Assembly: GCA_021776235.1 (NCBI GenBank)
Contig: JAJFGG010000064.1
Coordinates: forward strand, 1 to 63,208
Direction of reading: 5' to 3'
DNA length: 63,208 nucleotides
From: Alphaproteobacteria bacterium
Lineage (GTDB): Bacteria > Pseudomonadota > Alphaproteobacteria > GCA-2731375
Shown here: positions 1-63,208 of the stretch, piece by piece
Position numbering within the stretch: position 1 is the stretch's first letter
Layout of the letters: each line of letters starts with the position of its first letter
The notes under the pieces: model-generated
The model's database searches: none
What the model was told of the DNA's origin: nothing
The model's input: only the letters and a program-made list of their open reading frames with translations
Position numbers and translations under genes: made by a program

Positions 1-36
1 GACGCTGCCCTGCGCCATGTAGGATTGCTGAATTGA
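1..36 (+). CDS. dapA: C-terminal end of a dapA-like gene (partial)
   Basis: The first 36 bases read in frame 1 as [11 protein letters not shown] followed by TGA. This resembles the C-terminus of alphaproteobacterial 4-hydroxy-tetrahydrodipicolinate synthase, which commonly ends in an AL-x-H-x-GL-(L/V)-N type tail. dapA commonly lies just upstream of smpB in alphaproteobacteria, and smpB starts 4 bases after this stop. Only eleven residues are visible, so the assignment rests mostly on context. Confidence 0.5.
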
Positions 37-40
37 TCAG

Positions 41-493
41 ATGACCCGGTCGGTTGCGGAAAACAGAAAGGCCCGCCACAACTATTTCATTGATGAAACG
101 TTGGAGGCCGGCCTTATTCTGACCGGGACGGAGGTGAAATCCCTGCGCGCCGGGCAGGCCAGCATCGCCGAGGCCTATGCCGTTGAGCGGGATGGAACCT
201 TGCAACTGATCAATGCCCATATTCCGGAATACAAAGGCGGTAACCGCTTTAATCACGAGCCCCTGCGCCCGCGCCACCTGTTATTGCATAAACGCGAGAT
301 GGAGCGCCTGACTAATGCGATCAACCGCGCCGGCGTCACCGTGGTGCCATTAAAACTGTATTTCAATGACCGCGGCATCGCAAAAATTCTTCTTGGTATT
401 GCCAAGGGTAAGAAGCAGCACGATAAGCGGGCCACGATCAAGGACCGAGACTGGAAGCGGGATCAGGCCCGTCTAATGCGCAACCGCGGTTAA
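41..493 (+). CDS. smpB: SsrA-binding protein SmpB
   Basis: A 150-residue protein of normal SmpB length. SmpB binds tmRNA (SsrA) and delivers it to stalled ribosomes for trans-translation. The N-terminal half has the family core: the TGTEVKSLR stretch around residues 28-36, then a G-x-ASI-x-EAYA segment, and a basic C-terminal tail ([24 protein letters not shown]) that enters the decoding centre. The ATG lies 4 bases after the upstream dapA-like stop, so the two are probably co-transcribed. The uracil-DNA glycosylase gene converges on it from the right with only about 27 bases between stops. Confidence 0.97.
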
Positions 494-520
494 TTCGTTT
501 CGAAATTTGGCGATACCGGG

Positions 521-1183
521 CTATTCATCAAGGGGCCCCAGGTCAGCGCGAATGCTGGCGAACACCGCCCTGAACATGTCCACAGTCAGACGACCGGTGT
601 TGGTGTTATAGCGCGAGCAGTGGTAGCTGTCGTACAAAACTAGGCCATCGTCCAAGTCGTGCCGGACGTTATGGCCAAAGGCATAGGTGGCCCGGCGCAG
701 CCCGAAAGTCGTCAACAAACTGTCATGGGCGATCCGCCCCAGGGCCAGGACGGCCCGCGGCCTTGGCGGCTGCGCGAGCTGCCCCAGCAGAAACTGCCGG
801 CAGGTCTTGATCTCGGCGCCGATAGGTTTATTTTGCGGCGGTACGCAACGCACGGCGTTGGTAATCCGGCAATCCACCAGTTCCAGCCCGTCATCAGCCC
901 TGCGATCGTAATTGCCGCGGGAAAAACCATGCTCCGCCAGGGTTTGATATAACAGATCGCCCGCAAAATCACCGGTGAAGGGGCGGGAAGTACGATTGGC
1001 ACCGGACAGGCCTGGGGCCAGGCCGACAATCAACAGACGCGCCTTTGGATCACCAAAGCTTGTAACGGCGCCATTGAACCAGTCGGGCTGTTTTGCCTGG
1101 CTTTCCCTGCGAAATGCCACCAGGCGGGGGCAAAGACTACAATCCGCCGGTGGATCGGCGGGAAGGATCCCGGTTTGTGGCAT
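521..1183 (-). CDS. Uracil-DNA glycosylase, family 5 (UdgB type)
   Basis: A 220-residue base-excision repair enzyme of the iron-sulphur uracil-DNA glycosylase group. Visible motifs are C15-x2-C18 for part of the [4Fe-4S] cluster, the uracil-pocket motif GLAPGLSGANRT at about residues 54-65 followed by R-x-FTGD, and the second motif beginning at H188 (HCSRYN-T). The family usually has HPS there; a Cys in the Pro place is a small departure. GLAPG with GANRT points to family 5 (broad specificity: uracil, hypoxanthine, xanthine) rather than family 4. Its ATG overlaps the upstream NYN gene stop by one base (TGATG), so translation is likely coupled. Confidence 0.9.
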   Translation of the reverse strand: MPQTGILPADPPADCSLCPRLVAFRRESQAKQPDWFNGAVTSFGDPKARLLIVGLAPGLSGANRTSRPFTGDFAGDLLYQTLAEHGFSRGNYDRRADDGLELVDCRITNAVRCVPPQNKPIGAEIKTCRQFLLGQLAQPPRPRAVLALGRIAHDSLLTTFGLRRATYAFGHNVRHDLDDGLVLYDSYHCSRYNTNTGRLTVDMFRAVFASIRADLGPLDE

Positions 1184-1851
1184 CAGGCGCTTTGGCTCTC
1201 GCCATCATCATAATCGTCGTAATCATCATAGTCGTCACTGTTATCGGTGTAATGATCGTTGTCTGGTCTCGCATGGACTGGCGGTTGCTTGCCTTCGGCT
1301 GGCGCCGCCGGCGCCAACCGGCGGTTGCCGGTGCGGGAGATTTCCGGGATCAATTGTTCCAGTTCCATAAAAATATCCGCCTGGCGCCGCAACTCGTCCG
1401 CAGCCATGGGCGGCGTTGAGCGCACGGTTGACACGACGGTCACACGCTTGCCCTTGCGCTGCACGGCTTCCACCAAACGGCGGAAATCGCCGTCCCCGGA
1501 AAAGACATAGAGGTGATCCAGATTGTCGGCCATTTCCAACATGTCGACGGCCAATTCGATATCCATGTTGCCCTTTATTTTGCGTCGGCCGGACGCGTCG
1601 GTGAATTCCTTGGTTGGTTTGGTCACCATGGTATAGCCGTTGTAATCCAACCAATCGACCAAGGGTCGGATGGGGGAATACTCCTGGTCTTCTATCAATG
1701 CGGTGTAATAGAGGGCCCGTACCAGATAGCCGCGGGACGAAAAATTTTCCAAAAGCTTCTTGTAATCGATGTCGAATCCCAAGGCGCGGGCGGCCGCATA
1801 CAAATTTGAGCCGTCGATAAATAAGGCAATACGCTCGGACTGAGTGTTCAT
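1183..1851 (-). CDS. NYN-domain (LabA/DUF88 family) putative ribonuclease with Asp/Tyr-rich tail
   Basis: I choose the start at 1851 (MNTQSERIALF): an AGGA sequence lies 7 bases upstream, and the 30 residues of an upstream-extended frame do not look like protein. The 222-residue product has a PIN-like NYN fold: FIDGSNLY near residue 11 with the first acidic residue at D13, K-x-NMD-x-ELAVDM in the middle, and VFSGDGDF holding the next acidic cluster. The family comprises metal-dependent nucleases. The C-terminus is low complexity (TDNSDDYDDYDDYDDGESQSA is its end, from roughly residue 202) and probably disordered. First gene of a two-gene operon with the uracil-DNA glycosylase. The substrate is unknown. 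Confidence 0.85.
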   Translation of the reverse strand: MNTQSERIALFIDGSNLYAAARALGFDIDYKKLLENFSSRGYLVRALYYTALIEDQEYSPIRPLVDWLDYNGYTMVTKPTKEFTDASGRRKIKGNMDIELAVDMLEMADNLDHLYVFSGDGDFRRLVEAVQRKGKRVTVVSTVRSTPPMAADELRRQADIFMELEQLIPEISRTGNRRLAPAAPAEGKQPPVHARPDNDHYTDNSDDYDDYDDYDDGESQSA

Positions 1852-2261
1852 AAAATTTCCTGTGCTAAAATTGAATTGATTGAATGTATAAAAAATATGG
1901 CGTTTGTCAGATATGCGGACTAACCGGATAACGTATTCCATGCCGCAACGCCGTTCTACACGGAAATTTGGCAGGGAACCACCGATGTTCGAGGTATAAC
2001 GTCACAAAATTCCGTTATGTCCGGCGGCGAGGGGTGAACGATGATACTGCCTGGCCTCGGCGGTGATGCTGGCGGCCCTGGGCGACAGACAGCAATTATA
2101 GAAAATGGTGGCCAATTTCGCGGGTCATTGCTTCAGGTTGATCCAAGCCATTTGCACAATCGGCAAATCTGCTTTACATGAGCCTTGCATAGCCGCTACA
2201 GCGGACTTATTTGTAGCGTCGCGAAGAGGCCTCTGACTGGGGCAATGGAGATATAGCGAAG
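1852..2261. other. 410-bp divergent intergenic region, NYN gene / rpoZ
   Basis: No credible coding frame on either strand. It must carry promoters for both flanking operons. Besides the minus-strand candidate at 1883-1910 I see TTGCAT, 17 bases, TATTTG just upstream of rpoZ (weak). A short perfect inverted repeat CCGCT-AC-AGCGG lies inside that spacer. No RNA gene recognised. Confidence 0.6.
1883..1910 (-). promoter_or_regulatory. Candidate sigma-70 promoter of the NYN/UDG operon
   Basis: On the minus strand CTGACA (1910-1905) is followed by a 16-base spacer and TACATT (1888-1883): five and four matches to TTGACA and TATAAT. It would put the transcript start some 25-30 bases before the chosen ATG at 1851. 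Assigned by eye only. Confidence 0.4.
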
Positions 2262-2642
2262 ATGGCTCGTGTTACCGTTGAAGATTGCATTGATATCGTG
2301 CCGAACCGGTTCGATCTGGTTTTGATCGCGGCCGGACGCGCGCGGCAAATTTCCGCCGGCGCGGAGTTGACCGTGCCCGAGGACCGGGACAAACAGTCGG
2401 TCATCGCGCTGCGCGAAATCGCCGAGGAAACGATTTCCGCCAACACTTTGCGTGACAATGTTATACAAACCATGCAGCGCCATGTAGAGGTCGACGAGCC
2501 GGAAGAGGACGATATGGAGGCACAGATGCTGAGCCATCAATTTGCCGACAATATCGAAGAATCGGAAGTTCTGGTCGCGGATCCCGCTCCAGCCGAGGAT
2601 AGTGGCGATGAAGCCTCCGTCGATGACGGGGATGAGGCGTAG
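2262..2642 (+). CDS. rpoZ: DNA-directed RNA polymerase omega subunit
   Basis: A 126-residue omega subunit: it begins [19 protein letters not shown], typical of alphaproteobacteria, and continues with the conserved [11 protein letters not shown] and the helix containing [13 protein letters not shown]. Omega helps assemble RNA polymerase and forms part of the ppGpp site. The acidic C-terminal extension (EPEEDD, then [13 protein letters not shown]) is common in this class. The next gene is rel, the ppGpp synthetase, 90 bases downstream. That gap contains a GC hairpin (2692-2698 with 2704-2710) followed after 8 bases by five T residues, possibly an attenuator-like structure. Confidence 0.96.
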
Positions 2643-2732
2643 AGGCGTAATTTTACCGCAAACCGCCGCTAAGCAGTCGGGCGCACGGCCGGCGCCGCCT
2701 GGAGCGGCGCTGTTGCCGTTTTTGGCCAGAGA

Positions 2733-4916
2733 ATGATCCGCCAATTTGAACTGGTCGAACGGGTTGCCGACTACGACAGCCACGTTGACGAGGATCTGTT
2801 AAACCGCGCCTACGTCTTTTCCATGAAGGCGCATGGCAGCCAGATGCGGGCCTCGGGCGACCCTTATTTTTCCCATCCGGTGGAAGTCGCCGGCATCCTG
2901 GCCGATTACAAGCTGGATTGCGCCACCATTGTCACAGCTCTCTTGCACGACACGGTAGAGGACACGGTCGCCACCATTGAACAAATAAGGGAACTGTTCG
3001 GCGAGGATATTAGCCGTCTGGTCGATGGCGTCACAAAATTGGCCAAGCTGGAATTGCAACCCGAAGCCAACCAACAGGCGGAAAACTTCCGCAAACTGGT
3101 GCTGGCCATGTCAGACGACATCCGCGTCCTGTTGGTCAAACTGGCGGACCGTCTGCACAACATGCAGACCCTGAATTTTTTGAGTTCGAAGGAGAAACGC
3201 CAGAGGATCGCAACGGAAACCATGGAGATTTATGCCCCCCTGGCTGAACGACTGGGCATGCAACGCCTGAAGCAGGAACTGGAAGATCTGGCCTTCGCCG
3301 AGCAAAATCCCGATGCCAGGGAATCCGTACGGCGGCGCCTGGAGTTTCTGTATCACAATGGTGAAGATCTGCAGGAACGTATCGACGCCGAATTGGAAGA
3401 TACCTGCGAGATGGCCGGGATTTCGGTGCAGGTATCCAGCCGGATCAAGACGCCTTTTTCGATCTGGCACAAAATGCAGCGGGACCACGTCACCTTCGAA
3501 CAATTGTCAGACACGGTGGCGTTCCGCTTGATCGTCGATACGGTGGCCGATTGCTATCGGGTCCTGGGCGTCGTGCATGGCCGCTATAAAATGGTGCCGG
3601 GGCGTTTCAAGGATTATATCTCGACCCCGAAAGCAAACAATTATCAATCCCTGCATACGACGGTTATCGGGCCGGAAAACCGCCGTATCGAAATTCAGAT
3701 CCGGACCTCCAAGATGCATAGGGTGGCGGAACTGGGCGTCGCGGCCCATTGGCAATATAAACAGAATGTCGGGCCTGGCGACGGCGGCCAGTATCGCTGG
3801 CTGCAGGGCTTGCTGGAAATTCTCGAACACGCGCAAAGCTCGGAAGAGTTTCTGGAACATACCAAGTTGGAAATGTATACCGACCAGGTGTTCTGCTTTA
3901 CCCCGCGGGGTGGGGTTATCGCTTTGCCGCGTGGCGCCACCAGTGTGGATTTCGCCTATGCCCTGCATACCGACATCGGTCATTCCTGTGTCGGCAGCAA
4001 GGTGAACGGCCGCGTGGCGCCATTGCGCACTCAATTACGCAACGGCGATCAGGTGGAAATTCTGCGCTCGAAAAAAGCGGCACCGGAACCGTCCTGGGAA
4101 AGTTTTGTGGTGACAGGCAAGGCGCGGGCCGCAATCCGGCGGTTTGTCCGGGCCGAACAGCGCGAGGAATACCGCAAGTTGGGCCGTGCCATCGCCGAGA
4201 AAGCCTTTCGTGAATCCAGGCACGAATTTTCGGACCGCGTCATGGACAACGTCCTGCCGCTGTTTGACGCCACAACCGTCGATGAGATCTATGTGGAACT
4301 GGGCCAGGGTAATCTGACCTCGCGCAATCTGTTGGCCAAGATTTTTCCCGGCGAGCGCCGCTGGCGGGCCAGCAGTGCGTTCGGCGCCATCAATCGCATG
4401 ATCCCCGCGCGGTTGCGCCGAAATAGCGCCAGTTCCGCCGGCAATGCTGATGGTAACGCGAAAAATGCCATTCCCATCCAGGGATTGACTCCCGGCCAGG
4501 CGGTTCATTACGCCGAATGTTGCCATCCACTGCCCGGCGACCGTATCGTGGGTGTCGTGATGCCCGGCAAAGGTATTGATATTCACACCATCGATTGCGC
4601 CCGGTTGGCCGATCTGTCCGACGACCGGGATAACTGGATTGACGTACGTTGGGAGCTAGATCCGAATGATCCGGGAATCTACGTCGGGCGGATTGATACC
4701 GTGGTATCCAACCAGCCGGGCAGCCTTTCCAGCCTGGCCAGCGTCATCGCCAAGAATATGGGCAATATATCGAACCTTAAGGTAACCGATCGGAGCGCCG
4801 ATTTTTTTGAACTGCAGGTAGACGTTGAAGTTGCGGACCTGAAGCATCTCACCAATATCATCGCAGCCCTTCGGGCGACACCGGACATTAGTTCAGCGGA
4901 GCGACTACGCGGATGA
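2733..4916 (+). CDS. rel: Bifunctional (p)ppGpp synthetase/hydrolase, Rel/SpoT family
   Basis: A 727-residue long RSH protein controlling the stringent response. In order: a hydrolase HD domain with H72-D-T-V-E-D77 intact; the synthetase domain with [19 protein letters not shown] and [10 protein letters not shown]; a TGS domain starting around [18 protein letters not shown]; and a C-terminal ACT domain ([17 protein letters not shown]). With the HD motif intact it should make and degrade (p)ppGpp, as usual for the single RSH of alphaproteobacteria. Its stop overlaps the pyrE ATG by 4 bases (ATGA), so the two are translationally coupled. Confidence 0.96.
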
Positions 4917-5500
4917 ACGATCAGGACGTATTACAACATTTTAGAGACGCCGGGGCCCTGCTGGAAGGCCATTTCATTTTGACTTCCGGGTTGCGCAGCC
5001 CGACTTATCTGCAATGCGCCAAGGTTCTGATGCATCCGGACAGGGCGGCAGCGTTGTGCAGCGAACTGGCGGGCCGGATCGTTGCGGCGCTGGGTGAGGG
5101 CGCCATTGACCTGGTGGTCTCGCCGGCCATGGGCGGCGTCGTGGTTGGCTACGAGATGGGCCGCCAATTGGATTGTCCGGCGATCTTCACAGAGCGGATA
5201 GACGGCGAATTCGGCTTGCGGCGGGGCTTTGAAATCGCGCCCGGCGCCCGCGTCCTGATGGCCGAGGATATTGTGACCACCGGCCTGTCGTCACGGGAAT
5301 GCATTGCCTGTATACGGGAATTAGGCGGTGAGGTTGTCGCCGCATCCTGCCTGATCGACCGATCAGACGGAAAAGTGGATGTGGGCGTGCCCTTGTTTGC
5401 CCTTGTCGGCCTGGAAGTCCCGGCTTATGAACCAGACAGCCTGCCGCCGGATCTGGCGGCTATTCCGGCCATCAAACCTGGCAGCCGTGGTTTGCGTTAG
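4913..5500 (+). CDS. pyrE: Orotate phosphoribosyltransferase
   Basis: A 195-residue enzyme converting orotate and PRPP to OMP in pyrimidine synthesis. The type I PRTase fold is visible: [16 protein letters not shown] near the N-terminus, the flexible-loop region with GEFGLRRGF, and the PRPP loop [14 protein letters not shown] at roughly residues 114-127. The PRPP loop normally reads VxxxEDVxTTGxS, so it is intact. The ATG overlaps the rel stop by 4 bases. pyrE next to rel and pdxJ is a recurrent alphaproteobacterial arrangement. Confidence 0.94.
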
Positions 5501-5551
5501 GCCCCAGGAAGGTTTTAGATAGGCTGAGATAGACGTGTAAGGGAGTCTGAT

Positions 5552-6307
5552 ATGAGCAAGACCTTGCGCCTTGGCGTTAATATTGATCACGTTGCGACAA
5601 TCCGGAATGCCCGTGGTATCGCCCACCCGGATCCAATCCGGGCGGCCCGCATGGCGGCGGAAGCCGGGGCGGATGGCATCACCGCGCATTTGCGGGAAGA
5701 TCGCCGCCATATCTCTGACGAGGATATTGAGCGCCTGAGCGATCAGATCGATCTGCCCCTCAATCTTGAAATGGCGGCGACCGAGGAGATGCTGGCAATC
5801 GCCCTGCAGCATCGTCCCCATGCCGCCTGTATCGTGCCTGAAAAGCGCCTGGAAGTGACCACCGAAGGTGGTCTGGATGCCCATGGCGGCGCCAATCATT
5901 TGCGTCGTTATGTGGATGAAATGGTGCAGGCCGGTATCCGTGTTTCCCTGTTCATAGATCCGGAGCCGGTGCAACTGCAAGCCGCCCGGCATCTGGGCGC
6001 CCCGGTGGTGGAACTGCATACGGGATGTTATGCCGAAGCCGGACCCGACACCTGGAAAGTGGAATTGGAACGCCTGTGCGGCGCGGCGGCCTTGGCCGAG
6101 GATATGGGCCTGGAATGTCATGCCGGCCATGGCTTGAGCTATGACAATGTAGGCCCGGTGGCCGCGATCCCCAATCTCAAGGAATTGAACATCGGCCATT
6201 TTCTGGTTGGCGAGGCCATTTTCGGCGGCCTGGATTCCGCGATCAAGCGAATGCGCTCCTTAATGGACAAGGCCCGCGCCGAGGCGTTGGGCAACCGCTC
6301 CGCATGA
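5552..6307 (+). CDS. pdxJ: Pyridoxine 5'-phosphate synthase
   Basis: A 251-residue TIM-barrel enzyme condensing 1-deoxy-D-xylulose 5-phosphate with 3-amino-2-oxopropyl phosphate, the last ring-forming step of de novo vitamin B6 synthesis. Diagnostic segments: LGVNIDHVATIRNARG (residues 7-22), HLREDRRHI, LNLEMAATEEM, ELHTGCYA and CHAGHGLSYDNV. It starts with ATG after a purine-rich leader and is followed 20 bases later by acpS. The pdxJ-acpS pair is widely conserved in Proteobacteria. Confidence 0.97.
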   Translation: MSKTLRLGVNIDHVATIRNARGIAHPDPIRAARMAAEAGADGITAHLREDRRHISDEDIERLSDQIDLPLNLEMAATEEMLAIALQHRPHAACIVPEKRLEVTTEGGLDAHGGANHLRRYVDEMVQAGIRVSLFIDPEPVQLQAARHLGAPVVELHTGCYAEAGPDTWKVELERLCGAAALAEDMGLECHAGHGLSYDNVGPVAAIPNLKELNIGHFLVGEAIFGGLDSAIKRMRSLMDKARAEALGNRSA

Positions 6308-6327
6308 GGCGGTGCTAAGGATCCGAC

Positions 6328-6750
6328 ATGATCATCGGCATTGGCAACGATCTGATCGACATTCGCCGCATTGAACGCACCCTGGAGCGTTTCGGTGAGC
6401 GCTTTATCGAACGTGTATTCACGCCTTTGGAGCGGCAAAAGGCAGAGCGCCGGCGTAACCGGGTGGAAACCTATGCCAAACGCTTTGCCGCCAAGGAGGC
6501 TTGTTCCAAGGCCTTGGGGACGGGCTTTCGCCGCGGCGTATTCTGGCGCGACCTGGGGGTTGTTAATCTGCCCGGGGGCAAACCCAGCATGGAATTAACC
6601 GGGGGCGCCTTGAAACGCTTGCAAGAACTCACGCCAGCGGGCATGAAGGCGCAAATCGACGTAACCCTGACCGATGAACCACCCCTGGGGCAAGCTTTCG
6701 TCATCATTACGGCGGTTCCCGCGACCATGGAAGGTGGCGGCAACCGTTGA
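6328..6750 (+). CDS. acpS: Holo-[acyl-carrier-protein] synthase
   Basis: A 140-residue Sfp/AcpS-type phosphopantetheinyl transferase that attaches 4'-phosphopantetheine to ACP. The metal-binding motifs are present: [13 protein letters not shown] (residues 4-16, D8) and [16 protein letters not shown] with the conserved Glu. Length is normal. The stop TGA overlaps the TTG proposed as start of lepB (TTGA). Confidence 0.95.
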
Positions 6751-7550
6751 ATGGAATGAAGACCACCCGAATTGATATGGTAAAGATGAATTCAGAACAA
6801 GTATCCGAGGTCAAGGCCGAGCGCCAGGATGGCTGGCGCGAGACCATCAAGACGGTGGTCTATGCCGTGCTGATTGCCCTGGTTATCCGTACCGTGGCCT
6901 ACGAGCCGTTCAACATCCCCTCGGGTTCGATGCTGCCGACCCTGCTGATCGGCGACTATGTTTTCGTCTCGAAATTCCCCTACGGATACAGCCGGCATTC
7001 CATGCCGTTGAGCCCGCCACTGTTCAAAGGGCGGATCAACGAATCGGAGGTGGCGCGCGGCGACATCGCAGTGTTCAAATTGCCAACCGATAATTCCACC
7101 GACTACATCAAGCGTATAATCGGCTTGCCGGGAGACCGGATCCAGGTTCTCGACGGGGTACTGCAAATAAACGGTAAAGCCGTGAAGCGGGAACGGGTCG
7201 AGGATTTCGTACAGAAACATAACAGTGCCCGTTATGGCCGGGTGCGGCAATATCGCGAAACCCTGCCTAGTGGCCGGAGCTATCTGACCCTCGATCTGCA
7301 GCCCCGCGGCATGGCCGACAACACCAACGTTTATGTCGTGCCGGCGGCGCATTACTTTGCCATGGGCGATAATCGCGACGATTCCACCGATAGCCGGTTT
7401 CTTGACCACGTGGGCTTCATTCCCTCGGAAAATCTGGTCGGTCGGGCGGATATGATCTTTTTCTCGGTGAATGACAGCGCCCGTATCTGGGAATTCTGGA
7501 AGTGGCCCATGGCCATTCGTTTTAGCCGGTTTTTTGACGGCTTTGGTTAA
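6747..7550 (+). CDS. lepB: Signal peptidase I
   Basis: A 267-residue inner-membrane protease that removes signal peptides from secreted proteins. One membrane segment (about residues 36-50) precedes the catalytic region: S61 in [14 protein letters not shown]122 in [12 protein letters not shown], and the C-terminal [11 protein letters not shown] box. The start is uncertain. A TTG at 6747 overlaps the acpS stop and has AAGGTGG about 9 bases upstream; ATG codons at 6756 and 6786 are alternatives. It sits in the common lepB-rnc-era order. Confidence 0.95.
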
Positions 7551-7553
7551 ACC

Positions 7554-8264
7554 GTGAGCGGCCCCGACCTCTCTGAACTCTACGCCCTGCTTGGGCACGA
7601 ATTCGCTCAACCGGCGTTGTTGGAAGAGGCACTTAGCCATCCATCTCTGGACCGCCGCCGTCATGGCGGCCGGGATTACCAACGTCTGGAGTTTTTGGGC
7701 GACCGGGTCCTGGGACTGGTGATCTCCACTGCCCTGTACCGCGACGACCCCGATGCCGACGAAGGGGCGCTGGCGGTCCGTTTCAATACCCTGGTGCGTC
7801 GGGAAACGGTCGCTGATGCGGCCCGCCTGCTTGGCCTGGGGCCATATATTCTGCTGGGCAAAAGCGAAGAACGGCAGGGGGGGCGGGACAAGCCGGCGAT
7901 CCTGGCCGATGTTTGCGAAGCGGTCATGGGGGCGCTGTATTTGGACGGGGGCCTGGCGGTGGCGGAGAGCTTTGTGCTGCGCTATTGGGCTGGATTCATG
8001 GCCAACAGCGGCAGCGCGGCCAAGGATCCCAAAACACAGTTACAGGAGCTTATTCAGGGCCGGGACGGCAAACCGCCCCGGTACAAGGTGCTGGCACAGG
8101 ATGGCCCCGACCATGCCCCGTGCTTCACGGTTGAAGTCCGCGCCGATGGCATCGAACCGGCGAATGGCCAGGGGGGCTCTCGTCAGGAGGCCGAGAAAAC
8201 GGCGGCAAAGGCAATGTTGGCTAGCCTGGGCATCTTGTCCACGAAGCAGCGAAAGGCCGAGTAG
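7554..8264 (+). CDS. rnc: Ribonuclease III
   Basis: A 236-residue double-strand-specific endoribonuclease that processes rRNA and regulatory duplex RNA. The endonuclease domain carries the signature RLEFLGDRVLGL (E46, D50) and the second acidic pair D119/E122 in ADVCEAVMGALY. A dsRNA-binding domain follows (PKTQLQELIQ, then ...GGSRQEAEKTAAKAML). It starts with GTG 3 bases after lepB, which fits the operon. The next gene, era, begins 1 base after its stop. Confidence 0.96.
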   Translation: MSGPDLSELYALLGHEFAQPALLEEALSHPSLDRRRHGGRDYQRLEFLGDRVLGLVISTALYRDDPDADEGALAVRFNTLVRRETVADAARLLGLGPYILLGKSEERQGGRDKPAILADVCEAVMGALYLDGGLAVAESFVLRYWAGFMANSGSAAKDPKTQLQELIQGRDGKPPRYKVLAQDGPDHAPCFTVEVRADGIEPANGQGGSRQEAEKTAAKAMLASLGILSTKQRKAE

Positions 8265-8265
8265 T

Positions 8266-9192
8266 ATGGGCGGACCAGACGACGACAACCTTGATCCTGT
8301 TGAACGCTGTGGCTTTGTCGCCCTGCTGGGCGCCCCCAACGCCGGCAAGTCGACCCTGACCAATGCGTTGGTCGGCAGCAAAGTCTCCATCGTCACACCC
8401 AAGGTTCAGACCACCCGGGCGCGGATTACCGCTATTGCCGTTCACGGTAACGCGCAGATTGTTTTCGTGGATACACCCGGCATCTTCACCAAGACAAAAA
8501 AACGCCTTGAGAAAGCCATGGTGGCGGCTGCCTGGAGCGGCGCCGAAGACGCTGATTTGCGGGTACTTTTGGTCGACGTGGAGCGCGGCCTGGATGGCAA
8601 CACCCGGACCATAATCGATGGTCTGAAGAAGGCCGGGATGAAGGCTGTCCTGGTTCTAAACAAAATTGATCTGGTGCGCCGCGATAGCCTGCTCGCCATG
8701 GCCGAAAGTCTTAATGACGAAGGCATTTTCAGCGAGGTCTTCATGCTTTCGGCTCTGAACGGGGATGGGGTCGCGGATTTACGGGCGGCGTTGGCGCGGC
8801 AACTGCCCGCGGGACCCTGGCATTATCCCGAAGATCAATTGGCCGATATACCCGAACGCCTGTTGGCAGCGGAAATAACGCGGGAAAAGTTGTTTCTGCG
8901 CCTGCATCAGGAGCTTCCCTATGCCGCGACGGTCGAGACCGAAGCGTGGAAGCCGGCCCGTGGCGGGGGCCTGCGCATCGAACAGGTCATTTATGTCCGC
9001 CGGGATACACAAAAAGCTATTGTGCTGGGCAAGGGGGGCCATCAGATCAAGCAGATCGGGGCCGAGGCGCGGGCGGAACTGGCTGAGATATTCGGTTGCA
9101 CGGTGCATCTTTTCCTGTTCGTCAAGGTACGCGATAATTGGCAGGACGACCCGGAACGTTATCGCGAAATGGGTCTGGATTTTCATCGTTAG
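8266..9192 (+). CDS. era: GTPase Era
   Basis: 308 residues from the ATG at 8266 (MGGPDDDNLDPVE). The reading frame extends far upstream through rnc, but this ATG directly follows the rnc stop and gives the usual Era length. Era binds 16S rRNA and acts in 30S ribosome assembly. Motifs: G1 GAPNAGKST (22-30), G2 TTRARI, G3 DTPGI, G4 NKIDL, and a C-terminal KH domain with the GKGGHQIKQIG loop. recO, often next after era, is not here. Confidence 0.96.
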   Translation: MGGPDDDNLDPVERCGFVALLGAPNAGKSTLTNALVGSKVSIVTPKVQTTRARITAIAVHGNAQIVFVDTPGIFTKTKKRLEKAMVAAAWSGAEDADLRVLLVDVERGLDGNTRTIIDGLKKAGMKAVLVLNKIDLVRRDSLLAMAESLNDEGIFSEVFMLSALNGDGVADLRAALARQLPAGPWHYPEDQLADIPERLLAAEITREKLFLRLHQELPYAATVETEAWKPARGGGLRIEQVIYVRRDTQKAIVLGKGGHQIKQIGAEARAELAEIFGCTVHLFLFVKVRDNWQDDPERYREMGLDFHR

Positions 9193-9207
9193 AAAGGTGC
9201 GGAGGCC

Positions 9208-9900
9208 GTGAAACGGGAGGGATCTCGAGGTTTGATGGCATTTTGGGCCGATGTGGATACGGCCCATATCCTGCGCTATCAGGAATGGCATAATTGCGAA
9301 CATATCCCGGAGCGTGTTTCCATACCCGGTTTCAACGTCGGTCGACGCTATCGGGGCATCGCCCCGGCCCCGAATTTCCTGATGTTCTACGAAACTGACA
9401 GCGCGGCGGTCTTCGCCTCGGAGGCCTATATGGCGCGCCTGAACGACCCCACCCCGTGGACCCAGGAGTGTCTGAGCTATTTCGTTAACCCCATGCGCAA
9501 CATTTACAGCCTGCAGGCCGAAGCGGGCCAAGCGGCGCCCATGGAGGCGCCCTATATCCACCTTTTTCGCTTTAACATGGATGCAAAGGCGGTACCGTGG
9601 CTGAGTGCGGAATGGCTACCCGCCGTCACAGCCCTGGATGAAGTCCATCGGGGCCGGATCTATGCGGTGGATGAAGAGATCTCCTCGATCATGACATCGG
9701 AACGGCAAATCTATGGCGGTGGGCCCGGGCAGCAGAAATTTCTGGCCATGTTCGAAAGCAGCCAGCCCCATACCTCGCGGCTGCCTGCCTGGCAGCGGGC
9801 GGAAGCGGCCTGCCCGGACAGCGCCGAACAATTGGCCGCGCGCAGTGATGTCTTCATTGAAAGCTTTTGGCTTGAAATTGCGCTTTACGCCGACGTCTGA
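9208..9900 (+). CDS. Hypothetical protein, dimeric alpha/beta-barrel (EthD/DUF4286-like)
   Basis: A 230-residue protein of unknown function. The N-terminal part (MAFWADV...RYQEWHNCEHIPERVSIPGFNVGRRYRG) resembles ferredoxin-like dimeric alpha/beta-barrel proteins, in which an x-WH-x-EH-x-PER stretch is typical. A second, similar half may follow, since the length suits two such units. The GTG at 9208 has AAAGGTG upstream; the ATG at 9235 (MAFWADV), where family similarity starts, is a good alternative. No signal peptide or membrane segment. Its 3' end overlaps the converging crotonase gene by 16 bases. Confidence 0.6.
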   Translation: MKREGSRGLMAFWADVDTAHILRYQEWHNCEHIPERVSIPGFNVGRRYRGIAPAPNFLMFYETDSAAVFASEAYMARLNDPTPWTQECLSYFVNPMRNIYSLQAEAGQAAPMEAPYIHLFRFNMDAKAVPWLSAEWLPAVTALDEVHRGRIYAVDEEISSIMTSERQIYGGGPGQQKFLAMFESSQPHTSRLPAWQRAEAACPDSAEQLAARSDVFIESFWLEIALYADV

Positions 9901-10751
9901 CCATCGTCCAGCCATTCATTGAACCGGGCTTGACGCTTTTCCACGAAGGCAGCAACGCCGTCACGGGCATCAGGATGGTGATCGACCACTGCAGTCTTGG
10001 CGGCGATCTCGTCGCACGCCTGCTCGAACGTCAATTCGGCGGCATTGTAAATCGAGCGCTTTAACATCCGCATGGCAACTTGCGGTCCGTGCGCCAATTC
10101 CCGGGCCAGATCGCCCGCCGCCTGGGCCAGTTGATCGTCCGGCACGACTTCATGCACCAATCCCAGCGCGAATGCTTCCGCGGCAGCAACAATGCGTTTG
10201 CGCATGAGGAAATCCAGAGTCTTGGCCAGCCCCATATGCTGCACCAGCAGATGTTGGCCGCCCTCGTCGGGCAACAGGGCAAAGCGGAGGGTGGCGCTGC
10301 CCAAGCGGGCCGACTCCGCGGCAATGCGAAAATCACACGCCAGCGCCAGCGAAAAGCCGGTCTGAATGGCGACGCCGTTCAACGCCGCGATGGTGGGTTT
10401 ATCGATGATGCGGATGGTGCGGTTCAATTCCTGGCTGATCATGCGCAGGCCATCGTAGGTGCCGATGGCGTTGTCATGACCAGGGGGCATGGGCGGTACC
10501 AGGCCCGGTTCGGCCTTCAGCCCTTCGCTATAGGCCTTCAGATCGTCGCCGGCGCAAAAGGCCCGTCCCGTGCCGGTGAAGACAATGACACGCACAGCGT
10601 TGTCCATTTGCGCCTGGGTCAAGGTCTCGATCAGATCCCGCTTCACCGCCGAAGTCATACCGTTCAACCGCTCGGGCGTATTGAATGTAATCCAGGCGAT
10701 GCCCAGGCTTTCCACGCGGACCTCAAAGCCCCGAAATGTTCCCGTCTGCAT
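9885..10751 (-). CDS. Enoyl-CoA hydratase/isomerase family protein (crotonase fold)
   Basis: A 288-residue crotonase-superfamily enzyme acting on acyl-CoA thioesters. Visible: VIVFTGTGRAFCAGDDLKAY (first oxyanion-hole region) and IAALNGVAIQTGFSLALACDFRIA (second). In the second the usual NG-x-A-x-GGG reads NGVAIQTGFS, so the glycine-rich turn is altered and the exact reaction (hydratase, isomerase, hydrolase) cannot be inferred. It lies 27 bases after the YejA-like gene on the same strand and is probably the last gene of that operon. Confidence 0.85.
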   Translation of the reverse strand: MQTGTFRGFEVRVESLGIAWITFNTPERLNGMTSAVKRDLIETLTQAQMDNAVRVIVFTGTGRAFCAGDDLKAYSEGLKAEPGLVPPMPPGHDNAIGTYDGLRMISQELNRTIRIIDKPTIAALNGVAIQTGFSLALACDFRIAAESARLGSATLRFALLPDEGGQHLLVQHMGLAKTLDFLMRKRIVAAAEAFALGLVHEVVPDDQLAQAAGDLARELAHGPQVAMRMLKRSIYNAAELTFEQACDEIAAKTAVVDHHPDARDGVAAFVEKRQARFNEWLDDGQTSA

Positions 10752-10778
10752 GGTCCCCTCCCAAAGTCAGCTAATTGG

Positions 10779-12596
10779 TTACTTGCGATTTTGTTCAATT
10801 ATACCGGCCTTTACCGGGTCCTCCCACCAGGTTTCCTGACGATAGCCGTAGAGGGGCGTCACCGCGGGTCGGCCAAAGCGGTCCCACAGGGCAACCCGGT
10901 CCGATTTTAGGTGGAAAAGGGGAATGACATAATGGCCCCATTGCAACACCCGGTCCATGGCACGGACAGCGGCGACCAGACTGGCCCGGTCGGGAGCATC
11001 GGATATGGTGCCCACAAGGCTGTCGATGGCGGGTACCTGGATGCCGGCATAGTTGCGGCTGCCGTCCCGCTTGGCGGCGTCCGAGCCCCAATAAAACGCC
11101 TGCTCATTGCCGGGGGAAAGTGAGGGGTCCCATAAATTGATTATGACGTCAAAATCATAGGTGTTGATGCGCTGTTGATACTGCGCCGTATCCACCCTGC
11201 GGACGGCAACATCAATGCCCAGTTTGGCCAGATTACGGGCCAGGTGCAGGGCCAGTTTTTCGTTACTTCGGCGCAGCAACATGATTTCAAAGTGAAAGCG
11301 TTCGCCGCCGTTATCGTGCACCAGCTGCAGATTCTTAATGTGCCAGTCGGCCTCGGCCAGCAGCTTTCGGGCCGTGCGCAGATTACCACGCAACCGCCCG
11401 CTGCCGTCGGCCGTGGGCGGGACATAGGCTTGGGTAAAAATTTCCTCGGGCAGGCTACCGCGATAGGGTGTCAGCAAGCCCAGTTCAGCCTTTGAGGGCA
11501 AGCCCGTCGCTGCCAGTTCCGAATTCTCGAAATAGCTGCGGGTACGCCGATAGGCGCCATGGTAGAGGTTTCTGTTGAGCCATTTGAAATCCAGAGCATA
11601 GGCCATGGCGGCGCGAACCTTGGCCTCGCGGAACACCTCTCGCCTGCTATTCAGGGCAAAGGCGTACATCCCGGCCGGCCGGCCATGGCTGAATTCCAGC
11701 AGGCGGACCGCACCTTTGCGCCTAGCCGGGAAGTCATAGGCCTGGGCCCAGAGTTTGGGATCGGATTCGGGCCGCAGGTCGACTTTGCCTGCCTTGAAGG
11801 CCTCCAGCGCGGCACTGTCATCGCGGTAATAGTCATAGCGGACAATATCAAAGTTATATTGTCCTTTTTGCGCCAGCAGGTTCTCGGCCCAATGGTTTTT
11901 GATCCGCCGGTATTGGATGGAACGCCCCGGGTTAACTTTGTCCACTATATAGGGACCGCTGCCCATCACAGGGGTCAATGAAACCCGACCGAATTCCCGT
12001 TCTTGGAAGGAAGCCCGCGAGAGAATAGGCATCAGGCCCATGATCAGAGGTAGTTCCCGGTTGCGGTTGTCCTTGAAGCGAAAGGTCACGCTGCGGGGGC
12101 CGGGCCGTTCAATTGCGGCAACCTGGCCATAATAAAAGCGGTGGTTGGGTCGCCCCTCGGCGCGCAGGATCTCCAGGGAAAAGATCACGTCTTCGATGGT
12201 GATTTCACTGCCGTCGTGAAAACGGGCGCCGGGGCGCAGGCGAAAGGTCACCGAGGCGCGGTCGGGCGGCGTGGCGACATCCTCGGCGATCAGGGTGTAA
12301 AGCGTGAAGGGTTCGTCATAGGCGCGGGCCAGCAGGCTTTGATGGCTGAGCCGCCGGCCATCGGCGCGGGCCCCGCGAACAATGAAATGCTGCAGGGAAT
12401 CATAGCCGCCCACCCGTCCTAAAACCTGCCGTCCGCCCTTGGGTGCCTGCGGATTGACATAGCGGAAATGAGCCTCATGTGGGCCGTATTTGGCCGCACC
12501 ATGCATCGCGATGGAGGGCGCCGCCGCAAGGCCGCCGCAACTTAAGCAGGTCAGGGCCACGAAGGGAAACATCAGCGCCATACCGCAATTCTTCAT
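10779..12596 (-). CDS. YejA-like extracellular solute-binding protein, family 5
   Basis: 605 residues from the ATG at 12596 (MKNCGMALMFPF). An upstream-extended frame runs through the MFS gene, but this ATG overlaps that gene's stop by one base (TGATG) and begins a signal peptide ending about LAAA-PS. The mature start (MHGAAKYG...HFRYVNPQAPKGG) is diagnostic of the YejA branch of peptide-binding proteins, with the SBP_bac_5 core (TFRLRPGARFHDG, then ...PRSVTFRFKD). These proteins bind oligopeptides or peptide-like compounds in the periplasm and feed ABC importers, but no yejBEF-type permease or ATPase is in the window. Confidence 0.88.
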   Translation of the reverse strand: MKNCGMALMFPFVALTCLSCGGLAAAPSIAMHGAAKYGPHEAHFRYVNPQAPKGGRQVLGRVGGYDSLQHFIVRGARADGRRLSHQSLLARAYDEPFTLYTLIAEDVATPPDRASVTFRLRPGARFHDGSEITIEDVIFSLEILRAEGRPNHRFYYGQVAAIERPGPRSVTFRFKDNRNRELPLIMGLMPILSRASFQEREFGRVSLTPVMGSGPYIVDKVNPGRSIQYRRIKNHWAENLLAQKGQYNFDIVRYDYYRDDSAALEAFKAGKVDLRPESDPKLWAQAYDFPARRKGAVRLLEFSHGRPAGMYAFALNSRREVFREAKVRAAMAYALDFKWLNRNLYHGAYRRTRSYFENSELAATGLPSKAELGLLTPYRGSLPEEIFTQAYVPPTADGSGRLRGNLRTARKLLAEADWHIKNLQLVHDNGGERFHFEIMLLRRSNEKLALHLARNLAKLGIDVAVRRVDTAQYQQRINTYDFDVIINLWDPSLSPGNEQAFYWGSDAAKRDGSRNYAGIQVPAIDSLVGTISDAPDRASLVAAVRAMDRVLQWGHYVIPLFHLKSDRVALWDRFGRPAVTPLYGYRQETWWEDPVKAGIIEQNRK

Positions 12597-13762
12597 CAAA
12601 TTCGCCGCCGTTGAAACGTCAGGGACATCCAGGCCGCCGCCACGACCACGGGGAGCATGATAAAGCCCCCCATCAACATGGGCCAGTTTGGCCCCAGGTG
12701 GGTGAACAATAGACCGGCCAGCGGCGGGCTGGTGATCCGGCCAACGGCCAGCACACTGTTGGCGGTCCCCATCACCGTACCTTGATGAGCCCCGCCGGAG
12801 CGCTGCGAAATCATTGCCGTCAGGGTGGGATGGCAGAATGATGTACCCATGCAGAGCAACAATACATCGCCGGCAAAGGCCATGATGCCATTGACCCAAG
12901 GCACCAGCAACAGACCCGCGCTAAGGGCCGAGGCGCCAAGCAATAGAACTCGTGGCTCGCCAAAATGCCGGGTCATGGGGCCGACGAGACCGCCCTGGAG
13001 GATCGCGACCAGGATTCCGATATAGACGTAGCCGAAGCTGACCTCGCGGGCGCTCCAGCCGAACCGGGCCTGACACCAAAGAGGGAAAAGGACCATCAGG
13101 GCGGTAAAGGCGAAGCTGACCACGAAATTCAGGCCAATGATGCCGGGAATTCCGTTACTACCGACGGCCGTCAGCAATTGCCGAAAACCGACCGGGCCGG
13201 ACCGTCCCGCCCTGTGTCCGGGCGGTTCACGCAGCAAGACCAGGCCAAGCAGCGCGGCGGCGCCCGAAATGCCGGCGGCGGCCAGGCAGGGCAGGGCGAA
13301 ATCCGCGGCGCCGGGCTGCACGCCGATTAACAGCCCGCCCAGTGCCGGGCCGACCACAAAGCCGAGGCCAAAAGCAGCGCCCAGCCGGCCCATGGCGCCG
13401 GCGCGGTCATCGTCGGTGGAGATGTCCGCCATAAAGGCCTGGGCGACCGCTATATTTCCGGCCATGGCACCGCTAAGCAAGCGGGCCATGAACAGGCCGG
13501 CAAGGCTGCTGGCCATGCCGAACCAGACATAGGCCAGGGCGCCGCCGGTCAGGGTCAACAGCAATATCGATTTGCGTCCATAACGGTCGCTGAGCCGGCC
13601 CCAGAGCGGCGCCGAGATGATTTGCATTGCCGAATAGGCCGTCACCAGCAAGGTGATTTGCACCGGCGTTGCGTCAAAGACCTGGGCATAGAAGGGCAGG
13701 ATTGGCAGGATGATGCCAAAGCCGACCAAATCGACGAAAACCGTCAACAACAGGACAAACAT
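12596..13762 (-). CDS. MFS transporter, DHA1/TetA-like
   Basis: A 388-residue major facilitator with about 12 hydrophobic segments. The N-terminus VDLVGFGIILPILPFYAQ, the loop 2-3 motif GRLSDRYGRKSILL and GLGFVVGPALGGLL in TM5 place it with the TetA-like drug:proton antiporters (DHA1). The substrate is unknown. It lies 29 bases after the D-threonine-aldolase-like gene and overlaps the YejA-like gene by one base. A role in exporting or importing the metabolite handled by those proteins is plausible; antibiotic resistance should not be assumed. Confidence 0.88.
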   Translation of the reverse strand: MFVLLLTVFVDLVGFGIILPILPFYAQVFDATPVQITLLVTAYSAMQIISAPLWGRLSDRYGRKSILLLTLTGGALAYVWFGMASSLAGLFMARLLSGAMAGNIAVAQAFMADISTDDDRAGAMGRLGAAFGLGFVVGPALGGLLIGVQPGAADFALPCLAAAGISGAAALLGLVLLREPPGHRAGRSGPVGFRQLLTAVGSNGIPGIIGLNFVVSFAFTALMVLFPLWCQARFGWSAREVSFGYVYIGILVAILQGGLVGPMTRHFGEPRVLLLGASALSAGLLLVPWVNGIMAFAGDVLLLCMGTSFCHPTLTAMISQRSGGAHQGTVMGTANSVLAVGRITSPPLAGLLFTHLGPNWPMLMGGFIMLPVVVAAAWMSLTFQRRRI

Positions 13763-13791
13763 GCCGGCACCCTCTGAGGATCGGACCGGTC

Positions 13792-14931
13792 TTAGCTGTT
13801 GCCGCGCGCCGCCACCGGCCAGATATCCACGAGGTCGTCACCACGCACCACGTGATAGACGTTGTATAAGTTGACGTTGGGGTCGCAATGCGGCGTCACG
13901 CACTCCACCTTGGCGCCCAGGGCCAGGCTGTCGGAAGCATCGGCGAAATCTATGGCGCCGTGCTCGTCGCCCATGTAGCGGTAGGCGGCCCCGGACGGCG
14001 CGCCGCGTGCAATAATGGGAAAAGGCCCATCGGTAGCGAAGGATTTCAAACCCGCATCGGTGACGGCGTATGCGGGATGATTGATATTGACCACGCTGGT
14101 CTGGACGAAAAGCGCCGTACCATAGGGCTGCGCGCCCGTGGAGGTTTGCTGAACGCTAAGGTACTGCACATCCATGAACAGATAAGAACCGACCTGAAAC
14201 TCGCCGAACATGCCATATTCGGCGTCCATGCGATGGGTCCCGGTGCCGCCGCCCGTGACAACCGTCGGCGGCAGGTTGGCCTTGACCAGGGCATCGACCA
14301 TGCCTTTCAGATCCTTGGTATCGCCATCCAGGCGTTGCCGCCGCGCGCCGAGGTCGTCCACATGCTGCAAATGCCCCATGTAGCCCTGGACACCGCCATA
14401 TTTCAGACACGGATGCGCCGTAATCTGACCAGCCAGTTCAATGGCGGCCTGCGCCGACGGCGTACCCGTTCGCCCCAAACCCACATCCAGATCGACAAAT
14501 ACCTCCAACTCGACGCCCAGATCGGCCGCCGCTGCGCCATAGGCGGAAACCAGATCAGGGTGGTCCGCGACTACGGCGATTTCTGCGCCATCCTTGGCCA
14601 ATTGTGCCACCATCGGGGCCTTGCCGGGAGCCAGGGGCGTGGTAATCAGCAGGCCGGGAATATTGTGGGCAGCCATGACCTGAGCCTCCCGCAACGAGGC
14701 ACAGCAGAGGCCCACCGCGCCGGCGGCAACTTGGCGGCGGGCGATATCCGGCGACTTATGGGATTTTCCGTGCGGCCGCAGGGCATATCCGCCCTGCCGG
14801 GCCCAATCCGCCATGGCGGCGATATTGGCCTCCAAAACGTCCAGGTCCAGGATCAACGCCGGCGTCAACAGATCCCACCGGGAACCGGGCTGTCCGACGA
14901 ACTTACTGTTCAGCGATTCTGGTAGGGGCAA
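13792..14931 (-). CDS. D-threonine aldolase / D-3-hydroxyaspartate dehydratase-like PLP enzyme
   Basis: A fold-type III PLP enzyme (alanine-racemase N-terminal barrel plus the D-serine dehydratase-like domain). TPALILDLDVLEANIA and LRPHGKSHKSPDIA hold the PLP lysine. The C-terminal domain has DEHG and PHCDP, the metal-binding His/Cys pair of the D-threonine aldolase family. I prefer a TTG start at 14931: AGGAG lies 6 bases before it. The ATG at 14982 sits inside a perfect inverted repeat and has no Shine-Dalgarno. From TTG the product is 379 residues. Likely substrates are D-beta-hydroxy amino acids; not resolvable further. Confidence 0.85.
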   Translation of the reverse strand: MPLPESLNSKFVGQPGSRWDLLTPALILDLDVLEANIAAMADWARQGGYALRPHGKSHKSPDIARRQVAAGAVGLCCASLREAQVMAAHNIPGLLITTPLAPGKAPMVAQLAKDGAEIAVVADHPDLVSAYGAAAADLGVELEVFVDLDVGLGRTGTPSAQAAIELAGQITAHPCLKYGGVQGYMGHLQHVDDLGARRQRLDGDTKDLKGMVDALVKANLPPTVVTGGGTGTHRMDAEYGMFGEFQVGSYLFMDVQYLSVQQTSTGAQPYGTALFVQTSVVNINHPAYAVTDAGLKSFATDGPFPIIARGAPSGAAYRYMGDEHGAIDFADASDSLALGAKVECVTPHCDPNVNLYNVYHVVRGDDLVDIWPVAARGNS

Positions 14932-14967
14932 TGCCGTCTCCTGTTGGAATTTGAACTGGCCTTCGAA

Positions 14968-14983
14968 GATGTGATACCACATC
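14968..14983. promoter_or_regulatory. Candidate operator: perfect inverted repeat GATGTG-N4-CACATC
   Basis: A 16-bp palindrome with 6-bp arms and a 4-base centre. It lies in the divergent region between the D-threonine-aldolase-like operon and the enolase-superfamily gene, about 37 bases before the preferred TTG start. Its form suits a dimeric regulator such as a GntR protein, but no regulator gene is nearby. Confidence 0.4.
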
Positions 14984-15170
14984 CAGCGTATCTTGCGTCG
15001 GCTACTTGATCACTTCGAGGCTTGGTTTCTTTCCCCAACAGGTGCCGGCGGGCCGCCGTCGACCGGGCGAAAATTAACCAAGGAATGGCGCCTCAATCAC
15101 GTCGCATGGTTGTTCTGACACCCCGCCACCCTGGGCCGGGCGGCAATCATTTTGGGAGGAATGAGGAAAA

Positions 15171-16379
15171 ATGAAAGTCACCGCAATCGAGACCATCCGG
15201 TTGGAGACGTTTCCCAATCTTCTTTGGGTGCAGGTGCACACCGACGAAGGATTGACCGGTCTGGGCGAGATATTTTATGGCGTGCCTTCGGCCGAGGCGC
15301 ATATTCATGGATTCGTAGCCGCGCATTTACTGGGCCAGGATCCGTTGCGCATTGACTATCATTCCAAGGCATTGACCGGTTATATCGGCTTCACGGGTTC
15401 TGGCGCGGAAGTGCGGGGCAACTCCGGCGTGGACATTGCCCTGTGGGACATTTGGGGCCAGGCCACCAACCAGCCGATCTATCAGTTGCTGGGCGGGGCC
15501 AGCCGGGATTCAATCCGGGTTTATAACACCTGCGCCGGCTATCAATATGTCCGCGATCAGGTCAAGCAAAGCACCGATAGCTTCAACCTGCCCGGCAACA
15601 GGCCCGAGGGGCCGTACGAGGATCTGCAGGGGTTTCTGCATAACGCCGATGAACTGGCCCAGAGCCTGTTGGATATGGGCATTACCGGCATGAAGATATG
15701 GCCGTTCGACTACGCGGCGGAAGCATCCGGCGGCCATTATATATCGCCAGCGGAGCTGGACAGGGCATTGGAGCCCTTCCGCAAAATCCGTGATTCGGTT
15801 GGCTCGAAAATGGATATCATGGTCGAATTGCATGCCTTTTGGGATTTGCCTCAGGCCAAGAAGATCGCCCGCGCACTGGAACCGTTCGAGCCGTTCTGGT
15901 TTGAAGATCCCATCAAGATGAGCAATTTGCGCAGCCTGAAGGAGTTCAAGGAATCAACGCGTATACCAACCACCGCTTCAGAGACCATTGGCATGCGCGG
16001 CGAATTTCGTGAATTGCTGGAACTACAGGCTTGCGATTTCGTCATGTATGATCTGAGCTGGTGCGGCGGCCTGTCCGAGGCCCGCAAGATTGCTGCCATG
16101 GCCGAGGCCTGGCACCGACCGGTCGCGCCGCACGATTGCACCGGCCCGGTCCTACTGACCGCTTCGGTGCATCATTCCATCAACGCCACCAATGCGCTGG
16201 TCCAGGAAATGGTGCGGGCGTTCTATTACGGCTGGTATCAGGAACTGGTCACGGCGTTGCCACCGGTCGAAAATGGCATGATAAGGCCGCCCGACGGTCC
16301 CGGCCTGGGCACCAAACTGCAGCCCGGCGTTTTCAAGCGCCCGGATTGTCACATCAGGCGGAGCAATCTGGGTGACTGA
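15171..16379 (+). CDS. Mandelate racemase/muconate-lactonizing (enolase superfamily) enzyme, probable sugar-acid dehydratase
   Basis: 402 residues, starting at the second of two ATGs after GGGAGGAATGAGG. Capping domain first, then the barrel with metal ligands E219, E245 and E271, spaced 26 and 26 as in mannonate and galactonate dehydratases. H221 (VELHAFW) and H321 (APHDCTGP) match the acid/base histidines of those enzymes; K175 in MKIWPFD is an extra candidate. It abstracts a proton alpha to a carboxylate. The substrate (a hydroxy or sugar acid) cannot be fixed. Divergent from the D-threonine-aldolase-like operon; its stop directly abuts that of the converging MFS gene. Confidence 0.85.
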   Translation: MKVTAIETIRLETFPNLLWVQVHTDEGLTGLGEIFYGVPSAEAHIHGFVAAHLLGQDPLRIDYHSKALTGYIGFTGSGAEVRGNSGVDIALWDIWGQATNQPIYQLLGGASRDSIRVYNTCAGYQYVRDQVKQSTDSFNLPGNRPEGPYEDLQGFLHNADELAQSLLDMGITGMKIWPFDYAAEASGGHYISPAELDRALEPFRKIRDSVGSKMDIMVELHAFWDLPQAKKIARALEPFEPFWFEDPIKMSNLRSLKEFKESTRIPTTASETIGMRGEFRELLELQACDFVMYDLSWCGGLSEARKIAAMAEAWHRPVAPHDCTGPVLLTASVHHSINATNALVQEMVRAFYYGWYQELVTALPPVENGMIRPPDGPGLGTKLQPGVFKRPDCHIRRSNLGD

Positions 16380-17597
16380 TTATGCCGCAACGACCTGGCG
16401 CCGTACTTGCATGACGGTAAGGGTCGTCACCGCGAGGAAGGCGGCGGCGGAATAGAAAACGGCTTCCGGATGCCCCTGGTCCAAGGCCCAGCCCATGGCC
16501 AGGGGGATCAGCGATGATCCAAGGTCGAGTCCGGAATACACGAAACCGAAGACCCGGCCGGAAGCCCCCTTGGGTGTCGCCGCGCGCACCAACATGTCCC
16601 GCGAGGGCGTCGTGGTGCCAGATGCCAAGCCGGCGGCGACCAGCATGACCAGAAGCATGGTCGGGCCCAGATCATTGGTTGCAATGTACAGCATGAATAG
16701 GGCCGCGGTGATCATGCCCGCGATGGCGATGCGGTCATGCCGCGCGGTGCGGTCAGCCGCGATGCCGCCGATAAAAATACCGGCCGCCGTGCCCAGCAGA
16801 AAGCCGGTTACATTGCGGCTTGCCTCGCCCAGGCTGAGCTCAAACAGGGCAACCATGGCCGGAATGCCAAAATTCTGGATGCCGATCAGCGCCGCTGACA
16901 AAAAGGCAAAATACAGGAAGCACGAGATTATGGTGGTCGAGAACAACAGGCGGACGTTTTCGGCAAATCGGCCGACAGGGACATGCCCGGCGGTGGCTGC
17001 GACAGCAGCCGCCGGTTGATCTTCCAGATCGGCGCCCCAGATCAAAAAGGCCGCGACGATGGATAGACCGATCAGCCCGGCACAAATAATTGCAACGCGC
17101 CAATCCCAGATTTGCGCCAACGTGATCATCAAGGTCGGCGCAGCGGCCCAGCCCAGGTTGCCGCAAAGCGCATGGGTGGCATAGCCCCTGCCCAGGCGAT
17201 GCACACTGACTTTCGAGGTCAGGATAGACAGATCGGCCGGATGGAAAACGCTATTGCCCAGGCCGGCCAAAATGGACAGGGGCAGCAGCATCCAATAGTT
17301 CTCCGCCAGGCCAAAGGCCAGGGTCGCCAGTGACAGCAGGGTCAATCCGGCCAAGAGGATACGGCGGGCGCCAAAACGGTCGACCAGAAAGCCGGCTATT
17401 GTCTGGGACAGGCCCGAGGCTCCGTACAACAGGGCCGTCAACAGTCCCAGGGCGGTAAAAGACACCTGAAACTCGTCATGCAGAAACAGGAACAGGGAGG
17501 GCAAAACCAACTGAAAAAAATGGCTGGCCCAATGGGCGGCGCCCACCAGGCCCATGACTCTAACGTCACGGCCAAGGGATGTTGCGGCAGCGGTCAT
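16380..17597 (-). CDS. MFS transporter, fosmidomycin-resistance (Fsr)-like family
   Basis: 405 residues from the ATG at 17597 (MTAAATSLGRDVRV), which has AAGG 5 bases upstream; an ATG 27 codons earlier is possible but adds a non-membrane leader. About 12 membrane segments. The stretch GNSVFHPADLSIL then GRGYATHALCGNLGWAAAP is characteristic of the Fsr branch of MFS. The DRFGARRILL motif follows TM2. It converges on the enolase-superfamily gene with no intergenic base, so a functional link is possible but unproven. Confidence 0.85.
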   Translation of the reverse strand: MTAAATSLGRDVRVMGLVGAAHWASHFFQLVLPSLFLFLHDEFQVSFTALGLLTALLYGASGLSQTIAGFLVDRFGARRILLAGLTLLSLATLAFGLAENYWMLLPLSILAGLGNSVFHPADLSILTSKVSVHRLGRGYATHALCGNLGWAAAPTLMITLAQIWDWRVAIICAGLIGLSIVAAFLIWGADLEDQPAAAVAATAGHVPVGRFAENVRLLFSTTIISCFLYFAFLSAALIGIQNFGIPAMVALFELSLGEASRNVTGFLLGTAAGIFIGGIAADRTARHDRIAIAGMITAALFMLYIATNDLGPTMLLVMLVAAGLASGTTTPSRDMLVRAATPKGASGRVFGFVYSGLDLGSSLIPLAMGWALDQGHPEAVFYSAAAFLAVTTLTVMQVRRQVVAA

Positions 17598-17747
17598 GGA
17601 AACCTTAGACCAGACGGCGGAGACAGGGTCAACCTGGACGGCGTCCTCTATAACTGGTCGTTTGATTGCCACCAGCAATGGGACATCCGGAAGGTCGCTC
17701 GTCGGTTGCGATGCAGCAATGCCCGTTAGGGCGATTCGTGATAGTTA

Positions 17748-18008
17748 TACCACCTTGCAATGATAGGAACCCATATAGACGCCTTGCGGGCGTTTTCGGG
17801 TAGGAGCGTGCGACGTAGCGATACGGGGTATCGTCAGTCGTGTGCGACGCCGTCCGAAAACTTCCGCAAGGCGCCGTTCCGGTCGCCTCCGCGCAGCCTC
17901 GGATGGCGTCGTGAAGGCTTGACGATGTCCCACATCGTCCGCGCCTCCTCTCCTACCCGAGGCAGCGCGGAGACGATCTATATGGGTTCCTATCATTGTA
18001 AGGTGGTA
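17748..18008. mobile_element. MITE-like element, 261-bp full-length imperfect palindrome
   Basis: The ends are 31-bp terminal inverted repeats (17748-17778 and 17978-18008) with one mismatch, beginning TACCACCTT. The trinucleotide TTA flanks both sides (17745-17747 and 18009-18011), as expected of a target-site duplication. Inside, the two halves remain complementary at reduced identity, so reading frames on both strands give similar short peptides (both begin MIGTHID and end YMGSYHCKVV). Two tight hairpins stand out: CGATAC-GGG-GTATCG (left half) and CGATGT-CCC-ACATCG at 17923-17937. No transposase, so a non-autonomous element. Confidence 0.85.
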
Positions 18009-18073
18009 TTAGGTGCGTCCGTGGCGCAGCCGGCAGGATGACATTGGGAAAGGGCGTTTGGCAGGGCAGGGCC

Positions 18074-18307
18074 ATGGCGAACGATTATTATCAGCGTGTT
18101 CAACATTCGGTGCGCCGCTATCCGCGCTGGCTGCGGCTTGCCATTGGCGTACTTCTTATGCTTGGCGGTGTTTTAGGATTTCTTCCTATCGTCGGATTTT
18201 GGATGTTCCCCCTCGGTTTGCTGGTGCTGTCTTATGATCTGCCAAGGGTCCGCAGATGGCGCCGGCGTATAGAGGTATGGTGGCTGCGCCGCAGGCGCGG
18301 ACGCTAA
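18074..18307 (+). CDS. Small membrane protein, unknown function
   Basis: 77 residues from the ATG at 18074 (MANDYYQ), preceded by GGCAGGG; an in-frame ATG at 18038 lacks usable spacing. One or two hydrophobic segments (LRLAIGVLLMLGGVLGFL and GFWMFPLGLLVLSYD), then a very basic tail (RRWRRRIEVWWLRRRRGR) that should face the cytoplasm. It resembles short uncharacterised alphaproteobacterial membrane proteins containing LGxLPxxGxWMxPLGLxLL. The MITE ends 65 bases upstream and tRNA-Cys lies just downstream on the other strand. Confidence 0.65.
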   Translation: MANDYYQRVQHSVRRYPRWLRLAIGVLLMLGGVLGFLPIVGFWMFPLGLLVLSYDLPRVRRWRRRIEVWWLRRRRGR

Positions 18308-18334
18308 ATTGGCGGACAGTTTATAGCCGGGGGC

Positions 18335-18408
18335 TGGAGGCGCGGACCGGAATCGAACCGGTGTTCACGGCTTTGCAGGCCGCTGCGTAACCACTCCGCC
18401 ACCGCGCC
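18335..18408 (-). tRNA. tRNA-Cys (anticodon GCA)
   Basis: On the minus strand the acceptor GGCGCGG pairs with CCGCGCC. The anticodon arm contains CTGCAAA (anticodon GCA) and the T arm GGTTCGATTCC. The 3' end is U73 followed by an encoded CCA, as expected for tRNA-Cys. 74 nt including CCA. Confidence 0.95.
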
Positions 18409-18607
18409 AGCCGGCTTGGCGCCAAATTGAGCGCCGAGCCACCCGCTTCATAGTGCGCCTTGTTTGCCTGGTCAACGCGGCAGTTTCCTTGACGTCATCA
18501 TTGTTTTGCCGGACCGGCCCGCTTATAACAGCAGGCAACGATAATTGCTTGCTCACGGTAATGCGGCCGCATCGGAATTTCGGCGCTGCCTTTACTATGG
18601 ATGTACA

Positions 18608-19261
18608 ATGCAGGACAACGCTACCGCCCGCCAGAATATGGTCAACAATCAGCTGCTGACCAACAAGTTGACCGATGACCGCATTGCCCAGGCATTGTTG
18701 TCGGTACCGCGCGAGAATTTTGTTCCCAAAGGCCTGCGCGGCGTGGCCTACCTGGACGAGGATATCCCTCTTGAGAACGGCCGCTATCTTATGGAACCCA
18801 TGATCTTCGCACGGATGCTGCAATCCAGCGCTGTCAGGAACGATGATGTGGTGTTGGACGTCGCCTGCGCCAATGGCTATTCGACAGCGGTGCTGGCGCA
18901 ACTGGCTGCAGCCGTCGTGGGCCTGGAAGCAGATGAAGCGGCCGTGGCTGGCGCCGAAGCGCAGCTGGCTGCCTTGAACATTGACAATGCCGCTGTCGTG
19001 GCCGGCGAGTTGACAGATGGTTGCGGCGATCAAGGCCCTTATGATGTCATTTTCGTGAACGGCGCAGTGGACAAGGTTCCGGCCGCCTATGTACAACAGT
19101 TGGCCGAAGGCGGCCGATTGGTGGTCGTGGAACGTCGGGGCGAGGTCAGTCGGGCGGTCTTGTATTCAAACCGGGATGGCTTGCTTTCACGCCGGGAACT
19201 GTTTGATGCTATGATCCCCCTATTGCCCGGTTTTCAGATGCCGGATGTATTTCAATTTTGA
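18608..19261 (+). CDS. Protein-L-isoaspartate O-methyltransferase family protein
   Basis: 217 residues from the ATG at 18608 (MQDNATARQNMVNNQL). PCMT-type Rossmann methyltransferase: N-terminal NMVNNQLLTNKLTD and PRENFVP, then the SAM region VVLDVACANGYSTAVLAQL. The usual LEIGTGSGY of true isoaspartate methyltransferases is DVACANGY here, so the repair activity is not certain; many alphaproteobacterial members next to tolC have diverged motifs. Its stop overlaps a TTG of the tolC frame. The pcm/tolC/popZ/valS order is typical of the class. Confidence 0.85.
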   Translation: MQDNATARQNMVNNQLLTNKLTDDRIAQALLSVPRENFVPKGLRGVAYLDEDIPLENGRYLMEPMIFARMLQSSAVRNDDVVLDVACANGYSTAVLAQLAAAVVGLEADEAAVAGAEAQLAALNIDNAAVVAGELTDGCGDQGPYDVIFVNGAVDKVPAAYVQQLAEGGRLVVVERRGEVSRAVLYSNRDGLLSRRELFDAMIPLLPGFQMPDVFQF

Positions 19262-19335
19262 TATTGCTGTACGATATTATCGCCGGTAGTTTTCGGCACA
19301 ATTTAGGGCGGCCACGCACGTGGTCGAAGAACTTG

Positions 19336-20739
19336 ATGATGAGAGATCCTAACCGGCATCTGCACTGGCCCCTGAAACGGTGGCCAGCCGTGCGGTCTGT
19401 TATGGTGCCGGCGCTTGGCGTGATAATGATTTTTTCAGCCGCACCCGCCATGGCTGAAACCCTGTTTGAGGCGTTGGCTAACGCCTATGTTGGCAACCCA
19501 ACCTTGCAGGCGGCCCGCGCTGCGGTGCGGACCACCGATGAAAACGTGCCGCAGGCGCTGGCTGGATGGCGCCCCACGATTTCTCTCAATGCATCAACCG
19601 GGGCGCAAAACTCCCGCAGCACCGCAACGCGCGAGCAGAATTTGGTGCCGCGTAGCTATTCCGCCGATATTAGTCAATCGGTCTATGCCGGTGGCGGTAC
19701 CGTGGCCGCGACCAAGCAGGCGGAAAGCAATGTGCAGCAGGCCCGGGCGCAATTGACCGTCGTTGAACAGACCGTGTTGTTTGATGGCGTGACCGCGTTT
19801 CTTGACGTATTGCGCGATCAGGCCACGGTACAGTTGACGAAAAATAATGAAGTGGTCCTGCGCCGCCAATTGGAGGCAACCCGCGACCGCTTTGAAGTGG
19901 GCGAGGTGACCCGCACGGATGTGGCCCAGGCGGAAGCCCGCCTTTCGAGGACGACCGCCGACCGAGTGGTCGCCGAAGGTGACTTGGGCGTCGCGCGGGC
20001 CAGCTATCGCCAGGTCTTTGGCGCTACGCCCGGTTCTTTGCAGGCCGCACCGCCTCTGCCGGGGCTGCCGGCCACGGAAGCCGAGGTCCTTGCCATCAGC
20101 GACGCGGAAAACCCTTCAATCGCGGTTGCCATTCACAACGAGAATGCGGCCCGCCACGCGGTCGAGGTGGCAGAGGCTGATTTGCTGCCAACGGTCGATT
20201 TGGCCGGACAGGTGAGCCGTTCCGACGAAACATCGTTTGAAGATATTTCCAATCGTTCCGATTCAATCAATGCCATTGTCTCGGTTCCTTTATATCAGGC
20301 CGGCGCGGTTCACTCGCAGATCCGTCAGGCCAAGGAATTGCTCAATGAAAGGCGCATTGCGGTGGAGCAGACCCGGCGCGATGTTGCGGAAGCCGCCAGC
20401 GCGGCCTGGGAACGGCTGACCACGACACGGTCGCAAATCTTGGCGCGCAGCGACGAAATTCGTGCCAACACTATTGCCTTGGAAGGTGTGCGCCAGGAGG
20501 CGGAGGTCGGCTCACGTACGACCCTGGACGTGCTTGATGCGGAACAGGAACTATTGAATTCCAGCGTCTCCCTGGTGGTGGCTGAGCGGGATGAATATGT
20601 TGCTGGCTATTTTTTGCTAGCGGCGGTCGGCCGGTTGACCGCCTCGTATATTGGCTTGAACGTGCAAATATACGATCCTAGCCAGCACTACCAAAAGGTG
20701 CGAAACAAGTGGTGGGGTTGGAAAACACCAAAGGATTAA
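19336..20739 (+). CDS. tolC: TolC-family outer membrane efflux protein
   Basis: 467 residues from the ATG at 19336 (MMRDPNRHLHW). The frame is open back to a TTG at 19258, but that leader is unlike protein. A signal peptide with a KRW n-region and hydrophobic core ends about AMA-ET. The mature protein starts LFEALANAYVGNPTLQAARA and has the two outer-membrane-efflux repeats with their coiled-coil helices (Q-rich AESNVQQARAQL; later IRQAKELLNERRIAVEQ). TolC forms the trimeric outer-membrane channel for type I secretion and tripartite efflux pumps. No pump genes are adjacent. Confidence 0.93.
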   Translation: MMRDPNRHLHWPLKRWPAVRSVMVPALGVIMIFSAAPAMAETLFEALANAYVGNPTLQAARAAVRTTDENVPQALAGWRPTISLNASTGAQNSRSTATREQNLVPRSYSADISQSVYAGGGTVAATKQAESNVQQARAQLTVVEQTVLFDGVTAFLDVLRDQATVQLTKNNEVVLRRQLEATRDRFEVGEVTRTDVAQAEARLSRTTADRVVAEGDLGVARASYRQVFGATPGSLQAAPPLPGLPATEAEVLAISDAENPSIAVAIHNENAARHAVEVAEADLLPTVDLAGQVSRSDETSFEDISNRSDSINAIVSVPLYQAGAVHSQIRQAKELLNERRIAVEQTRRDVAEAASAAWERLTTTRSQILARSDEIRANTIALEGVRQEAEVGSRTTLDVLDAEQELLNSSVSLVVAERDEYVAGYFLLAAVGRLTASYIGLNVQIYDPSQHYQKVRNKWWGWKTPKD

Positions 20740-20754
20740 GGTTTTTTTCACCAT

Positions 20755-20786
20755 GACACACTAACTAATGTGTCTAAGTATAGACA
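20755..20786. promoter_or_regulatory. Overlapping palindromes upstream of popZ
   Basis: GACACA-N8-TGTGTC (20755-20774) overlaps a second perfect inverted repeat TGTCTA-AGTA-TAGACA (20771-20786). There is no U-tract after either, so a terminator is unlikely. They lie 75-105 bases before the popZ ATG and could be a regulator site or mutually exclusive hairpins in a leader RNA. Confidence 0.4.
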
Positions 20787-20860
20787 ATTGCCGTATTAGC
20801 CTTTTTCAATCGCTTCTTTTACAATGATTATGAATCACTTTCCTTCGAGGGCCATGCCCC

Positions 20861-21472
20861 ATGACTGATGCCACGGTAGACGAAGACGACGATCGGGAAC
20901 CGACGATGGAGGAGATTCTGGCGTCCATCCGCCGGATCATCTCCGACGACGAAGAAGAGGGCGAAGCTGCAACTGCCGAGGAAGAGGAAACGGAAGAGGT
21001 CGCGGAGGACGAGGTCGCCGAGGACGAGGGAGAAGTCCTTGAACTGACCGAAGTGGCACCTGACATCGATGATGTCCCGGATTTGGAACCGGAACTGGAT
21101 CCGTCCCTGGAGGGGGCGGTCGAGGAAGAGGGAGATCCGGTTCCCGTTGATGATTTCGACAATATAGAGGTTGCCGAACCAGCGCCGGCGGCGCCAGCTG
21201 CGCCAGCCGTTGCGCCACAGGCGGATCTGCACACTTTGCTGTCGGACCACGCGGCTGATATTACGACCGAAACCTTTTCCGGATTAACCGGCGCCGTCTC
21301 GGCCGCCCGCGGCATGCCCATGGGATACGCGCATCAGACCCTGGAAGAATTGGTCAAGGATTTGTTGCGGCCCATGTTGAAAGAATGGCTGGACGAAAAT
21401 CTGCCGACGCTGGTAGAACGCCTCGTGGAAAAGGAAATCGTCAAGCTGGTGGGGCGCGCAGAAAACGGCTAA
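20861..21472 (+). CDS. popZ: PopZ-family (DUF2497) polar organizing protein
   Basis: 203 residues with the PopZ layout: an N-terminal helix EPTMEEILASIRRIISDD (residues 12-29) that binds client proteins, a long acidic and proline-rich linker (roughly 30-125), and C-terminal oligomerisation helices (LEELVKDLLRPMLKEWLDE then LVERLVEKEI). In Caulobacter PopZ forms a polar matrix that anchors chromosome centromeres and cell-cycle proteins. The gene lies between tolC and valS, the usual place of this family. The linker is strongly acidic, as in Caulobacter. Confidence 0.88.
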   Translation: MTDATVDEDDDREPTMEEILASIRRIISDDEEEGEAATAEEEETEEVAEDEVAEDEGEVLELTEVAPDIDDVPDLEPELDPSLEGAVEEEGDPVPVDDFDNIEVAEPAPAAPAAPAVAPQADLHTLLSDHAADITTETFSGLTGAVSAARGMPMGYAHQTLEELVKDLLRPMLKEWLDENLPTLVERLVEKEIVKLVGRAENG

Positions 21473-21605
21473 TTGCAGCGGCTACCTTTAATCGGTCTGC
21501 CTATCGTCGGTCCGAAGATCATTTCCGTCAAAATTTTAATTGCAAGGCGGCATCGGTGTCCCAAGGGTAACTGATGCGGGGTTTGTTCTAAAAAAGGTTT
21601 CGGCA

Positions 21606-24266
21606 ATGCTGGACAAGACCTTTGTTCCCTCGGAAGTCGAGGATCGGTTATATCGTCAATGGGAGGAATCGGGAGCATTTTCCTGTGGTGCGCCCGACGG
21701 CCAGGCCGGCAACGCGCAGCCCTATGCCATAGTCATTCCGCCCCCGAACGTAACGGGCAGTTTGCACATGGGGCACGCCCTGAACAATACCCTGCAAGAT
21801 ATCATGATCCGCCTGCAGCGCATGCGCGGGCGGGATGTATTGTGGCAACCGGGCATGGATCATGCGGGCATAGCCACGCAAATGGTTGTCGAACGCATGT
21901 TGGCCGATGAAGGTTTGACGCGCCAGGATCTGGGCCGGGAAAAATTTATCGAGCGGGTCTGGGAATGGAAGGATAAATCGGGCGGAACCATCACCGGGCA
22001 ATTGCGCCGCCTGGGAGCCTCCTGTGATTGGCAACGCGAACGCTTTACCATGGACGAGGGCCTATCCAAGGCGGTGCGCAAGGTCTTTGTAGACCTCCAT
22101 AAACAGGGCCTTATTTACAAGGACAAGCGCCTGGTCAATTGGGACCCGAAGCTGAAGACGGCAATCTCGGATCTGGAAGTGCAGCAAACGGAAGTTTCGG
22201 GCCATCTCTGGCACATCAACTATCCTCTCGAGGAGGGCGGTGGAGAATATATCACCGTCGCCACGACCCGGCCTGAAACCATGTTGGGCGATACAGCCAT
22301 TGCGGTGCATCCCGATGATATCCGCTACAAGGAATTGGTGGGCAAGCATGCCATCCTGCCCTTGGTTGGCCGCCGCCTGATCATCGTGGCTGACGAATAC
22401 GCCGATCCCGAACAGGGGTCCGGCGCGGTGAAGATGACGCCGGCCCATGATTTCAATGATTTCGAGGTTGGCCGCCGCCACGGCCTGGAAATGATAAATG
22501 TCCTGGATGAAGAGGCACGCATCAATGACAACGCGCCGGAAGCCTATCGCGGTCTGGACCGCTTTGTAGCACGGGAAAAGGTGCTGGCCGACCTGGAAGC
22601 GCTTGGTCTTGTCAATCAGATCGATGAACATACCCACATGGTGCCCTACGGGGACCGCGGCAATGTCCCGATCGAGCCGTGGTTGACGGAACAGTGGTAC
22701 GTTGATGCCGAAACCCTGGCCAAGCCGGCCATCGCGGCGGTGCGTTCAGGACGGACCAAATTCGTCCCGAAAATGTGGGAAAAAACCTATTACGACTGGA
22801 TGGAGAATATCCAGCCCTGGTGCATCTCGCGGCAACTTTGGTGGGGCCACCAGATCCCGGCATGGTACGGCCCTGATGGTGAAATCTTCGTCGAGATGAC
22901 ATTCGAGGCAGTGCAAGCCGCGGCCCTGGCGCATTATGGCGAAAACGTCGAATTGCGCCGCGATGAAGATGTCCTGGATACTTGGTTTTCCTCCGGCCTC
23001 TGGCCGTTGACCACCCTGGGCTGGCCGGAAAAAACACCGGAACTGGCGCGCTATTATCCTACCGCTCTGCTGGTGACCGGATTTGACATCATCTTTTTCT
23101 GGGTCGCGCGGATGATGATGCTGGGACTGCATTTTGCCGACGAAGTACCCTTCGATACGGTCTACATCCATGCCCTGGTGCGCGATGCCAAAGGCCAGAA
23201 GATGTCGAAATCCAAGGGCAATATCATCGACCCGCTGGAATTGATCGAGAAATTCGGCGCCGATGCCTTGCGTTTTACCCTGGCCAGCCAGGCCGCCCAG
23301 GGGCGCGATGTGAAGCTGTCGGAGCAACGCATCGAGGGTAACCGCAATTTCGCCACCAAGCTTTGGAACGCGGCCCGCTTTTGCGAAATGAACGGCTGTG
23401 CGCTACGCCCCGGCTTTGATCCCGCAACGGTAACGGGCACGGTGAACCAATGGCTGGTCGGGCAGCTTAAACAGGCCCAGGATCGCATCAGCGCCGGCCT
23501 GGACAGCTATCGCTTCAACGAGGCCGCGAACGACGCCTATCACTTCGTTTGGGGCACCTTTTGCGACTGGTATGTGGAATTTTCCAAGCCCGTCCTGCAG
23601 GGAACCGACGGACCGGCCAAGGACGAGACCCAGGCCACCGCGGCCTGGGCCCTGGACGCCATTCTGCGCTTGTTGCACCCCTTTATGCCGTTTGTGACGG
23701 AAGAGCTTTGGTCCAGGACGGTTGCCGCCGGTGCGCGTGATAGCATGTTGGTATCGGCGCCCTGGCCGGACTATGGCGATGAACTGATCAATGAGGCTGC
23801 GGCGGTTGAAATCGACTGGGTAATCCGCCTGGTTAGCGAAATCCGTTCGGTCCGGGCGGAGATGAATGTGCCGCCCGGTGCCCATATCCCTCTCTTGATG
23901 AGCGGCGCCACACCGGAAACCCTGGCCCGTCTGGACCGCCAGCGGGATCTGATCACAACTTTGGCCCGGATCAGCGAGACCGGAGCGCAGAGCGGCGAAT
24001 TGCCCGCCGGCAGCGTACAAACCGTGGTCGATGAAGCCACCCTCGTGCTGCCCCTGGCCGATGTCATCGATATTGAACAGGAGCGTCAGCGCCTAACCAA
24101 GGCGCTCGGCAAACTGGACGGCCAGATCACGGGCATGGAGAAAAAGCTTGCCAACAAGGGTTTCACGGACAATGCCCCGCCCGAGGTGGTCGAAACGCAA
24201 CGCGCCCGCATGGCGGAAGCGGAACAAACCCGGGCAAAATTGCAGGATGCCCTGTCGCACTTCTGA
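21606..24266 (+). CDS. valS: Valyl-tRNA synthetase
   Basis: 886 residues from the ATG at 21606 (MLDKTFVPSEVEDRLY), which has AAAGG 8 bases upstream; an upstream in-frame ATG gives a poor leader. Class I synthetase: HMGH in PPNVTGSLHMGHALNN, the CP1 editing domain in the middle, KMSKS in GQKMSKSKGNIIDP, an anticodon-binding domain, and a C-terminal coiled coil (QERQRLTKALGKLDGQITGMEKKL). GMDHAGIATQ is typical of ValRS. Length is normal. Confidence 0.97.
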   Translation: MLDKTFVPSEVEDRLYRQWEESGAFSCGAPDGQAGNAQPYAIVIPPPNVTGSLHMGHALNNTLQDIMIRLQRMRGRDVLWQPGMDHAGIATQMVVERMLADEGLTRQDLGREKFIERVWEWKDKSGGTITGQLRRLGASCDWQRERFTMDEGLSKAVRKVFVDLHKQGLIYKDKRLVNWDPKLKTAISDLEVQQTEVSGHLWHINYPLEEGGGEYITVATTRPETMLGDTAIAVHPDDIRYKELVGKHAILPLVGRRLIIVADEYADPEQGSGAVKMTPAHDFNDFEVGRRHGLEMINVLDEEARINDNAPEAYRGLDRFVAREKVLADLEALGLVNQIDEHTHMVPYGDRGNVPIEPWLTEQWYVDAETLAKPAIAAVRSGRTKFVPKMWEKTYYDWMENIQPWCISRQLWWGHQIPAWYGPDGEIFVEMTFEAVQAAALAHYGENVELRRDEDVLDTWFSSGLWPLTTLGWPEKTPELARYYPTALLVTGFDIIFFWVARMMMLGLHFADEVPFDTVYIHALVRDAKGQKMSKSKGNIIDPLELIEKFGADALRFTLASQAAQGRDVKLSEQRIEGNRNFATKLWNAARFCEMNGCALRPGFDPATVTGTVNQWLVGQLKQAQDRISAGLDSYRFNEAANDAYHFVWGTFCDWYVEFSKPVLQGTDGPAKDETQATAAWALDAILRLLHPFMPFVTEELWSRTVAAGARDSMLVSAPWPDYGDELINEAAAVEIDWVIRLVSEIRSVRAEMNVPPGAHIPLLMSGATPETLARLDRQRDLITTLARISETGAQSGELPAGSVQTVVDEATLVLPLADVIDIEQERQRLTKALGKLDGQITGMEKKLANKGFTDNAPPEVVETQRARMAEAEQTRAKLQDALSHF

Positions 24267-24428
24267 CCGCATCCCTGCCACAGGCTCTAAACCAACGGGG
24301 ACATGCTCTTCATTTCGCAGGAAACAAGGGTGCGTGGCATAGCTAACAAATGCTTTCAAATCTTAGAGCGGGATATTCAGGTCTTGTTTCTTGAAGTCTT
24401 ATGCCCGCGCCATCTGGGAGAGTTAAGA

Positions 24429-24728
24429 TCAAAATCCCTGAAAAACCATATCAAGGGCGTTCGTGATATCGGCGAACTGGTTGGACAAATTCACAATCGG
24501 ATTTCTTAACATCGGGAGGGGAACGGAGGCCAAGAATTGCGTTACCATGACGACTTGTGTCCCTTCAATATCAAATACAGGATTGAGGCGTTTGCCCGGC
24601 TTCGGCGCTTCGTCGGTGGGCAAAAGGGGTACAACGACGCGCGTATTCAATGCATCAAGCAATTCCGCCTGGACATCCAGCAGATACCCCGCGCCGTCCG
24701 GGTTAAGGTAGACATCGAATTTCGCCAT
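24429..24728 (-). CDS. ccdB: CcdB-like toxin
   Basis: 99 residues, matching F-plasmid CcdB in length and layout: an N-terminal FDVYLNP strand, LLDVQAELLDALNTRVVVPL, then MVTQFLASVPLPML and the C-terminal helix ADITNALDMVFQGF, where CcdB has NDIKNAINLMFWGI. CcdB poisons DNA gyrase, and its last residues contact GyrA; the conserved Trp before the final two residues is Gln here. Start ATG overlaps the ccdA stop by one base (TGATG), giving translational coupling with antitoxin first. Confidence 0.88.
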   Translation of the reverse strand: MAKFDVYLNPDGAGYLLDVQAELLDALNTRVVVPLLPTDEAPKPGKRLNPVFDIEGTQVVMVTQFLASVPLPMLRNPIVNLSNQFADITNALDMVFQGF

Positions 24729-24964
24729 CAGAACTGACGGTAGCGGGCAAGAGGCAGGCCATGGGCTTCAGCCCATTGGTTGGAGCTCTCAATGGCGGCG
24801 GCGTTTTCTGTCTTCCAGCGTTCGCTTTTGGCATGGGCGATTTCCCGTCGCAGCCCCACTTCGGCAGCCCTGGAAAGATTGACATTCAAAGCTCGCGCTT
24901 CCTCCAATAGCGCTTCATCCAGGGACAAATTGGTCGGCTTTTTACGCGAGCCTGCAACAGGCAT
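24728..24964 (-). CDS. ccdA: CcdA-like antitoxin
   Basis: 78 residues from the ATG at 24964 (MPVAGSRKKPTNLSL), with GGAG 8 bases upstream; the upstream in-frame ATG lies within the promoter. The N-terminus is a ribbon-helix-helix DNA-binding domain (KKPTNLSLDEALLEEARALNVNLSRAAEVGL). The C-terminal part (ENAAAIESSNQWAEAHGLPLARYRQF) is the flexible CcdB-wrapping segment: the end, with a G-L-P-L then aromatic, matches CcdA (FVEENGSFADENRDW type) in function rather than letter. It should neutralise CcdB and repress its own operon. Confidence 0.85.
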   Translation of the reverse strand: MPVAGSRKKPTNLSLDEALLEEARALNVNLSRAAEVGLRREIAHAKSERWKTENAAAIESSNQWAEAHGLPLARYRQF

Positions 24965-24988
24965 ATTTTTTCTCCATAGTACATTATG

Positions 24989-25017
24989 AGCATAACTTAT
25001 GCGCATCGATGTGTAAA
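24989..25017 (-). promoter_or_regulatory. Candidate ccdAB promoter and operator
   Basis: On the minus strand TTTACA (25017-25012), a 17-base spacer and TATGCT (24994-24989) form a sigma-70-like promoter. A perfect 13-bp palindrome GCATAA-G-TTATGC (24990-25002) covers the -10 box, where a CcdA/CcdB complex would autoregulate. Confidence 0.55.
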
Positions 25018-25027
25018 CCGCCGATCG

Positions 25028-25885
25028 TCAGTTCACCAGCAGCCGTTCCCGATAGAAGGCATACAGCCCGCTGCCGGCGATGACGGCGGCGCCCACGATG
25101 GTCCAGATGTCGGGGACGTCGCCAAAGACCAGGTAGCCGACCACCGCGGCCCAAAGCAGCACGATGTAGTGAAAGGGCTGCAGCGTGGAGGCCGGCGCGG
25201 CCTGAAAGGCCTTGATCAGGACATAGTGGCCCAGGCTGCCAACCACGCCCAGGGAAAGCAAAAGCAGCCAGCCCGTGGCGTCAGGCGGGCGCCAGAAAAA
25301 CGGTGCCAGGACTGTCATTACCAGGGCGCCGATGATCGCCATGTAGAGCAGCGAAGTCGCGGCGCTGTCATCGGCAACCTTGCGCATCAGGATTTGATAG
25401 ACCGCCCACAGGCAGGCGCCGGCCAGGGGGATCAGGGCGGCGGGGTTGAAGACGCCGATGCCGGGCCGGACGATGATCAGCAGCCCCAGGAAACCGATGG
25501 CAATGGCGCTCCACCGGCGCGGGCCCACTTTCTCGCCCAGGACCGGCACGGCCAGGGCAGTCACCAGAAGCGGCGCGATGCCGGAGATGGCGTGGGCATC
25601 GGCCAAAGGCAGATGGCGGAAGGCGAGGATGAAAACCGCAACCTCTATCACGATGATCAGACTGCGGGCGATCTGCAGATAGGGATGGCGGGAGCGAAAG
25701 GCCGCCCGCAGGCTTTTCGGCCGGGCCAGGGCCAGGGCGAACAGGCAGAATATCAGGAAGCGCACGGACAGGATTTGCGGCACGGCGTAGTCCACGGCCA
25801 AGGTTTTCGAGATGCCGTCCATTCCGGCCAGCAGCAGCATGGCCAGGTTCATCAGAAGGATGCCTTTGAGGGGGATGTTCTGCAC
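25028..25885 (-). CDS. EamA/RhaT family DMT transporter
   Basis: 285 residues with about ten hydrophobic segments, in two homologous five-helix halves as in drug/metabolite transporters. Typical pieces: MNLAMLLLAGMDGISKTLA at the N-terminus, HAISGIAPLLVTALAVPVLGEK ending the first half and YIVLLWAAVVGYLVFGDVPD in the second. Members export amino acids or related metabolites; the substrate is unknown. It lies just upstream of the ccdAB control region and diverges from the CinA-C gene. Confidence 0.88.
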   Translation of the reverse strand: MQNIPLKGILLMNLAMLLLAGMDGISKTLAVDYAVPQILSVRFLIFCLFALALARPKSLRAAFRSRHPYLQIARSLIIVIEVAVFILAFRHLPLADAHAISGIAPLLVTALAVPVLGEKVGPRRWSAIAIGFLGLLIIVRPGIGVFNPAALIPLAGACLWAVYQILMRKVADDSAATSLLYMAIIGALVMTVLAPFFWRPPDATGWLLLLSLGVVGSLGHYVLIKAFQAAPASTLQPFHYIVLLWAAVVGYLVFGDVPDIWTIVGAAVIAGSGLYAFYRERLLVN

Positions 25886-25955
25886 GCAATTTCCTGACCG
25901 ATCTGGCGTCTGCTACGATTTGCCGGCACAATAAGGCAATACAGGGAGGATACCG

Positions 25956-26441
25956 ATGTCAAATCTGAACATGGCGGCTGAACTGGGCGCCTTATTGAAG
26001 GAACGGGGGGAAACCGTTGCCGTTTCTGAATCATCCGCCGGCGGATTGGTTTCAGCCAGTTTGCTGAGCGTGCCCGGCGCCTCGAAATACTATCTTGGCG
26101 GCGGCGTTATTTATACCCATCCGGCCCGCGAGCATTTGTTGGGTGTCCCGCGTGAGGCCATGGACGGTATCCGCTCGTCCTCGGAACCCTATGCCCTGTT
26201 GTGTGCCCGCACCATGCGGACAAAACTGGATGCGACCTGGGGCCTGGCGGAGACTGGAGCTTCCGGCCCCACGGGAAACAGGTATGGCGATGCGGCCGGC
26301 CACACCTGTCTGGCCGTGACCGGACCCGTGGAGCGGGTGATTACCCTGGAGACGGGGGATAACGACCGCGAAGCCAATATGTGGATCTTTGCGAAGGCCG
26401 CGCTGGATCTGCTGCGGCAATGTATCGAAGAGAAAGGTTGA
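25956..26441 (+). CDS. CinA C-terminal domain protein (nicotinamide-nucleotide amidohydrolase type)
   Basis: 161 residues, the stand-alone CinA-C/PncC fold. Motifs: ETVAVSESSAGGLVSASLLSVPGAS at about residues 19-43 (normally ET-x-T-x-G-GL), YLGGGVIYTH, and WGLAETGASGPTG (normally AxSGxAGP). PncC deamidates NMN to NaMN in NAD recycling. The catalytic Ser/Lys region is altered (ESSAGG rather than ESCTGG), so activity should not be taken for granted. It is followed 3 bases later by the acyl-CoA dehydrogenase gene. Confidence 0.8.
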   Translation: MSNLNMAAELGALLKERGETVAVSESSAGGLVSASLLSVPGASKYYLGGGVIYTHPAREHLLGVPREAMDGIRSSSEPYALLCARTMRTKLDATWGLAETGASGPTGNRYGDAAGHTCLAVTGPVERVITLETGDNDREANMWIFAKAALDLLRQCIEEKG

Positions 26442-26444
26442 TCA

Positions 26445-27695
26445 ATGGATTTCAATGTTCCCGAAGAGATACAAGCCAAAATCGATGAGTTGGATGAATT
26501 CATCGAACGGGAAATCAAACCGCTTGAAAACGAAAATCGGCAGTACTTCGATCATCGCCGGGAAAATGCCCGGACCGATTGGGAAAACGACGGCAAGCCG
26601 GCCAAGGAATGGGAAGCGCTTTTGCGCGAAATGAAAGACCGGGCCGATGCGGCCGGCCACCTGCGCTTTGCCCTGCCGCGGGAAATCGGCGGCCAGGACG
26701 GCTCCAACCTGGCCATGGCCATGATCCGGGAACATCTGGCGCACAAAGGCTTGGGCCTGCATAACGATTTGCAGAACGAATCTTCCATTGTCGGCAATTT
26801 CCCGCTGGTTCACATGATGTGGAAATTCGGCACACCGGCCCAGAAGGCGGAATTTCTGCCGGCCCTGATCACCGGCGGGCGGCGCGTCGGCTTCGGCCTG
26901 ACAGAGGCCAACCATGGCTCCGATGCCACGTATATGGAAACCGCCGCCGTCAGGGATGGCGATAGTTGGGTCATCAACGGCAACAAACGGTTCAATTCCG
27001 GCATCCACGAGGCAACCCACGATCTGGTTTTTGCCCGTACATCAGGCAAACCCGGTGAGGGCCTGGGCATCACCGCCTTTCTGGTGCCGGTCACGGCGCC
27101 GGGTTTTGAAGTGGTCAAGATGGATTGGACATTCAACATGCCGTCGGACCACGGCATCGTCTCCATCAAGGATGTGCGTCTGCCCATAGACACGGAATCC
27201 TATCTGGGCGACGAAGGCGATGGGCTGGTCGTGGCGCAGACCTTTTTGCACGAAAACCGCATCCGACAGGCGGCGTCATCGCTGGGCGCGGCGCAGTTCT
27301 GCATTGACGAGGCCGTGAATTACGCCAAACAACGCACGACCTGGGGTAAGCCTCTGGCCACCAATCAGGCCATTCAGTTTCCTCTGGCCGAACTGCATAC
27401 CGAGGCCGAAATGGTGCGCAACCTGGTCTACAAAACCGCCTGGAACCTGGATCAACACAACCACATGGCGGTTACCGACCAGGTCTCCATGGCCAACTAT
27501 CGGGCCAACCGGCTGGTTTGGCAGGCTTCAGATCAGGCCATGCAGGTATTCGGCGGCGAAGGCTATACCCGCAACCAGCCTTTTGAACATATTTACCGCC
27601 ATCACCGCCGCTATCGCATCACCGAAGGGGCCGAGGAAATTCAAATCAGAAAGATCGCCGGCCATCTGTTCGGCTTTCTCGGCAAAAACCGATAG
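26445..27695 (+). CDS. Acyl-CoA dehydrogenase family protein
   Basis: 416 residues, FAD-dependent acyl-CoA dehydrogenase. N-terminal helical domain, then the FAD/substrate loop GFGLTEANHGSDATYMET, the middle beta domain (WVINGNKRFNSG), and the C-terminal domain with QVFGGEGYTRNQPFEHIYR and RITEGAEEIQ; the Glu of TEG occupies the place of the catalytic base of medium-chain enzymes. Start ATG has AAAGG upstream and follows the CinA-C stop by 3 bases. The substrate chain is unknown. Confidence 0.92.
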   Translation: MDFNVPEEIQAKIDELDEFIEREIKPLENENRQYFDHRRENARTDWENDGKPAKEWEALLREMKDRADAAGHLRFALPREIGGQDGSNLAMAMIREHLAHKGLGLHNDLQNESSIVGNFPLVHMMWKFGTPAQKAEFLPALITGGRRVGFGLTEANHGSDATYMETAAVRDGDSWVINGNKRFNSGIHEATHDLVFARTSGKPGEGLGITAFLVPVTAPGFEVVKMDWTFNMPSDHGIVSIKDVRLPIDTESYLGDEGDGLVVAQTFLHENRIRQAASSLGAAQFCIDEAVNYAKQRTTWGKPLATNQAIQFPLAELHTEAEMVRNLVYKTAWNLDQHNHMAVTDQVSMANYRANRLVWQASDQAMQVFGGEGYTRNQPFEHIYRHHRRYRITEGAEEIQIRKIAGHLFGFLGKNR

Positions 27696-27826
27696 GGCAC
27701 TACCATAGAACTTGCTGTAAGGATTCACATCCTATCAATTGTTGGATGGCCAGATCACGGGCAAGGGCGTATTTTTGTTTTAGTCACGACATTCTTGCCG
27801 ATTGCGACAGCGGCGCGGCCCAGCAG

Positions 27827-27860
27827 GTTTCTAAACACACTAAGTTTCTGAACACACTAA
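27827..27860 (+). repeat. 17-bp tandem duplication in the M81-gene leader
   Basis: Two adjacent 17-bp units (27827-27843 and 27844-27860), GTTTCTRAACACACTAA, differ at one base. They end 11 bases before the ATG of the M81-family gene, directly ahead of its AAGGGAG ribosome-binding site. Confidence 0.8.
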
Positions 27861-27871
27861 AGGGAGTGCAC

Positions 27872-29380
27872 ATGAGCCGGATTGCCCATGCGGGATTTTT
27901 ACACGAGACCAATACTTTTGCGCCGCAAAAGGCGACCTGGGATGATTTCCTGCGCGCTGAAAGTTTTCCTGGCCTGACCTTAGGCGCGGATATTCTGACG
28001 GTCATGCCGGGAAAGAACATTTCAACAGCCGGCTTTATCGACGAGGCCCAGGCCATGGGCCACGAATTGGCTCCCGTCGCCTGGTGCTGTGCCATTCCAT
28101 CGGCCCATGTCACGGAACATGCCTTTGAAACCTTCGCCGAGATGTTGCTGACGGGATTGATGGACGCCATGCCGTTCGATGCGGTCTACCTCGACCTGCA
28201 TGGCGCCATGGTTTGCGAACATCTCGAAGACGGTGAAGGCGAACTGTTGATCCGTGTGCGCAGGCAGTTGGGGCCCGATATCCCGCTGGTGGTCAGCCTG
28301 GATCTACACAGCAACACGACACAGGCAATGGCGGACAATTGCGATGGTCTGATTGCCTATCGAACGTATCCCCACGTCGATATGGCCGATACGGGCCGCC
28401 GGGCGGCCCGCTACCTTGACAGCCTGCTGGCCGATCCGGGCCAACTGCCGGCCAAGGCCCATCGCGCGTTGCCGTTTCTGATGCCCTTGACCGGCCAATG
28501 CACCATGGTCGAACCGGCCCTGGGTACCTACACCAGATTGGCCGCCTTGGAGACTGAACCCGGGGTCCGCTCGATATCCTTCACGCCGGGCTTTCCACCA
28601 GCCGATATTTGGGACTGCGGTCCGGTGGTTGTGGCCTATGGTGACGATCAGGAAGCCGCCGACCGCGCCGCCGATGCCCTTTGCGACACCATTCTGGCCC
28701 AGGAGGCCGCTTTTCAGGTGGAACGATTAACGCCAGGCGCCGCGGTATCACAGGCCATCGCTTCCAATGCCCACAAGCCATTTGTCCTGGCTGACGTGCA
28801 GGACAACTGCGGCGCCGGCGCGACGTCGGACACGACGGGACTGCTACGTGAGCTGGTGGAACAGGGGGCCGATGGCGCCGTGTTGGGTATTCTGGTCGAT
28901 GGCGAAGTGGCGGCACAGGCCCACGCGGCAGGGCAGGGGGCAGAGATCGATGTAACCTTGGGTGGAAAGGTCTATACCGCCGGTGACCCGCCCTTCAAGG
29001 GCCGCTTTCAGGTCGCCGCCCTGGGCAATGGACAATTCACCTGCAGCGGTCCCTTTTATGCCGGCGTCACGCCCAATCTGGGGCCCATGGCGTTGCTGCG
29101 CATTGGCGGCGTGTCCGTGGTGGTTTCCTCTAACCGCATGCAGGCTGCCGACAAGGAAATCTTCCGCCATCTGGGTTGCGAGCCCGCACAGCAGAAAATC
29201 CTGGGCCTGAAAAGCAGTGTTCACTTCCGGGCCGATTTTACCGATATAGCCGAGCAGGTGTTGGTGGTGGAGGCGCCGGGCGCCAGTATCGACCGGCCCG
29301 AAAGCCTGCCGTATAAGAATTTGCGGCCCGGTGTCCGCGTCTGCCCGAAAGGCCCCGAATTCGCCGCCCCTCTCAGCTAA
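27872..29380 (+). CDS. M81 family metallopeptidase (MlrC/microcystinase-like)
   Basis: 502 residues from the ATG at 27872 (MSRIAHAGFLHETNTF), which has AAGGGAG upstream; an upstream extension reads as leader. The N-terminal HETNTF, then DLHGAM and SLDLHSNTT with HVDMADTG, are the family signatures and probable zinc ligands. MlrC hydrolyses linear peptide products of microcystin breakdown, but most family members are widespread and of unknown substrate; many sit in amino-acid or amide catabolic loci. Followed 25 bases later by an LLM monooxygenase. Confidence 0.88.
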   Translation: MSRIAHAGFLHETNTFAPQKATWDDFLRAESFPGLTLGADILTVMPGKNISTAGFIDEAQAMGHELAPVAWCCAIPSAHVTEHAFETFAEMLLTGLMDAMPFDAVYLDLHGAMVCEHLEDGEGELLIRVRRQLGPDIPLVVSLDLHSNTTQAMADNCDGLIAYRTYPHVDMADTGRRAARYLDSLLADPGQLPAKAHRALPFLMPLTGQCTMVEPALGTYTRLAALETEPGVRSISFTPGFPPADIWDCGPVVVAYGDDQEAADRAADALCDTILAQEAAFQVERLTPGAAVSQAIASNAHKPFVLADVQDNCGAGATSDTTGLLRELVEQGADGAVLGILVDGEVAAQAHAAGQGAEIDVTLGGKVYTAGDPPFKGRFQVAALGNGQFTCSGPFYAGVTPNLGPMALLRIGGVSVVVSSNRMQAADKEIFRHLGCEPAQQKILGLKSSVHFRADFTDIAEQVLVVEAPGASIDRPESLPYKNLRPGVRVCPKGPEFAAPLS

Positions 29381-29405
29381 CCGGCAGCACAGCAAGGATA
29401 ACATA

Positions 29406-30440
29406 ATGAAGGTATCCATATCGATTGGCGCTTATGACCGGGTCGACGTCCTGGGCCTGGTGGAGCTGATCCAACAGGCCGAGAAACTGGGCGTGCACCA
29501 TGCCTGGTCAGCGGAGGCCTGGGGCGGGGATGCGGTGACTTCTCTGGCCTATCTCGGCGCCCTGACCGACAAGATCAAACTGGGCACCGGCATTATGCAG
29601 ATCAGTGCCCGGACCCCCTCTATGACGGCAATGACCGCGCTGTCCCTGGATAATCTGACCAACGGCCGCTTCATCCTGGGCCTTGGGGTCAGCGGGCCGC
29701 AGGTGGTGGAAGGTTTGCATGGTGTTGCCTATCGGGCGCCTCTGAGCCGCCTGAAGGAGACCGTGGATATCGTGCGCATGGCCTTTCGCGGCGAAAAACT
29801 GCAGTACGATGGCCGCTATCACGTCCTGCCCCGGCCGGGTGGCGAAGGCAAGGCGCTGCGCCTGGATCATCCGCCCCGCGAAATTCCAATTTATCTTGCC
29901 ACGCTGGGGCCGAAGTCCCTGGAATATACCGGCGCCGCGGCCGATGGCTGGTTGGGCACTTCGTTCTCCCCCGATCACGCGGGAGCGCATTTGGATTATC
30001 TGCGCAAAGGGGCGGAAGCGGCAGGGCGCAGCCTGGCCGATATCGATCTGCACGCGTCGTGCAACGTGGCGGTGGGTGAAAATGTCGAGGCTTTGATCGA
30101 TGCCCGCCGGCCGGGCGTGGCCTTTTCCATGGGCGCCATGGGCTCGGCCACAACAAATTTTTATAACGATGCCTTCAAGCGGTCGGGTTTTACCGACGAT
30201 GCCCTGGCTATTCAACGACTGTGGCTGGATGGCAAACGTCAGGCGGCGGCCGACCGGGTGCCCGACGAGATGATCACCCAGTTCGGCGCCATCGGCACGC
30301 CAGAAATGGTGCGTCAGCGCTTGCAAACCTACCGCGACGCAGGCATCAACGCCCTGACCCTGCGCCTGGATAACAAACAGAGCATAACCGAGCGGATCGC
30401 GCATTTGGAACAGGTCATGGATCTGGTGCGGGGTTTATGA
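29406..30440 (+). CDS. LLM class flavin-dependent oxidoreductase (first copy)
   Basis: 344 residues from the ATG at 29406 (MKVSISIGAYD) with AGGA upstream. Bacterial-luciferase-like TIM barrel: WSAEAWGGDAVTSLAYLGALTDKIKLGTGI near the N-terminus and LGLGVSGPQVVEG (residues about 96-108) in the middle. Such enzymes use FMN or F420; the G-x-SGPQ-V-EG-x-HG pattern is common in those annotated as F420-dependent, but cofactor cannot be told from sequence here. It is in line with the M81 gene and the aminotransferase. Confidence 0.88.
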   Translation: MKVSISIGAYDRVDVLGLVELIQQAEKLGVHHAWSAEAWGGDAVTSLAYLGALTDKIKLGTGIMQISARTPSMTAMTALSLDNLTNGRFILGLGVSGPQVVEGLHGVAYRAPLSRLKETVDIVRMAFRGEKLQYDGRYHVLPRPGGEGKALRLDHPPREIPIYLATLGPKSLEYTGAAADGWLGTSFSPDHAGAHLDYLRKGAEAAGRSLADIDLHASCNVAVGENVEALIDARRPGVAFSMGAMGSATTNFYNDAFKRSGFTDDALAIQRLWLDGKRQAAADRVPDEMITQFGAIGTPEMVRQRLQTYRDAGINALTLRLDNKQSITERIAHLEQVMDLVRGL

Positions 30441-30497
30441 GTTTGTCTCGATGCGGCACCTTGATACAGTGCACACCCAACCTTGATGGAGAGCGCC

Positions 30498-31835
30498 ATG
30501 AATAAGCCCGTTACCACCGCCAATGTACAGCCAAACGATCTGGCGCAATTCTGGATGCCCTTCACCTCGAACCGGGAGTTCAAGGCCGCGCCGCGTCTGC
30601 TGGTTTCGGCCAAGGGCATGTATTATAAAAGCCACGATGGCCGCGATATCCTGGACGGTTCCGCCGGTCTATGGTGCGTCAACATCGGTCACGGCCACCC
30701 AAAGGTAGTGGAAGCCATCAAGGCCCAGGCCGATACCCTGGAATTCACCCCGTCATTCCAGTTCAGCCAGCCTTTATCGTTCGAACTGGCGCAAAAACTC
30801 TCCGCTATCACGCCCGAGGGCATGGACCGTATCTTCTATACCAACTCGGGCTCGGAGGCCGTGGATACGGCACTGAAGATCGCGCTGGCCTATCACCGCA
30901 TTCGCGGTGAAGCCACCCGGACCCGCCTGATCGGACGGGCGCGGGGTTATCATGGGGTCGGTTTTGGCGGCATTTCAGTTGGCGGTATACCCTACAACCG
31001 CAAGTTTTACGGGCCGTTGATTAATGGTGTCGACCATCTGCCGCATACCCACAACCTGGAAAAACAGGCCTTTACCAAAGGTCAGCCGGAATGGGGCGCG
31101 CACCTGGCTGATGAGTTGGAAAATCTTGTGGCGCTGCACGACCCATCCACCATTGCCGCCGTTATTGTGGAACCCATGGCCGGATCGACCGGCGTATTGG
31201 TGCCGCCAAAGGGTTATTTGGAGCGCTTGCGTGAAATTACGCAGAAATACGGCATTCTCCTGATATTTGACGAAGTGATCACCGGTTTCGGCCGCTTGGG
31301 CCGTTCCTTTGCCGCGGAATATTTTGATGTCACGCCAGATATGTTCACCATGGCCAAGGGCTTAACGTCGGGCTATGTGCCCATGGGCGCCGTCGCCGTC
31401 GACAACGGCATCTATCAAGCCTTCATGGATGAAAGTCCCGACGGGATCGAGTTGTTCCACGGCTACACCTATTCCGCCCATCCTTTGGCTTGTGCCGCGG
31501 CAATGGCAACCCTGGAGGTCTATCAGGAAGAAGGTCTTTTCCAGCGGGTTGCCGATATCAGTCCCTATTGGCAGGAAGCCGTCCATTCCATGAAAGACCT
31601 GCCCAACGTGATCGATATCCGCAATATCGGTCTGGTCGCCGGTATCGAATTGGCGCCACGCGAGGGCGCGGCCGGCAAACGCGGCATGGAAGCCTGCATC
31701 AAGGCCTATGAAGCCGGCCTGATGGTGCGGGTCACCGGGGATATCATTGCGCTGTCACCGCCGTTTGTGCTGGATAAGGGCGATATCGACAAAATGGTGG
31801 AAATTACTTCGAACGTCATTAAAGCGCTCGACTAG
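30498..31835 (+). CDS. Omega-amino acid:pyruvate aminotransferase (class III)
   Basis: 445 residues from the ATG at 30498 (MNKPVTTANVQ), with GGAG 8 bases before it. The sequence closely follows the known Pseudomonas beta-alanine/omega-amino acid:pyruvate transaminase: FWMPFTSNREF, GLWCVNIGHGHP, FYTNSGSEAVDTALK, IGRARGYHGVGFGGISVGG, LLIFDEVITGFGR and the PLP lysine in MAKGLTSGYVPMGAV. It moves an amino group from an omega-amino acid or amine to pyruvate, forming alanine. Alanine dehydrogenase follows 17 bases later, which would recycle the alanine. Confidence 0.9.
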   Translation: MNKPVTTANVQPNDLAQFWMPFTSNREFKAAPRLLVSAKGMYYKSHDGRDILDGSAGLWCVNIGHGHPKVVEAIKAQADTLEFTPSFQFSQPLSFELAQKLSAITPEGMDRIFYTNSGSEAVDTALKIALAYHRIRGEATRTRLIGRARGYHGVGFGGISVGGIPYNRKFYGPLINGVDHLPHTHNLEKQAFTKGQPEWGAHLADELENLVALHDPSTIAAVIVEPMAGSTGVLVPPKGYLERLREITQKYGILLIFDEVITGFGRLGRSFAAEYFDVTPDMFTMAKGLTSGYVPMGAVAVDNGIYQAFMDESPDGIELFHGYTYSAHPLACAAAMATLEVYQEEGLFQRVADISPYWQEAVHSMKDLPNVIDIRNIGLVAGIELAPREGAAGKRGMEACIKAYEAGLMVRVTGDIIALSPPFVLDKGDIDKMVEITSNVIKALD

Positions 31836-31852
31836 CGGAAAGGGCAACTCCA

Positions 31853-32977
31853 ATGCTGATCGGTGTTCCAAAAGAAGTAAAGAATCATGAATACCGGGTT
31901 GGCCTGACCCCCACTTCCGTTAGGGAAGCGATCCTCCACGGCCATGAGGCCCTTGTCGAAAGCGGCGCGGGGGCGGCCATAGGTCTGCAGGACTCGGACT
32001 ATGGCGCCGCCGGGGCCGAGGTGGTATCGGAGGCGGCCGAGGTCTTTGCCCGCGCCGACATGATCGTCAAGGTAAAAGAGCCACAGCCGGACGAAATTGC
32101 CATGCTGCGCGAAGGCCAGGTCATATTCACCTATCTTCACCTGGCACCTGATCCGGATCAGACCAAGGGCCTGCTGGCGTCCGGCGCAACGGCCATTGCC
32201 TACGAAACGGTGACAGACGATTTCGGCGGCCTGCCGTTGCTGGCGCCCATGAGCGAGGTTGCCGGACGCATGTCGATCCAGGCCGGGGCCCATTGCCTGG
32301 AAATGCTGCAGGGCGGACGCGGCGCTTTATTGGGCGGCGTGGCCGGGGTGCCGGCGGCGGATGTCCTGATCCTGGGCGGCGGCGTGGTTGGCGCCAATGC
32401 TGCCCGCATCGCCATTGGTTGCGAAGCCCGGGTAACGGTGATCGATTTGAATCTGCGCCGACTCAAGGAACTCGATGACCAGTTCTCTTCATCCCTCAAC
32501 ACCATATACTCCACCGTCGACGCCATTGAGCAACATGTCATGAATTCAGATCTGGTGATCGGCGCGGTCCTGGTGCCTGGCGCCGCCGCACCCCGCCTTG
32601 TTAACGAGGGCATGATCAAGGGCATGCGGCGGGGCGCGGTTATCGTTGATGTGGCGATCGACCAGGGCGGCTGTATTGAGACCGCGCATGCAACCACCCA
32701 TGACAACCCCACCTACCGTGTCCATGACGTGGTGCATTACTGCGTGGCCAATATGCCCGGCGCCGTGGCACGCACCTCCACCTTTGCCCTCAACAACGCC
32801 ACGCTGCCCTGCATGCTGGCGCTGGCGGACAAAGGCTTTGCTCGGGCCATGCGTGACGATCCTCATCTGAAAGCCGGGTTGAATGTCCATGGCGGCAAAG
32901 TGACTTATGAAGCAGTGGCGCGGGACTTGAATTTGGCTTACCTGCCGGCGGATGAAGTCCTGGCTGCAGCATCCTAA
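31853..32977 (+). CDS. ald: Alanine dehydrogenase
   Basis: 374 residues, normal length. N-terminal MLIGVPKEVKNHEYRVGLTP, catalytic K in VKVKEPQ and H in YLHLAPD, and the NAD-binding LILGGGVVGANAARIA. It interconverts L-alanine with pyruvate, ammonium and NADH. Directly downstream of the omega-aminotransferase in the same direction, which suggests regeneration of the amino acceptor pyruvate with release of ammonium. Confidence 0.96.
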   Translation: MLIGVPKEVKNHEYRVGLTPTSVREAILHGHEALVESGAGAAIGLQDSDYGAAGAEVVSEAAEVFARADMIVKVKEPQPDEIAMLREGQVIFTYLHLAPDPDQTKGLLASGATAIAYETVTDDFGGLPLLAPMSEVAGRMSIQAGAHCLEMLQGGRGALLGGVAGVPAADVLILGGGVVGANAARIAIGCEARVTVIDLNLRRLKELDDQFSSSLNTIYSTVDAIEQHVMNSDLVIGAVLVPGAAAPRLVNEGMIKGMRRGAVIVDVAIDQGGCIETAHATTHDNPTYRVHDVVHYCVANMPGAVARTSTFALNNATLPCMLALADKGFARAMRDDPHLKAGLNVHGGKVTYEAVARDLNLAYLPADEVLAAAS

Positions 32978-32994
32978 GGTAAGGGTTTTTGGCG

Positions 32995-34068
32995 ATGGAT
33001 ATCGGTCTTGGCGTACCGTCGGGCGGTGAAAGTTGGAAGATCGTCGAACGGGCGGAAGAATTGGGTTTCACCCATGCCTGGTTTTATGACACCCAGCAAC
33101 TGTGCGGCGACGTATTCGTAGCAATGGCCGCGGCCGCCCTGCGGACCAGGAAAATCCGCCTGGCGACGGGGGTTCTGATCCCGTCCAACCGCATCGCGCC
33201 GGTGACGGCCAATGCCTTCGCTACTCTGAATGCCATGGCGCCCGGACGGGTCGATTTCGGGGTCGGTACAGGTTTTACCGGTCGGCGCACCATGGGTTAT
33301 GGGGCCATGAAAATGGACGACATGGAGGACTATATCGAAGCCGTCTATGGTCTGCTGTCAGGTGAAATCGTCGAGGTTCCTTTCGAGGGCAGGCGGCCAA
33401 AGGCGAACTTTCTGAATCCGGATTTGGGTTTGATTAATCTGGACGATCCCGTGCCCCTGCACATCTCGGCCTTTGGTCCTCGTAGCCGCGCCCTGACCGC
33501 AAAGCTGCGGGCGGCCTGGATCGATATCGTTTTCACCGAACACACTGGTTTGCGCGATTTGCAGCGGATGCAGGCGTCCTGGGTCGAGGCAGGCAATGCG
33601 CCCGAAGATCTATACGCGACCATGCTGACTTTGGGCTGTGTCCTGGCGGATGGCGAAGCCTATGACAGCCCGCGCGCCGTGGCCCATGCCGGTCCGGGCG
33701 CGGCGATCTTCATGCACGCGATTGTCGAGGCAGAGGCCAAAACCGGCAACCGGATTGACCTGCCGGACTGGCAGCGGCAGCTGGTGGACCGCTATCATCA
33801 GCTTTATCAATCCTATACCCCCAGCGATGCCCGGTACCTGTCCCTGCACCGCGGCCACATGATGTTTGTGCGCGATGATGAAGCCCCCCTGGTGACCGGC
33901 GATTTGATACGGGAGAAAACCTTTACTGGCACCCGCGACGAGCTGGTGGCGCGGCTCAGCAATCTGAAAAAGGCCGGCTATAGCCAGATCGCCGTGCAGT
34001 ACAATCCCGGCCAAGAGGGCATGATCGAAGATTGGGCCCCGATTCTGAAAGCTGTGCAGGCGGCTTAG
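32995..34068 (+). CDS. LLM class flavin-dependent oxidoreductase (second copy)
   Basis: 357 residues from the ATG at 32995 (MDIGLGVPSGGESW), with AAGGG upstream; a TTG two codons earlier is possible. Luciferase-like barrel: FTHAWFYDTQQLCGDVFVAMAAAAL, KIRLATGVLIPSNR and GRVDFGVGTGFTGRRTMGY. It differs clearly from the LLM protein at 29406, so the two are not a recent duplication. 17 bases after alanine dehydrogenase and 7 before the alpha/beta hydrolase, so part of the same operon. Confidence 0.88.
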   Translation: MDIGLGVPSGGESWKIVERAEELGFTHAWFYDTQQLCGDVFVAMAAAALRTRKIRLATGVLIPSNRIAPVTANAFATLNAMAPGRVDFGVGTGFTGRRTMGYGAMKMDDMEDYIEAVYGLLSGEIVEVPFEGRRPKANFLNPDLGLINLDDPVPLHISAFGPRSRALTAKLRAAWIDIVFTEHTGLRDLQRMQASWVEAGNAPEDLYATMLTLGCVLADGEAYDSPRAVAHAGPGAAIFMHAIVEAEAKTGNRIDLPDWQRQLVDRYHQLYQSYTPSDARYLSLHRGHMMFVRDDEAPLVTGDLIREKTFTGTRDELVARLSNLKKAGYSQIAVQYNPGQEGMIEDWAPILKAVQAA

Positions 34069-34075
34069 TCTCGTG

Positions 34076-34948
34076 ATGGAACGGCGCGACATTGTATTCG
34101 AGGCCAACGGCGAGAAACTGGCTGGTTGGCTTTATGGACCGGCGAATGGCGCTGCCGATGCCGCGGGTCACCCCCTGATCGTTATGAGCCACGGGTTTTC
34201 AGCCGTTATTGCTATGGGGTTGGATGATTATGCCGCTGGCTTTGCCGCCGCCGGCTTCGCCGTGTTGGTTTATGACCACCGCAATTACGGGGCCTCGTCA
34301 GGCTGGCCGCGCCACGAAACCGACCCTTGGCAGCAGGTCGAGGATATGCGGGCCGCCATCTCGTTCGGCCGCAACCTCGCTTTCGTCGACCCGGAACGTG
34401 TCGGGCTGTGGGGTACTTCCTATTCAGGGGGCCACGCATTGACTGTTGCGGCCCTGGACCAGCGGGTAAAATGCGTCGTTTCCCAGGTGCCTTTGGTTTC
34501 TGGCCAACGCACCTTCAAGGCGTGGGTGCCGAAGGACAAGCGGCCACGCTTTTTGCGTCGCCTGGAGGCCGATCGCGATGGCCGGGCCCGGGGCGAGCCG
34601 CCAGCCGTCACGCCGGCCGCCATACCCGGTTCAGAGACAGCCGAATGGGCGGGCGCCGTGGACAAGGACGGCACCTACGGCAATGAAGTTACCCTGCGTA
34701 GCCTGGATCTGCTGCGCGGCTACGAGCCCATGGCCTTCATGACGCGCATAGCCCCGACACCCTTGTTGATGATCATTGCCGATCAGGATACGCAAACCCC
34801 AGTGGCCTGGCAGCGCGAAGCTTTCGCCCTGGCCGGCGAACCAAAGAAACTGGTGACCCTGCCAGGCCGTCACTACGATCCCTACACAGCGCAATTGGTG
34901 CCATCACGCCAAGCGGCCCTGGATTGGTTTCAGGCCCATTTGCGATAG
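34076..34948 (+). CDS. Alpha/beta hydrolase
   Basis: 290 residues from the ATG at 34076 (a GTG lies one codon earlier). Alpha/beta-hydrolase fold with VMSHGFSAV (oxyanion strand), DHRNYGASSG, the nucleophile elbow GTSYSGGHAL, the acid in IADQDTQTP and the histidine in PGRHYDPY. The long cap insertion (FKAWVPKDKRPRFLRRLEADRD) resembles proteins annotated as dienelactone-hydrolase-like or YcjY-like. An ester, lactone or amide substrate is likely. Last gene of the run starting at the M81 gene. Confidence 0.85.
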   Translation: MERRDIVFEANGEKLAGWLYGPANGAADAAGHPLIVMSHGFSAVIAMGLDDYAAGFAAAGFAVLVYDHRNYGASSGWPRHETDPWQQVEDMRAAISFGRNLAFVDPERVGLWGTSYSGGHALTVAALDQRVKCVVSQVPLVSGQRTFKAWVPKDKRPRFLRRLEADRDGRARGEPPAVTPAAIPGSETAEWAGAVDKDGTYGNEVTLRSLDLLRGYEPMAFMTRIAPTPLLMIIADQDTQTPVAWQREAFALAGEPKKLVTLPGRHYDPYTAQLVPSRQAALDWFQAHLR

Positions 34949-35041
34949 GCTCTACCAGACCGGCCCGCCAGACCCGCATTTGCACCGCACATTTGAATAT
35001 GGTCATGACAACCTATACATAGCGGGTCACGGAAAACTTTG

Positions 35042-36100
35042 ATGAGCATGGCGATGCAAGAAATACCCTCCGAACAGATGCTTCCTGCCGCATGGTACGG
35101 CGCGGAAATGGCAGGCCAGGAAGCGCAGTGGCTCAGCCATCTATGCCCGGAGGATGTGGCGGAACTCGAGACCGCCGCGCGAAATTGCCTGGGGCGTGGC
35201 TTGGATCTGCCGCAGATTACATCGGCCGAATTTTTGCTGCCCAGCCTGGGCCGTCGTCTGGCGTTGTTGCAGGCGACATTACTGCACGGTATCGGTTTTG
35301 GCGTGCTGCGCGGCTTGCCCGTTGCAAAATACTCACGGGAAATGGCGGCGGCGATTTTCTTTGGTGTTGGCGCCCATCTGGGCCGGGCCCGTTCGCAGAA
35401 TGGCGACGGCCATTTGCTTGGCCATGTACGGGATGCCGGTCTCAGCAGCGACGATACCAATGTGCGAATTTACCAGACCGCTGAAAGGCAATCGTTCCAT
35501 ACGGATTCCTGCGATATTGTCGGCCTGCTATGCCTGAAGGGCGCGCTGCAAGGCGGCGAGACTTTGCTGGTCAGCGCAATCACCATCTTCAACGAAATTA
35601 GGCGCTTGCGGCCTGATTTGTTGCCCTACCTGTTTGAGCCCCTGGCGACGGACCGGCGCGGCGAAGTAGACAAGGGACAGAAACCCTATTTCCAGATCCC
35701 GGTGTTCAATTGGTACCAGGGCTATTTGTCGACGATCTACCAGCGACAGTACATTGATAGCGCGCAGCGGTTCCCCGACGCCCCCCGGCTGACCGCACGT
35801 CATACGGAGGCTTTGGATCTGTATGACGAACTGGCCAATGATCCGCGTCTTTGCCTTCGCATGCAGCTGCAACCCGGCGATATGCAGTTCGTCTATAACC
35901 ACACCTTGTTGCACGACCGCACCGGATTTCGCGATCACCCGGATCCGGCGGATCGCAGGCACCTGTTGCGCCTTTGGCTGTCCAGTCCGGGCGACCGGCC
36001 CCTGCCGGACTGTTTTGCCGAGCGTTTCGGTAGTATCGAGGTCGGCAACCGTGGCGGCGTTTCCATGTCCGGCGCCCAGCTGCATGCACCCCTTTATTAG
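35042..36100 (+). CDS. TauD/TfdA-like Fe(II)/2-oxoglutarate dioxygenase
   Basis: 352 residues from the ATG at 35042. The iron triad is visible: H153-x-D155 in SFHTDSCD and H291 in HTLLHDR, with R310 (LLRLWLS) to bind 2-oxoglutarate. The N-terminal half has LLHGIGFGVLRGLPV, typical of TauD-like members. It hydroxylates an unknown small acid or amine. Separated by about 90 bases from the hydrolase gene, with the palindrome GTCATGAC and a TATACA box in that gap, so it may start its own transcript together with the ChaC and DUF3604 genes. Confidence 0.87.
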   Translation: MSMAMQEIPSEQMLPAAWYGAEMAGQEAQWLSHLCPEDVAELETAARNCLGRGLDLPQITSAEFLLPSLGRRLALLQATLLHGIGFGVLRGLPVAKYSREMAAAIFFGVGAHLGRARSQNGDGHLLGHVRDAGLSSDDTNVRIYQTAERQSFHTDSCDIVGLLCLKGALQGGETLLVSAITIFNEIRRLRPDLLPYLFEPLATDRRGEVDKGQKPYFQIPVFNWYQGYLSTIYQRQYIDSAQRFPDAPRLTARHTEALDLYDELANDPRLCLRMQLQPGDMQFVYNHTLLHDRTGFRDHPDPADRRHLLRLWLSSPGDRPLPDCFAERFGSIEVGNRGGVSMSGAQLHAPLY

Positions 36101-36108
36101 AGACCGGC

Positions 36109-36738
36109 ATGCGCACCTTTGTCGAACCGTTCACGCCCCTCAGCCAACAAGAAAGGCGCCGGTCATGCGAAGGCGCGATGGCCGAGGCCAGGAAGCTGGC
36201 GGGGGATATCTGGATTTTTGGCTATGGCAGCTTGTTGTGGGACGCGCCATTTTCACATCAGGAAGCGCGGCCGGTCCGTCTATTGGGATGGCAGCGCAGC
36301 ATGTGTGTCTGGACGGCATTGGCGCGCGGGACGCCGGAGCGGCCCGGTCTTTCCCTGGGTTTGCGGCGGGGCGGCGCCTGCGATGGCATCGCTCTTCGCA
36401 TTGCGGAAGCGGATCTGGAGGCTGCCTGGCCGGCAATCTGGGAACGGGAAATGTGGACTGACATATATCAGCCGACCTGGATTTCTCTGGACGTCGATGG
36501 TCTAAACGCCACGGCCCTGACCTTTACGGTGAACGAGGCCAGCCGCCAATTTGCCCGTGGCCTCGATCTTGACCAAACCATCGCGCATATTGCCCTGGCC
36601 CATGGTGAACGGGGACCCTGCCGGGATTATCTCGTCAACACGGTGGAGAAATTGCGGGCGATGGGCATCGCGGACAGCTATTTAGAGGGTCTCCAGGATG
36701 CGGTCGCTGGGTACCCTGTCCGCGCTGATATGCCATAG
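36109..36738 (+). CDS. Gamma-glutamylcyclotransferase, ChaC family
   Basis: 209 residues. The substrate-binding motif FGYGSLLWD (residues 37-45) opens the fold, and GLSLGLRRGGACDGIALRI and the REMW segment with the catalytic Glu region follow. ChaC enzymes release 5-oxoproline from glutathione. The first 23 residues may be leader, since ATG at codon 24 also fits. It begins 8 bases after the dioxygenase stop. Glutathione turnover in a sulphur- or xenobiotic-related locus is possible. Confidence 0.87.
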   Translation: MRTFVEPFTPLSQQERRRSCEGAMAEARKLAGDIWIFGYGSLLWDAPFSHQEARPVRLLGWQRSMCVWTALARGTPERPGLSLGLRRGGACDGIALRIAEADLEAAWPAIWEREMWTDIYQPTWISLDVDGLNATALTFTVNEASRQFARGLDLDQTIAHIALAHGERGPCRDYLVNTVEKLRAMGIADSYLEGLQDAVAGYPVRADMP

Positions 36739-36773
36739 AGTAAGCAATCAAATTTTGCATAAGGGGCTTGAAG

Positions 36774-39080
36774 ATGGCGCTGCGAGACAAGGGGATTCTG
36801 GTCGATTCGGAGCTGGTAGGTGAAGTTTGGCCAATCGCGCAACCGGGTACGGACCCCGTGCTGTACGGTCACGCGGATATCTCGCCCAAGGGCAAATTCC
36901 CCGTCCGTAGTCTGCAAACCTTTCGCATAACCTATACGGTCGGCCGCTTCGGACTGGATGATACCGGGGCGATCCGCGTCATGCTGCGGGCCATGGGTGA
37001 CAGCGGCGCCCTGCAGACCGATAATCCGACCGGAGACAATTATGTCACCGCAACGACCAGCAGCGGGGTGCCCTTGAATGTCAGCTACAGCCGCTATGGC
37101 ACCACGCCGCGGCCACGGTGGAAAAGCCTGACAATTCGCGTGGCCGGCGGATTTCTGCGCGAGGGGGATCGAATAGAAATTGTCCTGGGCGATACCTCCA
37201 AGGGCTCTCCCGGGATGCGAATGCAGTCGATGGTCGAACCGAACTTTGAATTCAAGATCGCCGCCGACGTCTGTGCAGTTGGCCACTACACGCCCATCCC
37301 CAACACCCCGAACATAGCCATCGTGCCGGGAGAAGCGGTGCATTGGCGGGCTGTCCTGCCCAGCCTGCGCCGCGCCGGAGAGCGCTTTCATTTTGGTCTG
37401 AAGGCAGAGGATAAATGGGGCAATCCGACCGCCAAGGCGCAGGGCAGCTTCATGATCGAAACCAATCTACCGGTCGATGGTTTGCCGGATACCATCGATT
37501 ATGGTCCGGGACAGCGCGGCATGCTGTTCGAAGGTTTGAGCGTTGCCGTAATTGGCACCTTGCGTATCATTGTCCGCGACCGCGACGGCGTGGCAGTGGC
37601 ACGGTCCCATCCACTGGTGATCCAGGACGGACCATATGGCGGCTATTGGGCCGATCTGCATGGGCAAAGCGGCGAATCCATTGGCATTGGCACCTCCCGT
37701 GATTATTTTGAGTTCGGACGCAATCTGGCATTTCTTGATGCGCTCAGCCATCAGGCCAACGACTTTCAAGTCAACAATGCGTTTTGGGCCCATCTCAACG
37801 AACTGACCGCCGAATACCACGAGGATGGCCGCTTTGTTACCTTTCCGGGCTATGAATGGTCCGGCAATACGGCAGTGGGCGGTGACCGCAATGTCTTTTA
37901 CCGCCAGGAAGGCCGGCCGATCTACCGCTCCTCACATGCCTTGCTGACAGACCGGTCCGACCTGGACATGGATGCCAATGATGCCGGATTATTGTTCGAG
38001 CGTCTGGCGGATGAAGATTGCGTCGTTTATGCCCATGTCGGTGGCCGCTACGCCGATATTGCCTTCGCCCATGACGGCACCAAGGAGACCGCCATGGAGA
38101 TCCATTCGGCCTGGGGCACGTTTGAATGGTTGCTGACCGACGGCTTTCCCCTTGGCTACCGCAGCGGCGTGGTCTGCAACAGCGACGGCCACAAAGGCCG
38201 GCCCGGCGCCTCCTATCCCGGCGTTTCCACGTTTGGCGCCTATGGTGGACTGACCTGTTTTCTGACCGGGGAATTAACCCGCGACAGCCTTTTTGACTGC
38301 CTGCGCCGGCGTCATCACTACGGCACGACCGGGACGCGCATGCATCTGGAGGTCAAGGCGCGGTTCGCCCAGCCGGCGACGCTGTTCGACAGCGACCCGA
38401 ACCTGTTTCCCGAGACCGGCCGCCAGCAGGTCGACGAAGTGATGATGGGCGATATCGTGCAGACCGCAGAGGACAATATCACGCTGTCCATCCGTGCCGT
38501 TACCCAGGCGCCCATAGAACGAATCGAAGTGCGCAACGCCACGGAGGTGGTCGAAACCCTGCGCGGCTATACCATTGATGACCTTGGCAATCGTATACGT
38601 GTGCTATGGAGCGGTGCCGAATACCGGGGCCGGGGCCGGGATACCAATTGGAGGGGCAGGGTATCATTCGGTGGCGCCAACATCCGCCGCTTTACCAAAA
38701 TCAACGCCTGGAATCACGAACGCCTGTTCGAACAGCAAAGCGACGACACCATCATCTTTGATGCCATCACTACGGGAAACTTCGGTGGATTTGACGCCTG
38801 GCTGGATGACCATCAGGCGGGCGAGATGTCTGTCGTAAGTAACCTTACCAGCATGACGGTTCCTCTGGCCGAGGTGGGGTTGGAAGATATCGTGGCCGAA
38901 GCCGGCGGTCTGGAACGGCGGATCAAGGCGTTCCGTCTGCCAGAAGAAAATTCCTGCCGGGAAATTGAAACCGCACTGAATATCCCCATTGCCGCGGGAC
39001 GGGACAATCCGCTTTGGATCTGCGTCACTACCGAGGATGGCTTTCAGGCCTGGAGCAGCCCGATCTACGTTTTTAAATAA
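36774..39080 (+). CDS. DUF3604 family protein
   Basis: 768 residues from the ATG at 36774, with AGGGG 7 bases upstream. The N-terminal 270 residues look beta-rich (FRITYTVGRFGLDDTGAIRV type). The rest has the DUF3604 core, a PHP-like metallo-hydrolase region: YWADLHGQSGES, YFEFGRNLAFLDALSHQAND, FPGYEWSGNTAVGGDRNVF, YAHVGGRYADI, CNSDGHKGRPGASYPG. His/Asp/Glu residues there could bind metals. Function is unknown. No signal peptide is evident. Third gene after the dioxygenase and ChaC genes. Confidence 0.8.
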   Translation: MALRDKGILVDSELVGEVWPIAQPGTDPVLYGHADISPKGKFPVRSLQTFRITYTVGRFGLDDTGAIRVMLRAMGDSGALQTDNPTGDNYVTATTSSGVPLNVSYSRYGTTPRPRWKSLTIRVAGGFLREGDRIEIVLGDTSKGSPGMRMQSMVEPNFEFKIAADVCAVGHYTPIPNTPNIAIVPGEAVHWRAVLPSLRRAGERFHFGLKAEDKWGNPTAKAQGSFMIETNLPVDGLPDTIDYGPGQRGMLFEGLSVAVIGTLRIIVRDRDGVAVARSHPLVIQDGPYGGYWADLHGQSGESIGIGTSRDYFEFGRNLAFLDALSHQANDFQVNNAFWAHLNELTAEYHEDGRFVTFPGYEWSGNTAVGGDRNVFYRQEGRPIYRSSHALLTDRSDLDMDANDAGLLFERLADEDCVVYAHVGGRYADIAFAHDGTKETAMEIHSAWGTFEWLLTDGFPLGYRSGVVCNSDGHKGRPGASYPGVSTFGAYGGLTCFLTGELTRDSLFDCLRRRHHYGTTGTRMHLEVKARFAQPATLFDSDPNLFPETGRQQVDEVMMGDIVQTAEDNITLSIRAVTQAPIERIEVRNATEVVETLRGYTIDDLGNRIRVLWSGAEYRGRGRDTNWRGRVSFGGANIRRFTKINAWNHERLFEQQSDDTIIFDAITTGNFGGFDAWLDDHQAGEMSVVSNLTSMTVPLAEVGLEDIVAEAGGLERRIKAFRLPEENSCREIETALNIPIAAGRDNPLWICVTTEDGFQAWSSPIYVFK

Positions 39081-39096
39081 GTTCACTGTGATCCAG

Positions 39097-39117
39097 GCGC
39101 CGGCGCAGCGCCGGCGA
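39097..39117. terminator. GC-rich hairpin between converging genes
   Basis: CGCCGGCG (39098-39105), loop CAG, CGCCGGCG (39109-39116). It lies between the stop of the DUF3604 gene and the stop of the VOC gene. There is no clear T-run on either side, so its terminator role is uncertain. Confidence 0.4.
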
Positions 39118-39501
39118 TCAATCTTCGGACCGGTGACAGACCGCTTGAATTTTGTTGCCATCCGGGTCGCGGACATAGGCGCCGTAATAATTGGCATGAT
39201 AGTGCGGGCGTAGTCCGGGCCGTCCTTCATCGCTGCCACCATTCGCCAATGCGGCGGCGTAAAAGGCGCGTACAGCGGCGCGGTTGGGGGCAAGGAAGGC
39301 AACGTGGCTGCCGTTGCCTGGCGTTGCGGCGCCTTTGTCGAAGGGCGACAAAAGCCAAAATTGATTGCTGTTGGGGCTGCCATAGCCCACATGGCCGTCG
39401 CCGCTGGTAAAACGCCCATGGTCAAGGACGGCCAGTACGGCGTCATAAAAAGTCGCCGCGCGTTCAAAATCATTGGTGCCGACGGTGATATGGCTGAACA
39501 T
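39118..39501 (-). CDS. VOC family protein (glyoxalase/bleomycin-resistance fold)
   Basis: 127 residues. Starts MFSHITVGTNDFERAATFYDAVL, the usual first beta-alpha unit with a metal-ligand His at residue 4. Ends YGAYVRDPDGNKIQAVCH, the typical second unit with RDPDGNKI. Vicinal-oxygen-chelate proteins include isomerases, lyases and fosfomycin-type thiol transferases; the reaction is unknown. It is 14 bases downstream of the metY-like gene in the same direction. Confidence 0.87.
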   Translation of the reverse strand: MFSHITVGTNDFERAATFYDAVLAVLDHGRFTSGDGHVGYGSPNSNQFWLLSPFDKGAATPGNGSHVAFLAPNRAAVRAFYAAALANGGSDEGRPGLRPHYHANYYGAYVRDPDGNKIQAVCHRSED

Positions 39502-39515
39502 CTCCGCGGCCTCCT

Positions 39516-40820
39516 TCAGGTTTGCGCCAAGGCCTGTTCCAGATCGGCAATAAGGTCGGCGGCGCTTTCGATACCTATGGAAAGGCGGATCACATCCGCA
39601 CCGGCACCGGCGGCTTCCTGTTGCTCCGGACTCAATTGGCGGTGGGTGGTGGAGGCAGGATGAATGATCAGACTGCGGGTATCACCCACATTGGCCAGAT
39701 GGGAAAAAATCTCAACCGAATTGACCACGGTTTCACCGGCGGCAAATCCGCCTTTGACGCCAAAGGTAAAGACCGCACCGGCACCCTTGGGCAAATATTT
39801 CCGGGCCAGGGCGTGATAGGGACTGGACGGCAGGCCGGCGTAGGAGACCCAGGCAACCTTTGGGTGCGAGTCCAGGTATTCGGCCACCACCTGGGCATTG
39901 GCGCAGTGGCGTTCCATGCGTAGCGGCAGGGTTTCCACGCCTTGCAGCAGATTCCATGCGGATTGCGCCGACAACGTCGGGCCATAGTCGCGCAAGGCCA
40001 CCGCCCGCATCCGCATGGAAAAGCCGAAATCGCCAAAGGTCTCGGCGAAGGTCAGGCCGTGGTAGGCTGGGTCCGGCTGGGTCATCGAGGGAAATTTATC
40101 GTTCTGGTACCAATCGAACCGGCCCGATTCGGCAACCACGCCGCCCATGGTATTGCCATGACCGCCGATGTACTTAGTCGCCGAATGAACAACAATATCG
40201 GCGCCCCAATCGAACGGCCGGCACAGATAGGGCGTCGCCAGGGTATTGTCGACCACCAGAGGCACGCCCCATTCCCGGGCCACATCCGCCAAGGCTTCTA
40301 AATCAAGCACCACGCCGCCGGGATTGGCCAAGGCCTCACAAAAAATAAACTTGATCTTGTCGTTCATAACCGCACGCAGGGCGTCCGCATCGGTCATATC
40401 AGCGAAATGACAAGTCCAACCCAACTTGGCGAAGGATATACCGAACTGGGTGATAGAGCCGCCGTACAGGTTTTTTGAGGCGACGAATTCATCTCCTACT
40501 TCCAAAAGGGTCGCGGCAAGCAGGAACTGTGCTGCGTGCCCGGTGCCACAGGCCACGGCGCCGCGGCCATTTTCCAGGGCGCAGACCCTTTCCTCTAAAA
40601 CCGAGACAGTAGGATTGGTCAGACGCGAGTAGATAAAGCCAAAGGTCTGCAGATTGAACAGTTCCGCCGCATGCTCAGCGTCTTGGAAGACAAAGGCATT
40701 GCTTTGAAAAATTGGCGTGCTGCGGGCGCCCGTGGTGGGGTCGGGGCGGGCGCCGGCATGCACGGCCAGGGTCTCAAAGCCATAATCCGGTGCGTTGGTA
40801 TTGTTCTCGTTCTGGCTCAT
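39516..40820 (-). CDS. metY: O-acetylhomoserine sulfhydrylase (MetY-type)
   Basis: 434 residues, Cys/Met-metabolism PLP enzyme. FETLAVHAGARPDPTTGARSTPI at the start, YSRLTNPTVSVLEERV, and the PLP lysine in VHSATKYIGGHGN. Length and the conserved GGTVVE-type inserts fit the O-acetylhomoserine/O-acetylserine sulfhydrylase group rather than MetB or MetC. It uses sulfide to make homocysteine. Its ATG overlaps the CoA-binding gene stop by 4 bases (ATGA). Confidence 0.92.
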   Translation of the reverse strand: MSQNENNTNAPDYGFETLAVHAGARPDPTTGARSTPIFQSNAFVFQDAEHAAELFNLQTFGFIYSRLTNPTVSVLEERVCALENGRGAVACGTGHAAQFLLAATLLEVGDEFVASKNLYGGSITQFGISFAKLGWTCHFADMTDADALRAVMNDKIKFIFCEALANPGGVVLDLEALADVAREWGVPLVVDNTLATPYLCRPFDWGADIVVHSATKYIGGHGNTMGGVVAESGRFDWYQNDKFPSMTQPDPAYHGLTFAETFGDFGFSMRMRAVALRDYGPTLSAQSAWNLLQGVETLPLRMERHCANAQVVAEYLDSHPKVAWVSYAGLPSSPYHALARKYLPKGAGAVFTFGVKGGFAAGETVVNSVEIFSHLANVGDTRSLIIHPASTTHRQLSPEQQEAAGAGADVIRLSIGIESAADLIADLEQALAQT

Positions 40821-41332
40821 GCTCTGGGCGCTTTCAAAACTTTTGAGGTGACGATGCCGGTATTGATACCGCTCCAGGAAAGTTCCCCGGACAGTCGGGC
40901 AAATTCGATCTTTGGGCAGCGATCCATGATCACTTGCATGCCCGCGTCCTGCGCCAGCGCGGCCGCCGCGTCATTGCGAATGCCCAGTTGCAGCCACAGG
41001 ACCTTGATTTGCTTTTCAGCCATTACCGCGACCGCTTCCTCGGCAATGCCGAGGGCCGCTTCAGAGGACCGGAAAACATCCACCATGTCGATCTGACCGG
41101 GCACATCCGCCAGGCTGGCGTAGACGGTTTCGCCCAGGATTTCCTCACCCGCCCGGGTCGGGTTGACGGGAATAACCCGGTAACCCCTTCGCTGCAGATA
41201 TTTCATGGCGAAAAAGCTGGGCCGCTTCCAATCTCCGCTGGCGCCGACCATGGCGATGGTGCGCACGGTGGAAAGGATATCGCGCAGCAGCCCGTCACTG
41301 TAATGCAGATTGTCTGACATGGCGGCGTTCAT
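40817..41332 (-). CDS. CoA-binding domain protein (YccU-like)
   Basis: 171 residues from the ATG at 41332, which overlaps the crotonase stop by one base (TGATG); ATG 41320 (MSDNLHYSDG) is an alternative. Rossmann-like CoA-binding domain: TIAMVGASGDWKRPSFFAMKYLQRRGYRVIPVNP, then DMVDVFRSSEA and LWLQLGIRND. Stand-alone members bind CoA and have no established function. It is translationally linked to metY by a 4-base overlap. Confidence 0.87.
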   Translation of the reverse strand: MNAAMSDNLHYSDGLLRDILSTVRTIAMVGASGDWKRPSFFAMKYLQRRGYRVIPVNPTRAGEEILGETVYASLADVPGQIDMVDVFRSSEAALGIAEEAVAVMAEKQIKVLWLQLGIRNDAAAALAQDAGMQVIMDRCPKIEFARLSGELSWSGINTGIVTSKVLKAPRA

Positions 41333-42147
41333 CAACGGTCACGCCAGACCGGTTCACGCTTTTCCACGAAGGCAGCGATACCTTCCTGGGCGTCCTCGGC
41401 CATCATGTTCTGCACCATAACGTCGCTTGCCATGGCGTAGGCTTCCTCCAGTTCCAGATTCAGCTGCCGGTAAAACGCCTCCTTGCCGACCCGTAACGTA
41501 TAGCTTGATTTCTTGGCGATCAGCTGGGCGAAATGCATTGCCGCACGGTCCAGTTCCGCACCGGGTACATGGCGGTTGATCAAGCCGAAACGGTAGGCAT
41601 CCGGCGCATCCATGGCCTCACCGGTCAATAGCATTTCCATGGCGTGTTTTCGCCCCACGTTACGGCCCAAGGCGACCATGGGGGTATGGCAGAACAACCC
41701 GATGTTGACACCCGGCGTGGCAAAGCGGGTGGTATCGTCGGCCACCGCCAGATCACAACTCGCGACAAGCTGACATCCGGCGGCAGAGGCGACGCCATGC
41801 ACTTTGGCAATCACCGGCTTGGGGCAATGGACCACGGCCAACATCAGCTTGCAGCATTGCGCCATCAACGCCTGCCGCGCTTCGACGGTCTTCAGGGCGG
41901 TGATTTCCTTGAGGTCATGGCCGGCGCAAAAGCCCCGCCCGGCACCTTCGATGATAACCACGCGCGCGGCGGCGTCGTCCGCGATGACGTCCAATTCGTC
42001 CTGCAACAGGCACATCAGCCCACTGGAGAGGCTATTGAAGGCCTCGGGCCTGTTCAGGGTCAGATGCACGATGCCGTCGCCCCGATCTTGGCGCAACAAC
42101 ATGGCATCATCCTTGATCTCGGGCGCAGCGGATGCTTCGGCTGTCAT
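41332..42147 (-). CDS. Enoyl-CoA hydratase/isomerase family protein (ECHDC3-like)
   Basis: 271 residues from the ATG at 42147 (MTAEASAAPEIKDD), with GGGAGA upstream; the frame is open much further but without coding character. Crotonase fold: VVIIEGAGRGFCAGHDLKEI and VIAKVHGVASAAGCQLVASCDLAVA are the oxyanion-hole strands. ATPGVNIGLFCHTPMVALGRNVG is typical of the ECHDC3-like subgroup, which lacks the usual catalytic Glu pair. First gene of the crotonase/CoA-binding/metY/VOC operon. Confidence 0.87.
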   Translation of the reverse strand: MTAEASAAPEIKDDAMLLRQDRGDGIVHLTLNRPEAFNSLSSGLMCLLQDELDVIADDAAARVVIIEGAGRGFCAGHDLKEITALKTVEARQALMAQCCKLMLAVVHCPKPVIAKVHGVASAAGCQLVASCDLAVADDTTRFATPGVNIGLFCHTPMVALGRNVGRKHAMEMLLTGEAMDAPDAYRFGLINRHVPGAELDRAAMHFAQLIAKKSSYTLRVGKEAFYRQLNLELEEAYAMASDVMVQNMMAEDAQEGIAAFVEKREPVWRDR

Positions 42148-42333
42148 GGCGTCTCTCCCAATTTTTGCAGCTGTCATTTTATAACCGACCCGTGGCAGGG
42201 CGTCACGCGGGGGAATCACTCCGCGCCATTTATTCATTTTGGAAGACCTGAGCCAACCGCAGATAATTGTTGCACCAAGGCCGAACGCGAGGATTATGAG
42301 CGCGACTGACATCAAAACAGAACGAGGACACCC

Positions 42334-42906
42334 ATGCCCCGCATACCCTATGCCACCAGCGATGACCCCAGCCTGGAACCCGAGGCCGCATCGCTTTTGG
42401 CCAAGATGCAGCCTCTGAATATCTTCAAAATCCTGGCCCATGGCGGCAACTGCTACGGTGCCTATACCCGTTTGGCCACGGCGCTGTTGTATAAGAGCAA
42501 GATTGATCCGATCCTGCGCGAAATGGCCATAGTCCGTGCCGGTATCCTGTGCGGTTCTTCCTATGAAGTGTTCCAGCACGAAAAGATCAGCCGCGACGTC
42601 GGTATGCCGGAGGCTAAATTGCAAGCCTTGAAGGTCGGCCCGGACGATCCGGCTTTCGACCATACGGAGCAGGTGGTGTTGCGCCTAACGGACGAGATCG
42701 TAAAGAATGTCAAAGCTTCGGACGAAACCTTCAACGCTGCCGCCGCATTGTTCGGGCACCAGGAAATGGTGGAACTGGTGATGTGTATTGGTTTCTATGT
42801 GATGACCTCGGCTTTTCTGGAAAACTTTGAAGTGGAAGTGGAACCGCCCGAAGTGCAAAAGCAGATCAATATGACGACAAAGGGGGGCGGCAAGGGGGGC
42901 GATTGA
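42334..42906 (+). CDS. Carboxymuconolactone decarboxylase (CMD) family protein
   Basis: 190 residues, all-helical CMD/AhpD-like. REMAIVRAGILCGSSYEVFQHEKISRDVGM is the conserved region: a YE-x3-H element is present but only one Cys, so the CxxC of AhpD peroxidase-type proteins is missing and a peroxidase role is unlikely. Reaction unknown. Divergent from the crotonase gene across about 186 bases; tRNA-Leu follows. Confidence 0.85.
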   Translation: MPRIPYATSDDPSLEPEAASLLAKMQPLNIFKILAHGGNCYGAYTRLATALLYKSKIDPILREMAIVRAGILCGSSYEVFQHEKISRDVGMPEAKLQALKVGPDDPAFDHTEQVVLRLTDEIVKNVKASDETFNAAAALFGHQEMVELVMCIGFYVMTSAFLENFEVEVEPPEVQKQINMTTKGGGKGGD

Positions 42907-42923
42907 AGCGCCCGAATGCGGCC

Positions 42924-42951
42924 TTCGCAGGAAGAATCTTCTGTGTTATAG
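42924..42951 (+). promoter_or_regulatory. Candidate tRNA-Leu promoter
   Basis: TTCGCA (42924-42929), a 16-base spacer and TTATAG (42946-42951) lie about 40 bases before the tRNA. The stretch after the -10 is GC-rich, as in stringently controlled stable-RNA promoters. Confidence 0.35.
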
Positions 42952-42992
42952 AGTGCCGCCCGCGCGTCGCGGGGGTGGAAAATCCGTCAAAC

Positions 42993-43079
42993 GCGGGCGT
43001 GGCGGAACTGGTAGACGCGCCAGGTTTAGGTCCTGGTGGCTTAACAGTCGTGGGGGTTCGAGTCCCTCCGCCCGCACCA
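42993..43079 (+). tRNA. tRNA-Leu (anticodon UAG)
   Basis: Acceptor GCGGGCG pairs with CGCCCGC, followed by A73 and an encoded CCA. The anticodon arm CCAGG-TTTAGGT-CCTGG gives anticodon TAG. The long variable arm (GGTGGCTTAACAGTCGTG region) marks a class II tRNA. 87 nt including CCA. Its position upstream of tig is common in alphaproteobacteria. Confidence 0.96.
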
Positions 43080-43175
43080 ATTGACGGCTGGCGAATTCAT
43101 GGGCTGGTCAACGCGGCTAAAATGGCATAACTGGGGCCTAACCGGGCCAAAATAATAGATTGAGCGGGAAAATTC

Positions 43176-44603
43176 ATGCAGGTTAGCGAAACCCTATCCG
43201 AGGGCTTGAAGCGCGAATACAAAGTGACTGTGGAAGCCGCCGATATGGAGGCCAAGGTCACCGACCGGTTGACCGAAATTGCCAAGGAGGCCCAGATGCC
43301 GGGCTTCCGTCCAGGCAAGGTGCCCGTCAAAATTCTGCGCCGCACTTATGGCCGGCAGGTTTTGGGTGAAGTTCTGGAACAGGCAGTCAACGAAGCAACC
43401 GCAGAGACTCTGGAAAAGCATGAACTGAAACCGGCCATGCAGCCGAAAATCGAGGTGGTATCCTTTGATGAAGGCGCCGATTTGGAATACACCATCCAGA
43501 TTGAGGTGATGCCGGTTTTCGAGCCTATGGACTTCGCAACCCTGTCACTGGAACGCGTGGTGGCTGACATCAGTGATGATGAAGTTGGCGAACGGGTGAA
43601 TTCCCTGGCCCAGCAGTTTAAGGAATTCACCGAAGGTGCCGAAGGGCAGGCGGCACAGGACGGCGATACCGTGGTCATCGACTTCAAAGGCAGCGTCGAT
43701 GGCGAACTTTTCGACGGCGGCACCGCCGAAGAACATAGTCTTGAACTTGGCTCCAACACCTTCATTCCCGGTTTTGAAGAGCAGCTCGTCGGCGTAAAGA
43801 AGGGCGACGAAACCGCCGTCACGGTCCGCTTCCCGGACGAGTATCAAGCGGAAAATCTGGCCGGCAAAGAGGCTGAATTTGCTGTCACGGTACGCGAGGT
43901 CAAGGTACCTTTGCCGGTCTCGGTCGATGACGCCCTGGCCGAAAAATTGGGGCTGGAAAATTTGGCTGCCCTGAAAGATGCGGTGCGCGAGCAAAGCGAG
44001 AAGGATTATGCCGAGGTGTCCCGCGGCAGGTTGAAGCGGGCGTTGTTGGATGTCTTGGCCGATAATCATGATTTTGAAGTTCCGCCCACGCTGGTTGATG
44101 GCGAGTTCGAGCAAATCTGGGGCCAGGTGGAGGAGGATCTGAAGAGGCAGGAAAAGACCATCGCTGATTTGGATAAACCTGAGGAAGAAGCCCGGGCCGA
44201 GTATCGTGACATCGCGGTACGGCGGGTGCGCTTGGGATTGCTGCTGTCGCAAGTGGGCAATGACAATAATTTGACGGTTACCCAGGACGAAGTGAATCGG
44301 GCCATGGCGACGCAGGCCCAGCGCTTTCCGGGCCAGGAACAGCAAATTTTTGAATTCTACCAGTCCAACCCGGAAATGCGGGCACAATTGGAAGCGCCTA
44401 TTATGGAAGACAAGGTGGTTGATTTCATCTTGGAGATCGCGCAGATCAGTGAAAGCAAAGTCAGCGTCGATGAATTGCTGCGTGATGTTGACGCGGAGGA
44501 TTCCGCTGACGAAGGCGCTGGTGACGATGATGCCGGTTCGGACACGGCCGCGGCGCCCGACGAGGCTGCGGCGGACAAACCGGCTGACAAAGACGATAAA
44601 TAG
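43176..44603 (+). CDS. tig: Trigger factor
   Basis: 475 residues, ribosome-associated chaperone and peptidyl-prolyl isomerase. The ribosome-binding domain has the signature PGFRPGKVP (about residues 43-51). The FKBP-like PPIase domain follows ([21 protein letters not shown]), then the long helical C-terminal domain. The last 30 residues are acidic and low complexity. tig-clpP-clpX-lon is a conserved proteostasis block. Confidence 0.97.
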
Positions 44604-44632
44604 TTAATTCGCATGCAAGATGGTGGAACCCA

Positions 44633-45304
44633 ATGAGCGATCCGAACGACATCTATATGAACACCCTGGTCCCCATGGTGGTGGAGCAGACCAACCGTGG
44701 CGAACGTTCCTACGACATCTATTCCCGATTGCTGAAGGAGCGCATAATTTTTGTGGTGGGGCCGGTACATGACACCATGGCCAGCCTGGTGACCGCGCAA
44801 TTACTGTTTCTTGAGGCTGAAACACCCAAAAAAGATATCTTTATGTATATCAATTCACCTGGTGGCGTGGTCACCGCCGGCTTGGCAATTTATGACACAA
44901 TGGGCTACATCCGCCCCGACGTCTCCACGTTGTGCACGGGACAGGCGGCATCCATGGGCTCTCTGCTGTTGGCGGCGGGTGCGGCCGGTAAACGCTACAG
45001 TTTGCCGAATTCGCGGATCATGGTGCATCAACCTTCCGGAGGGTTTCAGGGGCAGGCCACGGATATCGAAATTCAGGCCCGCGAGATCATCGAACTGCGA
45101 GCCCGGCTGAACCAAATCTACATGGAACATACGGGGCAAGGTCTGGACGTAATTGAAAAGGCCATGGACCGTGACACATTCCTGACGGCGGAAAAGGCCA
45201 AGGATTTCGGTTTGATCGACGAGGTGGTGCAAAAACGAATTGCACCGGCGGACGAAGATGAAAATGGTGCTGCCAAAGATGGCGAGGGCGACGCCGGGGA
45301 GTAG
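44633..45304 (+). CDS. clpP: ATP-dependent Clp protease proteolytic subunit
   Basis: 223 residues. Catalytic S107 in GQAASMGS and H132 in MVHQPSGG, spaced 25 apart as in E. coli ClpP (S111/H136), with the third member expected near residue 181 in the DFGLIDEV region. [21 protein letters not shown] is the usual N-terminus. The C-terminal tail ([17 protein letters not shown]) is unusually acidic. Forms the tetradecameric chamber used with ClpX. Confidence 0.97.
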
Positions 45305-45570
45305 GAAAATACCGGACCTTCCATCCCTTTAACGAATTATTGATCGCCACGGCGCTATGTTTGGTCCTATATGGTTACATGTCTAGATTGGTATGGGCAT
45401 GTATTGGTGATATCCATGGTTTGTTGTGACCTCCATTGACCGCCTATTTGGTCTCTGCTACTGCGTCTGTATCTACAGATGAAGGTTTGCGTGGATAGGA
45501 CCAATTCTTTAACGCCGCCGGATTGGCAGAAATTCTTCGATCCGATCGGCAAAGTTGAGCAGGGGTTAAG
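45305..45570 (+). other. clpP-clpX intergenic region with a spaced inverted repeat
   Basis: 266 bases without a gene. TTGGTCCTAT (45361-45370) and ATAGGACCAA (45495-45504) are perfect 10-bp inverted copies 124 bases apart. The region presumably contains the clpX promoter and leader; AGGGG precedes the clpX ATG. Confidence 0.6.
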
Positions 45571-46836
45571 ATGACGAAGCTTAGCGGCGGTGATTCAAAA
45601 AACACGCTGTACTGTTCCTTCTGCGGCAAAAGTCAACACGAAGTACGCAAGCTGATAGCAGGTCCTACCGTATTTATCTGCGATGAATGCGTTGAATTGT
45701 GCATGGACATAATCCGCGAAGAGAATAAGTCGACGTTGGTAAAAGCCGACGATGGCGTACCCACGCCACAGGAAATTTGCGACGTCCTTGATGATTATGT
45801 GATCGGACAGGCGCATGCCAAAAAGGTGCTTTCGGTGGCGGTGCATAACCACTACAAGCGCTTGAATCATGGCACCAAAAGCAATGATGTTGAAATCGCC
45901 AAATCCAACATTCTGCTGGCGGGCCCGACCGGTTGCGGCAAGACCTTGCTGGCGCAAACCCTGGCCCGCATCATCGATGTCCCCTTCACCATGGCCGACG
46001 CGACCACATTGACCGAAGCCGGTTATGTGGGCGAGGACGTGGAGAACATCATTTTAAAGCTGCTGCAGGCAGCCGACTACAATGTGGAACGGGCCCAGCG
46101 CGGCATCGTCTATATTGACGAAGTCGACAAGATCAGCCGCAAATCGGACAATCCATCCATCACCCGCGATGTTTCTGGTGAGGGCGTGCAACAGGCCTTG
46201 CTTAAGATCATGGAGGGCACGGTCGCCTCGGTTCCGCCCCAGGGCGGCCGCAAGCATCCGCAGCAGGAATTCCTGCAGGTCGATACCACCAATATCCTGT
46301 TTATCTGTGGCGGTGCCTTTGCCGGCCTGGAAAAATTGATCGCCAACCGCGGCCAGGGCACTTCGATCGGATTTGGCGCCGATGTGCGTGATCCCGATGA
46401 CCGCATGACCGGCGAAATACTGCGTGGCGTAGAACCGGAAGATCTCTTGAAATTTGGTTTGATTCCGGAGTTCGTAGGTCGCCTGCCAGTAGTTGCCACC
46501 CTGGAAGATCTGGACGAGGAATCATTGGTGAAAATTCTCACCGAGCCCAAAAATGCACTGGTCAAGCAGTACCAGCGTTTGTTCGAAATGGAAGATGCGA
46601 AATTGGCGTTTTCCGACGACGCCTTGCATGCCATCGCGCGCAAGGCCATCGCCAGAAAGACCGGCGCCCGTGGTTTGCGTTCGATCATGGAGAGTATTCT
46701 GTTGGATACCATGTACGAATTGCCGTCCCAGGAAGGCGCGGAGGAGGTGGTAGTCAATGGCGAAGTGGTCGAAGGCCGGGCACAGCCTCTCTATATCTAT
46801 GCCGAACGTCAGGATGACGTTGGAACCGGGGCATAG
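45571..46836 (+). CDS. clpX: ATP-dependent Clp protease ATP-binding subunit ClpX
   Basis: 421 residues, AAA+ unfoldase. The N-terminal zinc-binding domain has C-x2-C (CSFC) and C-x2-C (CDEC). Walker A is [11 protein letters not shown], Walker [10 protein letters not shown]. The IGF-type ClpP-docking loop is expected in the [13 protein letters not shown] segment, where IGF is present. Selects and threads substrates, including ssrA-tagged proteins made with SmpB, into ClpP. Confidence 0.97.
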
Positions 46837-46902
46837 CCGGCGCTCCCAGCCGGTGCATCGCAAGAATGAAGGCGGCATCTGCCGGGGTCGTTGGTTTCAA
46901 CC

Positions 46903-46931
46903 CTTGATCTTAGGGCCACTAACCGCCATCT
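46903..46931 (+). promoter_or_regulatory. Candidate heat-shock (RpoH) promoter for lon
   Basis: CTTGAT (46903-46908), a 17-base spacer and CCATCT (46926-46931) resemble an alphaproteobacterial sigma-32 promoter, best in the -35 CTTGA element; the -10 match is weak. It is placed 140 bases before the lon ATG within the 234-base clpX-lon gap. Confidence 0.3.
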
Positions 46932-47070
46932 CTTACGGGGAAGGTAGATACGATGTCGCCGAGGTTCGAGCTGCCCTGTGATGGTAGCGGCGTGGACGAT
47001 GGACGAGACGTAAATATTACCTTCATAGATCAGCCCGGTTGAAACGGGCGTTTAAGTATAAGGTTTAAGA

Positions 47071-49476
47071 ATGAACGATATTTCCAAGATTGGAACCTAT
47101 CCCGTTTTGCCGTTGCGGGACATCGTGGTTTTTCCTCATATGATCGTGCCGTTGTTCGTTGGCCGAGAAAAGTCCGTGCTGGCGCTTGAAGACGTCATGC
47201 GGGAAGACAAGCAAATTCTGCTTGTGACGCAAAAAAGTGCGGCCCAGGACGATCCCAATCCCGATGATATTTATAACATCGGCACCGTGGCATCTGTTTT
47301 GCAGTTGTTGAAGTTGCCCGACGGCACCGTCAAAGTGCTGGTGGAAGGCGGGGCCCGCGCGCGCATTGCCTCCTATACCCAGAACGAGGCGTTTTTCGAA
47401 GCGCATGGCGAATTGATAGATGAAACCGGAGACGATGGCGAAGAGGTCGAAGCCCTGGCCCGTACGGTGGCCAATCAATTCGAACAATATGTAAAGTTGA
47501 ACCGGAAAATTCCGCCTGAGGTGCTGGTCTCTGTTAATCAGATCGACGAGCCGTCGAAACTTGCCGATACCGTTGCCTCGCATCTGGCGTTGAAGATTTC
47601 CGAGAAGCAGGATCTGCTGGAAATCGCATCGGTGCACGAGCGGCTGGAACGGGTCTATTCGTTGATGGAAGCCGAGATTGGGGTAATGCAGGTCGAGCGA
47701 AAGATCCGCAGCCGCGTTAAGCGCCAAATGGAGAAGACCCAGCGGGAATATTATCTGAACGAACAGATGAAGGCGATCCAGAAGGAACTGGGCGAGACCG
47801 AAGACGGACGGGACGAACTGCAGGAACTTGAAGACAACATCAAGGAAACCAAGCTCACCAAAGAAGCACGGGAAAAGGCGACGGCAGAGCTGAAGAAATT
47901 GCGCAATATGAGCCCCATGTCGGCGGAAGCCACGGTGGTGCGCAATTACCTGGATTGGATGCTGTCTATTCCATGGAAGAAGCGCTCCCGCATTTCCAAG
48001 GATCTGAACCGTGCGCAAATTATTTTGGACGAGGACCACTATGGCCTGGAAAAGGTCAAGGAACGGATCCTTGAATATCTCGCCGTGCAACAGCGCACGA
48101 ACAAGGTCAAGGGCGCCATCCTTTGCCTGGTCGGCCCACCCGGGGTCGGCAAAACATCACTGGGGAAATCCATTGGCCGTGCGACAGGCCGTGAATTCGT
48201 CCGTATGTCTTTGGGGGGCGTCCGGGACGAGGCCGAAATTCGCGGACACCGCAGAACTTACATTGGTTCCATGCCCGGCAAAATTATTCAGGGAATGAAA
48301 AAGGCCAAACGCAGTAATCCCCTGTATCTGCTGGATGAAATCGACAAGATGGGTGCTGATTTCAGGGGCGACCCGGCCTCGGCATTATTGGAGGTTCTGG
48401 ATCCCGAGCAGAACAACACCTTCAACGATCATTACCTGGAGGTCGATTATGACCTTTCCGACGTGATGTTCGTAACCACCGCCAATACCCTGCGTTTGCC
48501 GCAGCCACTATTGGACCGCATGGAAGTGATCCGAATTTCCGGCTACACCGAGGATGAAAAGGTTGAAATCGCCCGGCGGCATCTGATCGCCAAAGTGATC
48601 AAGGAATCCGGACTGAAAAAGGACGAATGGTCCATTTCCGACGGCGCGCTGCGTGACCTGATCCGCTATTACACCCGGGAAGCCGGGGTCCGCAATCTGG
48701 AACGCGAATTGGCCAACCTGGCCCGCAAGGCCGTGCGTGACATCGTCCAGAAAAGCCATGACGCGGTCAAATTGGACCGGCGGAATTTGGGAAAATACGC
48801 AGGTATTCGTCGCTTCCGGTATGGCGAGATCGAAGAAGAAGACATGATTGGCGTGGTCACCGGTCTCGCCTGGACGGAAGTGGGTGGCGAATTGCTGACC
48901 ATTGAATCCCTGGTGCTTCCCGGCAAAGGGAACATGAAGTACACCGGCAAACTTGGCGACGTGATGCAGGAATCGATACAGGCCGCGGCCAGCTATGTTC
49001 GCGCCCGCGGGGTCGATTTTGGCATCAAGCCTAAGGTCTTCGAAAAACGCGATATTCATGTCCACGTTCCCGAAGGGGCGACGCCAAAAGACGGTCCCTC
49101 CGCCGGTGTGGCCATGTGCGTTTCCATCATTTCCACGCTGACCCGTATACCGATTCGTCGCGATATTGCCATGACCGGCGAAATCACCTTGCGCGGGCGG
49201 GTTTTGCCGATCGGCGGCCTGAAGGAAAAACTGCTGGCTGCATCGCGTGGCGGCATAAAGACGGTTCTCATTCCGAAAGATAATGAAAAAGACCTGGCGG
49301 ATATCCCCAGCAATGTGATGAAAGAGCTGGAGGTAATACCCGTAACAGGTATCGATCAGGTGATTGAACACGCCCTGGTCACCCGTCCGGTGCCAATAGA
49401 ATGGCCCGAAGACGAGGATGAGGATGAAATTAAGGTTTCCGAGAGCAAAGATAGCGAAAGCGTGGTCACCCATTGA
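47071..49476 (+). CDS. lon: ATP-dependent protease Lon
   Basis: 801 residues, single-chain AAA+ protease. An N-terminal substrate domain (YPVLPLRDIVVFPHMIVPLFVGR), a coiled coil (around QREYYLNEQMKAIQKELGE), Walker A GPPGVGKTSLGKS, Walker B LYLLDEIDKM, and the protease domain with the catalytic S677 in PKDGPSAGVA and Lys in GLKEKLLAA. E. coli Lon has S679, so length and register agree. The acidic tail (EDEDEDEIKVSESKDSES) is a class-typical extension. A strong terminator follows. Confidence 0.97.
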   Translation: MNDISKIGTYPVLPLRDIVVFPHMIVPLFVGREKSVLALEDVMREDKQILLVTQKSAAQDDPNPDDIYNIGTVASVLQLLKLPDGTVKVLVEGGARARIASYTQNEAFFEAHGELIDETGDDGEEVEALARTVANQFEQYVKLNRKIPPEVLVSVNQIDEPSKLADTVASHLALKISEKQDLLEIASVHERLERVYSLMEAEIGVMQVERKIRSRVKRQMEKTQREYYLNEQMKAIQKELGETEDGRDELQELEDNIKETKLTKEAREKATAELKKLRNMSPMSAEATVVRNYLDWMLSIPWKKRSRISKDLNRAQIILDEDHYGLEKVKERILEYLAVQQRTNKVKGAILCLVGPPGVGKTSLGKSIGRATGREFVRMSLGGVRDEAEIRGHRRTYIGSMPGKIIQGMKKAKRSNPLYLLDEIDKMGADFRGDPASALLEVLDPEQNNTFNDHYLEVDYDLSDVMFVTTANTLRLPQPLLDRMEVIRISGYTEDEKVEIARRHLIAKVIKESGLKKDEWSISDGALRDLIRYYTREAGVRNLERELANLARKAVRDIVQKSHDAVKLDRRNLGKYAGIRRFRYGEIEEEDMIGVVTGLAWTEVGGELLTIESLVLPGKGNMKYTGKLGDVMQESIQAAASYVRARGVDFGIKPKVFEKRDIHVHVPEGATPKDGPSAGVAMCVSIISTLTRIPIRRDIAMTGEITLRGRVLPIGGLKEKLLAASRGGIKTVLIPKDNEKDLADIPSNVMKELEVIPVTGIDQVIEHALVTRPVPIEWPEDEDEDEIKVSESKDSESVVTH

Positions 49477-49504
49477 CCATCATCCTGGTTGACGGGATCA
49501 GCGA

Positions 49505-49521
49505 CGGGAAAATATTTCCCG
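49505..49521. promoter_or_regulatory. Palindrome CGGGAAA-N3-TTTCCCG in the lon-HU gap
   Basis: Perfect 7-bp inverted repeat around ATA (coordinates approximate by one or two bases), about 30 bases after the lon stop and before the intrinsic terminator. Function unknown: it could be an operator or a second hairpin. Confidence 0.4.
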
Positions 49522-49551
49522 ACGCGACGTGACCGATATCACAAAAGTTGT

Positions 49552-49582
49552 GGAAAACCGGGTTCGACCCGGTTTTTCCTTT
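49552..49582 (+). terminator. Intrinsic terminator after lon
   Basis: AAAACCGGGT (49554-49563), loop TCG, ACCCGGTTTT (49567-49576), then TCCTTTT. A 10-bp stem with a T-rich tail, between lon and the HU gene. Confidence 0.85.
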
Positions 49583-49671
49583 TGACCCCTCCGCGCTGCT
49601 TGCCTACACTTCGCTGTCTTGAGAAATCTAAACCCACAAAAATAGTGACAACCTAATAACAGGGGGCGCAC

Positions 49672-49944
49672 GTGAATAAGAACGATCTGATTGCCGCCGT
49701 CGCAGCATCTGCCGGCCTCAGCAAAGCCGACGCAACGCAAGCGGTGGAAGGCGTGTTTGATACGGTTACAAACGAGTTGAGCGCGGGGGGCGAAGTTCGC
49801 CTGGTTGGATTTGGCACATTCAGCGTATCGACGCGTAAAGCCAGCACCGGCCGTAATCCACGTACTGGCGAGCCAATTCAAATACCCGAGACCAAGCAGC
49901 CGAAATTTAAGGCTGGCAAGGGTCTGAAGGACGCCGTTAATTAG
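49672..49944 (+). CDS. hup: HU family DNA-binding protein
   Basis: 90 residues from a GTG at 49672 preceded by AGGGGGCG. N-terminal MNKNDLIAAVAASAGLSKADATQAVEG is the HU helical dimerisation part; LVGFGTFSVSTRKASTGRNPRTGEPIQIPETKQPKFKAGKGLKDAVN is the beta-arm with the DNA-bending proline. Nucleoid protein. HU after lon is a conserved neighbourhood. A terminator follows at 50002. Confidence 0.96.
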   Translation: MNKNDLIAAVAASAGLSKADATQAVEGVFDTVTNELSAGGEVRLVGFGTFSVSTRKASTGRNPRTGEPIQIPETKQPKFKAGKGLKDAVN

Positions 49945-50001
49945 CGGCCACATATAATGGACGACGCACCGGACGCTAGGTTGGGTGCTGCATCTCAAAG
50001 G

Positions 50002-50034
50002 AAATACCGGTCGCGGTGCGGTCGGTATTTTTTT
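50002..50034 (+). terminator. Intrinsic terminator after the HU gene
   Basis: AAATACCG (50002-50009), a 13-base loop that can pair further internally, CGGTATTT (50023-50030), then TTTT. Lies between the HU stop and the converging GNAT pseudogene, and may serve both directions because AAATACCG begins with A residues. Confidence 0.8.
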
Positions 50035-50073
50035 GCCCGCGCATTGCCCAAAAAACCAAGACGTATATTCGGT

Positions 50074-50504
50074 CTATCTCACACCATCTATATCCGGTGA
50101 CGCGTTGGCGAGCGCGGCGATGGCCGACTGGTCCATTATATAGGGCCGCCATTCCTCCAGACAGGTCATATTGAAATGATGGTAGAATTCCCGCGTCGGG
50201 TTCCAATGCAGTACCGAGAGATCTATGCGCCGGCAATTTCGTTCCAGGGCGACCCGGGCCAAAGCCGCCAACAATATTCGCCCCAGCCCGTGCCCACGGG
50301 CCTGCGGCCGTGTTCAGCAATCAGGCATTCAAAGCGCCGCACAGTGTTGTCCGATTCGCCAAAACCATCCCGGAGGATGTCAGCCTCAGTCACCTTGACC
50401 GAGTCGGGCGGTTCATTTTCATAGCTGGCCAAAGCCCTAATCAGGCGAACAATCTGCCCCGCGTCTTTTGCTTCGGCCCAGCGGATAATTTGCTTGTCAG
50501 ACAT
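50074..50504 (-). pseudogene. GNAT family N-acetyltransferase, internal deletion and frameshift
   Basis: The start (MSDKQIIRWAEAKDAGQIVRLIRAL, from 50504) is a normal GNAT N-terminus and runs to the ...CLIAEHGRRPVG strand. Right there a different frame continues as A-RGHGLGR-ILLAALARVAL..., the acetyl-CoA-binding motif and the rest of the domain (HWNPTREFYHHFNMTCLEEWRPYIM), ending at 50074. The two strands that normally sit between (some 25-30 residues) are missing, and the join shifts the frame. In the first frame translation ends 93 codons in, at about 50223. So the gene is dead: a deletion of roughly 80 bp not divisible by three. Confidence 0.8.
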
Positions 50505-50852
50505 AAGGCCAGACTACCAGAGGCGGTCTTCGCGACAGCACCTTGTGCAAACGGTCGCGCTGCCATTGATTTACATAACAATTTCCCGGATCAGCAACAA
50601 AATGCGATTCATTTCGCCGTAAGCAACCTCTTGGCTTGGCGCTTCCATACCTTGCGGTGTAAGATAGGCATTGTGACTGGGCGCGCGGAGTTCCTTGCGC
50701 CGTGTTATCGCAGAAACATAGGGCTATTGTGCGGCTGCGTTTGCATATGTAGGGAACAAATGCGGGTTCCAGTCCGTGGATGTAGACAGGTTGACATGAC
50801 GCCGGTTGTCCCATCATGGACGGTAAATCCGGCGTAACTCATAGGGAGCAAT
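50505..50852. other. 348-bp intergenic region before the Mo-hydroxylase operon
   Basis: No convincing gene; the open frames here have no recognisable family and cross known genes. TTGACA at 50791-50796 is a perfect -35 box, but the matching -10 region (TCATGG after 17 bases) is poor. AGGGAG precedes the first ATG of the operon. Nothing else recognised. Confidence 0.5.
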
Positions 50853-51722
50853 ATGAGCGGGATGCGATACGAAGCCCCTGGCTCGGTCGATGAAGCGGTA
50901 ACGCTTTTGGCCGACGAAAAAGGTGTTGCGCGTGTACTTGCGGGCGGCACGGATCTTTTAGTGCAAATGCGGGCCGGGATGATCAGCCCGGACCTGGTGG
51001 TCGATATTAAGAAAATCGCCGAGACGAAAGGCATCACCGCGAACGGCGGTGGCTTTTCCATAGGCGCCTCGGTATCAGGCGCCGAAATGGGAGAGCATGC
51101 CGAATTAACGGCGGCGTGGCCCGGTGTGGTTGAAGGGGCGGAACTTATCGGCTCTACCCAGGTGCAGGGTCGCGCTACGATGGCGGGCAATCTATGCAAC
51201 GCGTCACCGGCCGCCGACAGCGTACCGGCGTTGATTGCCGCTGGCGCCACCTGCACCGTGGCCGGCCCCAATGGGCAACGCGAGGTGCCGGTCGAGGATA
51301 TTCCCACGGGTCCGGGAAAGACCTCGTTGGGTAACGGTGAATTCGTCGTTGATATCAAGCTACCTGCACGTCCGGCGCATGCTGGCGATGCTTATCTGCG
51401 CATGATCCCGCGTACCGAGATGGATATCGCTATCGTCGGCGCCGGCGTTAACCTGGTTCTAGACGACAGCGGTACTTGTACCGAGGCTTGTGTGGTTCTT
51501 GGCGCCGTGGGCCCGACAACCATCACGGTGGCTGATGCCGCTGCCGCCTTGGTCGGAAGCAAGGTTGACGAAGCTGCCCTGGCAGCCGTCTCGGCCGCCG
51601 CCAGTGCGGCAGCCAGCCCAATTAATGACAAACGTGGCACAGTTGAATACCGCACCAAGGTTGCGGGTGTACTGGCCTCGCGTGCTGCTGCCATCGCAGC
51701 CGACCGTGCAAGGAGCAAATAA
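50853..51722 (+). CDS. Xanthine dehydrogenase/CO dehydrogenase family, FAD-binding subunit (CoxM-like)
   Basis: 289 residues, the medium, FAD-containing subunit of a molybdenum hydroxylase. The first FAD motif AGGTDLL (about 31-37) and the second TQVQGRATMAGNLCNASPAADS are present. It passes electrons from the Fe-S subunit to an acceptor. The order FAD-FeS-Mo is the coxMSL order. Stop TAA overlaps the ATG of the next gene by one base or so, indicating tight coupling. Confidence 0.92.
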   Translation: MSGMRYEAPGSVDEAVTLLADEKGVARVLAGGTDLLVQMRAGMISPDLVVDIKKIAETKGITANGGGFSIGASVSGAEMGEHAELTAAWPGVVEGAELIGSTQVQGRATMAGNLCNASPAADSVPALIAAGATCTVAGPNGQREVPVEDIPTGPGKTSLGNGEFVVDIKLPARPAHAGDAYLRMIPRTEMDIAIVGAGVNLVLDDSGTCTEACVVLGAVGPTTITVADAAAALVGSKVDEAALAAVSAAASAAASPINDKRGTVEYRTKVAGVLASRAAAIAADRARSK

Positions 51723-52204
51723 TGGCGAAACAACACATTACGACAACGATAAATGGCGAAGAGGCAGAATACCTGTGCGAGGCACAGGAGACTCTGCTGG
51801 ACGTCCTGCGCGACCAGGTCGGTCTGACGGGCACCAAGGAAGGCTGCTCTTCGGGGGACTGCGGGGCCTGTAGTGTGATGCTCGATGGCAGGCTGGTCTG
51901 CTCGTGCCTGGTTTTGGGTGTCGAAGCTGAAGGTAAGACCGTTGAGACCATTGAAGGTATGGCGGACGGCGAGGAACTGCACCCTCTGCAGCAGAAATTC
52001 CTGGAAGAAGCGGCCCTGCAATGCGGCTTCTGCACGCCCGGCGTTCTGGTGGCGGCCAAGGCGTTGCTGGATGTCAATGATGATCCGACCGAAACCGAGG
52101 TGCGCTATTGGCTGGCCGGAAATCTATGCCGCTGCACTGGCTATGACAAGATTATTCGCGCTGTCATGGACACGGCAGCTGACCTGCGGGGAGCTTCGGC
52201 ATGA
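51722..52204 (+). CDS. [2Fe-2S]-binding subunit of molybdenum hydroxylase (CoxS-like)
   Basis: 160 residues. The plant-type ferredoxin cluster is held by C42, C47, C50 and C60 (GCSSGDCGACSV...), and the second, alpha-helical cluster by QCGFCTPG and LCRCTGY. Ends overlap both neighbours (4 bases with the large subunit gene). Carries electrons from molybdenum to FAD. Confidence 0.94.
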   Translation: MAKQHITTTINGEEAEYLCEAQETLLDVLRDQVGLTGTKEGCSSGDCGACSVMLDGRLVCSCLVLGVEAEGKTVETIEGMADGEELHPLQQKFLEEAALQCGFCTPGVLVAAKALLDVNDDPTETEVRYWLAGNLCRCTGYDKIIRAVMDTAADLRGASA

Positions 52205-54468
52205 ACGAACAAGCTAAGCAGTTCAAATTTGTCGGCACACGTCCCATACGGCCTGATGGGGTGGACAAGGTTACCGGCCGGGCCATGTATGGCGCCGATC
52301 TGACGCTGCCCGGCATGTTGGAGGGCAAGGTCGTCCGCAGTCCCCATGCCCATGCCCGCATAAAATCCATCGATACTTCAAAGGCCGAAGCGCTGAACGG
52401 CGTCAAGTCGGTGGTTACGGCAGCGGATATGCCGGAGGCAGAATCTAAACCGGTTGCCGCCGGCGAGGCGATGATCAATTTTCGGGATTTGGCCGAGAAC
52501 GTCATTGCGCGGCATAAGGTCTTTTACGAGGGCCAGACAGTGGCGGCCGTAGCGGCGACCAGCAACGAAATCGCCGAGCGGGCGGCGGCGCTGATCGAGG
52601 TCGAATACGAGGTGTTGCCTCATGTTATCGACGTGCTCGATGCGATGAAAGATGACGCACCCGTGTTGCACGATCACATATTTACGGGTGGTGTGACGCC
52701 GAAGCCGGAAAAGCCCTCGAATGTGGCCAACCGGGTGGAGTTCGCTTTGGGTGATATCGACGCTGGATTTGCCGCGGCCGACATTGTGATTGAACGCAAA
52801 TTCACCACCGAGCCGGTGCATCAGGCCTATATAGAGCCCCATGCCGTGGTGGCTGATATGGGTCCGGACGGCAAAGCGGACGTGTGGTGTTCCAGTCAGG
52901 GCCATTTCATGGTGCGTTCATTCTGCGCCGGGTTGTTGAAGATTGAGATGTCCAAGATCAAAGTCAGCGCTGCGGAAATCGGCGGTGGCTTTGGTGGCAA
53001 GACCACGGTGTATCTGGAACCCCTGGCCATCATGCTGTCGCGCAAGGCCGGCCGTCCGGTGCGCATGGTTATGTCGCGCGAGGAAATCTTTCGTGCCTCC
53101 GGCCCCACCTCGGGCGCAGCCATGACGATCAAGATTGGTGCCACCAAGGATGGCCGCATCACCGCCGGTGATGCCACGCTTTGTCTTCAAGCCGGTGCTT
53201 TTCCCGGCTCGCCCGTTGGGCCGGCCGCCATGACCGCGTTCGCGCCCTACGATTTAGAGAACGTCCGGGTTGTTGGTTTCGATGTTGTGTCGAACCGACC
53301 AAAAGTCGTCGCCTATCGTGCCCCCGGCGCACCGATTTCGGAATACGCAGTTGAGTCCGTCGTCGATGAGTTGGCGTCTGAATTGGGCCTCGATCCGATC
53401 GAGTTCCGCGCCAAGAATGGCGCCAAGGAAGGAACGCAAGCGGCCTATGGCGTAAAGTTTGGCACCATCGGGATGCAGGAGACCCTGGAAGCGGCCAAGG
53501 CGACGGAACATTACAAGATACCTCTGGGTCCCAATCAGGGCCGGGGTGTCGCCACGGGCTTTTGGTTCAATATCGGCGGTGAATCCTGCGCCGGCATCCG
53601 GATCAATGAAGACGGCTCCGTCTCGTTGACGGAGGGCAGCCCGGATATTGGCGGCTCTCGGGCCTCCATGGCGATCATGGCAGCAGAAGTGCTGGGTATT
53701 GACGTTGCCAAGATCAAGCCGTCCGTGGTGGATACTGATGCCACCGGCTACCATTTTGTCACAGGTGGCAGCCGCGTGACCTTCGCCACAGGTATGGCTG
53801 TGGTCGATGCATCTAAAGCGGCCATCGACGAGCTGCGCGCCCGGGCCGCTAAAATCTGGGACGTAGATGTGGATGGCGTGGTCTGGGAAGACGGCCATGC
53901 CAAACCCGCATCGACCAACGTGGGCGATTTCGAGCCGATGTCATTGGCTGAAATCGCCGCTATTGCCAACAAGACCGGCGGTCCTATCAGCGGCCATGCG
54001 GACATTAATGCCAAGGGCGCAGGACCCGGCTTTGGCACCCATATCTGCGATGTTGAAGTTGATCCGGATACAGGCTTTGTCACCGTTTTGCGTTATACTG
54101 CGGTGCAGGACGTTGGCCGGGCGATCCATCCCAGTTATGTGGAAGGTCAATTGCAGGGCGGTGCCGCACAGGGCATTGGCTGGGCGTTGAATGAAGCGTA
54201 CATGTACGATGAGGACGGCAAGCTGGAAAATGCGGGCTTCCTGGATTACCGGGTGCCGGTAGCCTCCGATCTGCCGATGATAGACACCATATTGGTGGAA
54301 ATACCGAATCCGACCCACCCCTTTGGTGTACGCGGCGTTGGCGAGGTACCTATTATTCCGCCACTGGCGGCGGTCAACAATGCAGTTGCGGCCGCCACGG
54401 GAGTGCGTTTCACCGCATTGCCCCTGTCACCACCAGCGATATTGGCCGGAACGGGGGCCGGAGACTAA
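52201..54468 (+). CDS. Molybdenum-binding large subunit of a xanthine-dehydrogenase-family hydroxylase
   Basis: 755 residues. VTGRAMYGADLTLPGMLEGKVVRSPHAHARI and the EIGGGFGGKT loop are family marks. The active-site loop reads AYRAPG (371-376), not AYRCSFR of true form I CO dehydrogenase, so CO oxidation is unlikely. The catalytic Glu is E715 in GVRGVGEVP. Substrate (a heterocycle, aldehyde, or CoA-thioester) unknown. Needs molybdopterin cytosine dinucleotide with a sulphido ligand; no xdhC or mobA-like maturation gene follows here, but a MoaD-like gene does. Confidence 0.92.
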   Translation: MNEQAKQFKFVGTRPIRPDGVDKVTGRAMYGADLTLPGMLEGKVVRSPHAHARIKSIDTSKAEALNGVKSVVTAADMPEAESKPVAAGEAMINFRDLAENVIARHKVFYEGQTVAAVAATSNEIAERAAALIEVEYEVLPHVIDVLDAMKDDAPVLHDHIFTGGVTPKPEKPSNVANRVEFALGDIDAGFAAADIVIERKFTTEPVHQAYIEPHAVVADMGPDGKADVWCSSQGHFMVRSFCAGLLKIEMSKIKVSAAEIGGGFGGKTTVYLEPLAIMLSRKAGRPVRMVMSREEIFRASGPTSGAAMTIKIGATKDGRITAGDATLCLQAGAFPGSPVGPAAMTAFAPYDLENVRVVGFDVVSNRPKVVAYRAPGAPISEYAVESVVDELASELGLDPIEFRAKNGAKEGTQAAYGVKFGTIGMQETLEAAKATEHYKIPLGPNQGRGVATGFWFNIGGESCAGIRINEDGSVSLTEGSPDIGGSRASMAIMAAEVLGIDVAKIKPSVVDTDATGYHFVTGGSRVTFATGMAVVDASKAAIDELRARAAKIWDVDVDGVVWEDGHAKPASTNVGDFEPMSLAEIAAIANKTGGPISGHADINAKGAGPGFGTHICDVEVDPDTGFVTVLRYTAVQDVGRAIHPSYVEGQLQGGAAQGIGWALNEAYMYDEDGKLENAGFLDYRVPVASDLPMIDTILVEIPNPTHPFGVRGVGEVPIIPPLAAVNNAVAAATGVRFTALPLSPPAILAGTGAGD

Positions 54469-54496
54469 AAACGGGGACGATAAGGAAACTTGGGCT

Positions 54497-54745
54497 ATGG
54501 TCAAAGTGGCGCTTACCAGTGGTACTGCCAGCCAGTTCACTGACGGCAAGACTGAGGTCAATGTTACTGCCCAAAACGTTAGACAAATGGTGGCGGCGCT
54601 GGAGGGCAAGTTTCCAGGGTTAGGTACGGAGATCCAACAATCCATGTCCGTTGCCATAGACGGCGTGATCCTACCCGACCCGTTCCTCGAAACGGTAAAC
54701 GAGGACAGCGAGATCTTCATACTGCCGAAAATTGGTGGTGGCTGA
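54497..54745 (+). CDS. MoaD/ThiS-like ubiquitin-fold sulphur carrier
   Basis: 82 residues from the ATG at 54497 (MVKVALTSGTASQF), which has AAGGA upstream; a longer frame overlaps the previous gene. Beta-grasp features: VNVTAQNVRQMVAALEGKFPG, VAIDGVI, and the C-terminal PKIGGG that would be adenylated and thiocarboxylated. MoaD/ThiS proteins donate sulphur in molybdopterin or thiazole synthesis; a D-x-E-I-FILPxIGGG end is typical of small MoaD paralogues. It lies 28 bases after the large subunit, so a dedicated role is likely. Confidence 0.85.
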   Translation: MVKVALTSGTASQFTDGKTEVNVTAQNVRQMVAALEGKFPGLGTEIQQSMSVAIDGVILPDPFLETVNEDSEIFILPKIGGG

Positions 54746-54773
54746 CGAGATTTTTCTGGTTCCCAGAATGATC

Positions 54774-54804
54774 AAGGGCGGCTCACACCGAGCCGCCCTT
54801 TCTC
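54774..54804. terminator. Bidirectional intrinsic terminator
   Basis: AAGGGCGGCTC (54774-54784), loop ACACC, GAGCCGCCCTT (54790-54800) then TCTCGTTCT. 11-bp perfect stem between the MoaD-like stop and the converging acyl-CoA dehydrogenase stop. Confidence 0.85.
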
Positions 54805-54836
54805 GTTCTCTGAAAACCCGGACCGAAGTGGAAAAT

Positions 54837-56069
54837 TTAATCCCGGCCAGTCGGTAGATCCCGGAATGCGACCTCCTTATCCACACGCACATCCTGGGGC
54901 AGGCCCAAAACCCGTTCCGCAATGATATTACGCAGTATTTCATCCGTACCGCCGGCAATGCGGTATCCTGGCGATGACAGTGCGCCAGTCTGAAACAAGC
55001 CGTCCATGGCAATAATATCGGGGTCCGTAATTACCCCAAGCATTTCCTGCATTTCCATGCCAAAAAACGAGACCTCCTGATACTTGAAGGCGCTGACCAC
55101 CTTGTTGATGGAGGATTCAGGACCAGGTGTATCGCCGCGTGACAGGGCCGTCATGGTGCGGAAATGAGCGTTCTTCAAGCCCTGTTGCCGGACATACCAG
55201 TCAGCCAGTCGGTCACGCACCATGGCATTATCCAGGGCCGGGCCGTCCTCCAATTCCGTATCGCGCACCAGATCGAATATCTCGTCAAAATCGGGTGGCG
55301 GCGCGACGCCAACGGCAAAGCGTTCGTTCATCAAAGTGGTCAGGGAGACCTTCCAGCCATCGCCTACCGCGCCCAAGCGCTGACGATCCGGAATACGAAC
55401 GTCGGAAAAATACACTTCATTGAAGTTCGCCGCCCCGGACATTTGCTTAATGGGACGGACTTCGATCCCCGGAGATTTCATGGAGAGAAAGAAAAAGGTT
55501 AAGCCCTTGTGCTTGGGCACATCGAAATCGCTGCGGGTGACCAGAATGGCGTAGTCTGAAAATTGCGCGCCCGAAGTCCAGATCTTTTGCCCATTGATGA
55601 TCCAGTCATCGCCGTCCTGTTCTGCCCGGGTCCGCAATCCGGCCAGATCGGACCCCCCCGCCGGTTCGGAAAATAATTGACACCAAATTTCCTCACCGCG
55701 CAAGGCAGGGGGCGCATAGCGTTGTTTCTGCTCTTCCGTGGCGTAGGCCAACATGGTGGGTATACACATGCCAAGGCCAATCTCGTAGACGCCCCGGGGC
55801 GCCACGTAATTGGCTTCTTCCTGATTATAAATTACCTGAGTGATGGGCGGCAGGCCCTGGCCGCCATATTCTTCTGGCATGGTAATGCCAGCAAAACCCG
55901 CGGCGGCTTTCTTGGCCTGCCAGGCCCGCGCCGCGGCCAGCGCCTCATCCTTGTTCCAACCCGTTGCCAGATTACTGCTGCCGCTTTTCTTGGCCGCAGC
56001 ATTGGCGCTTAGAAAATCGCGCGCCTTGGCCCGAAACGCAGCCTCTTCCGGCGTATCTGTGAAATCCAT
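54837..56069 (-). CDS. Acyl-CoA dehydrogenase, FadE-like (large partner)
   Basis: 410 residues from the ATG at 56069 (MDFTDTPEEAAFRAKA); an upstream extension reads into the previous gene. Motifs: CQLFSEPAGGSDLAGLRTRAEQ and WIINGQKIWTSGAQFSDYAILV; C-terminal AGGTDEILRNIIAERVLGLP. The place where medium-chain enzymes have Glu (EGT) reads AGGT. That pattern is common in subunits of heteromeric acyl-CoA dehydrogenases of sterol and cyclic-acid breakdown. It follows the next gene by about 11 bases on the same strand. Confidence 0.9.
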   Translation of the reverse strand: MDFTDTPEEAAFRAKARDFLSANAAAKKSGSSNLATGWNKDEALAAARAWQAKKAAAGFAGITMPEEYGGQGLPPITQVIYNQEEANYVAPRGVYEIGLGMCIPTMLAYATEEQKQRYAPPALRGEEIWCQLFSEPAGGSDLAGLRTRAEQDGDDWIINGQKIWTSGAQFSDYAILVTRSDFDVPKHKGLTFFFLSMKSPGIEVRPIKQMSGAANFNEVYFSDVRIPDRQRLGAVGDGWKVSLTTLMNERFAVGVAPPPDFDEIFDLVRDTELEDGPALDNAMVRDRLADWYVRQQGLKNAHFRTMTALSRGDTPGPESSINKVVSAFKYQEVSFFGMEMQEMLGVITDPDIIAMDGLFQTGALSSPGYRIAGGTDEILRNIIAERVLGLPQDVRVDKEVAFRDLPTGRD

Positions 56070-56080
56070 TTGTTTATTCC

Positions 56081-57187
56081 CTATGCTGCGTTGCGCCGTT
56101 CCAGTGCCCGGATCAGGCGGTCTTTCCACCGGCGCTGGCTACCCAGCACCAGCGCCAGTTGGCGGGCCCGGCGGTAATAAAGATGACAGTTGAATTCCCA
56201 GGTGAAGCCCATGCCGCCATGCACTTGGACGTTCTCTCTCGCGGCAAAGTTAAAGGCTTCGATCGCCGCAACCCGGGCCGTCGCCGCCGCAACGGGCAGT
56301 TCGGCCGCATTGGTCGACAAAGCCCAGGCGCCGTAATAGGCGTTTGAGCGTGCCAGCTCGATCTGGATATACATATCCGCCAGACGATGCTTGATGGCTT
56401 GATAGCCGGCGATGGGCCGGCCAAAGGCGAAGCGGCCCAGGGCATATTCCTTGGCCATTTCCAGGCAAGCCTGGGCCCCGCCGATCTGTTCGAAAGCCAT
56501 TAACACGGCGGCCCGATCCTGGATTCGCTCCAACAACGGCCAGCCGTCATCGCCAAGTTTTTCTGCTCCCGCATCCGCAAAGGTGAGTCTCGCCTGAGAA
56601 CGGGTCGGATCCATGGTATCGACCGTCTGCCGCATCACACCGGCGCCATTCAGATCGACGATGAACAGCCCGGACGAAGTGCCTTCCCGTGCAACGACGA
56701 TAGCCCGATCCGCGACATCACCGTCCGCCACGGGCAATTTCTCACCTGTAAGTTTGCCATCCGATACTTCCGCCACGATATTGCTTTCCGTAGCCGGACG
56801 GGAACCTTCGGATAGGGCCAGGCACCAGATTGTCGCGCCGGTGGCAAGATCCGGCAAATAGTTTTGTTTCTGATCTTCGCTACCCGCTGTCAACAAGGCT
56901 TCGGCACCGAGGTAGATCGAGGATGCATAGGGCGTCGGCGCCAGGGCGCGGCCTAGTTCCTCCGCCAACACGCATAATTCAAGATGTCCCATGCCGGAGC
57001 CACCGTATGCCTCGGGAATGGCCGCACCCAGCCAACCCATTTCGCCGAATTGCCGCCATAGATCCCGGTCATAGGGTTGTTCGGTCTCGAGGGTTTCACG
57101 CACCACCTCAGGTGGCGATTTATCCATCAGGAACCGCCGGGCCTGATCCCGCAACATGCGTTGATCGTCATTGAACTCAAAATTCAT
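56081..57187 (-). CDS. Acyl-CoA dehydrogenase, FadE-like (small partner)
   Basis: 368 residues. MNFEFNDDQRMLRDQARRFL opens the helical domain; IPEAYGGSGMGHLELCVLAEELGRAL and CLALSEGSRPATESNIVAE follow; C-terminal QVHGGMGFTWEFNCHLYYRRA. It lacks the EGT/GGT-E-I segment seen at the C-terminus of the neighbouring dehydrogenase and the usual TxxxGSD FAD loop, so it may work only as a partner subunit. Upstream gene of a two-gene operon; it diverges from the GT41 gene. Confidence 0.9.
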   Translation of the reverse strand: MNFEFNDDQRMLRDQARRFLMDKSPPEVVRETLETEQPYDRDLWRQFGEMGWLGAAIPEAYGGSGMGHLELCVLAEELGRALAPTPYASSIYLGAEALLTAGSEDQKQNYLPDLATGATIWCLALSEGSRPATESNIVAEVSDGKLTGEKLPVADGDVADRAIVVAREGTSSGLFIVDLNGAGVMRQTVDTMDPTRSQARLTFADAGAEKLGDDGWPLLERIQDRAAVLMAFEQIGGAQACLEMAKEYALGRFAFGRPIAGYQAIKHRLADMYIQIELARSNAYYGAWALSTNAAELPVAAATARVAAIEAFNFAARENVQVHGGMGFTWEFNCHLYYRRARQLALVLGSQRRWKDRLIRALERRNAA

Positions 57188-57318
57188 AGTCGCCGTCCAA
57201 TCTTACCACTGCAACAAGCGCCCGGACATCAAATCGGAGTTCGCCCCCGCCCGTCAAGGCGATTTGATCATTGGCCTATTTTAGGGATGTTTAACCATAC
57301 CCGATTATAAGCAGTGCA

Positions 57319-59337
57319 ATGGAACAGATTGATCCACGGGCGGAGTTCGAAGGCGGCAACGATGCTTTGGCCCAGGGCCGGGCAGGGGATGCCGTCGCGC
57401 ATTACCGTAGGGCCCTCTCCGTGGCGCCTGATGTGGTCGAAATTCATCACAATTTGACAGCTGCCCTGGCCCAGTTGCAATGCCTGGACGAAGCGGCGGA
57501 TATTGCCCGGCAGGGCTTGGCGTGGCGGCCCGACTACGCACCCTTGCATGTCGCCCTGGCCAATATTTTGAGCCAAGGCGATGGCACCGAATCTGCCCGA
57601 AAACACTATGGGAAAGCCCTGCGTCAGGAGCCAGAGCTGGCCTCTGCCTGGTCTGGAATGGCCGGCCTGTTAATGGCGGAAGGATTTTATGAAAAAGCAT
57701 TAGAACACTATCGCAAGGCACTGTTATTAAACCCAAAGAATATAGTTTGCATAAACAACCTGGCGATTTGCCAATTGAATTTGGGCCGTCATCACGAAGC
57801 CCTGGCGTTATACCGTGATCTGGTCATGTTGGATCCGAATTTGGGGTCGTCGCACAACAATCTGGGGCAGGTTTTGCAGGGCCTGGGCCGGCATGACGAG
57901 GCGGTGATGGCCTTTCGCCGGGCTCTGGCGCTGGATCAGAGTATTGATAATCTGGCACCTTTTCTAATGCAGTCGTTGATGTACCAATGCGCCTGGGATG
58001 ATCTGGACCAGATCAAGCAGAAAGTTCTGGACGAAACCAGTCGCCGGCTTCAGCACAATCTGCCCATTACTGTGCAACCATTTTCGTTGGCCGGCACGGA
58101 CGCGTCTCCGGACTTGCGTCTGGCCGCTGCCCGCTCATATGCCGGTCATTGCGCGGCCGCCGTAATCCCTCTGCGTGATCGCCTGGCGTTTCGCCATGGT
58201 CCGGCCCAAACAGGCCCCCTGCGTATTGGTTATGTTTCGCCGGACTTCCGCCAGCACAGCGTCGCCACCGCCTTCAAGGATCTGATAGCCTGTCACGACC
58301 GTGCAGGGTTCGAATGGTTTGGCTATGTCATAGGAGGCGAGCCACGGGATCAGTTAACCGAGTATTTTCGGGCTCAGTTCACTCATTTTGCCGATTTCAA
58401 GGATCAGGACCTGGCACAATCCGCCCGCCATATACATAAGGACCGGCTCGACCTGTTGGTGGATCTATCGGGCTTCACCCGTCATTCCGCGCTTGAATTG
58501 TTGACCTTACGCCCGGCGCCGGTACAGGCTCATTATCTGGGTTACGGCGCGACCCTGGGCGCCGACTGTGTGCAATACTTGTTGACGGATGCGGTCCACA
58601 CACCGCCCGAATTGGCGCCCTACTGTGCCGAAGCCCTGGTTTATCTACCTGATAGTTTCATGGCCACATCGCGCCCGGAAATTGATCCGCAGCCGCCTGA
58701 TCGGCGTAGCCAGGGCCTGCCTGAAGAGGCTACGGTGTTTGCCAACTTCAATGCACATTACAAGTTCGATCCTGAGACGTTTGATCTTTGGTTGGGTCTT
58801 TTGCGGCAACTGCCGGGCAGCGTCCTGTGGCTGCTGCGCGGCGGCGATGTGGCCACGGCCAATCTGCGGGCCAGAGCACTGACCAGGGGCATTGATGCTG
58901 AGCGCCTGGTTTTCGCGCCCCGGGCAACTCATTCGAGGCATCTGGCCCGTCAATCATTGGCGGATTTGAGCCTGGATTGCCGCCATCACACGGGCGGCGT
59001 TTCTACCCTGGATGCTCTTTGGTCCGGCCTGCCGGTAATAAGCATGGCCGGCGACAATCAGTCCGCCCGTACCGGTGCCTCCATCCTGCACGCTGCGGGC
59101 CTGGGCGATCTGGCCGTCGGTTCAATGCAGGAATATTGCGAACTGGCCCTGCATCTGGCTCATGACCCGGTGGCACTGAAGAGTTTGAAAGCGCGCCTGC
59201 GGCGCAACATGAACACGGCGCCCTTATTTGACACCCCACGCCTGGCGCGGCATCTGGAAGCGGCCTATGGTGAAATGGTGCGCCGCGACCGGGCTGGCGA
59301 GGCGGTAGGTTCCTTTGCCGCCGCCCAGGTCGTATGA
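57319..59337 (+). CDS. TPR-containing GT41 (OGT/SPINDLY-like) glycosyltransferase
   Basis: 672 residues. Roughly the first 230 form tetratricopeptide repeats (AVAHYRRAL-, ALEHYRKALLLNPKN-, AVMAFRRALALDQ-type helices). The catalytic part begins near residue 295: LRIGYVSPDFRQHSV, then LDLLVDLSGFT, APVQAHYLGYGATLGA, and HTGGVSTLDALWSGLPVISMAG, the nucleotide-sugar site of O-GlcNAc-transferase-like enzymes. Bacterial members may modify proteins such as flagellins or adhesins; no target gene is visible nearby. Divergent from the acyl-CoA dehydrogenase pair. Confidence 0.9.
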   Translation: MEQIDPRAEFEGGNDALAQGRAGDAVAHYRRALSVAPDVVEIHHNLTAALAQLQCLDEAADIARQGLAWRPDYAPLHVALANILSQGDGTESARKHYGKALRQEPELASAWSGMAGLLMAEGFYEKALEHYRKALLLNPKNIVCINNLAICQLNLGRHHEALALYRDLVMLDPNLGSSHNNLGQVLQGLGRHDEAVMAFRRALALDQSIDNLAPFLMQSLMYQCAWDDLDQIKQKVLDETSRRLQHNLPITVQPFSLAGTDASPDLRLAAARSYAGHCAAAVIPLRDRLAFRHGPAQTGPLRIGYVSPDFRQHSVATAFKDLIACHDRAGFEWFGYVIGGEPRDQLTEYFRAQFTHFADFKDQDLAQSARHIHKDRLDLLVDLSGFTRHSALELLTLRPAPVQAHYLGYGATLGADCVQYLLTDAVHTPPELAPYCAEALVYLPDSFMATSRPEIDPQPPDRRSQGLPEEATVFANFNAHYKFDPETFDLWLGLLRQLPGSVLWLLRGGDVATANLRARALTRGIDAERLVFAPRATHSRHLARQSLADLSLDCRHHTGGVSTLDALWSGLPVISMAGDNQSARTGASILHAAGLGDLAVGSMQEYCELALHLAHDPVALKSLKARLRRNMNTAPLFDTPRLARHLEAAYGEMVRRDRAGEAVGSFAAAQVV

Positions 59338-59384
59338 TACCGCCTAACTGACGACAGGAGTTTGGCAGTAGGGGTACCGCGATC

Positions 59385-60029
59385 ATGGATTTGACCGAAC
59401 GACTTGAAAAACTGTACGCCAGCGCGGTGTATGATGTGATGAACGGCATGGGCCATAATAATTGCGTCCTGCCGCCTGGGATCAATGCCCTGGATGCCTC
59501 GCACCGACTGGCCGGCCAGGTGGAAACCATGAATGGCGATTACAGCGAGGACAAGGACGCTGGCGAGACTCTGTTGGCCTGGGCCACGGTGCTGTCCAGG
59601 GCACCGTCGGGCAAGGTGCTTATCTGCCAACCCAATACCTATGAAGTGGCCTTGATGGGGGAATTATCCGCGGAAACCCTGAATTATCGCGGCGTGCGGG
59701 GCTACATCGTCGATGGCGGCTGCCGCGATGTACCGTTTCTGTTGAAGAATGACTTTCCCGTCTTTTGCCGCTTCAACACACCCAAGGATATATGCAAGCG
59801 TTGGATCGCCGAAAGTATGGGAGAGCCCATCGACATCGGCGGCGTCGAGATCGCGAGAGGCGATTATGTACTGGCCGATATTGACGGTGTTGTCATCATT
59901 CCCCAGGACATGGCGGAAGCGGTAATAGCCGAGACGGAGGCCGTGGCAACGACGGAAACCGCCATGCGTGATGCCATTCTGGGCGGCATGGACCCAGTTG
60001 ACGCCTACCGGAAATTCGATACGTTTTGA
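59385..60029 (+). CDS. RraA-like protein (HMG aldolase/dimethylmenaquinone-methyltransferase fold)
   Basis: 214 residues. GELSAETLNYRGVRGYIVDGGCRDV carries the R-D pair of the 4-hydroxy-4-methyl-2-oxoglutarate/oxaloacetate aldolase group, which bind divalent metal. The fold is also shared by RraA, the RNase E inhibitor. With the full G-x-x-R-D motif, a small-molecule lyase function is likelier than RNase E control. Its stop overlaps the TTG proposed as start of the ABC-2 gene (TTGA). Confidence 0.85.
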   Translation: MDLTERLEKLYASAVYDVMNGMGHNNCVLPPGINALDASHRLAGQVETMNGDYSEDKDAGETLLAWATVLSRAPSGKVLICQPNTYEVALMGELSAETLNYRGVRGYIVDGGCRDVPFLLKNDFPVFCRFNTPKDICKRWIAESMGEPIDIGGVEIARGDYVLADIDGVVIIPQDMAEAVIAETEAVATTETAMRDAILGGMDPVDAYRKFDTF

Positions 60030-60874
60030 CCGCGCCTAAATCGCCGCCGCAAAGCCCGGACCAATCGGCGCGGCATTTTTCGGCCCAATTTTCACCGCGG
60101 GACGTGGGCGCCATAAACTGGCTGGGTATCTGGACCCTCTATAGCAAGGAAGTACATCGCTTCCTGAAGATCGCCTTGCAGTCTATCGTGGCGCCGGTGG
60201 TGACCACGTTGCTGTTTCTGGCGGTATTTTCCCTCGCCTTTGGTGACCGGGCGGTCTCGGGCGGCGCAGTGCCGTTCCCCCGATTTCTCGCCCCCGGCCT
60301 GATCATGATGGCGATCGTGCAAAACAGTTTCGCCAACGGCGCTTCATCCCTTCTGATTTCCAAGATCCAGGGCAATATCGTGGATTTGCTGATGCCGCCT
60401 CTGGGCCCGGGGGAGTTCAGTTTTTGCTTTGCTATGGCCGGCGCCACACGGGGTTTGTTGTGTGGCGCCGCCGTCGCCCTGGGGATGAACCTGTTTGTCG
60501 ACAATTCGGTAGCTCATGCCTGGCCGATATTTTTCTACGGCGCGGGGGCCGGGCTGTTGCTATCCCAAATCGGCATCACCGCTGGCATATGGGCCGACAA
60601 ATTTGACCATATGGCCACCATCACCAACTTCATCATCACACCTCTGGCCTTTCTGTCGGGCACCTTCTATTCCATCGACCGGTTGCCCGAGCCATGGTTC
60701 GGCCTTAGCCAGATTAACCCTTTCTTCTATATGATTGACGGCTTCCGCTACGGCTTCATTGATCACGCCGACGGCGCCCTGGCGGTGGGGGTGGCGATGC
60801 TTGTCCTTTTGAATGGCGGTATGTGGATCTGCAACTACCTGATCCTGCGCAACGGCTGGAAATTGAAGTCGTGA
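60026..60874 (+). CDS. ABC-2 type transporter permease
   Basis: 282 residues from a TTG that overlaps the RraA-like stop by 4 bases; a GTG further in (VGAINWLG) is the next option, and there is no early ATG. LYSKEVHRFLKIALQSIVAPVVTTLLFLAVFSLAFG, IMMAIVQNSFANGASSLLISK and PLAFLSGTFYSIDRLPEPW...INPFFYMIDGFRYG are typical ABC-2 (NodJ/YadH-like) export permease segments. It needs an ATPase; none is encoded in the window. Confidence 0.88.
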   Translation: MTAPKSPPQSPDQSARHFSAQFSPRDVGAINWLGIWTLYSKEVHRFLKIALQSIVAPVVTTLLFLAVFSLAFGDRAVSGGAVPFPRFLAPGLIMMAIVQNSFANGASSLLISKIQGNIVDLLMPPLGPGEFSFCFAMAGATRGLLCGAAVALGMNLFVDNSVAHAWPIFFYGAGAGLLLSQIGITAGIWADKFDHMATITNFIITPLAFLSGTFYSIDRLPEPWFGLSQINPFFYMIDGFRYGFIDHADGALAVGVAMLVLLNGGMWICNYLILRNGWKLKS

Positions 60875-60974
60875 TCCGGGCCTGAAATTGGAAACGCGGG
60901 CCAGAATAAGTAAATATGGACGCTTGGCGGGTGCGGCAGGCGTGCATCGGTCAATCGTCAGCAGTGACCCTGTT

Positions 60975-62774
60975 TTAAGCCCCGATTGATGCGATCGGGA
61001 CGGGTATTGCACGGGAAGCCGGAAAGCGGATGCGGACGGTGGTGCCCTTACCGAATTCGCTGTTGATTTCAAGTATTCCGCCGTGCAGCTCCATAAATTT
61101 TTGACAGATCGGAAGGCCGAGGCCGGTACCTTCGTGCTCCCGCGCCTTGTGGCTGTCCACCTGGCTAAAGGGTTTAAGGACTTCATCGATGTCGCTGGCG
61201 GTCATGCCGATGCCTTGATCGGTAAATTCGACATCGACGGAACCCTCCGCACCAGTCAGTACCGAAATGAGGACGTGGTTGCCGTCATGGGAAAACTTCA
61301 CCGCATTGGATAACAGGTTGTTGACAATTTGTATCAGCGTCCGTTCGTCACAATAAAGGATAGGCATATTGTCCTGCACCGAAAGATCCAGCCACACGCC
61401 TTTCTTTGCAGCCTGTATGGCTGCCAATTCAATCGAGTTTTGCAGAAAGTCCTTCAGATCAACCTCGGTTTCATGCAATTCAAAGCGCCCAGCCTCGATT
61501 TTCGAGAGATCGAGAATGTCGTCAATGAGGCTGAGCAATAGGTTGCCGCTGCTTTCGATATCGCGCAGATAATCGTCGTAACGGGGATTCCCCAGAGGCC
61601 CGAATATTTTGCTCCGCATGGCTTGGGCAAACCCGATGATGGCGTTCAACGGGGTGCGAAGATCGTGGCTCATGGTCGCCAGAAATTCCGACTTGGCATG
61701 ATTTGCGGCATCGGCCTGATTGACGGCGGCGGATAGGTTGCGGTTGGTTTTAGCCACTTCATCGGCCATGGCGTTAAAGGCTAGGCCAAGCTCTTTGATC
61801 TCATAGGTGGCAAACCCCCCCGTCATCTCGACGCGGGCATCAAAGTTGCCAACCGCCATTCGTTTCGTTGTTGCGACAATCGAGGAAAGCGACCGTGTCA
61901 AATAACCTGATAGGAACCAACTCAATAGTGCTGCGCAAAAAACACCGACGAGGCTGATGCCGATCGCCGAGTTCTGAATTAGTGTCGCACCCGAGCGTAT
62001 TTCCGCCAGTGGCTGCGGTATCATGACACCCCAACCTGTGGTCGGCACGAAGGTATAACCTGAAACCATATCGGCTTTCAGGGCCGGCGAATAGAACACC
62101 ATTGTCCCGGTTTTTCGGGCCATCATCGCCTGCACGGGCGCAATTTTGGCGATGTTCTTTATGGAATTCTGCCAAGCCGGTAATGGATGGGCAATTACCT
62201 GTCCGGTTTGATCCACGATCGCGGCATGACCTTTCTCGCCAAACGATACGGCCTTGCCCTGCTTGACGATATATTTTGTCGAGACGGCGGCAATCACGAG
62301 TTTATCGCCGTAGGCGCGCAATAGGAACAAAACCGGATGGCCTCTGCCGCCCATCATGACCGGTGAGATGACGACACGATCACTTTTCAGCAAGGCGACG
62401 AATTTGCGAAACCGGGCCTGCGGTACTTGCCGCGGACAGGGCTGGTTTTCCAGTGCAATCTCGGCATCGATCACGCCGGTTTTCAGATCGGTGACGCAGA
62501 AATGCTCAACGTTCAGCGTTTCCATGAACTTTGATATGGCCGCTGATTTCTGCTCCCCGCGCGGCAGCGTAGCGACTAACTCGAAGCCATTAATCAGGTC
62601 AATAGAATAGCGTTCCAGCGCCTCGCCGACATTCTTCGCAATGATAAGATGCTTATCCCTGACGTTCTCAATTTCCTGGTTCAGAGCGTCAATAAAGATC
62701 CAGGTCGCAAGAGCGATCGCTGGCAACACGGCAATGCCAGAAAATGTTAGAAAAACAAGAAAGCGCAAGCGCAT
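60975..62774 (-). CDS. Cache-HAMP sensor histidine kinase
   Basis: 599 residues. TM1 (about 5-27), a periplasmic Cache-type sensor domain (about 30-260, with KGHAAIVDQTGQVIAHPLPA), TM2 (about 268-290), HAMP (about 290-345), HisKA with H370 in EFLATMSHDLRTPLN, and HATPase_c (CDERTLIQIVNNLLSNAVKF; GIGMTASDIDEVLKPFSQVD; GTGLGLPICQ). Senses a small molecule, then phosphorylates a partner; no response regulator is adjacent, so it is an orphan here. Confidence 0.93.
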   Translation of the reverse strand: MRLRFLVFLTFSGIAVLPAIALATWIFIDALNQEIENVRDKHLIIAKNVGEALERYSIDLINGFELVATLPRGEQKSAAISKFMETLNVEHFCVTDLKTGVIDAEIALENQPCPRQVPQARFRKFVALLKSDRVVISPVMMGGRGHPVLFLLRAYGDKLVIAAVSTKYIVKQGKAVSFGEKGHAAIVDQTGQVIAHPLPAWQNSIKNIAKIAPVQAMMARKTGTMVFYSPALKADMVSGYTFVPTTGWGVMIPQPLAEIRSGATLIQNSAIGISLVGVFCAALLSWFLSGYLTRSLSSIVATTKRMAVGNFDARVEMTGGFATYEIKELGLAFNAMADEVAKTNRNLSAAVNQADAANHAKSEFLATMSHDLRTPLNAIIGFAQAMRSKIFGPLGNPRYDDYLRDIESSGNLLLSLIDDILDLSKIEAGRFELHETEVDLKDFLQNSIELAAIQAAKKGVWLDLSVQDNMPILYCDERTLIQIVNNLLSNAVKFSHDGNHVLISVLTGAEGSVDVEFTDQGIGMTASDIDEVLKPFSQVDSHKAREHEGTGLGLPICQKFMELHGGILEINSEFGKGTTVRIRFPASRAIPVPIASIGA

Positions 62775-62813
62775 CCGCGACCGTCCTGACGAATCCCCAA
62801 TTTTTGACTTTAG

Positions 62814-62838
62814 AGGTTCATGATATGCTTATGAACCT
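62814..62838. promoter_or_regulatory. Candidate operator upstream of the histidine kinase
   Basis: AGGTTCAT (62814-62821), 9 bases, ATGAACCT (62831-62838): a perfect 8-bp inverted repeat about 40 bases before the kinase ATG, in its expected promoter region. Confidence 0.4.
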
Positions 62839-62965
62839 AGTATTCGCAGCAACTGTGACCCCATATCGTTAATATTTAGCGAGATGGTACGGTTAAGAAA
62901 AAATTTCTTATATCTATCGGAGGCCCATCGGCCGGAGGATTAGATCAAATCCAGACTATTCTGGG

Positions 62966-63208
62966 TCATTTGATGGCTTAGTGTCGTCACCGAAGGCTGG
63001 CTACCAAGGGCCCGTGGCGCGGTTCCAGTATTTGGATGATGCCCCGGGGTTATTCGCCTACCAAGAGCATGTCGCGGCTATTGTGATTCATTTGATGGCG
63101 CGGCCAAGCCATTGGGGTAGGCGTGCGGTGCGGCGCGATGTGGGACATCGGGCAAGCCGCGCAACGCAGCCCAATGGCCTGGCCGCGCCACCGAAGGCCG
63201 GATTTCCA
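62966..63208. repeat. Palindromic repeat element with an empty and a filled copy
   Basis: Unit ends TCATTTGATGGC and CACCGAAGGCYGG occur twice. The first copy (62966-63000) has only about 10 bases between them. The second (63088-63201) is split by a hairpin whose arms, GGCGCGGCCAAGCCATTGGG (63097-63116) and its near-complement (63170-63189, one mismatch), enclose 53 bases. That loop contains CGATGTGGGACATCG (63136-63150), the reverse complement of a core in the MITE at 17748. It may continue past the window. Confidence 0.7.

Follow-up and report, generated by a model that had tools for sequence, protein, structure and literature searches.

Position and architecture of the element

The window, that is, the whole 63,208-nucleotide stretch of DNA that was analysed, corresponds to contig C135 of a 6.36-Mb genome and carries at positions 17748–18008 an element of 261 bp. 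A further element begins close to the window end. The features assigned to the two are the following:

17745–17747, no strand: left copy of the target triplet TTA, from flank reading and empty sites in relatives
17748–17779, plus strand: left terminal inverted repeat, which is the 5′ side of stem P1, 32 nt
17780–17873, plus strand: arm 1 hairpin, from fold and covariation (helices 2–7)
17787–17864, plus strand: hairpin unit U, copy 1, in plus-strand sense, from covariance model R2 and sequence HMM
17803–17806, plus strand: GGAG half of the conserved internal loop (tandem G.A) in U copy 1, with partner CGAC at 17845–17848 (alignment A3, columns 17–20 and 62–65)
17874–17882, plus strand: central mini-hairpin of 3 bp, from fold and covariation (helix 8)
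17883–17976, plus strand: arm 2 hairpin, from fold and covariation (helices 9–12)
17892–17969, minus strand: hairpin unit U, copy 2, in minus-strand sense, from covariance model R2 and sequence HMM
17977–18008, plus strand: right terminal inverted repeat, which is the 3′ side of stem P1
18009–18011, no strand: right copy of the target triplet TTA, from flank reading
63063–63208, plus strand: second element, cut off by the window end, whose end type differs (AAGAGCATGTCGCGGCTATTGTG; AGAGCATGTCGCGGC) and which has one U, at 63104–63181

Segment 17748–17778 is identical to the reverse complement of 17978–18008 at 30 of 31 positions, which confirms the palindrome with 31-bp ends and one mismatch described in an initial annotation of this DNA; over 32 nt, identity extends to 31 positions. 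Set against its reverse complement without gaps, the entire element is identical at 168 of 261 positions (71% by BLAST), and inverted 14-mer seeds within 300 bp numbered nine over the whole window versus none in each of five mononucleotide shuffles. Two ORFs overlap the element, at 17760–18041 on the plus strand and at 17745–17996 on the minus strand. A minus-strand tRNA gene (66.5 bits with the Rfam tRNA family) is found near the insertion, at 18338–18408. Two relatives (loci L112 and L113) possess an extra ORF, of 281 and 308 amino acids, respectively, just left of the insertion site, which is absent from the window genome (compared with window positions 17650–17740) and by eye has the look of a DMT-type transporter.

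Copies, target duplications and empty sites

BLAST searches with the element yielded 83 matches in its own genome, the reverse matches of the palindrome included, of which 15 were near full length. Matches were present in 13 of 96 genomes (its own included), namely in the 11 of the genus, in one more from its family and in one from a different family. Flanking triplets were counted for copies from the own genome and its relatives after exclusion of five of 41 rows, which comprised spurious long spans, one doubled row and one copy without a left flank. Among the remaining 36 copies, 25 had identical triplets at both flanks (TTA in 12, TAA in 10, TCA in two and TGA in one), and 32 had TNA on both sides. 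The bases beside the TACCA tip varied among copies and mostly matched within one copy.

For the empty-site search, 12 insertion sites of the own genome were compared, as joined flanks, with the genus, and six of them were then aligned base by base. The site of copy L002 was empty with exactly one TAA in seven of ten same-genus relatives and with TAG in an eighth; relative G006 retained, beside TAA, a short piece of the right end of the element (locus L419), probably through loss of a shared insertion, and the tenth gave no spanning match. A single TAA occupied the site of copy L006 in G004, and a single TCA that of copy L007 in G006. At the site of copy L003, the element was missing in relatives, which displayed TAC, CAG, TGA, CAA, AAC or a gapped triplet rather than TAA, and the site of copy L010 aligned poorly. 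The window's own site contained one triplet in relatives, which was not TTA, namely GTA in G006 and G010, TCA in G004, GCA in G002 (read by eye) and GCG in G007.

With its terminal inverted repeats, target duplication and dispersed copies lacking a transposase, the 261-bp element is a non-autonomous DNA transposon, i.e. a miniature inverted-repeat transposable element (MITE), which inserts with a 3-bp TNA duplication. The initial annotation had proposed a multicopy MITE with TTA as the target duplication, and both proposals stand, given the 15 near-full-length copies, the matching flanks and the empty sites with one triplet. Neither of the findings that it had named as contrary, a single copy or the lack of a single-triplet empty site, occurred.

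Own-genome copies L008 and L010 carry a GC-rich, hairpin-like insertion of 24–25 nt in arm 1, for a total of 285–286 bp. The own genome further contains many solo ends and short end-to-end palindromes of these end types, such as one of 58 bp in L403; these loci (L042, L046, L052–L055, L058–L060 and L401–L417) include some that by eye seem to lie near gene starts.

Cloverleaf fold and the hairpin unit U

RNA folding of the element gave −166.7 kcal/mol, with a z-score of −14.3, and none of 200 shuffles was equally stable. The copy set used for the cloverleaf omitted copies outside 250–295 nt or with TGCCA ends, and L008 and L010 were kept out of alignment A1. In the consensus of 29 aligned copies, a terminal stem of 32 bp closes off two long arms and, at the centre, a small hairpin, with 96.7% of cells paired and two-sided changes at 50 of 101 pairs, matched by none of 500 shuffles; when the pairings were slid along the same alignment, at most 46.2% were paired. 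The element is palindromic overall, yet a cloverleaf is the better description. Searches against Rfam found no family match over the element at E values up to 1 and none at the gathering score for 11 diverse loci.

The interior consists of two inverted copies of a conserved 78-nt hairpin, designated U, at mostly fixed spacing, which form the cloverleaf under the terminal stem. Alignment A3 contains 45 units, obtained from 52 diverse units by dropping seven, with three odd units and those more than 80% alike having been left out before. Across these 45 units, two-sided changes affect 22 of 25 pairs, and the GGAG/CGAC loop, in which tandem G.A pairs are possible, is almost invariant. The U covariance model identified 128 matches in the own genome at E values up to 0.01, spread over several end types.

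Occurrence of the core behind different ends

Covariance model R1 matched 32 of 385 sampled genomes of the class, the own included, with at most five candidates scored per genome. Many of the elements found class-wide have the same architecture with quite different terminal repeats, often beside CTAG rather than TNA. One of the 32 genomes (G175) has at locus L146 (E value 1.4e-9) a U-like hairpin between two CGTC-type REPs; this match is doubtful, weak and possibly due to chance. Ends from 143 elements were sorted into 29 leader clusters, 13 of them singletons and some only register-shifted; an earlier clustering had been dropped, as almost everything merged through chaining. By our conservative reading, the core lies behind no fewer than eight terminal repeats that clearly differ, at TNA or CTAG targets. 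Full elements of the own genome alone exhibit at least four end types, namely TACCAC, TACCAATGGTCC, CTAG-AGCATTTCC and CTAG-TGTCCTGGG, and mostly span 261–271 bp. When all loci are pooled, 125 of the 143 distinct full elements have lengths of 255–280 bp, part of the target included.

In its first round, a sequence-only HMM detected U in 79 of the 96 elements; after iteration on the same set the number was 88, with U in both arms, as inverted copies, in 64 and in one arm in 24. A scan of named genomes with the U pattern returned at least 116 stretches, 80 of which were listed, with Rhodospirillales, Kiloniellaceae, Pelagibius, Marivibrio, Inquilinus, Methylobacterium and Novosphingobium among their titles. 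U was present in 78 of these 80 loci, in 29 of them alone and often at contig ends; of 48 adjacent plus/minus pairs, 40 start 95–120 nt apart and none more than 229. A U pair was also seen at L313 (CP051228.1), a possibly mislabelled record named for a non-proteobacterium (Mesoflavibacter sp. isolate ih5). The conserved part of these elements is the hairpin core and not the ends.

Candidate transposase

Plasmids of Methylocapsa polymorpha and Sinorhizobium fredii carry insertion sequences of 843 and 847 bp, respectively, with ends matching GGGTCCGGACCCATTAATT and CTAG on both sides. The end type GGGTCCGGACCC, found in related elements, is the end of these IS5-family insertion sequences. The Methylocapsa element is annotated as an IS5 family transposase, and DUF4096 is matched by open frames of both elements. 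In the Sinorhizobium element, the second frame hits DDE_Tnp_1 as well as the NCBI IS5-family model; the first frame alone falls just below the cut-off of the latter. Only about 20 bp are common to these insertion sequences and the repeat. IS5 comprises groups defined as IS1031-like and IS427-like, and a TNA target duplication, found here in the 32 copies given above, characterizes the former.

The F plasmid of Sphingopyxis alaskensis harbours a 264-bp element with similar ends, in which the structure model recognizes U with an E value of 6.7e-6. Plasmids from Sphingobium, Novosphingobium and Phaeobacter carry relatives of this element; those from Sphingobium and from Phaeobacter were given to the structure model, which found U with E values of 1e-5 and 4e-5. 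In none of the five plasmid loci searched, the Sphingopyxis element included, did the sequence HMM detect U; there, U was picked up by the structure model alone. None of the plasmid matches that have a gene table is annotated under the match.

The initial annotation had also predicted a parent transposon elsewhere, which the searches of the own genome did not support. No autonomous element with TACCA ends or U was found there by end patterns among the matches listed, by end loci without U and by two transposase domains. Related elements with the GGGTC end type do have autonomous relatives. A single apparently complete IS5-type element was seen in the own genome, at C157:17759–18609 (L064); its 22-bp ends are perfect (GGGTCTGTGG; TCTAGGGTCTGTGGACATTTAG) but are not of the TACCA type. 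Nor was U seen inside an autonomous transposon in the named and plasmid loci examined. Plasmids gave no match to the window element or to a second element of the own genome, and of four other end sequences, three had no plasmid match and one did. No autonomous element with TACCA ends was identified on plasmids, where matches with an E value of 4 were treated as chance, and phages searched with the window element yielded no match. The ends shared with IS5-family insertion sequences make IS5-family transposases the likely movers of these elements in trans, and the window copy itself would also have an IS5-type mobilizer.

Probable link to Correia elements

In a phylum-wide sample, U was recovered at E values up to 1e-4 in 13 of 398 genomes, the own included, three of which belong to other classes; in these three, U is single and the hairpins span approximately 86–120 nt. 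Similar sequences occur in Cupriavidus, Eleftheria, Paraburkholderia and Undibacterium, by name beta-proteobacteria, and at no fewer than 40 places in each of two Neisseria gonorrhoeae records. We take the gonococcal sequence to be a Correia element. Its CCGGTACGG end is as given in PMC2649163.

When the gonococcal core was compared with seven units that carry a single U and come from outside the alpha-proteobacteria, the best score was 64 versus a shuffled mean of 18.7, and none of 1000 shuffles reached it. The alpha U model detected six of these seven units with E values from 1e-9 to 8e-7 in 24.6 kb, and the seventh, Cupriavidus L460, with 0.0025. Comparison of the seven units with the 45 alpha units was mixed, the mean score being reached by 0–8 of 300 shuffles and the best score by 1–60 of 300. 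For the gonococcal copy against the alpha units directly, 6 of 1000 shuffles reached the mean and 70 of 1000 the best. The alpha U model scored the gonococcal copy with 9.6 bits and an E value of 1.4, which is not significant, and the Paraburkholderia copy L462 with an E value of 3.8. Because the direct model match is not significant, homology between U and the Correia core rests on the single-U intermediates, by which U is probably present in Correia repeats.

Searches of the open-licence literature pointed to no earlier description of one core common to elements with different ends, nor of alpha-proteobacterial cores of the Correia type, and the inverted-dimer form of such a core was not met there either.

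Strand bias and proposed function of U

Mismatch-type pairs were counted in the 45 diverse units in the sense of U. Stem B has 35 G.T and 10 A.C, versus shuffled means of 44 and 39, and the difference was reached in none of 1000 shuffles. Stem A has 45 G.T and 32 A.C, and stem C 16 and 1, without excess in either case (770 and 425 of 1000 shuffles, respectively, reach the difference). The terminal stem P1, which lies outside U, has 20 and 13. Counted in the U sense of each arm separately, G.T to A.C ratios are 54:0 and 24:3 within the genus, and 35:4 and 28:9 elsewhere. Since the bias follows the U sense in both arms and these lie on opposite strands, one transcript could not be selected for both. 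By the same arrangement, a transcript entering from either side holds one sense U. The bias fits RNA and single-stranded DNA alike and cannot separate them; we infer that selection acts on a single-stranded fold, more likely of RNA than of DNA.

We consider it fairly probable that the element is a MITE which depends on an IS5-type transposase for movement in trans and which carries a Correia-type hairpin twice, so that a transcript from either side includes one sense copy. An IS5-type transposase would move it in trans, the core would have been passed between different transposon ends, and transcription of neighbouring genes through the element would produce an RNA in which U folds. By analogy with Correia, U may then be a processing or stability signal that makes the insertion tolerable or useful. 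This proposed function is suggested by the binding or cutting of Correia transcripts by RNase III, as reported in PMC2649163. In a more tentative extension, to which we give slightly less than an even chance, U would be an old free-standing structured module of Proteobacteria that travels among transposon ends, with single-U forms (Correia and the beta relatives) and the inverted dimers of alpha-proteobacteria making up one hairpin-defined superfamily whose carriers spread through the function of the hairpin.

Alternative explanations

The most serious competitor, which we nevertheless regard as unlikely, is that U acts as a single-stranded DNA hairpin recognized in transposition or replication in the manner of REPINs, with the core driving mobility and the ends being secondary. 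Selection of U in its own sense on both strands, the narrow spacing of most plus/minus pairs in the listed named loci and the persistence of the core while terminal repeats vary are all in keeping with this view; the matching TNA or CTAG flanks, together with the precision of the empty sites, instead indicate that a DDE transposase acts on the ends, elements with a single U spread too, and RNA also typically contains tandem G.A loops and central loops like UUCG. There is a smaller chance, a low one in our estimation, that pairing is merely maintained by DNA-level correction between arms, through gene conversion or template switching, and that the fold lacks a function. The little or absent strand bias in P1 and in basal stem A would agree with such correction, as would the variable end bases that change together within each copy. 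Stem B, however, avoids A.C and not G.T, the stems of each arm pair within that arm, and U is recognizable across families and classes though its stems vary.

The same interior behind different ends is likewise difficult to reconcile with an ordinary MITE, that is, an internal-deletion derivative of one insertion sequence without a special core, and so is the limited overlap, of some 20 bp, with the IS5 elements that have matching ends. Short length, many copies, terminal repeats and target duplication are what such a derivative would show, and the initial annotation had expected a parent transposon; simple descent from one parent leaves the shared interior out of account, and we consider this already disfavoured reading improbable. 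Least credible of all, and practically negligible in our judgement, is a coding insertion akin to Rickettsia palindromic elements, with both strands open and the reading frame kept. The 261 bp plus 3 bp add up to 88 codons, the window copy is open on both strands, and several predicted frames reach up to elements, which a crude context script cannot place inside or outside genes. Against this, only 13 and 15, respectively, of the 31 full-length copies lack stops in the two overlapping frames, and copy lengths range from 258 to 286. A coding function was rejected on the lack of frame conservation, and the initial annotation was right to warn of a false protein here.

Bacterial MITEs are usually classed by their ends and viewed as trimmed insertion sequences; here, the core is conserved and the ends appear exchangeable. 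A core with exchangeable ends would tie the Correia elements of Neisseria to a broad range of alpha- and beta-proteobacterial repeats, and the reason why it is kept, be it RNA processing or a part in mobility, becomes testable. Models R1 and R2 can be used to annotate these repeats and to remove spurious ORFs.

Comparison with known systems

Rickettsia palindromic elements and CIR repeats are likewise palindromic repeats of alpha-proteobacteria. Unlike the former, the window element is not conserved as coding sequence. CIR repeats have GANTC methylation sites near their ends, whereas the window element has none and the mean over 31 copies is 0.1 per copy. As in IS5-family MITEs, related elements have TNA or CTAG targets and one end type (GGGTCCGGACCC) is borne by IS5 elements, but the TACCA ends of the window element were found on no IS5 element, and past the ends the interior shows no likeness to these insertion sequences.

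REP/REPIN and CGTC-tagged repeats, as described by Di Nocera (2013; PMC3733652), are inverted hairpin pairs with conserved unpaired tags, common in alpha-proteobacteria, as here. According to the same text, REP units are tagged palindromes of 20–40 bp, in contrast to the 78-nt units within a 261-bp element that has terminal repeats and a target duplication. A GGCGTCG in the reverse strand had raised the option that U is a CGTC-tagged REP, which was rejected on size and structure.

Correia elements, or NEMIS, of Neisseria are like the window element in being MITEs with a conserved core hairpin. They have a single core, lengths of 71–157 bp (PMC2649163) and other ends, whereas the window element spans 261 bp and combines two inverted cores with TACCA ends and a TNA target.
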